A stretch of DNA of 52,889 nucleotides, from assembly GCA_018711205.1 (NCBI GenBank), contig DVIO01000040.1, positions 1-52,889 on the forward strand, written 5' to 3'. The DNA is from Candidatus Avamphibacillus intestinigallinarum. GTDB lineage: Bacteria; Bacillota; Bacilli; Bacillales; Amphibacillaceae. This document shows positions 1 through 52,889 of this stretch, one piece after another. Below the pieces are notes generated by a model, which worked only from the letters and a program-made list of their open reading frames with translations, was not told the DNA's origin and did no database searches. Numbering within the stretch: position 1 is the first letter of the stretch; every line of letters begins with the position of its first letter. The position numbers and the translations under genes were made by a program.

Positions 1-1596
1 AGCTTCAAATGAGTACGTTTCTTTACATAAATCTGAAATAAATTGTGACCCATGTTGATTAATCCATTCCACGATATTCCAAGAGCGCTCTTGTAAATGA
101 TTTCCTGGATATAATACATTTTGGACAAAATTAAATGCATGAATTTGTTGTGCATATTTACTTTCCAATGCGGTTGACATTTTTTGCTTCAAAAATTCAA
201 TTTCACGTTGAATGCGTAATAGGTTAGCATCTGCTAATTGACCCACATCGGCCTGTATTTGATGTGCCAATGCCCTTAAAGGTTCATGATTCAGATCAAT
301 GGCCTGTTGCACTTCATGAACTAGTAAGTCAATTGGTGGATTTGTTTGTGCTTTTAACCAGTTTACTTTTTTATGAGCCGTTTCTCCACTAAGTACCGCT
401 TCATAGTTCAAATTTAATTTATCCAATGTTTTTTTCACTTTTGTATTACTTAATGTAAAAGATAACCGAGGTATAACGGGTGGCATGTTCATGCCTAAAC
501 AATGAAACGCTCCTTTTAAAGTTGACCAATAGGCAATTTCTCCATTACCGCCAACAAAGGCTAATGTCGGAAATAAACTTTCCTGCATTAACGGTCTCGT
601 CACAACATTATTACTCAATCTCTCTGGCGTCTCTTGTACAACTTGTACTAGTTCCTCGGTTGTAAGATGTAGCATATCAGCTTTATCTGTCCAATATCCT
701 TCTTCAGTACGTTCTAACAATAACCGTTCGTTTTGATATTCATAAAATAAATGTCCACTATTTAGCTCTGTATCCATCATAATGGGAAAACCAGCTTGTT
801 CGAGTTCCTGTTTTGTTTCATATACAGTAGACGCAATCGTCTCCTGATTTTCAATCATCTTTGTAAAGTGAGATTTTTCAAGTTGTCTAATCTCTGGATG
901 TGCAGAATCCATTAATACAATGCCCTCTTCTTCAAACAACGTAAAGATAATATGACTAAAGAAATCAACATAATTGTTAGATTTCTCTAATGCTAGATAC
1001 AGCTGTTTAGATAAGTTCTTGGTAAATAACGTTTCTTCCAATGACCCTAATACGCCATCAAGCCATTTTTTTATCTGATCATTGTCTTTAGGGATGTTAG
1101 AAATAGATGGCTTGCCTTCAATTGGTTGGTATAATTGATGCTTTTTCAAACGCACATCATCCGATAAATAAATATGATTGATTTCATCATAATCATGATC
1201 TTCTCCTGCAATCCAAAATACAGGAATGACGGGTATGTTTAGTTTCTCTTCCTGTTGTTTTGCAAGTTGTAATATAGATATAATTTTGTGAATTGTATAC
1301 ATCGGCCCCGTAAGTAAGCCAGCCTGTTGCCCTCCAATGACAACGACGCTATTTTCATCTTTTAAACGCTCAATATTTTCCATTGTTTGGGTCGGTGCGT
1401 GCCAATCACGATTTAAATGTTGCAACACTTTAACTAAGTCTTTTCGGTTAAATTGGCGTTCACTTAAATCAGCTAATCTCTTTTCATATGTAGAATAAGG
1501 CATATAATCAAAGTATTTCATTATATTCATATCATGTTTTTTATATTTTTTAATAAGTTCACTTTCATTTGAAAGTATCATTGTCTCGATGTGCAT
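1..1596 (-). CDS. bshC: Bacillithiol biosynthesis cysteine-adding enzyme BshC (3' end cut by window)
   Basis: Encodes BshC, which adds cysteine to glucosaminyl-malate in the last step of bacillithiol synthesis in the cytosol. The frame opens at an ATG at 1594-1596 and runs without a stop to base 1, giving 532 codons; the family is about 540 residues, so only the last few residues are missing. Visible family signatures are VVVIGGQQAGLLTGPMYT near residue 85 and VIPVFWIAGEDHDYDE near residue 125. A later stretch, SNNVVTRPLMQESLFPTLAF, is also typical of BshC. It lies downstream of the DUF3397 gene in the same direction. In B. subtilis the homologue lies just before mraZ, which would be off the left edge. 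Confidence 0.96.
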   Translation of the reverse strand, partial: MHIETMILSNESELIKKYKKHDMNIMKYFDYMPYSTYEKRLADLSERQFNRKDLVKVLQHLNRDWHAPTQTMENIERLKDENSVVVIGGQQAGLLTGPMYTIHKIISILQLAKQQEEKLNIPVIPVFWIAGEDHDYDEINHIYLSDDVRLKKHQLYQPIEGKPSISNIPKDNDQIKKWLDGVLGSLEETLFTKNLSKQLYLALEKSNNYVDFFSHIIFTLFEEEGIVLMDSAHPEIRQLEKSHFTKMIENQETIASTVYETKQELEQAGFPIMMDTELNSGHLFYEYQNERLLLERTEEGYWTDKADMLHLTTEELVQVVQETPERLSNNVVTRPLMQESLFPTLAFVGGNGEIAYWSTLKGAFHCLGMNMPPVIPRLSFTLSNTKVKKTLDKLNLNYEAVLSGETAHKKVNWLKAQTNPPIDLLVHEVQQAIDLNHEPLRALAHQIQADVGQLADANLLRIQREIEFLKQKMSTALESKYAQQIHAFNFVQNVLYPGNHLQERSWNIVEWINQHGSQFISDLCKETYSFEA

Positions 1597-1684
1597 GACA
1601 ACATGCTCCTTTATTTATAATATCCATTAGTATTGTACATAATCATCAAGACGATTTCATGTTTTTTGTTTTTCAGCTTTCTTT

Positions 1685-2062
1685 TTATATGATCTGCCTA
1701 ATAATCCCAATGATGACCAATAAACAATATAAGAAGAAAAAGAGAAGAAATGAGAATCTCCATAATAAACGGAATGCTTTTTTAAACAATATTTCTTCGG
1801 TATGTTTCCATTGTAAATAAATTAAAACGGTTAATAAAATCAGTAAGCCACCAATAACATAGCCGGTAATTTGAATATTGAATTCTATTTTCATTAAAAA
1901 TATAACGACGATAATATATAGAAATGTAGTCCAAGTGATCGACTTATGGAATGCTTTCAATGGATGGTCGACAATTTTAAGTGATAATTTATAAACGATC
2001 CATGTAGCCAATATCGGTATTGTGATCAAAATTGCCGTGATATAAAATATAATGTTAATCAT
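1685..2062 (-). CDS. DUF3397 family membrane protein
   Basis: A 125-residue, strongly hydrophobic protein with about four membrane segments (roughly residues 3-23, 42-60, 66-86 and 102-122) and no catalytic motif that I can see. Length, hydrophobic pattern and position between a panE-like gene and bshC match the DUF3397 family of Bacillales. Its start overlaps the end of the upstream reductase gene by four bases, so the two are probably translated from one message. Its function is not known. Confidence 0.75.
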   Translation of the reverse strand: MINIIFYITAILITIPILATWIVYKLSLKIVDHPLKAFHKSITWTTFLYIIVVIFLMKIEFNIQITGYVIGGLLILLTVLIYLQWKHTEEILFKKAFRLLWRFSFLLFFFLYCLLVIIGIIRQII

Positions 2063-2955
2063 GTCTCGTTTTTAAACTCCCTTTCCTTTATACGTGCTTT
2101 TATTGCTTCATATAAAAACATCGTATACGGTTTGGATTGATTATTATACTTTAATACATAACCTAAAATAGATTCTATTTCGGTTTCATTACCATTTTTA
2201 TAATCTTGAAGCATTGAAGATTCATTTGTCTTTGTTTGCCATGCTATACGGTTTACCTTATTCCATAATGCAGGCTGCTCAAAACCTAATACTGTTGCAA
2301 TTTCTTCTGTTAACATGAGTGCCATTCGTTTTATGTTTGGATTTTCGATGATTTGACCATTCGGAACCATAAATAAAGTCGTTAATGAATTGATAATTGC
2401 ATTCACTGCTAATTTTTGTAAAAGCATCTCCATCATATCATGCTCAAGTTCAATCGGAAAACGGTCATTGTCTATTTCTTTCATCATTCTTTGGTATTCA
2501 GCTTCGTCACCTGAGAGTCGACTAACTCTGAGAAGACCTTTTCCATTATATTCAATTTCATAATCTGACGTCCGGCGTACACCATGTTCAAACACACCAA
2601 TATATGTAGGGCGCTCTCTAGACTGTAGCTGTTCAATATGTGACATGCCATTTTGAACACACAAAATAGGTGTGTATGAATGCACGGTATGCCAAACCTC
2701 GTGACAAAGTAATTTTTCAAGCTGAGGTTGTTTTACACAGATGATATATAAATCTTGTTTCGTTAAGTCCGCTATTGTTTTTGCATGAATGGATGATATG
2801 TAAATAGATTTCTCCTCATGCATGTGAATTCCATTATGATTTAATTGATGTTTTTGCTCATTTCTTTTTGTAAAAACAGTAACCTTATGGGAATCATGTA
2901 ATAAAGAAGCAATTAATAATCCGACTGAGCCAGCACCAATAATTCCGATGTTCAT
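2059..2955 (-). CDS. panE: Ketopantoate reductase family protein (2-dehydropantoate 2-reductase)
   Basis: Predicted NADPH-dependent reductase that converts 2-dehydropantoate to pantoate for coenzyme A synthesis. The N terminus is a Rossmann motif (GAGSVG, residues 7-12), followed by CVQNG (99-103). The catalytic-lysine helix KLAVNAIINS (181-190) carries Lys181, Asn185 and Asn189 in the usual spacing. The 298-residue length is normal for ApbA/PanE proteins. It has the position of ylbQ in B. subtilis. Some members of this family act on other 2-oxo acids, so the exact substrate is inferred from family membership. Confidence 0.85.
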   Translation of the reverse strand: MNIGIIGAGSVGLLIASLLHDSHKVTVFTKRNEQKHQLNHNGIHMHEEKSIYISSIHAKTIADLTKQDLYIICVKQPQLEKLLCHEVWHTVHSYTPILCVQNGMSHIEQLQSRERPTYIGVFEHGVRRTSDYEIEYNGKGLLRVSRLSGDEAEYQRMMKEIDNDRFPIELEHDMMEMLLQKLAVNAIINSLTTLFMVPNGQIIENPNIKRMALMLTEEIATVLGFEQPALWNKVNRIAWQTKTNESSMLQDYKNGNETEIESILGYVLKYNNQSKPYTMFLYEAIKARIKEREFKNET

Positions 2956-3056
2956 ATCATAAGACTCCTCTAATAGAAATACTAACTTATTTTAACACAA
3001 AATGATGTCAATCTTTTATAAATGAATCGAATAGCTTACTTTTGATAAAATAAAAA

Positions 3057-3088
3057 CTGAGTGTTAGATTCATAAACCTCTCACTCAG
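3057..3088 (-). terminator. Rho-independent terminator after the rsfA-like gene
   Basis: A 7-bp stem (CTGAGTG at 3057-3063 with CACTCAG at 3082-3088) is followed on the minus strand by TTTTTATTTT. It sits about 20 bases beyond the stop of the rsfA-like gene and before panE, so panE probably has its own promoter. Confidence 0.75.
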
Positions 3089-3110
3089 CATTAAAAAGAT
3101 CATATCATTT

Positions 3111-3569
3111 TTATGATAATTCATTTCTTACATATAGATCATCTAATAGATTCGTCATTTTTTTAAATAAATTTTTATACGAGATGAGTTCTTCTTTTAG
3201 TTGTTGGTTCTCCTCATGTAATTGCATCACATTCATTTCTTGCTGCAATACATCGACGTTACTCATTTGTGGCTTTAATTGTTGTAATAATGAAATGACC
3301 TCATTCATTTGAGGATTATGATTCAAATCCAATTTCCCCATAGTTGAGAGCTGTTTCTGCTGTTTCGCCTCAAGAATTTCTTTTTCGTAATATTTTCTAA
3401 TTGTAGCATTCCATCTAAAACCACATGCAGCCGCAGTTCTATTTAAATCCTTTGCAACTTTTTTAAAAGCTTCTAGTTGTGTTTTCCCAAGTTTTATAAA
3501 TTGTAACGTAACATCTTTTAAATATTCATCTTCCGCTTCATTCCATGTGTCCTGCCTATTTTGTTTCAT
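3111..3569 (-). CDS. rsfA: RsfA/YlbO family transcriptional regulator
   Basis: A 152-residue DNA-binding protein. The N-terminal half holds a Myb/SANT-like domain with the RsfA-family signature WNEAEDEYLKDVTLQFI followed by TAAACGFRWNATIRKYYE. The C-terminal half (from about residue 85) is rich in Gln, Glu and Lys and is likely a coiled coil. I place the start at 3569 because GGGGAGG lies just upstream; longer readings add an unrelated hydrophobic stretch. In B. subtilis, RsfA is a prespore regulator that tunes sigma-F-dependent genes, and ylbO holds the same position between rpmF and the panE-like gene. The family call is firm; a role in sporulation here is inferred. Confidence 0.85.
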   Translation of the reverse strand: MKQNRQDTWNEAEDEYLKDVTLQFIKLGKTQLEAFKKVAKDLNRTAAACGFRWNATIRKYYEKEILEAKQQKQLSTMGKLDLNHNPQMNEVISLLQQLKPQMSNVDVLQQEMNVMQLHEENQQLKEELISYKNLFKKMTNLLDDLYVRNELS

Positions 3570-3647
3570 ATGAACGACCTCCCCATATACTTTACAAAAA
3601 TATATGCAACTAGCATGATTAATAGAAGCATGTGTTTTTAAACAATA

Positions 3648-3678
3648 AAAAAAGACCACATACTGATGTGATCTTTTA
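3648..3678 (-). terminator. Terminator of the DUF177-rpmF operon
   Basis: On the minus strand, AAAAGATCACAT and ATGTGGTCTTTTTTT form a stem with a 4-base loop and one G-U pair, ending in a T run. It lies just after the rpmF stop and separates rpmF from the rsfA-like gene. Confidence 0.75.
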
Positions 3679-3689
3679 AACATAACATA

Positions 3690-3863
3690 TTAGTTACTTA
3701 ATACTTCTTTTCCGTCATATTGTCCACATGAACTACAAACATGGTGAGGTTTTGTGTATTCACCACAATTTGAGCATTCAATCATTCCTGGTACATGCAA
3801 TTTTTTATGCGTGCGACGTTGGTTTTTAACTTTTTTTGAAGTTCTACTTTTAGGTACTGCCAT
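3690..3863 (-). CDS. rpmF: 50S ribosomal protein L32
   Basis: A 57-residue ribosomal protein, [20 protein letters not shown] at the N terminus. Two Cys pairs, CSNC (residues 30-33) and CSSC (43-46), make this the zinc-binding (C+) form of L32. It is part of the large ribosomal subunit near the peptidyl-transferase region. It follows the DUF177 gene with a gap of about 30 bases, the pairing seen in most bacteria, and ends at a strong terminator. Confidence 0.97.
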
Positions 3864-3892
3864 TCCTTACACCCCCTTCAAAAGATATTGCT

Positions 3893-4423
3893 TTACTCAT
3901 TTTCTTTTTTTCTATCTTGGAAAAAAGACTCTAATTTTTTTAAACGTGGATCCTGTTTCGTTTCTGTCGATTCTTCCGATATGAATTCCCAACCTGGTCC
4001 ACTCATTTTAACTTTGGACATGGCCTCTTCATCGTCTGAAAAAACACGAAAAGGAATCTCTAATAAAATATTTTCCTTGATATATGGCATTAAGTCAAGC
4101 ACTTCTCCATCAATTAAATGAATTTCTTCTGTTTCTTCAGCTTCATTTGTAGTAAATACTTCAATAGCTTGAATATTAAATGGATAAGGTACTTCAATTA
4201 ATGTTCTAGCACAGGGTAGAATCATTTCTCCTTGAATATTAAATTGGAACGTAAACTCGTTCCCATGAACTGTACAATGTCCAGAAACATGCACTGGATC
4301 CAATCTAATGATATCATTATTCATTTCACTTAATTCAGAAACGTCTACCATTTCGTCAAACTTAAATGTTTCAATATGATTAACCTTTACAATTTGACTT
4401 TTTGTAAATTTCATCATTTTCAC
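3893..4423 (-). CDS. DUF177/YceD family protein
   Basis: A 176-residue cytosolic, acidic protein of the DUF177 (YceD, YlbN in B. subtilis) family. The core GHCTVHGNEFTFQFN and the following LPCARTL contain the two cysteines typical of the family. It is co-transcribed with rpmF; the family has been linked to rRNA or ribosome assembly in plants and bacteria, but its molecular job is not settled. The C-terminal end is Lys/Glu-rich. No feature is unusual. Confidence 0.88.
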   Translation of the reverse strand: MKMMKFTKSQIVKVNHIETFKFDEMVDVSELSEMNNDIIRLDPVHVSGHCTVHGNEFTFQFNIQGEMILPCARTLIEVPYPFNIQAIEVFTTNEAEETEEIHLIDGEVLDLMPYIKENILLEIPFRVFSDDEEAMSKVKMSGPGWEFISEESTETKQDPRLKKLESFFQDRKKENE

Positions 4424-4613
4424 CTCTAGGCAACAACAGTAATTTTAAAAGTATTTCAATGGTTTGTCAATATTTTTCTTCCTATTATAAGTTATATTCC
4501 CTAATCCGTTAAAAAGTTAAGCAATTTCATGAATTTATTGAAAACAACCATTCAATTTTAAAATTGTTTGCTACAATAATAAGAAAGAATTAAAGAAATG
4601 TGGTGTAATCTTT

Positions 4614-5822
4614 ATGAATTCATGTGGCCTTATTGTAGAATACAATCCCTTTCATAATGGACACGTATATCATATTCAAGAAGCAAAAAAGCAAACAAGT
4701 GCTGATTGTATGATAGCTGTCATGAGTGGTTCATTTCTCCAAAGAGGAGAGCCTGCCATTATTGATAAATATCACCGAGCAAGGGCTGCTCTTTCAATAG
4801 GAATTGATCTTGTCGTTGAACTCCCATATGCTTATGCAGTTCAAAATAGCGACCTTTTCGCCAAAGGGGCTGTCCAAACCTTAAATGCTGCTCTTGTGAA
4901 TTCAATTTGTTTTGGAAGTGAGTCCGGACATATTGAACCATTTCATGAAGCATATAACGTCATGCAAACTCATGATGAATTGTATCAATCCATCTTAAAA
5001 CAAGAACTCAACAAAGGTAAATCTTTTCCTAAAGCCCATGAAATTGCTTTTCAGCAGCTACCTAATTTTCAATCAAATCACTTTCTAGATTTAAGTGCAC
5101 CGAATAATATACTTGGCTATAGTTATTTGAAAGAAATATTAGATCATGGTTTAAACATTCTACCATATACAATCAAAAGAACGAAATCGGGTTATCATGA
5201 CACTTCAATTCAGAGTGAAATTGCAAGTGCTACTGCGATTCGTAAATCAATATTAGAACACGAAACGATACCTAAAAATACGATGCCTGATTCAACCTAT
5301 AACGAGTTAATCGCGTATGAACAAAAAACTAGTCATTTGCATTTTTGGGAAGCGTATTTTCCACTCTTACAATACCGGGTACTTACAATGTCTATCGAAG
5401 AGTTAAATGACATTCATGGAATGGATGAAGGATTAGAATACCGCATCAAACAAACAGCTAAAGAAGCTCAATCCATAGAAGATTGGATCACTAAGGTAAA
5501 GACAAAACGGTATACGTGGACGAGAGTGCAACGATTGTTTACTCATCTATTAACCAATACTAAAAAATCTGACATGTCATCAATCCAAAAAACAACACAA
5601 CCTACTTATATTCGAATACTCGGAATGAATCACACAGGAAGAGCGTATGTGAACCAATACAAAAATGATTTTACTCTTCCAATCCTTACGCGTTATTCAA
5701 AAAAGCAACCTGAACTTCTATCTATTGAGGAACGCGCTTCTCATGCTTACTATAGTATTTTACCTCCAAACATCAAAAAGAAATTGTATCAACGAGAGTT
5801 ATCAGGTCCCATTATACTGTAA
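4614..5822 (+). CDS. tmcAL: tRNA(Met) cytidine acetate ligase TmcAL (YlbM family)
   Basis: A nucleotidyltransferase-fold enzyme that uses acetate and ATP to acetylate the wobble cytidine of elongator tRNA-Met. The 402-residue length is usual. The N terminus shows the nucleotidyltransferase motif NPFHNGH (residues 11-17, HxGH at 14-17), then SGSFLQRGEPAI near residue 40. The SASA-like region around ASATAIRKSI (about residues 203-212) corresponds to the second nucleotide-binding motif. It is transcribed away from the DUF177 gene and is the only plus-strand gene in the first 7 kb. It corresponds to B. subtilis ylbM. Confidence 0.93.
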   Translation: MNSCGLIVEYNPFHNGHVYHIQEAKKQTSADCMIAVMSGSFLQRGEPAIIDKYHRARAALSIGIDLVVELPYAYAVQNSDLFAKGAVQTLNAALVNSICFGSESGHIEPFHEAYNVMQTHDELYQSILKQELNKGKSFPKAHEIAFQQLPNFQSNHFLDLSAPNNILGYSYLKEILDHGLNILPYTIKRTKSGYHDTSIQSEIASATAIRKSILEHETIPKNTMPDSTYNELIAYEQKTSHLHFWEAYFPLLQYRVLTMSIEELNDIHGMDEGLEYRIKQTAKEAQSIEDWITKVKTKRYTWTRVQRLFTHLLTNTKKSDMSSIQKTTQPTYIRILGMNHTGRAYVNQYKNDFTLPILTRYSKKQPELLSIEERASHAYYSILPPNIKKKLYQRELSGPIIL

Positions 5823-5856
5823 AAGGTGTAGACCCTATGAAGGGTTTACACCTTTT
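5821..5856. terminator. Bidirectional terminator between tmcAL and the PDZ-Lon protease gene
   Basis: AAAAGGTGTAGACCC and GGGTTTACACCTTTT form a long hairpin with a 6-base loop. It lies between two converging genes and overlaps both stop codons, so it can end transcription from either side. Confidence 0.85.
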
Positions 5857-6871
5857 ACATTTCTTTTTCTAAATAATCTAATGCCTCTTTAAATGTATCG
5901 ACAGGAACAATTTTCATATCTGTTCCAATATCATCAGCCGTTTTTTTAGCGATTTCATAATTAGAACCTTTTGTTCCATTTTCATTTGGCGCAAAGAATA
6001 TATCGCCACCCTCTTTATCAGCGGCTACTACTTTTTTATCAATGCCTCCTATTGGCAATACATTCCCTTCGTAATCAATTTCGCCTGTCCCAATAATTTG
6101 CTTCCCATGTGTCAAATCCTCTTCTTTCAATTCATCATATATTTTTAACGCAAACATTAAACCAGCACTCGGCCCACCAATATCTCCACTTTCAAAATGA
6201 ACTTTTGGTTTTACATGAACATCTCGATTGGTAACCAGTTGAATTCCGATACCAATTTTATCATTTAATTCTTCAAATTCTTGTAAGGTTACATGTACCG
6301 ATTTTTGTTTGTTTTCACGTTCAAAATGAACTTTTATTTTATCTCCACTTTTTTTCTTTTTCACGTAATCTAATAAATCATCGGAGTTATTAATTTTTTT
6401 GCTGTCCACTTGCTTGATTTCATCACCTGCTTTTAACTTTCCTTCAGCAGGCATCCCTTTAACAACTGATACGACATAAACACCGTCATATTTTATATCT
6501 ATATCTGCATTAGCCGCTTCATAAGCCACAACCGTTGCCGCCTCTTGTGAACTCTCCATCATATGAAGCTGTGCATCCATATACTCTTTTTCTGATATAT
6601 GTTCTGGAATGACATTTTCAATTGGTTGAACTTCATAATAAGGAAGCATTTTGGCAAGAACAAAACTTACTGGAGTAGCTTGACCTCCACTTACTGTTAC
6701 AAGATGCATGTCACCTTTACTTTTATAGCCACCCTCTACGCTTACGACAGGGTCAAGTGCATCTGCACCACCTGGTTTATAAATATAGTATGGCAGCTTA
6801 TATAAGGCAAGAACATATACAATTAATATCGTCACGAGTAATGTGACGACGGATTTTTTTGTGAATTTCAT
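5855..6871 (-). CDS. Membrane-anchored PDZ and Lon-type serine protease (YlbL/SepM family)
   Basis: A 338-residue protein with one N-terminal membrane anchor (about residues 7-25), a PDZ domain (about 115-200, starting IKYDGVYVVSVVKGMPAEG) and a C-terminal Lon-type protease domain. The Ser-Lys dyad is visible in GGPSAGLMFAL (Ser about 235) and GGIDKKVVAADKEG (Lys about 280). The start at 6871 is chosen because AAAGGTG lies upstream and the product then begins with the anchor. Relatives are SepM of streptococci, which trims a peptide pheromone, and YlbL of B. subtilis. The active site faces outside; its substrate here is unknown. Confidence 0.9.
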   Translation of the reverse strand: MKFTKKSVVTLLVTILIVYVLALYKLPYYIYKPGGADALDPVVSVEGGYKSKGDMHLVTVSGGQATPVSFVLAKMLPYYEVQPIENVIPEHISEKEYMDAQLHMMESSQEAATVVAYEAANADIDIKYDGVYVVSVVKGMPAEGKLKAGDEIKQVDSKKINNSDDLLDYVKKKKSGDKIKVHFERENKQKSVHVTLQEFEELNDKIGIGIQLVTNRDVHVKPKVHFESGDIGGPSAGLMFALKIYDELKEEDLTHGKQIIGTGEIDYEGNVLPIGGIDKKVVAADKEGGDIFFAPNENGTKGSNYEIAKKTADDIGTDMKIVPVDTFKEALDYLEKEM

Positions 6872-7052
6872 ATAAAAACACCTTTCATGTATAAAATAGC
6901 TTAAGCTTAGAGACTTTTTATAATATGGCATAAATCTCTATAGTATGTGCGTATAGTAAAATAAGCTACATTCTTATCATTATGCTCTAATACTGCCATA
7001 TTACGCCCAATCAAACAAAATGTACAGAATGATGTAATCAAGGAGGGCATAA

Positions 7053-8270
7053 ATGCTACAACTGTTCAAAACATTCTTTTTGGCCACTACTGTCGTCTGT
7101 ATTGGCGTCAGTTTAATCATTTTTCCAAGCCAAGCCTTAGAAGCAAGTATACGTGGGCTCAATATGTGGTGGGAAATTGTATTCCCCTCTCTACTTCCAT
7201 TTTTTATTACAGCAGAATTATTAATTTCATTTGGCGTCGTACACTTTTTAGGTGTTTTATTTGAACCCATTATGCGACCATTATTTAAAGTGCCTGGTGT
7301 TGGTAGCTTCGGTTGGATAATGGGAATGGCGAGTGGTTATCCTACAGGAGCAAAAATAGCAGTTAGACTACGTGAAGAAGGACAAGTTACAAAGCAAGAA
7401 GCTGAACGTCTTATCTCTTTTACAAATGCATCAAGTCCTCTATTTTTATTTGGGGCCGTTTCCATTGGTTTTTTCCATGATACGAAGCTTGGTTTATTAT
7501 TTGCCATCACCCATTATCTTGGAAATGTATGTGTTGGTCTTATCATGCGGTTTTACGGAAGAAAAGAGGATGCTCGCTTTAAAAAAGCAAAAAGCAATCA
7601 GCGTTTTTCCTTTATATATGCATTTAAATTAATGCATAGAAAAAGAATTGAAGCGAACCGTCCCATTGGGATCATTATTAGTGATGCTGTTCTAAATTCC
7701 ATTCAAACTTTAATTATGGTTGGCGGATTTATTATATTATTTTCTGTATTCACCAAGCTCATTTATTTAGTCGGTGTTTCTGGAATATTTGCCCTTATTT
7801 TACGACCAATATTTGAATTATTACAATTGCCAACAGAACTTACGATTCCATTCATTTCAGGCTTATTCGAAATTACACTCGGCAGTCAAATGATTTCCCA
7901 GTTAGGCGAAAGTACTATCCTATCCAAAGCAATCCTAGTTAGCTTTTTAATTGGTTTTAATGGTTTATCGATTCATTCACAAGTAGCTAGTATCATAGCA
8001 AAATCAGATATTTCATATTTACCATACTTATATGGACGTCTTTTACACGGTTTATTCGCAAGCACGTTGACATATCTGTTATTTAAACCTCTTTATATTA
8101 ACCGACAAGTCTTTGATTTTCGAGATTGGCCTGTCTTTAATCAAAGTTCTCAGTACGGAACATCTTACATCTACGAGCTTTTACATATGTTCGGACCAAT
8201 CATTACTATTATTTCTCTTAGCCTCGGAGTCATAGTGTTCCTATACAGGAAGTCATATAAACCTCATTAA
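7053..8270 (+). CDS. ylbJ: YlbJ family nucleoside-recognition-domain membrane protein
   Basis: A 405-residue integral membrane protein with about 8-10 hydrophobic segments and Gate (nucleoside-recognition) domains. Recognisable stretches are WWEIVFPSLLPFFITAELL near residue 40 and WIMGMASGYPTGAKIAVRLR near residue 90. The start has a strong AAGGAGG site. In B. subtilis ylbJ is needed for efficient sporulation, but homologues also occur in non-sporulating relatives, so it is not proof of sporulation. Transported substrate is unknown. It sits next to coaD exactly as in B. subtilis. Confidence 0.88.
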   Translation: MLQLFKTFFLATTVVCIGVSLIIFPSQALEASIRGLNMWWEIVFPSLLPFFITAELLISFGVVHFLGVLFEPIMRPLFKVPGVGSFGWIMGMASGYPTGAKIAVRLREEGQVTKQEAERLISFTNASSPLFLFGAVSIGFFHDTKLGLLFAITHYLGNVCVGLIMRFYGRKEDARFKKAKSNQRFSFIYAFKLMHRKRIEANRPIGIIISDAVLNSIQTLIMVGGFIILFSVFTKLIYLVGVSGIFALILRPIFELLQLPTELTIPFISGLFEITLGSQMISQLGESTILSKAILVSFLIGFNGLSIHSQVASIIAKSDISYLPYLYGRLLHGLFASTLTYLLFKPLYINRQVFDFRDWPVFNQSSQYGTSYIYELLHMFGPIITIISLSLGVIVFLYRKSYKPH

Positions 8271-8306
8271 AAAACTGCAGTAAGGTGTTATTAAACCTTA
8301 CTGCAG
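8269..8306 (-). terminator. Terminator after coaD
   Basis: A 12-bp stem, CTGCAGTAAGGT (8275-8286) and ACCTTACTGCAG (8295-8306), followed on the minus strand by TTTTTT. It lies between the converging ylbJ and coaD genes and by its T run serves coaD best. Confidence 0.85.
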
Positions 8307-8312
8307 CAAATG

Positions 8313-8825
<513 letters not shown>

Positions 8826-8831
8826 TCAAAA

Positions 8832-9386
8832 TTATGTGTACATAAACACTGTAATCGCAATTGTATGACTATATGATGTATGCTTTAAAACTTGGAGTTC
8901 ACTAAAATGTTCGAATTGTTCCTTTGGGTCATGTTCACAATACAACATGCCACCTTTTTTAAGTAATCCGAATCTTAATATGTTGTTAATCAACTTATTA
9001 TAATCAACCTTTTTATAAGGCGGATCTAATAAAATTAAATCAAATCGTTCTTCTCGTTTATGTAAGACATGTAAAGCTCGATACGCATCATTCTTATACA
9101 CTTCATATTGAACATCATCAGTGGCGAATTGTTGAAGATTTTCTTTGATTGTTTGGATCGCTTTTGCTTGCTTGTCGATAAAAAATGTTTTATCCATTCC
9201 CCTACTTAACGCTTCGATACCTAATCCACCACTACCAGCAAATAAATCTAAACAAGCCCCACCCTCAAAAAAAGGGCCCATAATTTGAAACATGGCTTCT
9301 TTAATTTTATCTGTCGTCGGTCTTGTTGAGCTACCGGGAACAGCTTTTAAACGTCTACCTTTATATGTACCAGCAATCACTCGCAT
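8832..9386 (-). CDS. rsmD: 16S rRNA (guanine(966)-N(2))-methyltransferase RsmD
   Basis: A 184-residue SAM-dependent methyltransferase acting on 16S rRNA guanine 966. The SAM-binding motif FAGSGGLG is at residues 49-56 and the catalytic DPPY at 121-124. RPTTDKIKEA near residue 22 is the usual RsmD N-terminal signature. It is directly upstream of coaD, a widespread gene pair. A TATAAT (9438-9443 on the minus strand) about 50 bases before the start may be its -10 box, though no good -35 box is visible. Confidence 0.95.
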   Translation of the reverse strand: MRVIAGTYKGRRLKAVPGSSTRPTTDKIKEAMFQIMGPFFEGGACLDLFAGSGGLGIEALSRGMDKTFFIDKQAKAIQTIKENLQQFATDDVQYEVYKNDAYRALHVLHKREERFDLILLDPPYKKVDYNKLINNILRFGLLKKGGMLYCEHDPKEQFEHFSELQVLKHTSYSHTIAITVFMYT

Positions 9387-9664
9387 TTATATCCCTCAGT
9401 CCGTAACAAAATGAATATGTGAAACAAATCATTATTCATTATACTCGAATTCATCTATTTTAAAAATAGTAAAATATTATGTATATATTTTTAAAATTTG
9501 ACTACACTAATTAAAGAACAACAGAAGATCCTTTTATTCCATTAAGAAAATGATAAACACCTTAGTGGATATAAAGGATTTCTCCTCTCCCTTTATCTTT
9601 TATAAGCTCTATTAAAAGAGCCTGCAGACATTTAGCTGCAGGCTCTTTTTTTATGGAGAATTCA
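9387..9664. other. Non-coding interval between ylbG and rsmD with two hairpins
   Basis: This 278-base interval holds no open frame with a ribosome site. It contains a clear terminator (9613-9653), an imperfect 19-bp inverted repeat (9528-9546 with 9561-9579, 14-base loop), and a putative -10 box for rsmD at 9438-9443. The inverted repeat has no T run on either side, so it is not an obvious terminator. Confidence 0.6.
9613..9653. terminator. Strong terminator downstream of ylbG
   Basis: AAAAGAGCCTGCAG and CTGCAGGCTCTTTT form a GC-rich stem with an 8-base loop, with a T run on the plus strand and TTTTA on the minus strand. It ends the minus-strand ylbD-ricF-ylbG transcript before rsmD. Confidence 0.85.
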
Positions 9665-9940
9665 TTAAATCCCCATATTGTAATCGTATATTTTCGCTTC
9701 ATCTGGTTGTTTATTTTCAAATTCTGTTTCTACAAATGGTTTTAATGATGGTTCAACCTTCGTTACAAAAGAAAACTTTTCTAACTTGAATGTCGTGTCT
9801 TCCACATCCTCTTGGTTCACATACAAAACAGCGTATTTCAAGCGTTTAGAGGCATATATTAAATGTCCATGGCGTTTAATTTGCCGTAAGTTTTTCATAT
9901 GTTGAAACCAAATAATTAATCCTTGACGATTCATTCTCAT
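9665..9940 (-). CDS. ylbG: YlbG family (UPF0298) protein
   Basis: A 91-residue cytosolic protein matching the UPF0298/YlbG family, with the N terminus RQGLIIWFQHMKNLRQIKRH and a conserved middle YASKRLKYAVLYVN. It lies 28 bases after ricF, the same order as in B. subtilis. No catalytic residues can be pointed to and the function is unknown. Confidence 0.88.
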   Translation of the reverse strand: MRMNRQGLIIWFQHMKNLRQIKRHGHLIYASKRLKYAVLYVNQEDVEDTTFKLEKFSFVTKVEPSLKPFVETEFENKQPDEAKIYDYNMGI

Positions 9941-9968
9941 GTATATAACTCCAATTCTTCATCGTTCA

Positions 9969-10409
9969 TTAAGAAGCTTGGCAACCACAGCTTCCACCGC
10001 TGCCACAACCACAACCGCTATCCGTTAATGCAGCACCACTCACTGGTGATTTAATTTGCTCACTTACATTACGCGCTAGGATACCACAAATTTCATCTAG
10101 TAAGCCTTGTAATTGACGCTCTGCTACTTTAAATTGAGCAACTTTTTCATCCATATCCATCTCACGTTTAACTTTGCGAACATCGCGCATAATTTGATTA
10201 TAGTCGGGATGATATCTACCAAAACGCTGCACATCTTCATAATGTTCTTTTATATCATTAAATGCTTGAATACGCATCTGAGCTTCTTTATCTACATCTA
10301 AAGAATACTTAGCCTCTTCATATTTTTTCATTTCTTCAGATTGCAATATCATTTGACCAAGTGCTTCTGCTTCATCTAAAATTTCTACATATTCCAATGT
10401 AGCAATCAT
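9969..10409 (-). CDS. ricF: YlbF/RicF, RNase Y specificity factor with Cys-rich tail
   Basis: A 146-residue, mostly helical protein of the YlbF/YmcA family. In B. subtilis RicF forms a complex with RicA and RicT that carries iron-sulfur clusters and directs RNase Y cleavage, affecting competence, biofilm and sporulation. The C-terminal tail has four cysteines in two CxC pairs (Cys133, 135, 141, 143), in keeping with cluster binding. The helical part includes long charged stretches around residues 20-110. A good GGAGGTAG site precedes the ATG. Confidence 0.92.
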   Translation of the reverse strand: MIATLEYVEILDEAEALGQMILQSEEMKKYEEAKYSLDVDKEAQMRIQAFNDIKEHYEDVQRFGRYHPDYNQIMRDVRKVKREMDMDEKVAQFKVAERQLQGLLDEICGILARNVSEQIKSPVSGAALTDSGCGCGSGGSCGCQAS

Positions 10410-10505
10410 TGTTATCTACCTCCTTCTTTATTCTAACACGTAATAATTATAGTTAAAATAAGAAGTTTAGGTTATGAGGTTTTCAATATAGAATGATTTA
10501 CCATT

Positions 10506-10916
10506 TCAATCGTTGTTTTTCCCCGAATCTTTAAATATATGAAATAGATTTTGCTTTGCATTCACGTTCTGCCATTTTGTTGATGTATTGTTTTGATCAT
10601 TTAAAAAAGTCTGAGCTAATTTAGCGAATTGACGCATAGATCCAACTTGCTTTTGCATTTTTTCCAAATCTAATTCTTGGAAAATCTGAATACATTTATT
10701 AAGCCAATCTCTTTTCTCATCGTGTGTTTCCAATTCCGCTTCTTGACCTTTTTTATAAAGATCCCAATATGAATGATCTTCTCCGAATCGCAACCATTTT
10801 TGATAATATAATTGTAATTTTTCCGGATGCATTCTAATCGCCTGACGTAATCTTGGATGTGCATTAACAAATATTTTAAACGACTGTACTGAGCTTGACA
10901 TACCATCCTTATTCAT
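10506..10916 (-). CDS. ylbD: YlbD family protein (putative coat protein family)
   Basis: A 136-residue soluble protein with the YlbD-like N terminus: VQSFKIFVNAHPRLRQAIRM is followed by LQLYYQKWLRFGEDHSYW. A mid-protein charged helix and a Gln/Asn-rich end follow. In B. subtilis the gene lies between ylbC and ylbE-ylbF and its product is listed as a putative spore coat protein. Here ylbE, which separates ylbD from ylbF in B. subtilis, is missing. The GGAGG site is 10 bases before the ATG. Function is inferred only from family and position. Confidence 0.75.
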   Translation of the reverse strand: MNKDGMSSSVQSFKIFVNAHPRLRQAIRMHPEKLQLYYQKWLRFGEDHSYWDLYKKGQEAELETHDEKRDWLNKCIQIFQELDLEKMQKQVGSMRQFAKLAQTFLNDQNNTSTKWQNVNAKQNLFHIFKDSGKNND

Positions 10917-10993
10917 ATGCGATCCTCCTTATCAAGCACATAATCGTAACATATGTTTGTGGATGGTAAATGTTCATTTTAATCACATTTCAT

Positions 10994-12055
10994 TTAAGGT
11001 TTTTTAATAAAGTTTTGAGTGTAATAAAATTGATATACACCAACACCGAGATGTGTATAATCTTTATTTAACAATGCTTGACGGTGTCCTTCAGAATTTA
11101 ACCACCCCTCCATTGCTGCAGGAGCATCAGGATATTGAGCTGCAATATTTTCTCCAGCAGCTACATAAGCAATCTTTTTCTTCCCTAGTCTTTCTTTCAA
11201 ACCTGTGCCATCTAAACCATAATGAGAGAAGTATTGATTGTTCTCCATATCTTTACTATGTGCAAAAGCGACTTTACTTGTTTCTTCGTCCCACTGTAAT
11301 GGATTTAATTCATGCGATGTTCGCATAATATTCGTAATATCAAAAATTTGTTTTTTCATTCCGTTTTGAATCTCTTTCCATTGAGTTTCAGTAAATTCCT
11401 TTTCCTTTTCTAATTTACCTCTATACTCTACTTCATAAGGACGCTGTTTTAGTAATACATTCGCTGATAATAAACGAATACTAGAAAGTTTTTTCGTAAA
11501 AGTATCGAAATATAGCTGTGCATATAATTCTTGATTAATTTTTACGAGCGGACGCATCTTAAGATCTTCTTCTTTTAAATGAAATGTATAATTAGAAATC
11601 CCTTTTTGATAACTGACATCTTTTTTAAAATCATAATCATTTTTCAACGAGTTATAGCTTGTACCAATTGTAAAAGGTGCTGTTGAGATATCCTCACCAA
11701 TAGCATATATCGTTTCAATTTTATGATTTTCAATTCCAAATTGAATATATTGATTTTTTTCATTACCATATATCCACCATGTATAGCCGTATGCACTTTC
11801 ATCTTTTCGCTTAGGTTCACCTAGTTCCTCTTTTAGTTCATCTGAGGATTTATCAATCCAGTCATATAATTTACCTTTAACGTCTATGTTAGGCTGTGAA
11901 GTGTCTTGTTTGTTATCTTCCTCAGTATGATCAATATGCATATTTTCCTTGATAGATTTTTTTAATTCATCAGGATTAGAATTGGTTTCATCAAAATAAA
12001 TATATAATCCTGTTATTAAAATAAGTAAAATCACAATATTTCTTATCATTCTCAT
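10994..12055 (-). CDS. Membrane-anchored CAP/SCP-domain protein (YlbC family)
   Basis: A 353-residue protein with an N-terminal signal anchor (about residues 5-22), a linker rich in Asp/Glu/Lys, a CAP-associated N-domain (about 65-215) and a C-terminal CAP domain (about 235-353). CAP-type signatures are LQWDEETSKVAFAHSKDM and SHYGLDGTGLKERL, followed by GENIA and SEGHRQALLN. CAP proteins of Bacillales are extracytoplasmic; the biochemical role of this branch is not known. The gene matches ylbC in B. subtilis by order. Confidence 0.88.
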   Translation of the reverse strand: MRMIRNIVILLILITGLYIYFDETNSNPDELKKSIKENMHIDHTEEDNKQDTSQPNIDVKGKLYDWIDKSSDELKEELGEPKRKDESAYGYTWWIYGNEKNQYIQFGIENHKIETIYAIGEDISTAPFTIGTSYNSLKNDYDFKKDVSYQKGISNYTFHLKEEDLKMRPLVKINQELYAQLYFDTFTKKLSSIRLLSANVLLKQRPYEVEYRGKLEKEKEFTETQWKEIQNGMKKQIFDITNIMRTSHELNPLQWDEETSKVAFAHSKDMENNQYFSHYGLDGTGLKERLGKKKIAYVAAGENIAAQYPDAPAAMEGWLNSEGHRQALLNKDYTHLGVGVYQFYYTQNFIKKP

Positions 12056-12230
12056 AAGGCGAATCCTCTCTTAACACATTTTTATAAGTATTGCCTACTT
12101 ACCATAGTATATAATCATTCTAATATAAAGATGCATCTCATGAACTTAATTTCATTCAGCAAATCATTGCAAGTTATCCTATTTCATACTATTATATAAT
12201 TAGTGAGAAAATATAAATGAGGTGTCTATA

Positions 12231-12599
12231 TTGAAAATCGAAGTACCCGGAATTCAAGATGCTGTTATTGATTTAAAACCGCTCGACCACTTAATGGGAA
12301 AACATGCTTTTATTCGTGCCGGTCAATGGGATTATGAGCGTGTCACATATGATTATAAAATAGGCTCAAACGAAAAAAACATTACATATTATATCCGTAT
12401 TCAAGGTGTTGCAATTGAAGGCGATGTCGATCATCGTGATGCAGTTATTAAATTAATGACACCTTTACTTGCAAAACATTACTATCCACACGGACTCGAA
12501 TATGGTGAAGATGAAAACTTCCCTCAATCACTAGTTGAACGTGCAACGACGCTTGTACAACGAGTTCAGCAAGAAATCGAAGCATATCAAAATCAATAA
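12231..12599 (+). CDS. YugN-like family protein
   Basis: A 122-residue small cytosolic protein. The central part GQWDYERVTYDYKIG followed by ITYYIRIQGVAIEGDVD is typical of the YugN-like family. I take the TTG at 12231 as the start because GAGGTG is six to seven bases upstream; a GTG nine bases earlier lies inside that ribosome site. It diverges from the CAP-protein gene and ends at a hairpin terminator. Function is unknown. Confidence 0.75.
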   Translation: MKIEVPGIQDAVIDLKPLDHLMGKHAFIRAGQWDYERVTYDYKIGSNEKNITYYIRIQGVAIEGDVDHRDAVIKLMTPLLAKHYYPHGLEYGEDENFPQSLVERATTLVQRVQQEIEAYQNQ

Positions 12600-12614
12600 T
12601 TAAACTGAACCGTG

Positions 12615-12645
12615 CAAACCAACTCCATGCAGTTGGTTTGTTTTA
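12615..12645 (+). terminator. Terminator after the YugN-like gene
   Basis: CAAACCAACT and AGTTGGTTTG form a 10-bp stem with a 6-base loop, followed by TTTTA on the plus strand. Confidence 0.85.
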
Positions 12646-12704
12646 TATCATTTATCCTTCTCTACTTTATTGAATCATGACGTTTCAAAAGGAGGCTTAT
12701 TTCT

Positions 12705-13766
12705 ATTTTTTTAAATAAAATAACAAAACGACAATGGACATTATTGATTTTGACACTCATTACGTTAGCTTTTTTATATTTTGTTCTACCGGTTTCCATT
12801 CCATTAGTGATTGCGTTATTAACAGCATTACTACTGAATCCCCTTGTACAACTTATTCAAACGAAGCTAAAAATTAATCGACAGTTTTCAGTGATCATTG
12901 TCTTCTTAATTTTTATCCTTCTGATTGCTGTAGTTGGTACATATTTAATAACGTTATCAATTGGGCAAATCGTCCATTTTGTAGAAGACTTGCCAGAATA
13001 CTTTAATCAGCTTAATACATTATATGCTGATATTGCTGAACGTATTGAGCATTATTCAAAAAATTTACCCGCTGAATTTGTAAATCAAATTACAGATAGC
13101 CTCGAACAATATTTATTAGATCTAAATGAGCTTGCAAAAGAAAAAATCACTTTAGATCGTATTGCACAAATTTTTGCGAAAGTACCACAATATTTAATTA
13201 GCTTTTTAGTTTATTTAATCGCTCTTTTCTTGTTTATGCTTGAATTGCCGACACTAAAAGTAAAAATGTATCAAGCTTTCACAAAGGAAACAGCACGCAA
13301 AGTAACCTTTATGAACAAAAGATTGGCTTCTGTATTTTTAGGTTTCTTTAAAGCACAATTTTTAGTTAGTTTGGTTATCTTTGGCGTTTCTTTAATTGGA
13401 TTACTCTTTATCTTTCCAGATCTTGCCTTTATCATGTCGATTATCATTTGGATTATCGACCTCATTCCAATCATTGGGTCTATCATTATTCTTGGCCCAT
13501 GGGCGTTGTTTATGTTTTTAGCAGGCGATACCATTATTGGCACAAAGTTGGCGATTCTAGCTATTATTCTGTTAGCCTTACGTAGAATCATTGAGCCAAA
13601 ACTGATGGGACAACATATTGGTTTATCTCCTCTTGCCACTTTAATTTCGATGTTTATCGGATTAAAATTACTAGGCCTGTTTGGATTTATTCTAGGACCG
13701 TTACTCGTCATTGCCTTTACCTCTGCAAAGGAAGCTGGAATTATTCGCTGGAAAGTGAAAATATAA
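12705..13766 (+). CDS. AI-2E family transporter/permease, probable ATT start
   Basis: A polytopic membrane protein of the AI-2E (PerM/YtvI) family with about eight membrane segments; a soluble loop lies near residues 80-150. Family signatures include DLIPIIGSIIILGPWAL and a C-terminal QHIGLSPLATLISMFIGLKL. A perfect AAAGGAGG (12688-12695) is followed nine bases later by ATT at 12705. There is no in-frame ATG, GTG or TTG between the upstream stop (12678-12680) and a TTG at 12744. Starting at ATT gives 353 residues with the charged NKITKRQW before the first membrane segment, while TTG would cut into that segment. Substrate unknown; quorum-signal export is only a family label. Confidence 0.85.
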   Translation: MFLNKITKRQWTLLILTLITLAFLYFVLPVSIPLVIALLTALLLNPLVQLIQTKLKINRQFSVIIVFLIFILLIAVVGTYLITLSIGQIVHFVEDLPEYFNQLNTLYADIAERIEHYSKNLPAEFVNQITDSLEQYLLDLNELAKEKITLDRIAQIFAKVPQYLISFLVYLIALFLFMLELPTLKVKMYQAFTKETARKVTFMNKRLASVFLGFFKAQFLVSLVIFGVSLIGLLFIFPDLAFIMSIIIWIIDLIPIIGSIIILGPWALFMFLAGDTIIGTKLAILAIILLALRRIIEPKLMGQHIGLSPLATLISMFIGLKLLGLFGFILGPLLVIAFTSAKEAGIIRWKVKI

Positions 13767-13802
13767 AAGGATATACTTCTAAATTTAGAAGTATATCCTT
13801 TT
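13765..13802. terminator. Bidirectional terminator between the AI-2E gene and ctaM
   Basis: A perfect 38-base palindrome with arms AAAAGGATATACTTCTAAA and its complement. It lies between converging genes and has T runs on both strands. Confidence 0.85.
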
Positions 13803-13811
13803 CTTCTTGAA

Positions 13812-14267
13812 TTATGTTCCTAAAATTGCTTTTATCAAACTTGTCGTTTCTCCGTTATCAAAGAGAATGTATAGTAATAAATAAACCATGACACCTGTAA
13901 TTGCTGTAAAAAACCAAATAATACTCGTAACAGGTCCTACTTTTTGGTGAATGGTAATGTTACGTTTAAACGCCAAAGTTAGTGTTACAATTCCAAAAAT
14001 CGCCCCAATGGTTGCTAAACATATATGGAAAATTAAAAAGATTGTATAATAAATTTCCAAATGTTCAGGCCCACCAAAACTTGTATTCCCAATAAAAATC
14101 GTTCTTGAAGCATATATGATGAAAAAAGCTAAAGCACTTAATGCTGCTGCAATCATCGTGTACTTATGTTGTTTTGGCTTTCCTTTTATGATAAACCTCC
14201 AACCAAAAGCCATTAAGATGGCACTAAGTACAATAAAGGAAGTGCTTAGTGTAGGTAGTATTGGCAT
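13812..14267 (-). CDS. ctaM: DUF420 membrane protein, CtaM-like oxidase assembly factor
   Basis: A 151-residue protein with about four to five membrane segments and the DUF420 features GWRFIIKGKPKQHKYTM and YYTIFLIFHICLATIG, whose histidines sit at membrane edges. In S. aureus the DUF420 protein CtaM is needed for function of the haem-A-containing terminal oxidase. Here it is the last gene of the minus-strand cta cluster, 32 bases after ctaG, which supports a role in caa3 oxidase assembly. The DUF420 call is sound; the assembly role is inferred from S. aureus and context. Confidence 0.82.
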   Translation of the reverse strand: MPILPTLSTSFIVLSAILMAFGWRFIIKGKPKQHKYTMIAAALSALAFFIIYASRTIFIGNTSFGGPEHLEIYYTIFLIFHICLATIGAIFGIVTLTLAFKRNITIHQKVGPVTSIIWFFTAITGVMVYLLLYILFDNGETTSLIKAILGT

Positions 14268-14299
14268 AACTCATGTATTTCCTTTCTATTTACATCTGA

Positions 14300-15232
14300 T
14301 TAAGATTTATAACCTTCGACCACTGGTTCTTGCAAATGATCTTGTTTAACTGGTATAGGATCCACTTGTAAACTAGCTTTAGTAAACCAAGTGAAGAATA
14401 CGCGACCTAATACAATCCCATAAGTGATTTCCTGAACAGTTTTCATCAAAATACCACCTAATTGTTGGTCTTCCATTGTCGAAAGTGGTGAAAACATTTC
14501 TGGTCCTGAAATCATTCCGGAAATATCATTTAATACATCAGTTGGGACACATAAAGACATTGCTTGAATCCATGCTCCATCTTGACTGTATGCTGCAAAA
14601 AGCGGTGTTGAAGCAAAGATAATCAGCACACAAGCGGGCGTAATCATCACACCGTTACCTGCGATATATGCCATTTTAATCAATGGCTGAATCGTATCAA
14701 ATTCTTTTAACGGTGTTAATAAAGGCCACCAGACAAAGAATGCCGCAAACAGTAAAATAATGGAGAATGAAGTATGTGCAATTTGTGATGATTTTGCAAA
14801 GTCAAACACGGCTGGTAAATGATAAATTGAGAATAAACCATTAAATAGCAATAGAGAAATAAGCGGTTTTGTGAAAAATTTTACCACCGGCTTTACAAAT
14901 CTCATGTTTACAAATTTTCTCCAAATCCATTCTGGAATACCTTTAATCATAAAGATTGGAAAAACTAATAAAAAGAAAGCCAATTGAATCATATGATAAC
15001 TTAGCATGATATGAGATAACAAATCAATTGGAGACCCTTTTACAGCATATAAAATAAATAAACCACTATAGAAAAATGCAAATTGTTTTCCAGTTGGTTT
15101 TGAAAAATCACCAAATTTTGTTCTATATCGAACGGTAATTAAATAGTAGGCAATGCCTAATAGAATCACAAATGTTAAAAAATAAGGGCTCCACAATGCA
15201 CGAGCACCGAAAATTTGTAAATTCAACCACAT
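14300..15232 (-). CDS. ctaG: Cytochrome c oxidase assembly factor CtaG (caa3 type)
   Basis: A 310-residue protein with about seven membrane segments, matching the Caa3_CtaG family of Gram-positive bacteria (not the mitochondrial Cox11-type CtaG). Signatures include HIMLSYHMIQLAFFLLVFPI and PAVFDFAKSSQIAHTSFSIILL, with histidines suited to metal handling. In B. subtilis CtaG is needed for an active caa3 oxidase, probably in CuA or CuB assembly. Between it and ctaF lies a strong terminator, so part of its expression must come from read-through or its own promoter. Confidence 0.9.
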   Translation of the reverse strand: MWLNLQIFGARALWSPYFLTFVILLGIAYYLITVRYRTKFGDFSKPTGKQFAFFYSGLFILYAVKGSPIDLLSHIMLSYHMIQLAFFLLVFPIFMIKGIPEWIWRKFVNMRFVKPVVKFFTKPLISLLLFNGLFSIYHLPAVFDFAKSSQIAHTSFSIILLFAAFFVWWPLLTPLKEFDTIQPLIKMAYIAGNGVMITPACVLIIFASTPLFAAYSQDGAWIQAMSLCVPTDVLNDISGMISGPEMFSPLSTMEDQQLGGILMKTVQEITYGIVLGRVFFTWFTKASLQVDPIPVKQDHLQEPVVEGYKS

Positions 15233-15334
15233 ATATTGTCACTCCCATACATAAAACATATTCCTACTTACTAGTATAATACATTTACCTCATTCTTAAA
15301 GCATTGAATGTGACAATTTATAGAAAGGAAAATG

Positions 15335-15365
15335 AAAACAGACCGGTATTAAACCGGTCTGTTTT
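15335..15365. terminator. Terminator after ctaF
   Basis: AAAACAGACCGGT and ACCGGTCTGTTTT form a 13-bp GC-rich stem with a 5-base loop and T runs on both strands. It ends the ctaCDEF message ahead of ctaG. Confidence 0.88.
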
Positions 15366-15369
15366 AAAA

Positions 15370-15690
15370 TTACCACCAAGTGATAACGCCTAAAGCTGCA
15401 AGTGTTAACAATGCTGCCCATACGCCACCGTACATTAATACTGCTGGCATTTCATGTCCTTTTTCTTTTAAATGCATAAAGAAATAAAACTGGAATGCAA
15501 CTTGTACGAGTGCCATGATTAATAACAATGGTACAGCGAACATTTTTTCAAGACTGTTAGTCGCAACTATTGTGAAGGCTAATAGGGTAAATACTATCAT
15601 CAATGCGAATGAAATAAGTTGTTTTTTCATTTCCTCTTTGTGTTTCTCGCGACGAAACGTATCTGCTTTATTATTCGTTATTTCCGACAT
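15370..15690 (-). CDS. ctaF: Cytochrome c oxidase subunit IV (caa3 type)
   Basis: A 106-residue membrane protein with three hydrophobic segments (about residues 25-45, 51-71 and 82-104), the normal layout of bacterial caa3 subunit IV. VAFQFYFFMHLKEKGHEMPA in the middle is characteristic. It follows ctaE with a 3-base gap and is followed by a terminator, which marks the end of the structural oxidase operon. Confidence 0.93.
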   Translation of the reverse strand: MSEITNNKADTFRREKHKEEMKKQLISFALMIVFTLLAFTIVATNSLEKMFAVPLLLIMALVQVAFQFYFFMHLKEKGHEMPAVLMYGGVWAALLTLAALGVITWW

Positions 15691-15693
15691 GTA

Positions 15694-16317
15694 TTAACCC
15701 ACCTTTCCCATAAGATAAACTACAGTAAAGATAAACACCCATACGACATCAATAAAGTGCCAGTATAAACTAAATGTATTAAATTTAGGGGCGTTATATA
15801 AGTTTAACCCTCTTTTTGCATTTCGAACCATTAGTGACATTAACCAACATAGACCAAATAGCACGTGACCACCGTGGAAGCCTATTAATGCATAAAATGC
15901 CGATCCAAATGCAGAAGATCTAAATGTGAATCCTTCACCAATTATATAATGAGAGAATTCATAAATCTCACATGCTAGGAAACCAATACCGAGTAAAGCA
16001 GTAATGGCTAACCATAGTTGCATTTTTTTATAATCATTATTCTTCATGTGGTACATCGCATACACACTTGTTAATGAACTAGTTAATAGTAATATTGTCA
16101 TTAAGAAAACGAGACCTAGTTCATACAAATCATGTGTCGATGGACCGTTATGCGTTGAATCCTTTAAAGCTAAGTAAGTACCGAATAAACTTGCAAATAG
16201 TACTGTTTCTCCTCCTAGGAAGAACCATAAACCGATAAATTTGTTTTTTCCTTCAAGGGTAGCTTTCTCAGGCTCGTGGGGCATTGATTTCGGATTTAAT
16301 ACATCCTCGTGACTCAT
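15694..16317 (-). CDS. ctaE: Cytochrome c oxidase subunit III
   Basis: A 207-residue subunit III with five membrane segments; FIGLWFFLGGETVLFASLFG and ALIGFHGGHVLFGLCWL are family signatures. The last part, YWHFIDVVWVFIFTVVYL, carries the conserved HFxDxVW pattern. The start is the ATG at 16317, preceded by a purine-rich GGGAGGGGGAG, and it lies one base before the end of ctaD, showing tight coupling. Subunit III stabilises the catalytic core of the caa3 oxidase. Confidence 0.95.
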   Translation of the reverse strand: MSHEDVLNPKSMPHEPEKATLEGKNKFIGLWFFLGGETVLFASLFGTYLALKDSTHNGPSTHDLYELGLVFLMTILLLTSSLTSVYAMYHMKNNDYKKMQLWLAITALLGIGFLACEIYEFSHYIIGEGFTFRSSAFGSAFYALIGFHGGHVLFGLCWLMSLMVRNAKRGLNLYNAPKFNTFSLYWHFIDVVWVFIFTVVYLMGKVG

Positions 16318-16318
16318 T

Positions 16319-18166
16319 TTACTCCCCCTCCCTTTCAAGATCTTCTTTTTTCACAAAGTAACCCGTATCATCTTTAAATGAACGGATGAACATACAAACG
16401 AATGCAAAGGCCATACCAGCATATAAGACAATATACCATAGCTTATTGTCAGTTTGGAAAATAAATCCAAATCCAGCAATGAAGAAGCCTAACGACATTA
16501 AGAACGGTAAAATTGAATTGTTTGGCATATGAATATCATCCAATGGTTCAGCCGGTATCATCTTACCATTGCCTTCTGATTTTTCAATCCATAATGGATC
16601 TAAACCACGAGTTAATGGTAGTTGTTCAAAGTTATAGAACGGCGGTGGTGATGAAATCGCCCACTCTAGTGTACGACCATCCCATGGGTCAGCTGGTGCT
16701 TTTTCAGATCTAGCTGTAATAATGATATTGATTAAGAATACGATTACAGCAAATGACATAAAGAACGCACCTATTGTACTGATAAAGTTTCCAACATCAA
16801 GTTCCTGACCTTTTAGGAATACCCAGTAACGACGTGGCATACCCATTAAACCTAAGAAATGTTGGATAAAGAACGTTAAGTGGAATCCAATAAAGAATGT
16901 CCAGAACGTCAGCTTTCCAAGACCTTCATGTAAAATACGTCCAAACATTTTAGGCCACCAATAATGCAGACCTGCAAAAATACCGAATACTGTACCCCCA
17001 ACGATTACATAGTGGAAGTGAGCAACAACAAAGTACGTGTCATGGTATTGGAAGTCAGCTACTGCTGAACCAAGCATTACACCTGTCATACCACCAATTG
17101 TAAATGATGGGATAAATCCTAGTGCCCATAACATTGCTGAATTAATTTTAACACTTCCGCCCCACATCGTAGCGAGCCAGTTAAAGATTTTAATACCTGT
17201 TGGTACAGCAATTGCCATTGTACCAATTGCAAAGATTGAGTTCGCTACTGGACCTAAACCAACTGTAAACATGTGGTGAGCCCAAACCATGAATCCTAAA
17301 AATGCGATTAACATAGTCGCGAATACCATAGCTGTATACCCAAATAATCTTTTACGTGAGAAAGTAGAGAAAATATCACTAAACAAACCGAATATCGGTA
17401 AAATCAAAATATATACTTCCGGATGACCGAAGATCCAGAATAAGTGTTGCCAAATCACTGTGTTACCACCAAGTGCAACATCAAAGAATGCCGTTCCAAA
17501 CATACGGTCAAACATTAATAAGAACAATGCGACTGTAAATGCTGGGAAAGCAAACAGAATTAACACACTTGTAATAAATGATGCCCATGTAAATAGAGGC
17601 ATTCTCATGTATGTCATACCTGGAGCACGCATATTTACAACGGTTGCAAGGAAGTTAATACCCCCCATTAATGTTCCTGCCCCAGCAAGCTGTAACCCCA
17701 TGACATAGAAATCAATACCATGTGTTGGAGAGGTTAAAGCGAATGACGCATATGAAGTCCATCCACCATCTGGAGCTCCTCCAAGGAACCAACTTGTGTT
17801 TAGTAAAATACCACCAAACATAAATAGCCAAAAACCTAATGAATTTAGGAATGGGAACGCAACATCACGTGCCCCTATTTGCAATGGTAAAACTGCGTTC
17901 ATAATACCGAGTATTATCGGCATCGCAGCAAGGAATATCATCGTAGTACCATGCATTGTAATCATTTCATTATACAAGCCAGCACTTATAAAATCGTTTT
18001 CTGGTTTTATTAACTGAATACGAATTATAACTGCCTCTAACCCACCGAGGATAAAGAACAATCCCCCGCCGATTAAATATAAATGCGCAATTTTTTTATG
18101 GTCAATTGTTGTTAAATATTCCCATAAAGTAGCGCCGAGGCCTCTTTTCTGAGCTACTGTACTCAC
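16319..18166 (-). CDS. ctaD: Cytochrome c oxidase subunit I
   Basis: The 615-residue catalytic subunit carrying low-spin haem, haem a3 and CuB. Visible ligand motifs are MHGTTMIFL (haem ligand His), WIFGHPEVYILILP (His-Tyr crosslink and CuB His), WAHHMFTVG (CuB His pair) and TYFVVAHFHYVIVGG (haem ligands). About 14 membrane segments are expected. It sits between ctaC and ctaE. The YILILP-type helix with Tyr in HPEVY is the A-type haem-copper oxidase pattern, so it should pump protons. Confidence 0.98.
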   Translation of the reverse strand: MSTVAQKRGLGATLWEYLTTIDHKKIAHLYLIGGGLFFILGGLEAVIIRIQLIKPENDFISAGLYNEMITMHGTTMIFLAAMPIILGIMNAVLPLQIGARDVAFPFLNSLGFWLFMFGGILLNTSWFLGGAPDGGWTSYASFALTSPTHGIDFYVMGLQLAGAGTLMGGINFLATVVNMRAPGMTYMRMPLFTWASFITSVLILFAFPAFTVALFLLMFDRMFGTAFFDVALGGNTVIWQHLFWIFGHPEVYILILPIFGLFSDIFSTFSRKRLFGYTAMVFATMLIAFLGFMVWAHHMFTVGLGPVANSIFAIGTMAIAVPTGIKIFNWLATMWGGSVKINSAMLWALGFIPSFTIGGMTGVMLGSAVADFQYHDTYFVVAHFHYVIVGGTVFGIFAGLHYWWPKMFGRILHEGLGKLTFWTFFIGFHLTFFIQHFLGLMGMPRRYWVFLKGQELDVGNFISTIGAFFMSFAVIVFLINIIITARSEKAPADPWDGRTLEWAISSPPPFYNFEQLPLTRGLDPLWIEKSEGNGKMIPAEPLDDIHMPNNSILPFLMSLGFFIAGFGFIFQTDNKLWYIVLYAGMAFAFVCMFIRSFKDDTGYFVKKEDLEREGE

Positions 18167-18195
18167 CAGCCATACCTCCCTATTCTAATTCAAGA

Positions 18196-19281
18196 CTAAT
18201 TTTTTGAAGCGCTTTTAGGCGAAACATCAGAAGGTTTCAATTGCATTAAGTATTCAGCAATTTTACCTGCTTCTTCATCTGATACTTCAGGGTATTTACC
18301 TGTCATCTCATTTCCTGGCTTAACTGATTCTGGGTCTGTAATCCATTTAACAAGATTGTCTTTTTCTGGATCAAGTACACCAGCATATTTTGTGCGGTTA
18401 CCAAAGTCAGTTAAGTTTGGTCCTGTATCTGAACCTTCATTACCAATTGCATGACAAGCAATACAACTTTTACTTTCGAAGAGTTCTTTACCTTCTTGTG
18501 CCACTTTTTCTTCTGGTTTTTGTTTAGGGTCAAAGTCTTGCATATCCTTAGCCCACTTATCATATTCATCTGGACTAACAGCAATCACTTTAAAGTCCAT
18601 TAATGAGTGTGATGGACCACAAAGCTCAGCACATTTACCCCAATAAACGCCTTCTTCATATGCTTCAATATACATTGTGTTTTCGTTTTCAGGGTTTACG
18701 TCCATTTTACCTGAGATACTTGGTACCCAGAATGAATGAATAACGTCATTAGATTTCATGTGAAGATATACTTTTTCTCCAGTAGGGATATACAAGTCTT
18801 GACTTGTTTGAATTGAATAATTCTTATCCTTACCTGTAGGATCCTCTTCATCACGATACTTGAAATGCCACCAATATTGATTACCTTTAACCTCAATATT
18901 TAAGTGATCTTTTGATTTTGAATCATCAGCTAGAACAAATGTTGAAATAACTGTCGGAATTGCCATGATTAATACCAAAATAATCGGTATAACTGTCCAA
19001 ACTGTTTCAAGTGTTTTGTTTCCTTCTACCTGTTTTGGTATGTAATCTTCTTGTCCTTTTTTACGACGGTAACGTAATAACACTACAATGAATAAAATCA
19101 ATACAACTATAAATACAAGTGTCATCACTACGGTTGTTAAAATGATTAGCTTCATTGATTCTTGTGCACCAAACCCTTTTGGAACTAGTGCAGTAAGGTT
19201 ATCTTTACCACATCCCGCTAAAAAGAAAGTGACAATACTTAATAGGAAAAATACCTTTAATTTACCCATCCAACCTTTCAT
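18196..19281 (-). CDS. ctaC: Cytochrome c oxidase subunit II with fused cytochrome c domain
   Basis: A 361-residue lipoprotein subunit II. Order of parts: signal peptide ending in the lipobox FLAGC (Cys about 24), two membrane segments (about 42-68 and 95-118), a cupredoxin domain with the CuA ligands in YWGKCAELCGPSHSLM (near residues 213-228), and a C-terminal cytochrome c domain with the haem-attachment motif CIACH (near 275). The fusion defines a caa3 oxidase that accepts electrons through its own haem c. The distal Met ligand is plausibly in GNEMTGKYP. It is the first structural gene of ctaCDEF. Confidence 0.97.
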   Translation of the reverse strand: MKGWMGKLKVFFLLSIVTFFLAGCGKDNLTALVPKGFGAQESMKLIILTTVVMTLVFIVVLILFIVVLLRYRRKKGQEDYIPKQVEGNKTLETVWTVIPIILVLIMAIPTVISTFVLADDSKSKDHLNIEVKGNQYWWHFKYRDEEDPTGKDKNYSIQTSQDLYIPTGEKVYLHMKSNDVIHSFWVPSISGKMDVNPENENTMYIEAYEEGVYWGKCAELCGPSHSLMDFKVIAVSPDEYDKWAKDMQDFDPKQKPEEKVAQEGKELFESKSCIACHAIGNEGSDTGPNLTDFGNRTKYAGVLDPEKDNLVKWITDPESVKPGNEMTGKYPEVSDEEAGKIAEYLMQLKPSDVSPKSASKN

Positions 19282-19361
19282 GGAATCATACCTCTCTTTC
19301 TATTTGTGCTTCCTTATATAAAATAAAATATTAAGGACATCATCATAAAATCTCTTCTCTG

Positions 19362-20288
19362 TTATATTGTAACAATGATCATTGTTACAAACATGATTAT
19401 TAAATAATTTAATGAGTATACGAAGTTTACATTCGCCCATTTCAAACTATCTTTCATGAAAAATCCAGTCAAAGCTAGTATGAACCAAAGAGCATTTAAT
19501 ATTGTAGCAATGATTAAAAATACATTTCCCAAACTCGCCATATAAAAAGGTAATGGGAGTAAACATGCTACATACACAAAAATTTGTCTCTTGGTAAAAT
19601 CAAAACCATGTACTGCTGGTAACATTGGAATACCTGCAGCTTTGTAGTCTTCATTTTTTTTCATAGCTAAAGCTAAAAAATGTGGTGTTTGCCATATAAA
19701 CATGATTAAAAATAATACAATTGGAATTGTTCCTAACTCTGGCTCTATTGCTGCCCAACCGATTAATGGTGGAACTGCACCTGACAAACTACCTATAGCT
19801 GTATTCAATGTATATCGTCTTTTTGACCATATCGTATATAAGACAACATAACTAAACCAACCAAATAATGCAATCAATGTTGCCGTAACTGTCGTTCCTA
19901 ATAATAATATTAGACCAACAGCAGTGGTTACACAACCTAACAACAATGTTACTTGCAATGAAATATGGCCGGTCACTGTAGGCCTAGACTTGGTTCTTTC
20001 CATTACAGGGTCAATATCAACATCGTACCAATTATTTAATATACATCCACCAGCAATGACTAAAGCACTTCCTAGCATTGTAAGAATAAAGACATCCCAG
20101 TTTGCTGTAAAACTGGTACCGGTAAAATATAAAGCTAACCAAAATCCAGTAAAAACAGTAATTAAATTCGAATTGATAATACCAACTTTTACTAAAGATT
20201 TAAAGTCCTCTTTCATCGAGGTAACTTGGGTGTTAGAAACATGAAGATCTCCCGGTAATTGGGTAGATTTTGTTTCCACTTTGTCCAT
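19362..20288 (-). CDS. ctaB: Protoheme IX farnesyltransferase (haem O synthase)
   Basis: Membrane prenyltransferase that turns haem B into haem O. The 308-residue product has about nine hydrophobic segments and the two Asp-rich motifs of UbiA-type enzymes, NNWYDVDIDPVMERTKSRP and a shorter region near KNEDYKAAGIPML. The ATG at 20288 is preferred because AAAGGGGGAT precedes it. It lies 80 bases ahead of ctaC and diverges from ctaA. A long hairpin (20327-20363) lies in its untranslated leader. Confidence 0.96.
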   Translation of the reverse strand: MDKVETKSTQLPGDLHVSNTQVTSMKEDFKSLVKVGIINSNLITVFTGFWLALYFTGTSFTANWDVFILTMLGSALVIAGGCILNNWYDVDIDPVMERTKSRPTVTGHISLQVTLLLGCVTTAVGLILLLGTTVTATLIALFGWFSYVVLYTIWSKRRYTLNTAIGSLSGAVPPLIGWAAIEPELGTIPIVLFLIMFIWQTPHFLALAMKKNEDYKAAGIPMLPAVHGFDFTKRQIFVYVACLLPLPFYMASLGNVFLIIATILNALWFILALTGFFMKDSLKWANVNFVYSLNYLIIMFVTMIIVTI

Positions 20289-20656
20289 CGCTATCCCCCT
20301 TTCCATGTCATTAAGTAGAGGAATACTTCTAAAAAGTTGGTTTTATTCACCAGCTTTTTAGAAATAAATCGGCATAGTTGCCAATATCTTCTCTTATTGT
20401 ATCATGGAATTTCAATTCTATCTATCCAACTATGTATGATTTATGACGAGTTTTGTAAATGTAGAGGATAATTTAAGTTGGATACAATTATTGTCTTTTA
20501 TTCTTCAAAATATAAAAGATTTGTCATAATTTCGTCGTTTAACCATTGCAAATCAGAGTAGATTAATATTATGATTAAAGATGTATTCATATATAAGTTA
20601 CCAAAACTCTTTATAAATAACAAATATTGATACAAGTTTGAAAAGAGGCTTTCTAA
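20289..20656. promoter_or_regulatory. Divergent ctaB/ctaA regulatory interval
   Basis: This 368-base interval separates the divergent ctaB and ctaA genes and holds no gene that I can support. It carries a 14-bp hairpin in the ctaB leader (20327-20340 with 20350-20363). A TATTAT preceded by TTGCAA with 15-base spacing lies at about 20548-20574 and could be part of a ctaA promoter, but the spacing is short. No confident operator is recognised. Confidence 0.45.
20327..20363 (-). promoter_or_regulatory. Stable hairpin in the ctaB leader
   Basis: TTCTAAAAAGTTGG (20327-20340) and CCAGCTTTTTAGAA (20350-20363) pair over 14 bp with a single G-U, with a 9-base loop. In the minus-strand message it ends about 25 bases before the ctaB ribosome site. 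No T run follows in either direction, so it is probably not a terminator. It may affect translation or message stability. Confidence 0.55.
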
Positions 20657-21565
20657 ATGATTAAATTACTCAAAAGATTATCCGTCATCTCAAGTGTTGG
20701 GATGGCCTTTATACTTCTTGGCGGAGCACTTGTTACAAAAACGGATTCTGGTGATGGTTGCGGTAAGACTTGGCCGCTTTGTCACGGAGAGTTTGTACCT
20801 AGTAGTATTACCCCTGAACTTGCAATTGAACTCAGCCATCGACTTGTTTCTGGTATTGTAGGCGTTGCTGTATTAGCATTAGCAATTATTGCATGGCGTT
20901 CTATAGGTCATGTAAGGGAAGTAAAATTACTATCATTTTTATCAGTATTTTTCCTAGTTTTGCAAGGTTTAATTGGAGCAGCAGCCGTCATGTGGGGACA
21001 ATCTGATTATGTATTAGCTGCCCATTTCGGCATCTCCCTTATATCTTTTGCAACTGTATTCCTTTTAATGCTTTTAATCTTTGAAGTCGACAAAAAATTT
21101 GACGCAACGACACTTGTCATACAAAAAAAACACCGCATAGAAATTTACTTACTAACTGCTTTTACAATATTTGTTGTTTATACAGGTGCACTTGTTAGAC
21201 ATGCGAGCGCTGATTTTGTTTGTTCTAGTTGGCCTTTATGCCATAATTCAGATCTATTCGAATTTACCCGATTTAATACATTACAATGGATTCAAATGGG
21301 GCACCGATTTGTTGCGGGGCTATTATTTATCTGGACTTTCATATTCTTTATTAGAATGATTCGTGTATACAAAGATCAAAAAGTTATGTATTGGGGCTGG
21401 ATCATTACATTCGCCTTAATATTCTTGCAAGTGCTGTTTGGAGCACTCATTATTTTCACTTCAGTTAATTTAATTATTGCCTTATTCCATGCGTTATTTA
21501 TTTCATGCTATTTTGCAATGTTAAGTTACTTTATACTTTTATCCTCACGTAGTCATATGAATTAA
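20657..21565 (+). CDS. ctaA: Haem A synthase
   Basis: Membrane enzyme that oxidises haem O to haem A for the caa3 oxidase. The 302-residue length and eight membrane segments fit the Gram-positive short form. Two extracytoplasmic Cys pairs are visible: GDGCGKTWPLC (Cys35, Cys42) and CSSWPLC in the second half. Haem-ligand histidines lie in ELSHRLVSG, LAAHFG, WIQMGHRFVAGL and ALFHALF. It diverges from ctaB and converges on pyc. Confidence 0.96.
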   Translation: MIKLLKRLSVISSVGMAFILLGGALVTKTDSGDGCGKTWPLCHGEFVPSSITPELAIELSHRLVSGIVGVAVLALAIIAWRSIGHVREVKLLSFLSVFFLVLQGLIGAAAVMWGQSDYVLAAHFGISLISFATVFLLMLLIFEVDKKFDATTLVIQKKHRIEIYLLTAFTIFVVYTGALVRHASADFVCSSWPLCHNSDLFEFTRFNTLQWIQMGHRFVAGLLFIWTFIFFIRMIRVYKDQKVMYWGWIITFALIFLQVLFGALIIFTSVNLIIALFHALFISCYFAMLSYFILLSSRSHMN

Positions 21566-21574
21566 ACGTATTAA

Positions 21575-21611
21575 AAAACATCTCTCTTATTGCAAGAGAG
21601 ATGTTTTTTTA
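21575..21611. terminator. Bidirectional terminator between ctaA and pyc
   Basis: AAACATCTCTCTT and AAGAGAGATGTTT form a stem with a 5-base loop, with TTTTTTT on the plus strand and TTTTTTAA on the minus strand. It serves both converging genes. Confidence 0.87.
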
Positions 21612-21618
21612 TTGGTCA

Positions 21619-24600
21619 TTATTCAAATTCAATTAATAAGTCTCCAACTGTAATTGCATCTGAGTTTTTAACATGAATGTCTTTAATGACACCCTCAAAT
21701 GGTGCTTGAACAGTTGTTTCCATTTTCATTGCTTCAGTAATTAATAAATAATCACCTTGTTTAACTTTTTCACCTTTTTCAACTAATACTTTAATAACAG
21801 TACCAGGCATTGTCGCACCTAGTTGTTTATCGTTAGTTGGATCTGCCTTAGGTTTTGCAACGAAATCTGTTTTAACATTAACATCTTGAATTTCAATTTC
21901 ACGAGGCTGTCCATTCAGTTCAAAGAATACAACTCTCGTACCGTCTGAACGCGGCTCTGAAATCGAGATTAATTTAATAATTAATGTTTTACCTTTTTCA
22001 ATTTCAACTTCAATTTCTTCACCCAGTTTCATTCCATAGAAGAATGTCGGTGTATCTAATGTTGAAATATCTCCAAATTTCTTCGTATTTTCAATGTAAT
22101 CTTTAAATACTTTAGGATATAACGCGTATGCAATCACATCAAATTCAGATGGTTCAGTATCCATTACTTTTTCAAGTTCTGCTTTAAGCTCCGCAAAATT
22201 AATCGGCTCTAATAACTCACCTGGACGTGTTGTAATTGGTTTACGTGATTTCAATACAATTTGTTGTAATTTCTCAGGGAATCCTTTATATGGCTGTCCA
22301 ATATAACCTTGGAAGAATTCAATCACTGAATCAGGGAAATCGATTGAATGACCTTTTTCGTATACATCTTCCTCAGTCAAATCATTTTGAACCATGAACA
22401 ATGCCATATCACCAACAATTTTCGATGAAGGCGTAACTTTAACAATGTCACCGAACATTTCGTTTACACGGTGGAACATTTCTTTTACCTCATCCCAACG
22501 ATCAGCTAACCCAACACCTTTAGCTTGTTGCTGTAGGTTACTATATTGTCCACCAGGCATTTCATGGAAGTAAACTTCTGTATGTGGCGCTTTCATACCA
22601 CTTTCGAAGTCTTTATAATATGAACGTGCATCCTCCCAATACGTACCTAGTTTTTGGAACCCGTCGATATCCATTCTTGCATTGCGTCCGCGACCTTCTA
22701 ATGCATGATATAGTGCTTGTGCACTTGGTTGAGATGTAGAACCTGACATTGGTCCGTTTGCTACGTCTAATACATCAACACCAGCGTCAATTGCACGAGC
22801 ATAGGTCATAATACCATTTCCACTTGTATCATGTGAGTGTAAGTGAATTGGTAAGTCCACTGCATCTTTCAAGCTTGAAATTAATTGATAAGCTGCTTCT
22901 GGTTTTAATAAACCTGCCATATCTTTAAGACCTAAGATATGAGCTCCAGCATTTTTCAATTCTTTCGCCATATTTACATAGTAATCAACGTCATATTTAG
23001 TTTGACCTTTATCTAAAATATTACCTGTGTAGCAAATAGCTGCTTCTGCAATCTTATTAGAATTACGTACAGCATCAATTGCTGGTAACATACCTTCTAA
23101 CCAGTTCAAGCTGTCAAAGATTCTGAATACATCAATTCCTGTATCAGCACTCTTATTAACAAACTCTTGAATAAGATTATCTGGATAGTTTTTATAACCA
23201 ACTGCATTACTAGCACGTAGTAACATTTGGAATAATACGTTTGGCATTTTTTGACGTAAACGAATTAATCTTTCCCAAGGATCTTCTAATAGGAAACGAT
23301 ACGAAACATCAAATGTTGCGCCTCCCCACATCTCAACAGAGAATAAATCAGGAGTCAAACGAGCTGTTGGTTCTGCAATATTAATTAAGTCCTTAGAACG
23401 AACTCTAGTAGCTAAAATAGATTGATGCGCATCACGGAATGTTGTATCCGTTAATAATACATCTTCTTGTTCCTTAAGCCATTTAGCTACCCCTTCTGGA
23501 CCTTCTTTTTCCAGGATTTGTTTTGTACCCTCTTTTAATTCAGGTAAGCTTGATGTTTCAGGTATTTGTGGTGTCTCAAATACAGGTTTTTTCTGCTCTG
23601 GAATACCAGGGAACCCATTAACTGTTGTATTACCAATATAATTCAAGATTTTTGTTGCTCTATCTCGTGATTTAGGGAATATAAATAGCTCTGGTGTTTC
23701 ACCAATAAACGCTGTATTGTATTCACCTTTTAGGAATTTCTCATTCGTTACAACATTTTCTAAGAATGGAATATTCGTTTTAATACCACGGATACGGAAC
23801 TCTTTTAAGTTACGCAACATTTTTTGAGCAGCTTGTTGGAATGATAGTCCCCAAGTTGAAACTTTAACAAGTAAAGAATCATAATGTGGAGAAATCACTG
23901 AGCCTTGGAATCCGTTACCTGCATCTAAACGTACCCCGAAACCACCACCTGAACGATACGCTAAAATACGTCCTGTATCAGGCATAAAGTCATTAAGTGG
24001 ATCTTCAGTTGTTACACGTGATTGAATCGCATAACCACTTGTAGTGATTTTATCTTGTGTAGGAATTGCAATAGAATCCCCATGTAAATTTTGTCCATCA
24101 GCAACTTTTAATTGTGTTTGTACAATATCAAAGCCAGTAATCATTTCAGTAATTGTATGTTCAACTTGAATACGTGGGTTAACTTCAATGAAGTAGAATT
24201 CGTCTCCACTTACAAGGAATTCAACAGTTCCCGCGTTAATGTAATTAATATTCTTCATCAATTGAACAGCTGCTTCGTTAATTCGGTTACGTAAATCCTC
24301 TGACAATGAAACACTTGGTGCAATTTCAACAACTTTTTGATGACGTCTTTGTACAGAGCAATCTCTTTCAAATAAATGAACAATATTACCGTGTTGATCA
24401 CCTAATACTTGTACTTCAATATGTTTAATATCAACTAGTAACTTTTCAACATAAACTTCATCATCACCAAATGCAGCCTTCGCCTCACCTTTTGCACGGT
24501 CATAAGCTTCAGCCAGTTCATCTTCATTTTGGACAGTACGCATACCACGACCACCACCACCAAGTGATGCTTTAATCATAAGTGGATAACCATGACTTTT

Positions 24601-25062
24601 ACCGAATTCTCTAACTTCCTCAAGAGATTCTACTGGACCGTCACTACCTGGAATAACTGGAATCCCCGCATTAATTGCTTGTTCTCTAGCTTTAACTTTA
24701 TCGCCAAACATATTTAAATGTTCACTTGTAGGCCCAATAAAGATAATGCCTTCTTCTTCACAACGACGTGCGAAGTCGATATTTTCAGATAATAAACCGT
24801 AACCAGGATGGATAGCATCAACATCAACACTTTTTGCAAGTTCAATGATACCTTCAATATCCAAATATGCATCGATTGGTTTTTTACCTTCACCAATTAA
24901 GTAAGCTTCATCTGCTTTATAACGGTGATAAGAACCTGAATCTTCTTTAGAATATACTGCGACTGTGCGTACGTCTAGTTCAGTACACGCACGAAATACA
25001 CGTATTGCAATTTCGCCACGGTTTGCAACTAGAACTTTTTTAATATTGTTTAACTTATCCAT
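21619..25062 (-). CDS. pyc: Pyruvate carboxylase
   Basis: A 1147-residue biotin enzyme that carboxylates pyruvate to oxaloacetate. Domains in order: biotin carboxylase (about 1-455, with KASLGGGGRGMR for ATP binding and VEFLVSGDEFYFIEVNPRIQ), carboxyltransferase (about 535-810, with LLTDTTFRDAHQS and the metal-binding HLHSHDTSGNG), a tetramerisation region, and a C-terminal biotin carrier with ITEAMKMETT where the Lys is biotinylated. The start at 25062 has GGAGG upstream; an upstream extension is not family-like. It is monocistronic. In B. subtilis ftsW precedes it, but not here. Confidence 0.98.
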   Translation of the reverse strand: MDKLNNIKKVLVANRGEIAIRVFRACTELDVRTVAVYSKEDSGSYHRYKADEAYLIGEGKKPIDAYLDIEGIIELAKSVDVDAIHPGYGLLSENIDFARRCEEEGIIFIGPTSEHLNMFGDKVKAREQAINAGIPVIPGSDGPVESLEEVREFGKSHGYPLMIKASLGGGGRGMRTVQNEDELAEAYDRAKGEAKAAFGDDEVYVEKLLVDIKHIEVQVLGDQHGNIVHLFERDCSVQRRHQKVVEIAPSVSLSEDLRNRINEAAVQLMKNINYINAGTVEFLVSGDEFYFIEVNPRIQVEHTITEMITGFDIVQTQLKVADGQNLHGDSIAIPTQDKITTSGYAIQSRVTTEDPLNDFMPDTGRILAYRSGGGFGVRLDAGNGFQGSVISPHYDSLLVKVSTWGLSFQQAAQKMLRNLKEFRIRGIKTNIPFLENVVTNEKFLKGEYNTAFIGETPELFIFPKSRDRATKILNYIGNTTVNGFPGIPEQKKPVFETPQIPETSSLPELKEGTKQILEKEGPEGVAKWLKEQEDVLLTDTTFRDAHQSILATRVRSKDLINIAEPTARLTPDLFSVEMWGGATFDVSYRFLLEDPWERLIRLRQKMPNVLFQMLLRASNAVGYKNYPDNLIQEFVNKSADTGIDVFRIFDSLNWLEGMLPAIDAVRNSNKIAEAAICYTGNILDKGQTKYDVDYYVNMAKELKNAGAHILGLKDMAGLLKPEAAYQLISSLKDAVDLPIHLHSHDTSGNGIMTYARAIDAGVDVLDVANGPMSGSTSQPSAQALYHALEGRGRNARMDIDGFQKLGTYWEDARSYYKDFESGMKAPHTEVYFHEMPGGQYSNLQQQAKGVGLADRWDEVKEMFHRVNEMFGDIVKVTPSSKIVGDMALFMVQNDLTEEDVYEKGHSIDFPDSVIEFFQGYIGQPYKGFPEKLQQIVLKSRKPITTRPGELLEPINFAELKAELEKVMDTEPSEFDVIAYALYPKVFKDYIENTKKFGDISTLDTPTFFYGMKLGEEIEVEIEKGKTLIIKLISISEPRSDGTRVVFFELNGQPREIEIQDVNVKTDFVAKPKADPTNDKQLGATMPGTVIKVLVEKGEKVKQGDYLLITEAMKMETTVQAPFEGVIKDIHVKNSDAITVGDLLIEFE

Positions 25063-25552
25063 GATTTTCCTCCTTTTATGTAGAAACATTGCACTACCAG
25101 AATAGATAGCAAAGCCATCATATTTAATATTGATTAAAACGTTAATCAAATGGCAATGTTAATGATACAAACATTTGAAGTCGATAGGTCGTATTTCTTT
25201 ATGCTTACATAACAAATGAGCTTTTATTACATACTCATTTTAAATGACGGCATATAAATTGAAATACGAAAACAAACTACTGAATACGGTTTATTGTAAA
25301 ACGATGAGCCGATAGCTTTATTTTAATATAAACAGCATTCAATATAAACCATTAAATTCATTTTACATGCACTTATTATGTAGAGATATGTATTAAGTGA
25401 ACATAATTAAGGAATTTTTATTAGTATAACACATTTTACGAAATAGTGTAGCATTATTCATGAAATAATTTTATTTAAATTTCAAATTTTGTAAATAAAA
25501 AACTTTGCTTTTAGCAAACAGCAAAGTTCTTCATCTTATATTATATTTTGTA
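25063..25552 (-). promoter_or_regulatory. Long non-coding leader of pyc
   Basis: This 490-base AT-rich interval between ylaN and pyc contains no supported gene. It holds the ylaN terminator (25498-25532), an extended -10 box TGTTATACT (25423-25431, minus strand) that would give a pyc leader of about 360 bases, a hairpin-like repeat AAATGAG/CTCATTT (about 25214-25240), and a palindrome TTGATTAA-AACG-TTAATCAA at 25130-25149, about 70 bases before the start. Which of these is used is not shown by the sequence. Confidence 0.5.
25498..25532 (-). terminator. Terminator after ylaN
   Basis: On the minus strand, AACTTTGCT and AGCAAAGTT pair over nine bp and are followed by TTTTATTT. It lies about 20 bases beyond the ylaN stop. 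Confidence 0.75.
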
Positions 25553-25837
25553 CTAAACAGACTGTTGAGCTGCTTCATGTAATCTATTCAACTGCTTTTC
25601 TAAGGTGCCGAGGATTTCCTTGCCTTGATCCTCTGTTATTAATTCAAGACGAGTTGCAAAATCAATTTCTCTTGATAACCCAAACATTTGTGTATCTAAT
25701 ACTTCTTCATACAAAGGACATTGAGGCATTGTAAGATGCTCAATTTGTACTTCAATCAGTCTTAAGATTTGTTCGGCATCTTCTTTTAAAATGGCGTGGG
25801 CTTTTTCGTATTGATTTTCCCTCACATTAGATAACAA
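25553..25837 (-). CDS. ylaN: YlaN family protein (UPF0358)
   Basis: A 94-residue, all-helical acidic protein with the YlaN pattern [40 protein letters not shown] and [17 protein letters not shown]. In B. subtilis and S. aureus YlaN has been tied to iron homeostasis through the Fur repressor and, in early work, to essentiality. In B. subtilis ftsW lies between ylaN and pyc; here the two are adjacent. It diverges from the ylaL-like gene. Confidence 0.92.
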
Positions 25838-26006
25838 TTATATCCCCTCCACCGAAAGACTTTCTTGAGATATATATTATCCTTTTACGAGAAAAAATGC
25901 AAACAAATTCGGATAATTCAAGCATATTACGATATGATATACTACCAGTACAGATTACGTTATACATGATTCTTCGTGGTTATAATTGATCAAACGAGGT
26001 GTTTAT

Positions 26007-26459
26007 ATGGTTATTACAATTACTGGAAACATTCAATATTCCATTACATTAGATCCCAGTGTATGGATATTTGACGATCGAAAAATCACTTTACATTTAA
26101 ATAAAGTAAATCAAGAAAAAGAACATATTCCGTTCACAGAATTACGGCAACTTCAAAAACCGCCTGTGACAAATAGTGTCCAACAGACTAAGCGACTAGA
26201 GCTACTATCAAATTCGTATTATATGCCTTTAGAAGCATTTATTTTGCGAACAGAACCTAAGAATGATGCGAAAACTGCTATTTTATCAACTTCGATGGGA
26301 GAGGAAAACATGCCTTTGAGAGAACTGATTAATAGCAATGCTTTGTTTAGTCAAAAAGGAAAACCCATTACAACAGAAGGACCGATTTACTTATTTAGAG
26401 AATCTGATGTGGATTTTGAACATCCAATAAAAGGCATACACAATATCCATATTGTTTGA
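26007..26459 (+). CDS. YlaL-like conserved protein
   Basis: A 150-residue soluble protein starting MVITITGNIQYSITLDPSVW, with a second conserved-looking stretch TEGPIYLFRESDVDFEHPI near the C terminus. The ATG at 26007 has GAGGTG five bases upstream. Its position beside ylaN and its general length match B. subtilis ylaL; databases sometimes label that family a peptidyl-prolyl isomerase, but I see no isomerase motif and do not assign one. It is followed by a terminator. Confidence 0.6.
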   Translation: MVITITGNIQYSITLDPSVWIFDDRKITLHLNKVNQEKEHIPFTELRQLQKPPVTNSVQQTKRLELLSNSYYMPLEAFILRTEPKNDAKTAILSTSMGEENMPLRELINSNALFSQKGKPITTEGPIYLFRESDVDFEHPIKGIHNIHIV

Positions 26460-26465
26460 AACTTA

Positions 26466-26495
26466 AAAAAGTTAGGGGTCTTCTCCCTAACTTTT
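26466..26495. terminator. Terminator between the ylaL-like gene and a small hypothetical gene
   Basis: AAAAGTTAGGG and CCCTAACTTTT form an 11-bp stem with a short loop between two converging genes; the minus strand continues with TT after AAAAAAG is complemented, giving T runs on both sides. Confidence 0.8.
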
Positions 26496-26499
26496 ACGT

Positions 26500-26793
26500 T
26501 TATTTTTGTTCTAATTCTTCTTCTCTCGCTCGTAAATCCGAATAATACTGTACGCCAAACTGAGAACCCTCACCGACCATTTTAGCGTTTTCTAATTGAT
26601 CAGAATCGATATGATTTGTTTGATCAGGACTACCAGCTTGATCAATGTAATAATTCAAATCGTCTGCAATCTCATCTTGATGTTTCAATTCTGCAATTTC
26701 TTTCATTAAATCCTCTCGCTTTTGCCTTTCCTTCATTAACATACTTGCAACGCTAACAGTGGCTAAGGCACCAAAAAGATAACGTTTTTTCAT
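26500..26793 (-). CDS. Small hypothetical protein with N-terminal hydrophobic segment
   Basis: A 97-residue protein I do not recognise. It begins with a short hydrophobic stretch (about residues 4-20, YLFGALATVSVASMLM) that could be a membrane anchor, followed by a charged, probably helical part rich in Glu, Asp, Lys and Gln. There is no cysteine and no catalytic motif. It faces the ylaL-like gene and diverges from ylaI. A GGGGCG site lies just before the ATG. No function is proposed. Confidence 0.65.
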   Translation of the reverse strand: MKKRYLFGALATVSVASMLMKERQKREDLMKEIAELKHQDEIADDLNYYIDQAGSPDQTNHIDSDQLENAKMVGEGSQFGVQYYSDLRAREEELEQK

Positions 26794-26950
26794 GATAAAT
26801 CGCCCCTATCTATATGCAATATCGATTATTATTAATGAAATCAATCATTAACGTTATTATTCCCAAGGGATTTTTAAAACAAACATTGTAATTATAGGAA
26901 GCAATTATGTTATCATAATAGATAAGCTTGAACGTTGGGAAGTGTTATAT

Positions 26951-27148
26951 ATGAAAGTAAAATGTATTTTATGTGATGATATTCATGATTTATTAGATAA
27001 TTCATTGGAAGCAAAACGTTTGCGTAATCATTTAGATAAAGTTTATATGTGCTCCGATTGTACTTCACGTATTACAAAAAAGACTGAATCCCATTCATCA
27101 GATAGACGTATTCCGTCTTTTAAAAAAAAGCAAACTGAATTCATTTAA
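26951..27148 (+). CDS. ylaI: YlaI family small zinc-ribbon protein
   Basis: A 65-residue protein with two CxxC pairs, CILC (Cys5 and Cys8) and CSDC near residue 36-39, separated by a helical LEAKRLRNHLDK; this is the DUF2197/YlaI pattern and should bind one zinc. The ATG at 26951 is preferred over an upstream GTG because GGGAAGTG precedes it. Lys-rich C terminus. It converges on ylaH. Function is unknown. Confidence 0.85.
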   Translation: MKVKCILCDDIHDLLDNSLEAKRLRNHLDKVYMCSDCTSRITKKTESHSSDRRIPSFKKKQTEFI

Positions 27149-27149
27149 T

Positions 27150-27189
27150 ATAAAAAGTGTGTATCTATACTGCGATACACACTTTTTAT
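27150..27189. terminator. Bidirectional terminator between ylaI and ylaH
   Basis: ATAAAAAGTGTGTATC and GATACACACTTTTTAT form a 16-bp stem with an 8-base loop between converging genes. Confidence 0.85.
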
Positions 27190-27500
27190 GTTGCCTTATT
27201 TTTTTTGCTACCACGTTCTTTATATAAACGATATCGATAAATACCTAATACAGCAGAAATGATGATTAAACTTTCTGTAATGGGTAATTTCATAATACTA
27301 AAAATGGTTAAAATAAAATTACCAAGTGCTAACAATATGTAGACAATTATACTTTTTCCAATTGGTAGCTCTCTTGCAAAACCTAATTTATAAGCAATCG
27401 CAGCAAAAATTAAGTTTAAAACATAAAATATCCAAAAAATATGATCAGTTCCAAAATTATTCACAAAAAAACCGAGCAATAAACTCAAGTCATTATCCAT
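27186..27500 (-). CDS. YlaH-like membrane protein
   Basis: A 104-residue membrane protein with three hydrophobic segments and the YlaH pattern AYKLGFARELPIGKSIIVYI followed by LALGNFILTIFSIMKLPI. The start used here gives MDNDLSLLLGFF and has GGGGGATTAATC upstream; longer versions add a stretch unlike the family. The C terminus is Lys/Arg-rich and should face the cytosol. In B. subtilis ylaH follows typA, which is absent here. Function is unknown. Confidence 0.8.
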   Translation of the reverse strand: MDNDLSLLLGFFVNNFGTDHIFWIFYVLNLIFAAIAYKLGFARELPIGKSIIVYILLALGNFILTIFSIMKLPITESLIIISAVLGIYRYRLYKERGSKKNKAT

Positions 27501-27586
27501 GATTAATCCCCCATTATATAACCTACTCAACATATCATACTAAAAAAATGGGGTTCTTGCTAGTTTGAATTTAAAAAAGAGACGTT

Positions 27587-28399
27587 TTATGCTTTACGTC
27601 CCTTTTCAATATAATCTTTAATAATCGACTCTTGAATAGATGGATTACATGTCAAAATCGAGTTTTTCTTTAATATATCAACTGGATCTCCATCTATATT
27701 TGTTGTGATACCCCCAACCTCTCGAACTAAAATCATGCCAGCTGCGATATCCCATGGACAGAGAGAATGTGATAAGTAACCATCAACTATACCTTCGGCT
27801 ACATAGCAAAATTCAAGTGCAGCTGATCCATATGTACGTGTGCCACGAACTTCTTGAATTAATTGTTCCATAACAGACTCGTCTACAAGTGTATTTGGAA
27901 TGAGCCAACGATTATTCATTGCTAAAACAGATTCACTAACTGTAAAATTACGTCGCAAAGGTTTTAAACGAATATGATTTTTATAAGCACCTTCATTCCG
28001 TTTTGCGTGATATAAATAATCCTGCATAATATCATAAACGAATGCAATTTCACCAATACCATCAACATAAATCGCAAGAGAAATCGCAAAATTTCGGCGT
28101 TGGTGTATGAAATTCGTGGTCCCATCAATTGGATCAATAATCCATACAACACCTTCTGTTGTATGAAGACGGTCTCCATATCCCTCTTCACTAATTAAAT
28201 GATGATCTGGATATTGTTCACGAATACGCATTGCAAAAAAACGTTCTGTTTCTTGATCGACTGTCGTGACCAAATCTCTTGGGCTTGATTTAGTATGAAT
28301 AACCAATGGGTCTAGCATTTGTTTACGCACACGCACGCCTGCTTCTAAAACCCATTCTTTTGCTTGCGTATATAATGTATCTCGAACCTCTTTATTCAT
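27587..28399 (-). CDS. suhB: Inositol monophosphatase family protein (SuhB/YktC)
   Basis: A 270-residue Mg-dependent phosphatase of the inositol monophosphatase superfamily. The metal-binding motifs are SEEGYGD (Glu), WIIDPIDGTTNFI (Asp-x-Asp-Gly-Thr) and CPWDIAAGMILVREVGG (Asp). The start at 28399 has GGGGG eight bases upstream. It corresponds to B. subtilis yktC in position between the ykt and yla blocks. Substrate may be inositol phosphate or another sugar phosphate such as 3'-phosphoadenosine 5'-phosphate; the sequence does not decide. Confidence 0.92.
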   Translation of the reverse strand: MNKEVRDTLYTQAKEWVLEAGVRVRKQMLDPLVIHTKSSPRDLVTTVDQETERFFAMRIREQYPDHHLISEEGYGDRLHTTEGVVWIIDPIDGTTNFIHQRRNFAISLAIYVDGIGEIAFVYDIMQDYLYHAKRNEGAYKNHIRLKPLRRNFTVSESVLAMNNRWLIPNTLVDESVMEQLIQEVRGTRTYGSAALEFCYVAEGIVDGYLSHSLCPWDIAAGMILVREVGGITTNIDGDPVDILKKNSILTCNPSIQESIIKDYIEKGRKA

Positions 28400-28500
28400 A
28401 ATTGTTCCCCCGTAACATTTATATATTATAATATCATACCAAAACAAAGAGGTTACGTCAGCTGTTTTTTCAAAATTTTGATAAGTTGAATCTTCTCAAG

Positions 28501-28533
28501 AAAATGACCTCAATATGATATTGAGACCATTTT
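28501..28533 (-). terminator. Terminator upstream of suhB, after a small gene
   Basis: AAAATGACCTCAATAT and ATATTGAGACCATTTT form a nearly perfect stem at the stop of the 61-residue protein gene, with T-rich flanks, so suhB is probably transcribed separately. Confidence 0.7.
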
Positions 28534-28538
28534 CATCA

Positions 28539-28724
28539 TTATACTATTTTCAACCATTCTTCTCTTAAATGTTCTAACGTTTCTTTTGTTTGTACTATTT
28601 TATCATAATCTTTTGCTTGCAAAGCATCATATAAAGTCATTAACTCATAATCAATTTCTAAACGAATCATTGGTAATTTCTTTTCAGCTTCCTTTTTTCT
28701 TAGAGCATCCATCACATAATTCAT
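28539..28724 (-). CDS. Small conserved helical protein in ykzI position
   Basis: A 61-residue charged, helical protein, beginning MNYVMDALRKKEAEKK, preceded by GGGGAGTGAAG at the right distance. It holds the place of the small ykzI gene between yktB and yktC in B. subtilis, so it may be its counterpart, but I cannot confirm that by motif. No cysteine or catalytic residues stand out. Function is unknown. Confidence 0.65.
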   Translation of the reverse strand: MNYVMDALRKKEAEKKLPMIRLEIDYELMTLYDALQAKDYDKIVQTKETLEHLREEWLKIV

Positions 28725-28926
28725 AAATCTTCACTCCCCTTTTGGATAGCTTAGCTTTAATACTAATGTATGAAAAAATGATTACTGATGTTCTAACATT
28801 CATACATTTGTGAAGTTGTTTATTACATTCCCCAATATGTTTTATTTTTAAACATGCCTTAAGCTTGACTATCATGTTTTTTTCACGAATAATAATAAAC
28901 AAATCGTACAGTAAAGGAGAAGACAT

Positions 28927-29553
28927 ATGACGTTCCAAGGTTTTACTCAATCTGATTTTGATACGTTTAATATTGATGGTTTAGAAGGTAGGATGGAAGC
29001 GATTCAAACAAGAATCCAACCGAAATTCAAAGAAATTGGTTCTAATTTAGAGGATTACTTATCAGCAAAACTAAATCAAGAAATGTATTTACATATAGCC
29101 AAACATGCAAGGCGAACCGTAAACCCACCAAATGACACGTGGCTAGCTGTTGCTGACAACAAACGTGGATACAAAAAACATCCTCATTTCCAAGTTGGGT
29201 TATGGGGAGATCATGTATTTATTTGGCTAGCCCTCATATATGAATTAGATTTCAAAGTGAAGATTGCTAAACAATTTATTGAGCATTACGATGAATTAAA
29301 GAGCTTACCTGGAGACTATGCAATTTCTTTAGATCATATGAAGAATCAATCAAAGACAATTGACACATTGGAACTTAAAGATGTCGAACGTTTTCGTGAT
29401 GTGAAAAAGGCTGAATTCTTAGTAGGTAAACGTATATATCCAAATGATCCAATACTACAAGACGGTCAAACATTTTTAAATGTCGTGCATGAAACAGTAG
29501 ATCAACTCCTCCCATTTTATAATATTGCAATTGGCGCCCGAAACCAATCATAA
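28927..29553 (+). CDS. yktB: UPF0637/DUF1054 family protein (YktB)
   Basis: A 208-residue soluble protein of the DUF1054 family. Signatures are GFTQSDFDTFNIDGLEGRM at the N terminus and KRGYKKHPHFQVGLWGDHVF in the middle, with conserved His and Trp residues. AAAGGAG lies upstream of the ATG. It converges with yktA; a long hairpin separates them. Function is unknown, though the family is widespread in Bacillales. Confidence 0.92.
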   Translation: MTFQGFTQSDFDTFNIDGLEGRMEAIQTRIQPKFKEIGSNLEDYLSAKLNQEMYLHIAKHARRTVNPPNDTWLAVADNKRGYKKHPHFQVGLWGDHVFIWLALIYELDFKVKIAKQFIEHYDELKSLPGDYAISLDHMKNQSKTIDTLELKDVERFRDVKKAEFLVGKRIYPNDPILQDGQTFLNVVHETVDQLLPFYNIAIGARNQS

Positions 29554-29608
29554 AAAAGGCACCCTTAGAATTAGGTATACAAGTCTAATTCTAAGGGTGT
29601 TCCTTTTA
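29552..29608. terminator. Bidirectional terminator between yktB and yktA
   Basis: AAAAAAGG, CACCCTTAGAATTAG and their complements form a 20-plus-bp stem with one small internal loop and a 10-base apical loop, with T runs on both strands. Confidence 0.87.
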
Positions 29609-29619
29609 TAAACTCACCT

Positions 29620-29886
29620 TTACATTTTAATAACATTGTCTTTTTCTGCTCGTGCACGTTTGATTACTTGAAAAGGAACATAGCCTGAACCTTTTTCAAA
29701 TGCTTGAAAATGCTGCTTTTCTACACTTTTAGCAGGTACAATTTCTTTAAAACGTTGATAAGCTAATAAAACATCCTCTGCTTTAATACGAGATTCATAC
29801 GCTTTTTCTATACAATTATAAAAGTTAACAACATCAATAATCTCTGATTTTGTCCACTCTTCTTCGAGTGGATAGTGATATCCCAA
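29620..29886 (-). CDS. yktA: UPF0223 family protein (YktA)
   Basis: An 88-residue helical protein of the UPF0223 family, with YHYPLEEEWTKSEIIDVVNF at the N terminus and VEKQHFQAFEKGSGYVPFQV near the C terminus. It follows the deacetylase gene by about 22 bases on the minus strand and probably shares its message. Function is unknown. Confidence 0.9.
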   Translation of the reverse strand: MGYHYPLEEEWTKSEIIDVVNFYNCIEKAYESRIKAEDVLLAYQRFKEIVPAKSVEKQHFQAFEKGSGYVPFQVIKRARAEKDNVIKM

Positions 29887-29908
29887 AACACATTCACCTC
29901 ACTATAAT

Positions 29909-30733
29909 TTAGTTTGTCTTAGAGTATCCTTTAATTTCCTTTGGGTCAACAAATGTATACCCTTGTTTATCTAATCCTTTTACAATTTCTTTTAATGCTG
30001 CATTTGTCCATTCTCGGTCATGCATTAAGATATTTGAGCCATTATTTAAAAACTCATTATTTAACGTAACTTCAAGTAAAGCATCCTTCGATTGATATTC
30101 AGGCTCCCAATCATAGCCAAAAGTCCAATTCATTAAGTGCATATTTTCTTGTTTAACAATATGCTTTGAAACATCTGTATTTTGCCCAAATGGTGCTCTA
30201 AAAAAACTCGGTTTATATCCAATTGTACGTTCTACTTTTTGATTAACTTTTAAAATTTCGTCTTCTTGTTCTGCTTTAGTAAGGTCTGGTAAGCTCTTAT
30301 GACTATATGTATGATTGCCGATATCAAAACCCATGTTATAAATTTCTTTTAAATTTTCTTCATCTGCAGCTGTTTCTAAAAAATGCCCATTTACAAAAAA
30401 GATAGCAGGTACTTTTAAATCTTTTAATGTTTTCGCCATCTCAACAGCATATCGATCCGGTGCATCATCAATGGTTAATAATACTACTTTTTCATTCGTA
30501 TCTTTTTCAATTGGTTCTATACTCCAGTTTGCTTCATTAATTTTATACTTAGGTTGTTCTTTTGATTTAGTATTCTTTTTATTGTTTTTAGATGTTTTAT
30601 GTTTTTCTTGTTTAACTGTCTTTTCTGTTGGTTTAGATACTACTTCCTTTTCTTTTTCACCTTGTGTTTTAGTTGAGCATCCTACGATTAATAATAAAAA
30701 AGCACATAATAAGAGTGGCATTTTTCTCTTCAA
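29909..30733 (-). CDS. Polysaccharide deacetylase (NodB domain) lipoprotein
   Basis: A 274-residue exported lipoprotein: signal peptide with lipobox LIVGC (Cys19), a Lys-rich linker (about 21-62), then a NodB homology domain (about 80-265). Metal-binding and catalytic residues are in place: TIDDAPD (Asp89 as base, Asp90), HTYSH (His141, His145), RAPFG and the C-terminal MHDREWT. It should deacetylate a cell-envelope polysaccharide, for example peptidoglycan N-acetylglucosamine; the true substrate is not shown. It lies 77 bases after pdhD, beyond a terminator. Confidence 0.9.
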   Translation of the reverse strand: MKRKMPLLLCAFLLLIVGCSTKTQGEKEKEVVSKPTEKTVKQEKHKTSKNNKKNTKSKEQPKYKINEANWSIEPIEKDTNEKVVLLTIDDAPDRYAVEMAKTLKDLKVPAIFFVNGHFLETAADEENLKEIYNMGFDIGNHTYSHKSLPDLTKAEQEDEILKVNQKVERTIGYKPSFFRAPFGQNTDVSKHIVKQENMHLMNWTFGYDWEPEYQSKDALLEVTLNNEFLNNGSNILMHDREWTNAALKEIVKGLDKQGYTFVDPKEIKGYSKTN

Positions 30734-30765
30734 AACAGTTACCTCCTTATCAGAATCAACATAAA

Positions 30766-30799
30766 GAAAAAGGAGTTACTCTTCATGAGTGAACTCCTC
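30766..30799 (-). terminator. Terminator at the end of the pdh operon
   Basis: On the minus strand, AGGAGTT-CACTC and GAGT-AACTCCT pair around ATGAA and are followed by TTTTTCTTT. It lies just after the pdhD stop. Confidence 0.75.
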
Positions 30800-30809
30800 T
30801 TCTATATCC

Positions 30810-32225
30810 TTATTTTTGTTTCATCATATGGATTGGTTTATCGATTGCAATTTCAGCTGCTTCCATAACCATTTCTCCAAGGCTTGGATGTGCATGAATT
30901 GTTAATGATAAATCTTCAGCCGTCATACCAGCTTCAACAGCTAATCCAATTTCTCCAATAATATCGCTCGCACTTGCGCCTGCAACTTGCCCACCAATGA
31001 TGACACCATCATCTTCGCGAACAATTAGTTTTACAAAACCTTCTGTTTCGTTTAAAGCAAGTGCACGTCCATTAACGGCATAAGGGAAACGTCCAGGTTT
31101 CACAGCAATGCCTTCATCTTTTGCATCCTTTTCAGAGTAACCAACAGAAGCAAGTTCTGGGTCAGTGAAACATACCGCTGGAATTCCTAAATAATCAATT
31201 TCAGATTTTTCACCAGCAATTGCTTCAGCTGCCACTTTACCTTCATAAGATGCTTTATGAGCAAGTGGTGGACCTGTAACAATATCACCAATTGCATAAA
31301 TATTCTCAACATTTGTTCTACACTGCTTGTCAATTTTAATTAAACCTCTGTCATCCACTTCAATACCAGCTTGTTCAAGACCAATTTCTTGCGTATTTGG
31401 ACGACGACCAACAGTTACTAAAACATAATCTGCATCAACAGTAACTTCTTCACCCTTAACTTCATATGTAACTTTAACACCGTCTTTTGATTCTTCTACA
31501 CCTTTTGCAAGTGCTTTTGTAACAACTGTTACACCTTTTTGTTTCAAACGACGTTTAACAAGGGCTGTCATTTGTTTTTCAAAACCGCCTAATATGTCTT
31601 TAGCGCCTTCAACAATTGTCACTTCTGATCCTAGGTTTGCATAAGCAGTCCCTAACTCAGTTCCAATGTAGCCACCGCCAATAACGACTAATTTTTTAGG
31701 CAATTCTTTTAAATTCAACGCACCAGTCGAGTCTAGGACACGATCTGAAAATTTAAATGTTGGGATTTCAATTGGAGTTGAACCAGTTGCAATAATTGCA
31801 TTTTTAAAAGTATATGTTTGTGAATTTTTCTCATCCATTACTTTAGCAGTGTTCTTATCAACAAAGAATACTTCACCTTTTGCAATTTCAACTTCATTAC
31901 CTGTTAGTAGGGATTCAACGCCCCCTGTTAACTTGTCGACTACTCCTGATTTCCACTCTTGAATTTTAGAGAAGTCAACTGACACATTATCAGTTTTAAT
32001 ACCTAGCTCATCATTCCCGCCAGCACTTACAACTTCATGTCCAGCTTGGATAAGTGCCTTTGACGGAATACAACCTACGTTTAAACAAACACCACCAAGG
32101 TTACCTTTCTCAACAATTGTAACTTTTTGTCCAAGCTGTGCTGCACGAATTGCAGCAACATAACCGCCTGGACCTGCACCAACTACTAATAGATCTGTTT
32201 CTACTGGAAAATCTCCTACTACCAT
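30810..32225 (-). CDS. pdhD: Dihydrolipoyl dehydrogenase (E3)
   Basis: A 471-residue FAD-disulfide oxidoreductase that reoxidises the lipoyl groups of the pyruvate dehydrogenase complex. FAD motif [12 protein letters not shown], redox disulfide [18 protein letters not shown] motif [13 protein letters not shown], and the C-terminal [10 protein letters not shown] with the catalytic His are all present. GGAGGG precedes the ATG. It follows pdhC by two bases and ends the operon. E3 may also serve other 2-oxo acid complexes. Confidence 0.98.
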
Positions 32226-32227
32226 GC

Positions 32228-33511
32228 TTATCCCTCCATCATAATAAGTTGTGGATCGTTCAATAATTTCTTGATTTGATTTAATGCAAGCTGTGCTGTT
32301 GCACCATCGACAATTCTATGATCAAAGCTAAGTGATAATGCAAGCACTGGTGCTGCGACAATCTCTCCATTACGAACAATCGGTTTCTCTGCAATACGTC
32401 CAATACCTAATATAGCAGCTTCCGGATAATTAATGACTGGTGTAAACCATTGTCCACCAGCAGAACCTATATTAGTAATTGTACTTGACGCATCCTTCAT
32501 CTCGTTCGACGTTAGTATACCATCACGAGCCTTTTCTGCCAATGCATTAATTTCTTGTGAAATGTCAAAAATTGATTTTTTATCAGCATTTTTAACAACC
32601 GGAACAAGCAGGCCTTTATCTGTATCAGCTGCAATTCCAATATTGTAATAATGTTTATATACAATTTCGTCCGTTTCATCATCAATAGATGCATTGATAA
32701 TTGGGTATTTTTTAAGTGTTGAAACAATCGCTTTTACAACATATGGTAAGTATGTCAACTTAATGTCTTGTTCTAAAGCAATTTCCTTAAATTTCTTACG
32801 GTGAGCAACCAATTCTGTAACATCTATTTCATCAAGTAATGTTACATGTGGCGCTCTCGTCTTAGAATTGACCATTGCGTTTGCAATTGTTCTACGCATT
32901 GCTGTCATTTTTTCACGTGTTTCCGGTAATGGCCCTTCTGGAATACTCGTTGTTGGCGTTGCTTCTTGCTCTACTCCACTATCTTGACCTGTTTCCGTAA
33001 CAGTTTGATCTCCTGAAAGGTATGCATTTATATCTTCTTTTAAGATACGACCATTTTTTCCAGTACCTGTCACATTTTGGATTGCCACATCATTTTCACG
33101 TGCATACTTACGTACTGATGGCATTGCAATCACTTGTCGCTTATCCTCATTTGAATCATGTTCTTCTTTTACTGATGTATCTGCTTCAGACACCGTTTGC
33201 GCCTGTTCTTTGGTTTCTTCTGAGCCAGATTCTGAAGCTGTTTCTTCTACTTCTTCCTCTTCATCCTCGTAGCCTTCAGCATCAATTGTGACTAATGTTT
33301 GACCAACTGTCGCAACTGTACCTTCTTTAACATGTATTTTGTCAACAGTTCCATCCACTGGTGAAGGAATTTCAACAACTGCTTTATCGTTTTGCACTTC
33401 ACATAGCACGTCGTCTTCATTAACTTCTTTACCTTCCTGGATAAACCATTTGACTATTTCACCTTCATGGATACCTTCACCGATGTCGGGTAATTTAAAT
33501 ATAAAAGCCAT
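32228..33511 (-). CDS. pdhC: Pyruvate dehydrogenase E2, dihydrolipoamide acetyltransferase
   Basis: A 427-residue E2 chain: one lipoyl domain (about 1-78, [14 protein letters not shown] with the lipoylated Lys), an acidic linker, a peripheral-subunit-binding domain (about 130-165, [20 protein letters not shown]), a second flexible linker, and the catalytic domain (about 200-427) ending with the active-site pattern [15 protein letters not shown] single lipoyl domain is normal for Gram-positive E2. It sits between pdhB and pdhD. Confidence 0.97.
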
Positions 33512-33537
33512 TACAGAAACCTCCTATCTGGTGTGTT

Positions 33538-34515
33538 TTAGAAGTTTATAACCTCTTGAATTTTATCAACTATATCTTGATGGTTAGGCAACCAAACCTC
33601 TTCTGCTTCTGAAAACGCATATACAGTATCTGGTGCAGTAACTCGTAAAATGGGTGCTTCTAAATGCAATATTGCTCGTTCTTGAATTTCTGCAATAACA
33701 TGCGAAGCAATACCAGCTTGTCTTTGCGCTTCTTGAACAACGACTACTCGATTTGTTTTTTCAACCGATTTAATAATCGTATCAATATCAATCGGAGATA
33801 CTGTACGCAGATCGATTACTTCCACATTTATATTTTCCTTTTCTAACTCTTCAGCAGCTTTCAATGAAGCATGTACCATAGCCCCATATGAAATAACCGT
33901 TATATCGGTTCCTTCTTTTTTAACAGCTGCTTTACATAAATCAACTGTGTAAGATTCCTCTGGAACCTCTTCACGGAAAGAACGATATAATTTCATATGT
34001 TCTAAAAACACAACGGGATCATTATCTCTTATAGAAGAGATTAACAAACCTTTTGCTTCATATGGTGTAGACGGAATAACAACTTTAATACCTGGTTGTT
34101 GTGCAATTAATCCTTCTAGTGAGTCTGCATGTAACTCAGGTGTGTGTACGCCTCCTCCAAATGGTGAGCGTATTGTAATAGGTTGTTGTACAGTATTGCC
34201 TGAACGATAACGTAATCTAGACATTTGCCCATTTATTGAATCCATCACTTCATACACAAAACCGAAGAATTGGATTTCAGGAACGGGTCTATATCCTTGT
34301 GTACTTAAACCAATAGCTAAACCACCAATTGCTGATTCTGCTAAAGGCGTGTCGAACACTCTATCTTCACCGAACTCTTTTTGCAAATTTTCAGTTGCTC
34401 TAAAAACACCGCCGTTTTGACCAACATCTTCACCGAAAACAAGGACATTTTCATCATTTGCAAGTTCTGTCCGTAAGCCATCTGTAATCGCTTGAATCAT
34501 AGTCATTTGAGCCAT
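33538..34515 (-). CDS. pdhB: Pyruvate dehydrogenase E1 component, beta subunit
   Basis: A 325-residue E1-beta subunit. The N terminus [18 protein letters not shown] and the motifs [15 protein letters not shown] and [18 protein letters not shown] are typical and include the thiamine-diphosphate-activating Glu region. The ATG at 34515, with AGGAGT seven bases upstream, fits the family; a longer reading would extend into pdhA. It overlaps no gene and follows pdhA directly. Confidence 0.97.
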
Positions 34516-34516
34516 A

Positions 34517-35980
<1,464 letters not shown>

Positions 35981-36634
35981 TTAATCCTTATACTTAATTT
36001 TCAGATCAGTACCTTCATAAAATTCTTTTTTAAGCTGATTATACTTTTCTGTTTCACTATTAAAAGATTCGTTTTTGGAGATTAATTTTTCGTATGTTTC
36101 ATTTAGTTTTTCTAAAGTTTTATCTACTTCTTTTTGCTCCACATCTTTTTTCTTTAATAAAGTATATAATGTTTTCTCATCTTTCAATGTGTCAGCATAT
36201 ATTTTATTAAAATCTTCATACGTTTTATAGCGCTTATCCATTTGTTTTTTCATCTCTTGAGCTTTTTTCTTAGTTTTTTCATTTTCTAATTTATCGATTG
36301 ATTTTTCAATTTTAGCAAATGTTGCTTTAGATTCCTCCATACTATCTTTTTCCTGTTTTAATTTATCTGTTCTTTTTTCAATGTTTTCTAAAGCATTGTT
36401 TGAATGTTTTTTGATTTTATCAAAATCATCTAAACTTAAATCGACAACTTGATCAAATATTTCATTTTCTTTTTCTTCTAACTTAGCAATTTCTTTTTGA
36501 CTGTTTTGAGCTGTCTCTTCTTTATCTACCGACTCTTCCAAGTTTTTATGTATTTTTTCAGCCGGACTATCACCACAAGCACTTAATAATAAACCAATCG
36601 CTAGTAGTACTGCTACGTATGTTATTTTTTTCAA
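35981..36634 (-). CDS. YkyA family putative cell-wall-binding lipoprotein
   Basis: A 217-residue lipoprotein: signal peptide with lipobox LLSAC (Cys20) and a long Lys/Glu-rich region that is almost entirely predicted coiled coil (about 30-210). Composition, size and position directly upstream of pdhA match the YkyA family of Bacillales. It is exported and anchored to the outer face of the membrane. No enzymatic residues are apparent; function is unknown. Confidence 0.82.
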   Translation of the reverse strand: MKKITYVAVLLAIGLLLSACGDSPAEKIHKNLEESVDKEETAQNSQKEIAKLEEKENEIFDQVVDLSLDDFDKIKKHSNNALENIEKRTDKLKQEKDSMEESKATFAKIEKSIDKLENEKTKKKAQEMKKQMDKRYKTYEDFNKIYADTLKDEKTLYTLLKKKDVEQKEVDKTLEKLNETYEKLISKNESFNSETEKYNQLKKEFYEGTDLKIKYKD

Positions 36635-36824
36635 TCTAATTCCCCCAATTTAATGACAGGTTTATAATTTTTCTCAGTATAACATCTAACTGAGTTGTTA
36701 TAAAATCATTTATAAGCTTACTGAAGCTGATTTATGTTAAAATCAAAACATACTTAAATGGTTAAAGACTATATTATTCAAATTTGAAATCTTTATCTAT
36801 ATAGATGAAAGGAGTTCCATTCAC

Positions 36825-37373
36825 ATGCTAACTATGGACGATATTGTAAGAGAAGGCCATCCGGCACTAAGGGAAAAATCTGTAGAGGTGGATTTACCTC
36901 CAACAGATGAAGAACTTGCGATGGCAAAGAAAATGTTAGAATTCCTAAAAAACAGCCAAGATGATGAAACCGCTGAACGTTGCAATTTACGACCCGGTGT
37001 TGGCCTTGCAGCTCCACAGCTAGGGATTAATAAACGAATTATGACTGTACATTTCGAAGATGCAAATGAAACATTATATAGCTATGCTATTTTCAATCCA
37101 AAAATCATTAGTCATTCAGTTGAAAAAGCTTATTTAGAAGGTGGAGAAGGTTGTCTCTCAGTTGATAGACCTGTAGAAGGCTATGTACCAAGACACGCTC
37201 GCATTACAGTAAGAGGTACTGATTTAGAAGGCAATCCTTTAAAATTACGTTTAAGGAATTATGCCGCAATTGTTTTTCAACATGAAATTGATCATTTAGA
37301 CGGCATTATGTTTTATGACCATATTGATGAAAAGAATCCATTCTTCATTCCCGATAACGCTAAAGCTATTTAA
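36825..37373 (+). CDS. def: Peptide deformylase
   Basis: A 182-residue metalloenzyme that removes the formyl group from nascent proteins. The three PDF motifs are present: GVGLAAPQ (residues 58-65), EGCLS (108-112, metal ligand Cys110) and HEIDH (153-157, ligands His153 and His157, catalytic Glu154). The insert before the first motif marks the long type-II form usual in Firmicutes. AAAGGAG lies upstream. It diverges from the YkyA-like gene and converges on the HAD gene. Confidence 0.97.
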
Positions 37374-37382
37374 ACGTATATA

Positions 37383-37420
37383 ATAAGACAATGAGTTATA
37401 AACATAACTCATTGTCTTAT
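37383..37420. terminator. Bidirectional terminator between def and the HAD gene
   Basis: ATAAGACAATGAGTTAT and ATAACTCATTGTCTTAT form a 17-bp stem with a 4-base loop between converging genes. Confidence 0.83.
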
Positions 37421-37427
37421 GTACTTT

Positions 37428-38201
37428 TTAAATCAATTCTAGCTTCCTTAACGCATGTAGCACCCCGTCTTCATCTACAGTATTTGTTACATAGTCGGCA
37501 ACTGCTTTTAATGGCTCTACTCCATTTTCCATTGCAACTCCATAGCCTACAGCTTGCAGCATCTCGATATCATTTAAACCGTCTCCAAACCCGAATGAAT
37601 TTTCAGGGGCTATGCCACTCGCTTCTAAAAATTTTTTAATGCCAACTGCTTTATGACCATTGCCAGGCAGAACATCACAAGTATATTTATGCCACCGAAT
37701 GATACGTGATCTCCCTTGTTCACAACGCAGGGTATCCTCTTCATTCTCCTCACAGAATAATAATGCTTGATATATATTACGATTGATAATCTTTTCAAGA
37801 TTAACTTCAGGATATTCAAATTGTAATTTACTAAGACCTGATTTAATAAAAGGATGGTTCGGAACTGTGGCATTCATCTTCGTTTCATCCATAAAAATCA
37901 TCGGCACTTCTTTTTTCATCGCGATATTCCAAAGGCGCGATACTTCATCTTCGTCTATTGTATTTTTATAAATCACTTCATCATTCATAACGACATATTG
38001 ACCACTATAACTAATGTAGTTTTCAATATTTAATTCCTTTCTTAGCTCATTAAACATAAAGGGTGGTCTCCCCGTAGCAAACGCCACTTCTATATCGTTT
38101 TTCTTCAATTGTTGAATCGCTTCCCTCGTAGAGCGTGGTAACTCCTTCTTAGAATTTAACAACGTATTATCAATATCAAAAAAGACAATTTGTTTTGACA
38201 A
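37428..38201 (-). CDS. HAD superfamily hydrolase, Cof type (YkrA-like)
   Basis: A 257-residue HAD phosphatase with a C2 cap. Motif I is FFDIDNTLLNSK (nucleophile Asp8, acid Asp10), motif II AFATGRPP, motif III includes the Lys in GHKAVGIKKFL, and motif IV is FGDGLNDIEML. Such proteins act on sugar phosphates, flavins or other small phosphates; substrate cannot be read from sequence. It lies between def and the rpoY-rnjA region, as ykrA does in B. subtilis. Confidence 0.88.
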   Translation of the reverse strand: MSKQIVFFDIDNTLLNSKKELPRSTREAIQQLKKNDIEVAFATGRPPFMFNELRKELNIENYISYSGQYVVMNDEVIYKNTIDEDEVSRLWNIAMKKEVPMIFMDETKMNATVPNHPFIKSGLSKLQFEYPEVNLEKIINRNIYQALLFCEENEEDTLRCEQGRSRIIRWHKYTCDVLPGNGHKAVGIKKFLEASGIAPENSFGFGDGLNDIEMLQAVGYGVAMENGVEPLKAVADYVTNTVDEDGVLHALRKLELI

Positions 38202-38410
38202 ACCATATGCCTCCTAGAATGAAATATTGTAAATTGTTTAAAATAATATATATCGGTAAAGGAATGGTGAATCAGCTAAAAAATAAGTTTTTTAAAGAAA
38301 AAGCTATATTTTCATTTAATTATTTGTCATAAAGTACTATAATGATAATAAGAGGAATTGGGTCGGTTCATGTTTTGTATGCTTTTCGAATAGGAAAGGG
38401 GAGTCTTTCC
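38202..38410 (+). promoter_or_regulatory. Promoter region of the 25-codon gene
   Basis: This interval has no gene. On the plus strand a consensus TATAAT lies at about 38337-38342, some 70 bases before the mini-gene, but the -35 region is poor. The stretch just before the start is purine-rich (GGAAAGGGGAG), a strong ribosome site. Confidence 0.45.
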
Positions 38411-38488
38411 ATGTTAAAACGTTTAAAAGAAAAGCTTAAGAAACGAATAAAAGAATTATTAGGTAAAAAGAAAATGCCAACCACATAA
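38411..38488 (+). CDS. 25-residue cationic amphipathic peptide
   Basis: A 25-codon frame starting MLKRLKEKLKKRIKELL and ending MPTT. It is preceded by AGGAAAGGGGAG ten bases upstream, followed by its own terminator-like hairpin, and has a TATAAT upstream, so it looks like a complete small transcription unit. Lys/Arg number 11 and Glu number 2, giving a net charge near +9. Leu/Ile fall at positions 2, 5, 9, 13 and 16-17, which puts them on one face of a helix. I do not recognise a family. It could be a membrane-active or nucleic-acid-binding peptide, or the coding part of a regulatory RNA. Confidence 0.6.
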   Translation: MLKRLKEKLKKRIKELLGKKKMPTT

Positions 38489-38519
38489 ATATAATTCAAA
38501 ACCTTTGTAGCAACCCTAT

Positions 38520-38566
38520 CATACCATATTCATAGGTGTATTACAGAATATGTCGTATGCTTTTTT
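38520..38566 (+). terminator. Terminator after the 25-codon gene
   Basis: CATACCATATTC (38520-38531) pairs with GAATATG and GTATG (38546-38552, 38555-38559) with a 2-base bulge, then C and TTTTTT. The loop is about 14 bases. Confidence 0.65.
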
Positions 38567-38603
38567 AAGAATGTATAATCTTAGTCAACCATCGTTTATG
38601 GAC

Positions 38604-38632
38604 AAGGTTAGCCTATGAGTTAACCTTTTTTA
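38604..38632 (+). terminator. Terminator-like hairpin (possible attenuator) in the rpoY-rnjA leader
   Basis: AAGGTTA (38604-38610) and TAACCTT (38621-38627) with a 10-base loop and a following T run. It lies downstream of a consensus TATAAT (38574-38579) and about 60 bases before rpoY. An AACC at about 38587-38590 could pair with the GGTT of the stem instead, an arrangement seen in attenuators. Confidence 0.55.
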
Positions 38633-38687
38633 TCTATAATATGCATAATCAATATGCAAATTCGAATAAACTATTAGGAGAGATGAA

Positions 38688-38897
38688 ATGATATTTAAAG
38701 TGTTATATCAAGAGGTACCCGACGAAGTACCTGTTAGAGAAAGAACAAAAAGCCTTTATATAGAGGCTGAATCAGTGCGAGAAGTTAGAAAAAAATTACA
38801 AAATCATCAATATAATATAGAATTTATTGAAGCTTTAGATGACAATCATTTAGCATATGAAAAGCAATCTGAAGATTTCAAGTTAGAGCAGGTGTAA
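38688..38897 (+). CDS. rpoY: RNA polymerase epsilon subunit RpoY
   Basis: A 69-residue protein of the RpoY (formerly YkzG, DUF1447) family, an accessory subunit of Firmicutes RNA polymerase. The N terminus [20 protein letters not shown] is highly characteristic, as is [21 protein letters not shown] precedes the ATG. It is three bases upstream of rnjA, the conserved pair of Bacillales. Confidence 0.95.
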
Positions 38898-38900
38898 AAT

Positions 38901-40568
38901 ATGAAATTTGTTAAAAATGATCAAGCTGCTGTTTTCGCACTCGGTGGCCTTTCAGAAATCGGTAAAAACACATATGGTGTTCAGTTTCAAGATGAAATTA
39001 TTTTAATTGATGCAGGAATTAAGTTTCCTGATGATGAATTGCTCGGTATTGACTATGTTATTCCTGATTATACGTATTTAATTCAAAATCAAGATAAAAT
39101 CAAAGGTTTATTTATTACCCATGGTCACGAGGACCACATTGGTGGTATTCCATTTCTACTAAAAGAAATCAATATTCCAATCTATGCAGGTCCTCTTGCA
39201 ATCGGGCTGATTCGTAAAAAGTTAGAAGAACATGGGTTGCTTAGACAAGCACAACTTATTCCTTTTAATGAAGATGATGTTTTTAAATTCAGAAAAACTT
39301 CTGTAAGCTTCTTCCAAGTTACGCATAGTATTCCTGATTCATATGGTATTGTTGTCAAAACACCACCAGGAAATATTGTGCATACTGGAGATTTCAAATT
39401 TGACTTCACCCCAATTGGGACACCAGCTAACTTAGCGAAAATGGCTCAAATCGGTGAAGAAGGCGTACTTTGCTTACTATCCGATAGTACCAATAGTGAA
39501 GTTCCTGGATTTACCATGTCAGAAAGCGTCGTCGGCGAAACAATTAAAGATATTTTTTACCGGGCTGACGGTCGTCTGATTTTTGCTACCTTCGCTTCTA
39601 ATATTTATCGTTTACAACAAGTTATTGGAGCTGCTGTAGCAAACAATCGTAAAGTTGCCATTTTCGGACGTAGTATGGAGTCTGCGATTACAATTGGTAC
39701 TGAATTAGGATATATTGATGCACCAAAAGATACTTTCATTGATGCAAACCAAATCAATCGATTACCTGCTGATGAAGTATGTATCCTTTGTACAGGGTCA
39801 CAAGGAGAACCAATGGCTGCCCTATCACGTATTGCAAACGGTACACACCGACAAATCCAGATTATCCCTGAAGATACTGTTGTATTTTCATCTTCACCGA
39901 TTCCTGGCAATACAGTAAGCGTTAGTCGTATCATTGATAAATTAGAACGTTCCGGAGCAGAAGTCATCCATGGTAAATTAAACAACATTCATACTTCTGG
40001 TCACGGGAGTCAAGAAGAACAAAAATTAATGCTACGTCTCATTCAACCAAAATTCTTCTTACCGATTCATGGTGAGTATCGTATGTTAAAAGAACATACA
40101 AAACTTGCAGAATCTTGTGGTGTACCATTAGAAAATTCATTTGTGATGGATAATGGAGATGTTTTGGCCTTAAATAAAGATGAAGCACAAATTGCGGGTA
40201 AAATTCCATCTGGCGTTGTGTATGTAGATGGAAACGGTATTGGAGATATTGGGAATATCGTTTTACGAGACCGTCGTATTTTATCAGAAGAAGGCCTTGT
40301 AATTGTTGTGGTTAGCATTAACATGAAGGACTTTAAGATTGCTTCAGGCCCAGATATTATCTCACGTGGTTTTGTCTACATGAGAGAATCTGGTGATTTA
40401 ATTAATGAAGCTCAAAAACTTGTTTCAACACATTTAAATAAAGTGATGGAACGCAGAACTACTCAATGGTCTGAAATTAAAAATGAAATCACAGATACGA
40501 TTGCACCGTTCTTATATGAAAAAACGAAAAGAAGACCAATGGTATTACCAATTATTATGGAAATATAA
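38901..40568 (+). CDS. rnjA: Ribonuclease J1
   Basis: A 555-residue metallo-beta-lactamase/beta-CASP nuclease with 5'-3' exonuclease and endonuclease activity in mRNA turnover and rRNA maturation. The zinc motif [10 protein letters not shown] has His74, His76, Asp78 and His79. Later signatures are [23 protein letters not shown], the beta-CASP region and [11 protein letters not shown] followed by PIHGEYRML. The length fits RNase J1. It ends at a shared terminator facing ktrC. Confidence 0.97.
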
Positions 40569-40603
40569 AAAAAGAGTAGACTTTAACGAGTCTACTCTTT
40601 TTT
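40567..40603. terminator. Bidirectional terminator between rnjA and ktrC
   Basis: AAAAAAAGAGTAGACT and AGTCTACTCTTTTTT form a 14-bp stem with a 6-base loop. Confidence 0.88.
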
Positions 40604-41270
40604 AATCATCATCTACAACTAAATGTTTTTCAAATCTTGAGATGTCATTATCAGCACCGATGACAATTAAAATATCATCCTCTTTCAATAATTCTTCAGC
40701 ACTTGGCGATACATTTATGTTATCTTCATTTTTAATTGCAACAATATTACATCCATAATTGGCACGAATATCTAAATCAACGATTGTTTTACCACTCATT
40801 TTCTTACCAGCTTTTACCTCAACAATACTATGTTCATCAGATAGCTCTAGGTAATCTAATATATTACTTGAAATAATATTATGAGCAATTCTCTTACCCA
40901 TATCTCTTTCCGGATGCACAACTTGATTCGCACCGATTTTTTTAAGTATTTTCTCATGATAGTCATTTTGTGCTTTAACCGTAATTTTCTCAATTCCTAA
41001 ATCCGTTAGTATGACCGTTGTTAAAATACTTGCTTGAATATTATCACCAATCGCGACAATGACATGATCAATATTTTTAATACCTAATTCTTTTAATGCA
41101 CTTTCATCTGTTGCATCAGCAATCACAGCATACGTTGCAACATTCTTAAACTCATTTACTTTTTCTTCGTCAATATCAATTGCCAGAACATGCATATCTT
41201 CCATACTTAACTCTCGACAAATGCTTCCACCAAATCGTCCAAGCCCGATTACGGCAAATTCTCGTTTCAT
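40602..41270 (-). CDS. ktrC: Potassium uptake regulatory subunit KtrC (RCK protein)
   Basis: A 222-residue cytosolic gating ring protein. The N-terminal RCK-N domain has the nucleotide motif AVIGLGRFGGSICREL and the acidic residue at the end of the second strand (LAIDIDEEKV); the C-terminal RCK-C domain (about 135-220) is the site where c-di-AMP binds in relatives. GGAGG is eight bases before the ATG at 41270. KtrC works with a KtrB/KtrD-type pore; such a pore gene lies at 47263-48627. Confidence 0.93.
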   Translation of the reverse strand: MKREFAVIGLGRFGGSICRELSMEDMHVLAIDIDEEKVNEFKNVATYAVIADATDESALKELGIKNIDHVIVAIGDNIQASILTTVILTDLGIEKITVKAQNDYHEKILKKIGANQVVHPERDMGKRIAHNIISSNILDYLELSDEHSIVEVKAGKKMSGKTIVDLDIRANYGCNIVAIKNEDNINVSPSAEELLKEDDILIVIGADNDISRFEKHLVVDDD

Positions 41271-41337
41271 CTTTAACTCCTCCATTGTCTTGATACATAT
41301 CGTTTATTTTACCATAAGAAAAGAGAAGAAGTATCAC

Positions 41338-42351
41338 TCACTTCTTCCCTTTTACATAATCAGCATCAAATAAAAACATCTTCATGATCAAAATCAAGGA
41401 TGGAATCAGTAGAAGTAAGCCAGCAATAAATGCTATGACTAATGCAAGTCCCATCGCTTCGTGTGTCGCCCCTTCATGAATTGTAATGTAGGGATCGAGT
41501 AAATAGGGTAAATGTGCTTTACCATATCCAAAGAAAGCAAAAAAGAATTGAAGCATGACTGCGATAAATGCCATTCCATAATTTCTTTTGAAATAAATAC
41601 AGAGTAACGCAATCATGAAACATGCTACAGACAATCCAAACATCCACCACAGATCAATCATATTATTATAATGTCTTGGGTTATGTCTACTCAACGCAAT
41701 AAATGTTGTTAAGCTTGCAATAATAGTAGGAATACTCCAAAACAAAGCATAGTTTCTCACAATTTTTAAAGCTGATGTGTCTCCAGCCCGATTGGCATAG
41801 AAGCTTAAAAAGGTCGCACTTATAAATAGTACGGAAACAATCGCTAAGAATACAACACTCCAAGAATATGGACTGAAAAATAGTTCTTTTACAAGTAATT
41901 GAACATTGCCATCAACAACATCAATAAATCCACCTTCAGAAATTGTTAATGCAACAGATAAAGAAGCTGGTATTAATAGACCAGTCGCACCGTATAAGAA
42001 CATATACACATCACTTTGCTTAGATCCATAATTTTCAAAAGCGTAAAATGATCCACGTATTGCTAATAATATAATAGCGATACTACCTGGAACGAGCAAA
42101 GCTGTTCCGTAATAGTATGCTGCATCTGGGAAAAAGCCGACTAATCCAACAAAGAAAAATACGAAGAATACATTCGTAATTTCCCAAACTGGTGATAAAT
42201 AACGTGAAATTAATTTATTCATAATATGATCTTTTTTTGTCTTTTTAGCATAGTATGCAAAAAATCCAGCACCAAAATCTACAGAGGCCACTATCAAATA
42301 ACCATAGAGAAATATCCATAATACGGTGATCCCAATTATTTCATAATTCAT
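41338..42351 (-). CDS. cydB: Cytochrome bd ubiquinol/menaquinol oxidase subunit II
   Basis: A 337-residue membrane subunit with about eight membrane segments. The start SVDFGAGFFAYYAKK and a middle GLLIPASLSVALTISEGGFI are typical of CydB in Gram-positive bacteria. It overlaps the end of cydA by four bases, so the two are coupled. Together they reduce oxygen with menaquinol and are usually favoured at low oxygen. The cydCD maturation genes are not in the window. Confidence 0.95.
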   Translation of the reverse strand: MNYEIIGITVLWIFLYGYLIVASVDFGAGFFAYYAKKTKKDHIMNKLISRYLSPVWEITNVFFVFFFVGLVGFFPDAAYYYGTALLVPGSIAIILLAIRGSFYAFENYGSKQSDVYMFLYGATGLLIPASLSVALTISEGGFIDVVDGNVQLLVKELFFSPYSWSVVFLAIVSVLFISATFLSFYANRAGDTSALKIVRNYALFWSIPTIIASLTTFIALSRHNPRHYNNMIDLWWMFGLSVACFMIALLCIYFKRNYGMAFIAVMLQFFFAFFGYGKAHLPYLLDPYITIHEGATHEAMGLALVIAFIAGLLLLIPSLILIMKMFLFDADYVKGKK

Positions 42352-43706
42352 TCAGTCTCCTCCTCTACAAAGGATGGAAAACGTTCTTTCATTTCTAGAT
42401 CAACTGGGTTGTTTTTAAACATCTTTCTTAACACAATGACACATAATACGCCTAAAAGGATATACAATGCTAAGAAGAGTAGGAACATTTTCCCGACATG
42501 TGGTGAAGTGGTCGCTGCTTCTGAGACCTTCATATACCCTCGTAATATCCAGGGTTGTCTACCTACCTCAGCGTAAATCCAGCCAAATTCAATTCCAAGC
42601 ATTGCAAGTGGTCCATTTAAGACAAGTAAAGTAAGGAGCCATTTTTTATGTGGGTTCCACTTTCTCTTTAATGTACACAATATATAAATAAAGGTAACGA
42701 CTAATGAATACATACCAACCATAACCATTAGATCAAACATGTAATGTACCCATAAAGCTGGTAACTCATCATCTGGATATTCTTCCAATCCTTTTACTTC
42801 AGCATTGAAATCTGAAAAAGCTAAAAAGCTTAATGCTTTAGGAATTCGTATCGCATTTTTCACAACATTATCATCTGTTAATCGACCAAATAAAATGAGA
42901 TCCGCAGCTTCTTCTGTTTCAAAATGCCATTCAGCTGCAGCCAGTTTCTCAGGTTGATATTCTGCTAAGAATTTTGCTGATATATCCCCTGCTAATGCCG
43001 TCAATATCGTAAATATAAATGTCATAATTACAGTGAATTTTAAGGCTTTTTTATAATATGCTTTAGCTTTATGGCGATTTTTAATAATGATATAAGCTGT
43101 TAAGGCGGCTAAAATAGCTGCCGATGTCATATAGGCTGAGGTTAACACATGGAATACTTTAGATGGTGTTGCTGGATTTAACATCGCTTGAATCGGATTA
43201 ATTGAAATAATCTTTCCATCTTCCATTGTAAAACCTTCAGGTGTATTCATAAATGCGTTCACACTTGTAATAAATACTGCAGAGAAGCCTGCCCCAAGTA
43301 CGACTGGGATAGATAATAACCAATGATAAATTGGTTTCTTGAAACGATCCCACGTATATAAATATGCCCCTAAGAAGATTGCTTCAAAGAAGAAGGCAAA
43401 GGTTTCCATAAATAAAGGTAAACTAATAACATTACCTGCTATTTGCATGAAGCTTGGCCATAACAATGATAATTGTAGCCCAATTGCAGTTCCTGTTACG
43501 ACTCCAATTGCTACCGTAATCACAAAACCACGCGTCCATCGTCTAGCTAATAAAGTGTAGTGTGGATCCTTTTTTTTAATCCCAATAAATTCTGCAATTG
43601 AAATTAATAATGGAATACCGACACCAATGGTTGCAAAGATAATATGAAATCCAAGTGTCATCGCTGTCAACATTCTACTTAATAAAACCGTATCTAATTC
43701 CGGCAT
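42348..43706 (-). CDS. cydA: Cytochrome bd oxidase subunit I
   Basis: The 452-residue haem-binding subunit carrying haems b558, b595 and d. His21 in LTAMTLGFHIIFATIGVG is the conserved N-terminal ligand. GRQPWILRGYMKV in the C-terminal third is a strong CydA signature. The Q-loop is short, as in Gram-positive enzymes. The ATG at 43706 has AGGAGG nine bases upstream, and a 24-base inverted repeat lies immediately before that ribosome site. Confidence 0.96.
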   Translation of the reverse strand: MPELDTVLLSRMLTAMTLGFHIIFATIGVGIPLLISIAEFIGIKKKDPHYTLLARRWTRGFVITVAIGVVTGTAIGLQLSLLWPSFMQIAGNVISLPLFMETFAFFFEAIFLGAYLYTWDRFKKPIYHWLLSIPVVLGAGFSAVFITSVNAFMNTPEGFTMEDGKIISINPIQAMLNPATPSKVFHVLTSAYMTSAAILAALTAYIIIKNRHKAKAYYKKALKFTVIMTFIFTILTALAGDISAKFLAEYQPEKLAAAEWHFETEEAADLILFGRLTDDNVVKNAIRIPKALSFLAFSDFNAEVKGLEEYPDDELPALWVHYMFDLMVMVGMYSLVVTFIYILCTLKRKWNPHKKWLLTLLVLNGPLAMLGIEFGWIYAEVGRQPWILRGYMKVSEAATTSPHVGKMFLLFLALYILLGVLCVIVLRKMFKNNPVDLEMKERFPSFVEEETE

Positions 43707-43722
43707 CTCTTCCTCCTTCTTA

Positions 43723-43746
43723 ATTATGTTCAACATTGAACATAAT
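43723..43746 (-). promoter_or_regulatory. Perfect inverted repeat ahead of cydA
   Basis: ATTATGTTCAA and TTGAACATAAT flank a 2-base centre, an 11-bp perfect repeat just upstream of the cydA ribosome site. It does not match the Rex operator (TTGTGA-N6-TCACAA). It could be an operator for another repressor, or a leader hairpin. Confidence 0.55.
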
Positions 43747-43898
43747 CAAAAATGTAATGATGGATTATGGCAACTTTGCGGTAGTATTATTAATAAATCT
43801 TACCATTTTGCTTCCATTATAAACCTTATGATAACCTTTTATTCTTAAAGTTTTGACATAAGTTTGAAATTTATGATGTGAATATTTATTTAAAAATA

Positions 43899-43940
43899 AA
43901 ACATCTTAACAGTTCATCATTCTTTACCATTAAGATGTTT
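43899..43940. terminator. Terminator after the CBS-domain gene
   Basis: AAACATCTTAA and TTAAGATGTTT pair across a loop of about 20 bases; the minus strand continues TTTTATTTTT. It lies just after the cbpB stop. Confidence 0.72.
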
Positions 43941-43946
43941 ATACTA

Positions 43947-44405
43947 TTATTCCTTTTTTTCTTTCTGTCTATCTTCATAAAAATTACGATTTAGTCTTTT
44001 TAAAATAGCCCTTCGCGTTAAGATACCATCAAATATCCCATCTTTATCTGCAACACATACAAATGGATGATCGATAACCATTTTTAAAGCATCCATAAAA
44101 GGTAAATCTTCTGTTACTGATGGAATATCCTTTTCCATGATTTCTTGGACTTCAATATTTGGTAGCCTTTCCATTTCAAATCTTTCTAAACCTAATATAT
44201 GATTTAAAATCAATGTTTTGCTGATTAATCCTGTTAGTTTATAAGAAGTGTCAAGAACCGGAACAGCTGAATAGCCAGATTTAACGAGTACCAACAGTGC
44301 ATGTTCTAGCGGATTATTCAATTGAACATGAGCTACTTTTTCTCCAGGAATCATCAAATCCCTCACTGTTAAACCTTTAATTTGCTGATCTTGAATCAAA
44401 CTCAT
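43947..44405 (-). CDS. cbpB: CBS-domain protein, CbpB/DarB (YkuL) family
   Basis: A 152-residue protein made of two CBS domains (about 12-65 and 80-140). RDLMIPGEKVAHVQ, SGYSAVPVLDTSYKLTGLIS and DGIFDGILTRRAILKRLN are CBS core strands and helices. Relatives YkuL/DarB and CbpB bind c-di-AMP and regulate the (p)ppGpp synthetase Rel or pyruvate carboxylase in studied Firmicutes. Both pyc and Ktr genes are in this window. The ATG at 44405 has AAAGGGAG upstream. The c-di-AMP link is inferred from family. Confidence 0.85.
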   Translation of the reverse strand: MSLIQDQQIKGLTVRDLMIPGEKVAHVQLNNPLEHALLVLVKSGYSAVPVLDTSYKLTGLISKTLILNHILGLERFEMERLPNIEVQEIMEKDIPSVTEDLPFMDALKMVIDHPFVCVADKDGIFDGILTRRAILKRLNRNFYEDRQKEKKE

Positions 44406-44588
44406 ATAAACGCTCCCTTTTATAACCATTCATAATTTATGATACATGAATTTAGAATATCCATATTTTAGTGTAGCATAATCAGTCTCTTTTTAATAAT
44501 GAATGTTCATGATATTTTTAATTTATCATAGGTTTAGATATGATATAATTTTAAAGATCACAACAAATCTCCAGGGAAGGTTCGACAT

Positions 44589-45446
44589 ATGAACAGAAGA
44601 TCTTTTATCAAATATATTGTGAGTAGTTTTCTAACCGTTATTGGTCTTTCTGGTGGTAGCTATGTCTATGCACGAGAAATCGAACCATCATTAGTTAATA
44701 CACATCAAGAACAATTTAAATCTAAATATCTTTCAGACGCTTTTCATAACTTTAAAATCGTCCAATTTTCTGATACACATCTTGGATTTCAATACACTTT
44801 AAATAAATTACGAAAATTAGCCCATCGAATAAACGTTCTAAAACCTGATATCATTGTGTTTACTGGCGATTTAGTAGACAAGCCGGATACCTACGAATGG
44901 TCTCAGGAATTGATTGATATTTTAAAAACGCTTCAAGCACCCTACGGTAAATTTTGGAACTTTGGAAATCATGATCACGGGGGAAATGGAACTGAAGTCC
45001 TTAAAAAAGTGATGGAAAAAGCAGATTTTCAATTATTACAAAATGAACATGTTCGTATTAAAAAGAATAGCGAATATTTTATATTAGCCGGTGTTGACGA
45101 CATGAGTTTAGGGAAGCCAAATATTGAAAAAGCGCTAGACCAAACAAAAGAAGATGAATTTAAAATCTTATTATCGCATGCTCCAGACTTTGCAGATATC
45201 GCTCGAAAATATCCAGTAGACATCCAATTATCTGGTCACAGTCATGGTGGACAAGTTCGACTTCCATTTGTTGGTCATTTATATACACCATCTTATGCAA
45301 CGAAATACATTAAAGGTACGTATCAATTTGAACATGACCGTCTACAACTATATGTAAATTGTGGCATCGGTACGACAAGGCTTCCCCTTCGCTTCCTTTG
45401 TGTTCCAGAAATCTATGAATTAACTTTAAAAAAATATAGCAATTAA
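44589..45446 (+). CDS. Tat-exported metallophosphoesterase (YkuE family)
   Basis: A 285-residue calcineurin-like phosphoesterase. It begins with a twin-arginine signal, NRRSFIK (residues 2-8) and a hydrophobic stretch ending in YVYAR. The metal motifs are FSDTHLG, TGDLVD, GNHDHGG and SGHSHGGQVRLP. B. subtilis YkuE is a Tat substrate that binds the cell wall, with ykyB nearby. The same neighbours occur here. Substrate is unknown; a lipid or nucleotide phosphodiester is likely. Confidence 0.9.
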   Translation: MNRRSFIKYIVSSFLTVIGLSGGSYVYAREIEPSLVNTHQEQFKSKYLSDAFHNFKIVQFSDTHLGFQYTLNKLRKLAHRINVLKPDIIVFTGDLVDKPDTYEWSQELIDILKTLQAPYGKFWNFGNHDHGGNGTEVLKKVMEKADFQLLQNEHVRIKKNSEYFILAGVDDMSLGKPNIEKALDQTKEDEFKILLSHAPDFADIARKYPVDIQLSGHSHGGQVRLPFVGHLYTPSYATKYIKGTYQFEHDRLQLYVNCGIGTTRLPLRFLCVPEIYELTLKKYSN

Positions 45447-45477
45447 AAAGCAGGTATGAGCGCCCTGCTTTTTAATT
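45441..45477 (+). terminator. Terminator after the phosphoesterase gene
   Basis: AATTAAAAAGCAGG and CCTGCTTTTTAATT form a 14-bp stem with an 8- to 9-base loop, followed by G and C; the T run is within the stem. Confidence 0.72.
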
Positions 45478-45535
45478 GCAACTTTGACAAATGTAAGATA
45501 TGCTAAATTTAATGAATGAGAAAGGAGTTTCACCT

Positions 45536-46006
45536 TTGCAACAGACTAAAGAGATTGCAAAAGCAATCTATACCGTGAATCGTCACGCCAAAACCGCTCC
45601 AGAACCACAACATTTATATTTCCTCAAAAAGTCAGCTATCGAACGCTTACTTAATGAAAAACGCGCTAAAAAAATTGGTCTTCATTTTTCAGACCATCCA
45701 AAATTCAGTAATCAACATTCCACTTTACTCATACAAGTCGATGAATTTTATTTTCATGTACCACCGACAAAGGATGATTTTAAACATCTTAAACATTTAG
45801 GCGGTCTAAATCATAATTATCGTAACCCGCAAGTAAAGATGTCTCTTTCGCAAGCTAAAAAAATAATTTATCAATACATTGAGTGGAAGCCAACTGAGAA
45901 AAAGAAACAAAAGCCTTTTACGTCAACTTATTATACACCATCTTCACTAGGACAATTAAATTGGAAACCTAGAAAACAACAGGCTAAGACAAGACGTTAT
46001 AAATAA
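45536..46006 (+). CDS. ykyB: YkyB family protein
   Basis: A 156-residue basic protein with YkyB signatures AKAIYTVNRHAKTAPEPQHL, KKIGLHFSDHPKFSNQ and FHVPPTKDDFKHL. The TTG at 45536 is the likely start: AAAGGAG lies seven bases upstream and the length then matches the B. subtilis protein. ATG codons further upstream lack this site. The Lys-rich tail is more variable. Function is unknown. Confidence 0.87.
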   Translation: MQQTKEIAKAIYTVNRHAKTAPEPQHLYFLKKSAIERLLNEKRAKKIGLHFSDHPKFSNQHSTLLIQVDEFYFHVPPTKDDFKHLKHLGGLNHNYRNPQVKMSLSQAKKIIYQYIEWKPTEKKKQKPFTSTYYTPSSLGQLNWKPRKQQAKTRRYK

Positions 46007-46063
46007 ATCTGTGCTAGATTTATTCGTGAATAAAATGAAGCTAAACCATATTTGAACGCTGAC

Positions 46064-46396
46064 TTACAATCGCGTGATTACACGTTTTTGTTTTCTAATT
46101 TGAGACATTAACGTCCAAAGGCCATACATTGACAATAATTTTAGCAGCAATGAAAGTTCTATACTTGTAGCATATGTAGGCAAGTAGGTTGAAATGACAA
46201 AGTATAAACATATTACAATAAAACTATTTAGCATGTAACGAAATAAATCGATTGCTTGATGGTTTATGATGAATTGCACGAGTATAGACCCTACACATAC
46301 ACAACTAATAAACATTAAAATATTCATATAGTACGTAATTGGAATGGACCCTACACTATCCATGATGATATCCCATATATATGTGACGTTTCCCAT
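46064..46396 (-). CDS. Hypothetical small membrane protein
   Basis: A 110-residue protein with about four hydrophobic segments (about 18-38, 50-68, 72-85, 88-100) and a Lys/Arg-rich C-terminal end that should lie in the cytosol. GAGGTGGGC lies ahead of the ATG. I see no motif and no relation to known transporters. It is isolated between ykyB and the Spo0E-like gene and faces the former. Confidence 0.55.
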   Translation of the reverse strand: MGNVTYIWDIIMDSVGSIPITYYMNILMFISCVCVGSILVQFIINHQAIDLFRYMLNSFIVICLYFVISTYLPTYATSIELSLLLKLLSMYGLWTLMSQIRKQKRVITRL

Positions 46397-46497
46397 TTCA
46401 TGCCCACCTCATATCGTATAAATGACTATGTTTAATCATACTTTCCAGCTGCATGGACATTTATACGTAATTACATATATTGGAAGGGCCATTCATA

Positions 46498-46707
46498 TTA
46501 ACGTTTAAACTCTTTTTCAAAAACTTCCTTAATACGTATCAGTAAAATACGTTCAAGCTTCTTTTTGATATCAATATTTAATAAATCGTCCAACTTCTTA
46601 GCACTTTTTAGCGTATCTGGATGAGTTAGACCTTTTTCCTTTGCTTCTTGCTCTAGCCTTTTTCTAAATGTTTCAATTTTATGTTGTAAATATTCTTCTG
46701 ACTGCAT
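46498..46707 (-). CDS. Spo0E-like aspartyl-phosphate phosphatase family protein
   Basis: A 69-residue two-helix protein. IETFRKRLEQEAKEKGLTHP is followed by SAKKLDDLLN (residues 35-44), which aligns to the Spo0E signature SQELDxLL with Ala-Lys-Lys in place of Gln-Glu. Spo0E proteins remove phosphate from Spo0A and hold back sporulation. The ATG at 46707 has GGGAGAG nine bases upstream. The C-terminal extension after residue 46 is basic and longer than usual. Activity towards Spo0A is inferred. Confidence 0.7.
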   Translation of the reverse strand: MQSEEYLQHKIETFRKRLEQEAKEKGLTHPDTLKSAKKLDDLLNIDIKKKLERILLIRIKEVFEKEFKR

Positions 46708-46750
46708 GAACTTCACTCTCCCATGCAATGGTAAATGTTTACATTAAATC

Positions 46751-46790
46751 TTAAAAAGCTCAGACAGCATGTCTCTGTCTGAGCTTTTTA
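46751..46790 (-). terminator. Terminator after the 28-residue membrane peptide gene
   Basis: AAAAAGCTCAGACAG and CTGTCTGAGCTTTTT form a 15-bp stem with a 7-base loop directly after the stop of the small gene, with T runs on both strands. Confidence 0.87.
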
Positions 46791-46877
46791 TTACGCTTCA
46801 TTATCAAATAAGCAATATCCAATATTTAATAGTAAAATGGCAAAACAAATGATTCCGAACGCAATATCCCAATTCAT
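46791..46877 (-). CDS. 28-residue small membrane protein
   Basis: A 28-codon gene starting MNWDIAFGIICFAILLLNIG and ending DNEA. It has a strong ribosome site, AAAAGGGGAGGCG, seven to eight bases before the ATG, and a strong terminator begins immediately after the stop. The product is one membrane helix (about residues 5-23) with an acidic end; two cysteines lie in or near the helix. I cannot name a family. Single-helix accessory subunits of oxidases or transporters have this form, but no evidence here ties it to one. Confidence 0.65.
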   Translation of the reverse strand: MNWDIAFGIICFAILLLNIGYCLFDNEA

Positions 46878-47016
46878 GAAATCGCCTCCCCTTTTGTAAT
46901 ATACCCATCATGAATCTAAAAGAATCAATCATATCTAGTTTATATCATATCAATTTATACAACTGAAATAAAGTAAAACTTACAAATAGCTACATAAAAT
47001 CTAGACATTAGTCTAT

Positions 47017-47043
47017 ACAGAATATCTCTGCCTACGTATTGTA
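47017..47043 (+). promoter_or_regulatory. Possible sigma-K-like promoter ahead of the YjcZ-type gene
   Basis: AC at 47017-47018, a 16-base spacer and CGTATTGTA at 47035-47043 fit the sigma-K pattern (AC, then CATANNNTA) with one mismatch. It would start transcription about 10 bases before the ribosome site. Short patterns like this arise by chance, so this is tentative. Confidence 0.3.
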
Positions 47044-47072
47044 TCAATGTAATCACTAAGGAGGTATCAGTC

Positions 47073-47216
47073 ATGAGTATGTTTGAACACGATCATAATG
47101 GCATGAATAACGAAAAAGGTATGAACAACTCAAACCGAAGATATGGGAAACATTTTTCTTTAATTGTTGTCTTGTTTATTTTACTCATCATTGTAGGAGC
47201 TTCTTATTATTGCTAA
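47073..47216 (+). CDS. YjcZ-type tiny transmembrane protein
   Basis: A 47-residue protein with a polar, Asn/His/Met-rich N-terminal half and a C-terminal membrane helix FSLIVVLFILLIIVGASYYC. That helix matches the tiny-TM/YjcZ family hallmark FALIVVLFILLIIVGA almost exactly. Such proteins are annotated as sporulation-related in Bacillus, though their function is not established. AAGGAGG lies nine bases before the ATG, and a bidirectional terminator follows the stop. Confidence 0.82.
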   Translation: MSMFEHDHNGMNNEKGMNNSNRRYGKHFSLIVVLFILLIIVGASYYC

Positions 47217-47223
47217 AGATACA

Positions 47224-47258
47224 AAATACCCTACCTCGATTAAACAGGTAGGGTATTT
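47224..47258. terminator. Bidirectional terminator between the YjcZ-type gene and ktrB/D
   Basis: AAATACCCTACCT and AGGTAGGGTATTT form a 13-bp stem with a 9-base loop. Confidence 0.85.
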
Positions 47259-47262
47259 ACAT

Positions 47263-48627
47263 TTAACCAATAATGATTTTTTCCTTTGGATAATGGAAGT
47301 TGGCTTCACTACGTTCTTTTCTGAAGATAAAGAGAAAAGTAATGACCCCGACTCGTCCAACAAACATGAGGAACATTAAAATAATCTTACTCGTCATCGT
47401 TAATTCACTCGTTATGCCAAGGGACAAGCCTACAGTCCCGAATGCCGATGTCACATCAAATAAAATATCCATCATAGAAAATGGCTCAAGCACCATCATG
47501 ACGAGTGTGGAAATAAATACAAAAGCTAATGCTAAAAACATAACAGTTACAGCTTTTAATAAATCACTTTCATAAATTTCTCGGTTGAATAATCTCATAC
47601 TTCTTCCACCTCGTGCGTACGTGATGATAAAAATAATAACAAGCGCAAATGTTGTTGTTCTTATCCCACCACCAGCACTACTTGGAGAGGCACCTATAAA
47701 CATGAGAAAACTCATAAATAAATGATTCGGTTCCGTTAATTGACTAACATCCATCGTCGATAATCCAGCACTTCTAGTCGTTGTCGATTGGAATAACGCA
47801 TAAAATATAGACTCATGCCAGTTTTTATCAGCGAAGAAACTCATGGAATCCAATATATAAATCATAATGGCACCGATCAAAATTAACGCAAAAAAAGTGA
47901 TAGAGGTTAACTTTGTAAATAAGCTAAAGCGAAATAATTTACGTTCTGATTTTTTAGTAAAAATAAAGTTTTTCAATTCAATTAAAACTGGAAAACCAAT
48001 TGCTCCAAAAATAATTAATAGCATAATCACAAATTGCACAAAGTAATCATCTTTAAAGGGCGCCAAGGAAGATCCAGTTAAATCAAAGCCACCATTTGAA
48101 ATCGCACTTACTGTACTAAATAAGCCATTAAAATATGCCTCTTTTGCTGTAGGGAAATATTGTAAGTAATATGTCCCTAATACTAAAAAGCCAATGAATT
48201 CAATCGTTAAAAGCAACAAAATGATTTGTTCAATCAAGCGAACCATGCCTTCAAAGCTTGATTGATTTTGATCAGTCATAATCAGACGGCGTTCTTTAAG
48301 ACCGATTTTTTTTCCTAAAATTAAATAAACAAATGTACTAATCGCCATAATTCCTACAGCGCCTAATTGTAAAATAATCATCAATATGACGATACCTGTT
48401 GTACTTAACGTGTCAGCAATTGAAATGGTTGACAGACCAGTTACACTTAATGCACTCACTGCAGTAAAAGCACTGTCAATAAAAGGAACCTCAACCCCGT
48501 CTTTGTATGCTACCGGTAACGAAAGAAATAGTGTTGATATGATAACTGTTACAAAATAATACATTAATAAAATTTGTACAGGTGATAATTTTTTCAAGAA
48601 ATGTACAATTGAACGTCTAACTTGCAT
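47263..48627 (-). CDS. ktrB: Ktr potassium uptake pore subunit (KtrB/KtrD type)
   Basis: A 454-residue TrkH/KtrB-type K+ channel-like transporter with four M1-P-M2 repeats. The filter glycines are in ALSVTGLSTI, AISNGGFDLTG, TTRSAGLSTMD and AFGTVGLSLG. GGGGGG precedes the ATG. It works with a cytosolic RCK ring, for which KtrC at 40602-41270 is the obvious partner. Whether it is KtrB or KtrD in the B. subtilis sense cannot be decided from one sequence. Confidence 0.93.
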   Translation of the reverse strand: MQVRRSIVHFLKKLSPVQILLMYYFVTVIISTLFLSLPVAYKDGVEVPFIDSAFTAVSALSVTGLSTISIADTLSTTGIVILMIILQLGAVGIMAISTFVYLILGKKIGLKERRLIMTDQNQSSFEGMVRLIEQIILLLLTIEFIGFLVLGTYYLQYFPTAKEAYFNGLFSTVSAISNGGFDLTGSSLAPFKDDYFVQFVIMLLIIFGAIGFPVLIELKNFIFTKKSERKLFRFSLFTKLTSITFFALILIGAIMIYILDSMSFFADKNWHESIFYALFQSTTTRSAGLSTMDVSQLTEPNHLFMSFLMFIGASPSSAGGGIRTTTFALVIIFIITYARGGRSMRLFNREIYESDLLKAVTVMFLALAFVFISTLVMMVLEPFSMMDILFDVTSAFGTVGLSLGITSELTMTSKIILMFLMFVGRVGVITFLFIFRKERSEANFHYPKEKIIIG

Positions 48628-48669
48628 AAATGGCCCCCCTTATGACAGTGCTCGAATTTGATAAAATAA

Positions 48670-48704
48670 AAATCAACCTATCCCTAAAAAAGAAAGGCTG
48701 ATTT
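48670..48704 (-). terminator. Terminator after ywpF
   Basis: On the minus strand, AAATCAGCCT and AGGTTGATTT pair with one G-U, with a 15-base loop, followed by TTATTTT. It ends the moeA-moaA-ywpF unit before ktrB/D. Confidence 0.65.
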
Positions 48705-48725
48705 GATGATTTGGCTTTTTTGATT

Positions 48726-49136
48726 TTACACCATTGTTTTAAATTTTTCTAGTAATTGTTCCCCTGAATACCCATCATGAATCAATTCTGTTAATACTTT
48801 TTCAATTTTTGTCTTTTGCTCATCAATGATTGTCCCCATCAAAATCACATTCATCTCTTCTTCTAGAGCATTAACAGCAATGACGTCCGTAATTAAGGTA
48901 GCAGGTTCATTCGTTTCTTTAGTAATTTTAACTTGAACGATGATTTCTTCATTTGTTTCTTTTAGTTCGTTAAAAAAATCCATATATTTCTTATCAATAT
49001 ATGCTTCAATAACCCAACGATTATCTTCATCTTCCCGATTAATAATTAATCCATCAATTAACGGGATGACATAATCGACAATCTCTTCTGATTGATTCAA
49101 CATAATGTTAAAGAATTTTAATTTAAATGTTTTCAT
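48726..49136 (-). CDS. ywpF: YwpF-like family protein
   Basis: A 136-residue acidic protein with the YwpF-like signature IPLIDGLIINREDEDNRWVI near residue 25 and a C-terminal helix ending in LLEKFKTMV. GAGGGCG precedes the ATG. It follows moaA by 17 bases in the same direction; the association with moa genes also occurs in staphylococci. Function is unknown; the name YwpF comes from B. subtilis. Confidence 0.82.
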   Translation of the reverse strand: MKTFKLKFFNIMLNQSEEIVDYVIPLIDGLIINREDEDNRWVIEAYIDKKYMDFFNELKETNEEIIVQVKITKETNEPATLITDVIAVNALEEEMNVILMGTIIDEQKTKIEKVLTELIHDGYSGEQLLEKFKTMV

Positions 49137-49153
49137 TTCATCGCCCTCTTATT

Positions 49154-50176
49154 TTACCCACCAATATATGACATTTCAATTTTCTTACGTTTATTCGGTT
49201 TTAACTCGCTACGTTCGTCTGAATAACGATCAGTTCTTTTGGACCAAAGATTTGTTAATGTGTCTTCTAATTGTTCAGTTGTTAAACCTGATCGCATTCT
49301 ATCGCGAATATTAAATCCACTTGAAGCAAATAGACATGTATATAATTTGCCATCAGCCGACAGACGAATACGAGTACATGTACTACAAAATGAATCCGTT
49401 ACAGAAGATATGACACCTACTTCTCCGACACCATCTTTATATCGGAAGCGTGACGCAACTTCTCCGTAGTAATTGGCTTCTGCTGGCTCAATTGGCATTT
49501 CTTCATGAATCATGTCGGCAATTTCTTTTTTAGAGACGACATTACTCATATCCCATCCATTATGATTACCAACATCCATAAATTCAATAAATCTTAAGAT
49601 GACATCTTTATCTTTAAAATATTTTGCCATTGGGATAATTTGACTCTCATTCATCCCTTTTTTAACAACCATATTTACCTTAACTTTAAGACCTGCTTCA
49701 AGTGCAGCATTGATTCCATTTAAAACTGGTTTTACAACGACACCTCTACCATTGATTTCTTTAAATACATCATCAGAAATCGCATCTAAACTAATGTTCA
49801 CACGTTGTAAACCCGCTTCTTTTAATTCCTTAGCGCGTTTTACTAATAGTATACCATTTGTCGTTAAAGCAATATCTTCAATACCTTTAATATTGGTTAA
49901 CGATTCAATAAGTTGACCCAAATCTTTTCGTAATAATGGTTCTCCACCTGTAATTCTTAATTTAGTAACGCCTAAATTAGCAAATGCAGTTGAGATATTT
50001 ACAATTTCATCAAAAGACATTAATTCACTTTCAGGTAAAAATGGATAATCCTTCCCAAAAATTTCTTTAGGCATGCAATACGTACAACGTAAGTTACAGC
50101 GGTCAATGACTGAAATTCGTAAATCTTGTAATGCTCTGCCAAATTTATCCTTAACTACAGAACGATTTGCATCCAT
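49154..50176 (-). CDS. moaA: GTP 3',8-cyclase MoaA
   Basis: A 340-residue radical-SAM enzyme that catalyses the first step of molybdopterin synthesis from GTP. The radical-SAM cluster motif is [11 protein letters not shown] (Cys27, Cys31, Cys34), and the C-terminal second cluster is in [19 protein letters not shown]. The end ...IEMSYIGG has the conserved Gly-Gly tail. The ATG at 50176 is chosen because AAAGG is well spaced from it. It lies just after moeA; other moa and mob genes are not in the window. Confidence 0.96.
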
Positions 50177-50196
50177 ATTTATCATCCTTTGCCATA

Positions 50197-51456
50197 TTAA
50201 AACTCTGTTGCACCTTGAATGTGATCAGTCAATATAATATTGACAAAATCGCCTTTTTGATATCCTTCAGAACCTCCAGGTAATTCAATAAAACAAGTGG
50301 AATGTGCGAGTGATGTTACCACGTTTGATTTATCCTGACCTGCTAAATAAACTTCTAAGCCATTTGAACCAAACCGATAATAGCCTCGTACAAAACGTGT
50401 GAATGAACTAGGCTTTGGAAAGTCATCCATAAGTTGAGCTTTTGTTCTTTGTAAAAATGGCGTTTTGTTATGCAAAGCCGTTTGGATGACAGGACGTACA
50501 TATAGTTCAAAGCCAACATAACACGCCGAAGGATTCCCAGACAATCCAAAGAGTAAAGTCTCATCTTTTACCGCAACACTTGTAACACTACCTGGTCGCT
50601 GAGCAATTTTATTAAAAAGCAGTTTTGCATTTAATTTTTTATAAATATCTGGAATCAAATCAAAGTCTCCGACCGAGACACCACCAGTGGTAATTAAGAT
50701 ATCAACCTCATCTAAGATGTTTTTTACTTTTTGATAACTTTCTTCTAAAACATCAGGAAGCTTGCCGTAATATTTATATTCAGCACCTGCTCGTTCAATT
50801 TGAGAACAAACCATATAACCATTTGAATTACGAATTTTTCCCTTTTCAAGCGGTTCATCTATTTCTAATAATTCTGTCCCTGTTGCAAGTACACCGACGA
50901 TCGGCTGCTTACTCACCATCACTTTACGATATCCAAACGTTGCCAGTACAGCTTTTACCCCTGGCGTAATGAGTGAGCCTTCAGAAACAACTTCCTCACC
51001 TTCTTGTACTTCAGAGCCCTTTTTCATCACATTGTGATCTTTTGGTATTGGTGCATAAATCTCCATAAAAGCCTGACCTTGTGATTCAAACATTCCAGTT
51101 TGTTCGAACATGATGATACAGTCAGCTCCCTCAGGTAGCTCTGCTCCAGTCATAATTCGTATCGCTTCAAATGGAGCCAACTGTTTTTTCGATAATTCCC
51201 CTGCTCCAATCGTTTCCAATACTTTGAATTTTATTGGATTTTCGCTTGAAGCTTCAACTGTATCGACTGATCTTAATGCGAACCCATCGTAGGGTGATTT
51301 ATGAAACGAAGGCACATCATTAGTAGCCATAATAGGTGCTGCAAGTCTTCTACCATCACATACATGGAAGTCAATTTCTTCACGTTTTCCTAAAGAGGCA
51401 AATTGCATTACACGACTTACAGCTTCCTTTACTTCAATTGGTTTACGAATGTCCAA
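50197..51456 (-). CDS. moeA: Molybdopterin molybdenumtransferase MoeA
   Basis: A 419-residue enzyme that inserts molybdenum into molybdopterin-AMP. Signatures are [27 protein letters not shown], the nucleotide-binding [11 protein letters not shown] and [16 protein letters not shown], and [19 protein letters not shown]. It starts at a TTG at 51456 with GAGGT just upstream. It is followed by moaA 20 bases on. This implies the cell makes a molybdenum enzyme, such as a nitrate reductase, elsewhere. Confidence 0.95.
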
Positions 51457-51582
51457 ATGTACCTCAACCCTTCCCTTTTTTATTTCTATTGAAACAAAAA
51501 GTGTCTCATGATTATTCCTTATAGTGTATCAAATATATACGTTTTAAGATATGAAAGCCTCTTCATTTCATAGAAATATAAC

Positions 51583-51611
51583 GTATATTTTAAAACATTT
51601 GATCCAAGCTA
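51583..51611 (+). promoter_or_regulatory. Possible sigma-G/sigma-F-like promoter for the spoVA genes
   Basis: GTATA at 51583-51587, a 17-base spacer and CAAGCTA at 51605-51611 resemble the sigma-G pattern (GHATR, then CATNHTA) with one mismatch in the -10 box. It lies about 80 bases before the lipoprotein gene. No good housekeeping promoter is obvious there. Tentative. Confidence 0.35.
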
Positions 51612-51690
51612 AGAAAAGATAAATCATCATTAAAAGATAAGAGTGTGCGAATCTCTACAATTGAAAATATGACAAAGAAGGTGTATATCT

Positions 51691-52122
51691 TTGAAGGTTT
51701 TAAAATATCCGTTTCTACTTACAGGATTACTTATTATGCTGATTGCTTGTAATGATTCCAATGATGAGGCATCAGTACGAGACAATCACTCAATCGATCA
51801 ATATCCCGCAAAAAATACTGAACAACTACTCAAAGACCATAAGGAAGTTACGAAGGCTCACGCGGTAAATTCAAATGATTATCTTGTTGCTGCTTTTGAT
51901 GTGAAGCAAAGACATAAATGGAATTTAGAAAAAAGAAAGAAACAGTACAAAAAACAATTAAAAAAGGAATTTCCTAATCACACGATTCTCTTATCGACAG
52001 ACCAAAAGCTAATCCACGAATTAAATAAATTAAACAATCAACTCAATAAAGGAGAACTTTCCAAAAATGAAATCAAACATCATATTAAAAGATTAAAGAC
52101 ATTACATGATAAAAAAACATAA
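51691..52122 (+). CDS. YhcN/YlaJ-like sporulation lipoprotein
   Basis: A 143-residue exported lipoprotein with a signal peptide ending in lipobox LIAC (Cys20) and a polar Lys-rich domain. VNSNDYLVAAFDVKQRHKWN resembles the core of YhcN/YlaJ proteins. It starts at a TTG with GAAGGTG six bases upstream. It stands directly before spoVAC, an arrangement recalled from spoVA-2mob-type operons, where a YhcN/YlaJ lipoprotein precedes SpoVAC and SpoVAD. The lipoprotein call is firm; the family call is moderate. Confidence 0.7.
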   Translation: MKVLKYPFLLTGLLIMLIACNDSNDEASVRDNHSIDQYPAKNTEQLLKDHKEVTKAHAVNSNDYLVAAFDVKQRHKWNLEKRKKQYKKQLKKEFPNHTILLSTDQKLIHELNKLNNQLNKGELSKNEIKHHIKRLKTLHDKKT

Positions 52123-52139
52123 AGCGAGGAATGATAAAC

Positions 52140-52604
52140 ATGGTACAACATGTCCAAACAAAAGATGCTTATCAAGATGTCCAACAAAAACATGAAATCA
52201 AACGACCTGTTGTTAAAAACTGTATAAAGGCATTTTTAATTGGTGGACTGATTTGTCTCATCGGACAAATCATTACGACATTTTATATTTATTTCTTTGA
52301 TTTCACTGAATATACTGCCGGGAATCCAACCGTAGCAACACTCATATTTATCACAATGCTGTTAACCGGTTTTGGCTTATATGAAAAGATCGCTCAATTT
52401 TCAGGAGCCGGCACCGCTGTTCCAGTAACTGGTTTTGGAAATGCGGTAATCTCTTCAGCCATCGAACATCGTTCTGAAGGCTTTGTTCTGGGAGTTGGAA
52501 GCAACATGCTGAAACTGGCTGGTCCTGTCATTGTTTACGGTGTATTTGCAGCTTTTGTCATTGCCATTATAAAAACCATTATTTTAACCATAGGAGGTAT
52601 ATAA
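52140..52604 (+). CDS. spoVAC: Stage V sporulation protein AC
   Basis: A 154-residue membrane protein with three to four membrane segments, matching SpoVAC: AFLIGGLICLIGQIITTFYI, AGTAVPVTGFGNAVISSAIE and SNMLKLAGPVIVYGVFAAF. SpoVAC is a mechanosensitive channel component that moves dipicolinic acid into the forespore and out at germination. The second ATG (52140) is preferred because GAGGA is nine bases before it. It is 17 bases after the lipoprotein gene and touches spoVAD. Confidence 0.93.
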   Translation: MVQHVQTKDAYQDVQQKHEIKRPVVKNCIKAFLIGGLICLIGQIITTFYIYFFDFTEYTAGNPTVATLIFITMLLTGFGLYEKIAQFSGAGTAVPVTGFGNAVISSAIEHRSEGFVLGVGSNMLKLAGPVIVYGVFAAFVIAIIKTIILTIGGI

Positions 52605-52889
52605 ATGAATCCAAAACAAAGTACTTGGATATTTGAACATAAACCATATATTGTCGCTGCAAGTACAGTTGGCGGTCCCTTGGAAGCAGCCGGGCATATA
52701 AAAGATGATTTTGATCTGTTATATGATGACATGCGTTTAAATGAAGATTCTTTCGAAAAAGCGCAACAACGTATGTTAGAGGAAACTGCTACTCATGCAA
52801 TTGTTAAAGCAAATTTAACAAACCAGGATATTGATTGTTTTATTGCCGGTGATCTCATTAACCAACTGACTCCAACGAATCAAGCTGCT
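52605..52889 (+). CDS. spoVAD: Stage V sporulation protein AD (cut by window edge)
   Basis: The first 95 codons of a thiolase-fold SpoVAD protein: WIFEHKPYIVAASTVGGPLE, the following DDFDLLYDDMRL and the FIAGDLINQLTPTN motif are clear. SpoVAD binds dipicolinic acid. It begins at the base after the spoVAC stop, with AGGAGG upstream, and runs off the right edge; the family is about 340 residues. spoVAE or related genes are expected next. Confidence 0.93.
   Translation, partial: MNPKQSTWIFEHKPYIVAASTVGGPLEAAGHIKDDFDLLYDDMRLNEDSFEKAQQRMLEETATHAIVKANLTNQDIDCFIAGDLINQLTPTNQAA

Follow-up and report, generated by a model that had tools for sequence, protein, structure and literature searches.

A SpoVA2-type operon, most likely the only DPA channel of its cell, in Candidatus Avamphibacillus intestinigallinarum

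The SpoVA2 (5A2) locus of Bacillus anthracis and the B. cereus group is one of two spoVA loci in B. anthracis, comprises seven genes and includes the lipoprotein SpoVANJ2 (PMC13059800). The C2 and Eb2 proteins of B. anthracis make up a membrane channel that D2 plugs from the core side, and in 2026 NJ was proposed to cap this C/D/Eb channel on the other side (PMC13059800). The channel fills spores with dipicolinic acid (DPA), a compound that protects them against heat. NJ is found in the C/D/Eb complex and is needed for DPA import; loss of NJ2 lowers that import, NJ2 is essential in a B. subtilis dependent on SpoVA2, and a mutation in Eb2 bypasses NJ2 (PMC13059800). The SpoVA1 and SpoVA2 proteins of B. 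anthracis are 53% identical on average (PMC13059800), and SpoVA2-type loci have already been noted outside the B. cereus group (PMC10126465; PMC13068155). A mobile form, spoVA2mob, is carried on Tn1546 in B. subtilis, B. licheniformis and B. amyloliquefaciens, with the order YhcN/YlaJ-spoVAC-spoVAD-(spoVAEb) and a sigma-G-like site ahead (PMC5133452). The chromosomal spoVA operon of B. subtilis reads spoVAA-AB-AC-AD-AEb-AEa-AF; in a survey, spoVAC, spoVAD and spoVAEb were universal and spoVAA and spoVAB less widely kept (PMC3533761). In B. subtilis, spoVAA and spoVAB mutants germinate prematurely, a defect that gerA loss suppresses (review PMC11841064), so that SpoVAA and SpoVAB need not belong to the channel.

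Here we describe a locus of this group from Candidatus Avamphibacillus intestinigallinarum, in a stretch of 52,889 nucleotides (the window) that makes up contig C59 exactly (52889 bp), the right edge of the window being the contig end, inside spoVAD. The source assembly has 181 contigs and 2.0 Mb, is 91% complete and has an estimated contamination of 0.94%. Three genes lie head to tail on the forward strand with spacings of 8 and 0 bases: a YhcN/YlaJ-family lipoprotein gene (NJ, 51691..52122), encoding the proposed extracytoplasmic channel cap; spoVAC of the SpoVA2 type (52131..52604), for membrane channel subunit C; and the first 95 codons of spoVAD (52605..52889), for the cytoplasmic plug subunit D. 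The lipoprotein gene starts with TTG, with the ribosome site AAGAAGGTG just 5' of the start, and its product carries the lipobox LIAC with Cys20; it scores 34.8 bits against Pfam Spore_YhcN_YlaJ (PF09580; cut-off 26.3, E 2e-8) and 21.5 against the narrower NCBI model TIGR02898, far under the cut-off of 99.75. SpoVAC matches the NCBIfam equivalog TIGR02838 at 209 bits (cut-off 164, E 2e-62), with an alternative ATG at 52140 that is better spaced from the ribosome site, and the 95 residues of SpoVAD match positions 2-92 of the 329 in PF07451 (E 2e-28), up to the open end. A first-pass annotation had named these genes from the letters, including the TTG start, and had proposed a comparison of the lipoprotein with YhcN/YlaJ profiles; the PF09580, TIGR02838 and PF07451 matches bear it out.

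The window NJ shares just 18-37% identity with other NJ proteins, and the lipobox Cys20, Asp104 and Lys106 are invariant in 59 relatives. A profile of NJ proteins from spoVA2-type loci, which includes the window protein as one row, finds that protein as its sole strong match in the genome (128 bits); a PF09580 search of the same genome missed it, which means that Pfam searches may overlook weak relatives. A confident AlphaFold2 model of the window NJ (pLDDT 87) is similar to the structure of YhcN from B. subtilis (7peg, TM 0.53/0.67). Foldseek returned no match to this model under E 0.001, and 7peg is prominent by coverage, TM-score and probability rather than by E-value; the resemblance supports the predicted NJ fold without proving it.

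A sigma-G-like promoter had also been placed ahead of the operon, and a site of that form does lie there on the forward strand (51583..51611; GTATA at 51583-51587, 17 bases, CAAGCTA at 51605-51611), 79 bases ahead of the TTG and with one mismatch to the consensus, which we take to be GHATR, 16-18 bases, CATNHTA. It agrees at 11 of 12 specified positions or, read literally, at 10 fixed or partly fixed positions with one mismatch and one free position, and shuffled sequence equals it in 23% of cases (p 0.23), so that the site is not significant alone. Across the 128 upstream regions of related operons, on the other hand, 18 perfect sites were observed where 0.6 were expected, and 42 with one mismatch where 19.3 were expected, mostly 20-60 bases ahead of the first gene. 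Because of this enrichment, we consider a sigma-G promoter likely for the operons of the family and plausible for that of the window.

For comparison, spoVAC, spoVAD, spoVAEb and their surroundings were collected from 61 genomes: the organism's own, 36 from the same family and 24 from other families of the order. The family is the Amphibacillaceae of GTDB, and its relatives here include Cerasibacillus terrae (Cerasibacillus being filed by NCBI under Bacillaceae), Amphibacillus sediminis, Paraliobacillus salinarum, Ornithinibacillus halophilus and Aquibacillus salsiterrae. Two kinds of locus were found, one with spoVAA-spoVAB ahead of spoVAC and behind sigF (17 loci), the other with a YhcN/YlaJ lipoprotein gene ahead of spoVAC and with frequent DUF1657 and 2Duf genes. 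Trees of C, D and Eb split the NJ-linked from the spoVAA-linked loci by a single branch (SH-aLRT 100, length 0.92). A tree on the window's own 251 columns gives the same split (support 100/100) and sets the window within a nine-row set of NJ-type rows (99/93), and the AU test does not reject its placement on the stem that leads to the spoVAA type (p 0.15); the tree alone is a good but not an absolute guide to type, and gene content and synteny concur with it. Where the chromosomal type has spoVAA and spoVAB directly ahead of spoVAC, the window has the lipoprotein gene. With tree, gene content and synteny in agreement, the locus is, on sequence grounds, a SpoVA2-type operon, akin to spoVA2mob and distinct from the chromosomal spoVAA-AF operon, as its layout had first suggested. 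The order of lipoprotein, spoVAC and spoVAD, followed in relatives by spoVAEb, is that of the B. anthracis SpoVA2 locus (PMC13059800).

With the chromosomal operon of B. subtilis the window operon has spoVAC and spoVAD in common, and the same part in DPA transport is expected of it. As in B. subtilis, spoVAA, spoVAB and spoVAF are still found behind sigF, contig C74 reading dacF-spoIIAA-spoIIAB-sigF-spoVAA (start) and contig C4 spoVAA (end)-spoVAB-spoVAF-lysA. In contrast to the B. subtilis operon, the core is of the other type, stands in another place with a lipoprotein gene and is gone from the sigF locus: spoVAC, spoVAD, spoVAEb and spoVAEa are all absent from that locus as read on C74 and C4. 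Nothing fits between spoVAB and spoVAF on C4: read at its longest, spoVAF overlaps spoVAB, and a GTG start with a good ribosome site leaves a spacer of ~20 bases. The assembly holds one match to the spoVAC/spoVAEb family and one to spoVAD, both in the window, and a second spoVAC or spoVAD was not found in its 91% of the genome. Because the four genes are missing from the sigF-spoVAA-spoVAB-spoVAF-lysA locus, the window operon is most likely the only DPA channel of the cell, and would be a housekeeping system rather than an add-on.

The same arrangement recurs through the family, where the SpoVA2 (lipoprotein) kind is the only channel core in 35 of 37 genomes, the organism's own included; the other two are G007, without any spoVA core, and G015, with the spoVAA kind only. 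Of the sigF loci of these genomes, 29 (own included) are readable through spoVAB-spoVAF; spoVAC, spoVAD and spoVAEb are missing from all 29, while spoVAEa is kept in 10 and gone in 19. No spoVAA was found in six further family genomes (G002, G008, G009, G030, G034 and G036). In other families the core is likewise gone from the sigF locus in eight genomes, with the exception that G045 keeps spoVAD there. G015 carries only a complete spoVAA-AF operon (L126), whose proteins cluster with their counterparts from two other families, either as an early branch or by later re-acquisition; G007 (2.5 Mb, 99% complete) gave no spoVAC/spoVAEb or spoVAA matches and is probably a non-sporulating member. We found no description of a hollowed spoVA1 locus, or of a family relying on SpoVA2 alone, in a literature search that covered papers outside subscription, which is no proof of novelty; the family-wide replacement by SpoVA2 is to us the most interesting aspect of the locus.

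That precisely spoVAC-spoVAD-spoVAEb are missing from the old locus could also be read as the mark of an ordinary spoVA1 core that a rearrangement moved away from spoVAA-AB to a place beside a chance YhcN gene. The sequences argue otherwise: window SpoVAC has a mean identity of 69.9% to the NJ type against 50.2% to the spoVAA type, and the tree places the window on the NJ side. Moreover, the two types were already distinct, since five genomes with both kinds of operon carry both types, with 50-68% identity between their two copies, much as the B. anthracis SpoVA2 proteins are about half identical to those of SpoVA1 (53% on average; PMC13059800). A moved spoVA1 core is therefore very unlikely, and a SpoVA2-type core remains the reading that we carry forward.

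The surroundings of the operon are those of its relatives. To its left, on the reverse strand, lie moeA (50197..51456; MoeA_N, MoCF_biosynth, MoeA_C), a divergent neighbour outside the operon, and three further synteny markers: moaA (49154..50185; Radical_SAM, Mob_synth_C), ywpF (48726..49136; PF14183) and a gene for a TrkH-type cation transporter (47263..48627; PF02386). An NJ-C-D-Eb operon is adjoined by moeA also in G005, G006, G012 and G024, with moaA at the same place in G005 and G024; ywpF is near the operon in Cerasibacillus, G001, G004, G014 and G025, and the TrkH-type transporter at the same place in Cerasibacillus and G025. Cerasibacillus terrae (L031/G010) and G012 share with the window trkH-ywpF or moeA as well as the hollowed spoVA1 locus, and show the four-gene form of the operon, spoVAEb following spoVAD at the same place in both and in G005. 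What comes next differs, being pepF in Cerasibacillus and gerA-gerB-gerC in G012, as predicted for the window.

In G012, moeA diverges from an intact NJ-C-D-Eb-gerA-gerB-gerC operon, behind which come three opposite-strand genes, from their appearance presumably a quinone-oxidoreductase-like gene, one for a small protein and a large formate-dehydrogenase-like gene. At its end, contig C71 of our assembly carries the second half of gerA, then complete gerB and gerC, and after them this same trio in unchanged order (61%, 42% and 78% identical to the genes of G012; gerA 63%). We predict from this synteny that C71 continues C59 across a gap of ~2.0 kb, as measured on G012, in which the remainder of spoVAD, all of spoVAEb and the beginning of gerA, about half of it, would lie. 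G005 has moaA-moeA and the same order as G012, but with a DUF421 gene between spoVAEb and gerA that G012 lacks. A continuation by way of pepF was also considered, but the assembly holds only a distant paralogue (23%, on C151), and it was the synteny with G012 that led to C71. A gerA(-gerB-gerC) germinant receptor operon directly behind a SpoVA2-type operon occurs in several genera (L117, L118, L123 and L131, in G005, G006, G012 and G020) and, by synteny, on our own C71 (L199). An assembly in 181 contigs with 0.94% estimated contamination might have taken in C59 as a foreign, misbinned contig; yet its gene order matches that of family relatives, its continuation is found on C71 of the same assembly and no other spoVAC is present there, and we give misbinning hardly any credence.

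The same data bear on the proposal, made at first reading, that the layout recalls spoVA2mob, a type that has been linked to high spore heat resistance and can be mobile. The gene order lipoprotein-spoVAC-spoVAD is indeed shared with spoVA2mob, which as an additional copy, gained by horizontal transfer on a Tn1546-like transposon, makes spores more heat-resistant (PMC5133452), and plasmid-borne SpoVA2-type copies exist, mostly in Priestia. However, neither the genes between 43.9 and 52.9 kb nor those of C71 close to the predicted join include a transposase, tnpA or res, and the neighbours moaA-moeA-ywpF-trkH are conserved in relatives. In spoVA2mob a DUF1657 gene leads the operon, and DUF1657 and 2Duf genes come after spoVAEb, a place that in our genome falls into the assembly gap. 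The 234 bases between moeA and the lipoprotein gene hold no leading DUF1657 ORF, and no 2Duf-sized DUF421 protein was seen elsewhere in the assembly, its two DUF421 proteins there being YetF-sized (232 and 211 aa, against 285-290 aa for 2Duf). Whereas spoVA2mob is an extra copy besides an intact spoVA1, a second spoVA operon, for which a search had been advised, was not found in this 91%-complete assembly, where the sole spoVAC-spoVAD seen coexists with a hollowed spoVA1. The presence of spoVAA and spoVAB elsewhere with no second copy had been named in advance as evidence against the proposal; it does tell against a second, mobile copy, while the SpoVA2 type stands, because the locus with spoVAA and spoVAB lacks spoVAC, spoVAD and spoVAEb. 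A mobile heat-resistance operon is thus not supported, and we regard it as extremely unlikely. In plasmid and phage searches, SpoVA2-type spoVAC turned up on plasmids of other genera, from which we draw no conclusion about the window; one match, at 71% identity in a 'Klebsiella grimontii' plasmid record (CP079755.1), is most likely a mislabelled or contaminated record.

Across these loci the lipoprotein gene goes together with spoVAEb, not with spoVAC. We compared 137 NJ-type loci outside the window, which are related by descent and include some from the same genome fetched twice. NJ stands beside spoVAC or spoVAEb in 127 of the 127 with spoVAEb, cases that are not independent owing to common descent; seven loci with spoVAC-spoVAD and no spoVAEb lack NJ, and in the remaining three, with NJ and no spoVAEb, the contig ends after spoVAD. 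G021 and G054 have a split operon, their spoVAC-spoVAD standing apart from an NJ-spoVAEb pair. This genomic link fits the bypass of NJ2 by a mutation in Eb2. Split operons of the form DUF1657-spoVAC-spoVAD-DUF1657(-2Duf), with no NJ or spoVAEb there, were seen at L132/L133 (G021), L177/L178 (G054), L115 (G003), L090, L094 and L103. NJ-spoVAC-spoVAEb without spoVAD occurs at L164/L234 (G045) and L167 (G047); G045 has spoVAD at the old locus (spoVAA-spoVAB-spoVAD-spoVAF) and G047 ~190 kb from spoVAC. L139 (G026:C2:473596-480596) is apparently what remains of a second DUF1657-spoVAC-spoVAD operon, its spoVAC interrupted by an in-frame stop and its spoVAD broken in two.

Our analysis suggests a model for the locus. 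We regard it as very probable that a compact SpoVA2-type operon, NJ-spoVAC-spoVAD-[spoVAEb], begins in the window, with gerA-gerB-gerC beyond the gap, and that this operon encodes a DPA channel, most likely the only one of the cell. By analogy with B. anthracis and B. subtilis, sigma-G would switch the operon on in the forespore; C and Eb would form the membrane channel, D would plug it from the core side and NJ would cap it from outside. DPA made in the mother cell would be imported across the inner spore membrane during sporulation, and released in germination once the germinant receptors fire. The species should make DPA, since dpaA, the gene for DPA synthase, is present in its genome. The remaining SpoVAA, SpoVAB and SpoVAF probably work with the SpoVA2 core from a distance, and the survival of spoVAA and spoVAB without their own core would agree with their not being parts of the channel. 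Unlike the B. anthracis SpoVA2 locus, the window operon apparently holds the sole core, starts without a DUF1657 gene and has, by synteny, gerA-gerB-gerC behind it; unlike spoVA2mob, it is off any transposon as far as seen, is not extra and lacks the front DUF1657 gene, and no 2Duf gene was seen.

On balance we favour, with some reserve, the broader reading that the family swapped its DPA channel core: the SpoVA1 core would have been lost from within its operon, a SpoVA2 core and the lipoprotein that caps it would have taken over at a different site, spoVAA, spoVAB and spoVAF would work with this foreign core, and in our organism the core would share its locus with a germinant receptor operon. 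The locus also cautions against taking a lipoprotein-spoVAC-spoVAD operon for a sign of mobile heat resistance; such an operon would be the ordinary channel of this family. Studies of SpoVA2 have so far dealt with bacteria that carry SpoVA1 as well, and there loss of NJ only lowers DPA in the native host. Natural SpoVA2-only organisms would offer a direct route to asking whether the cap is essential and, because SpoVAA, SpoVAB and SpoVAF have outlived their own core here, may also serve to test whether these three are separate from the channel.
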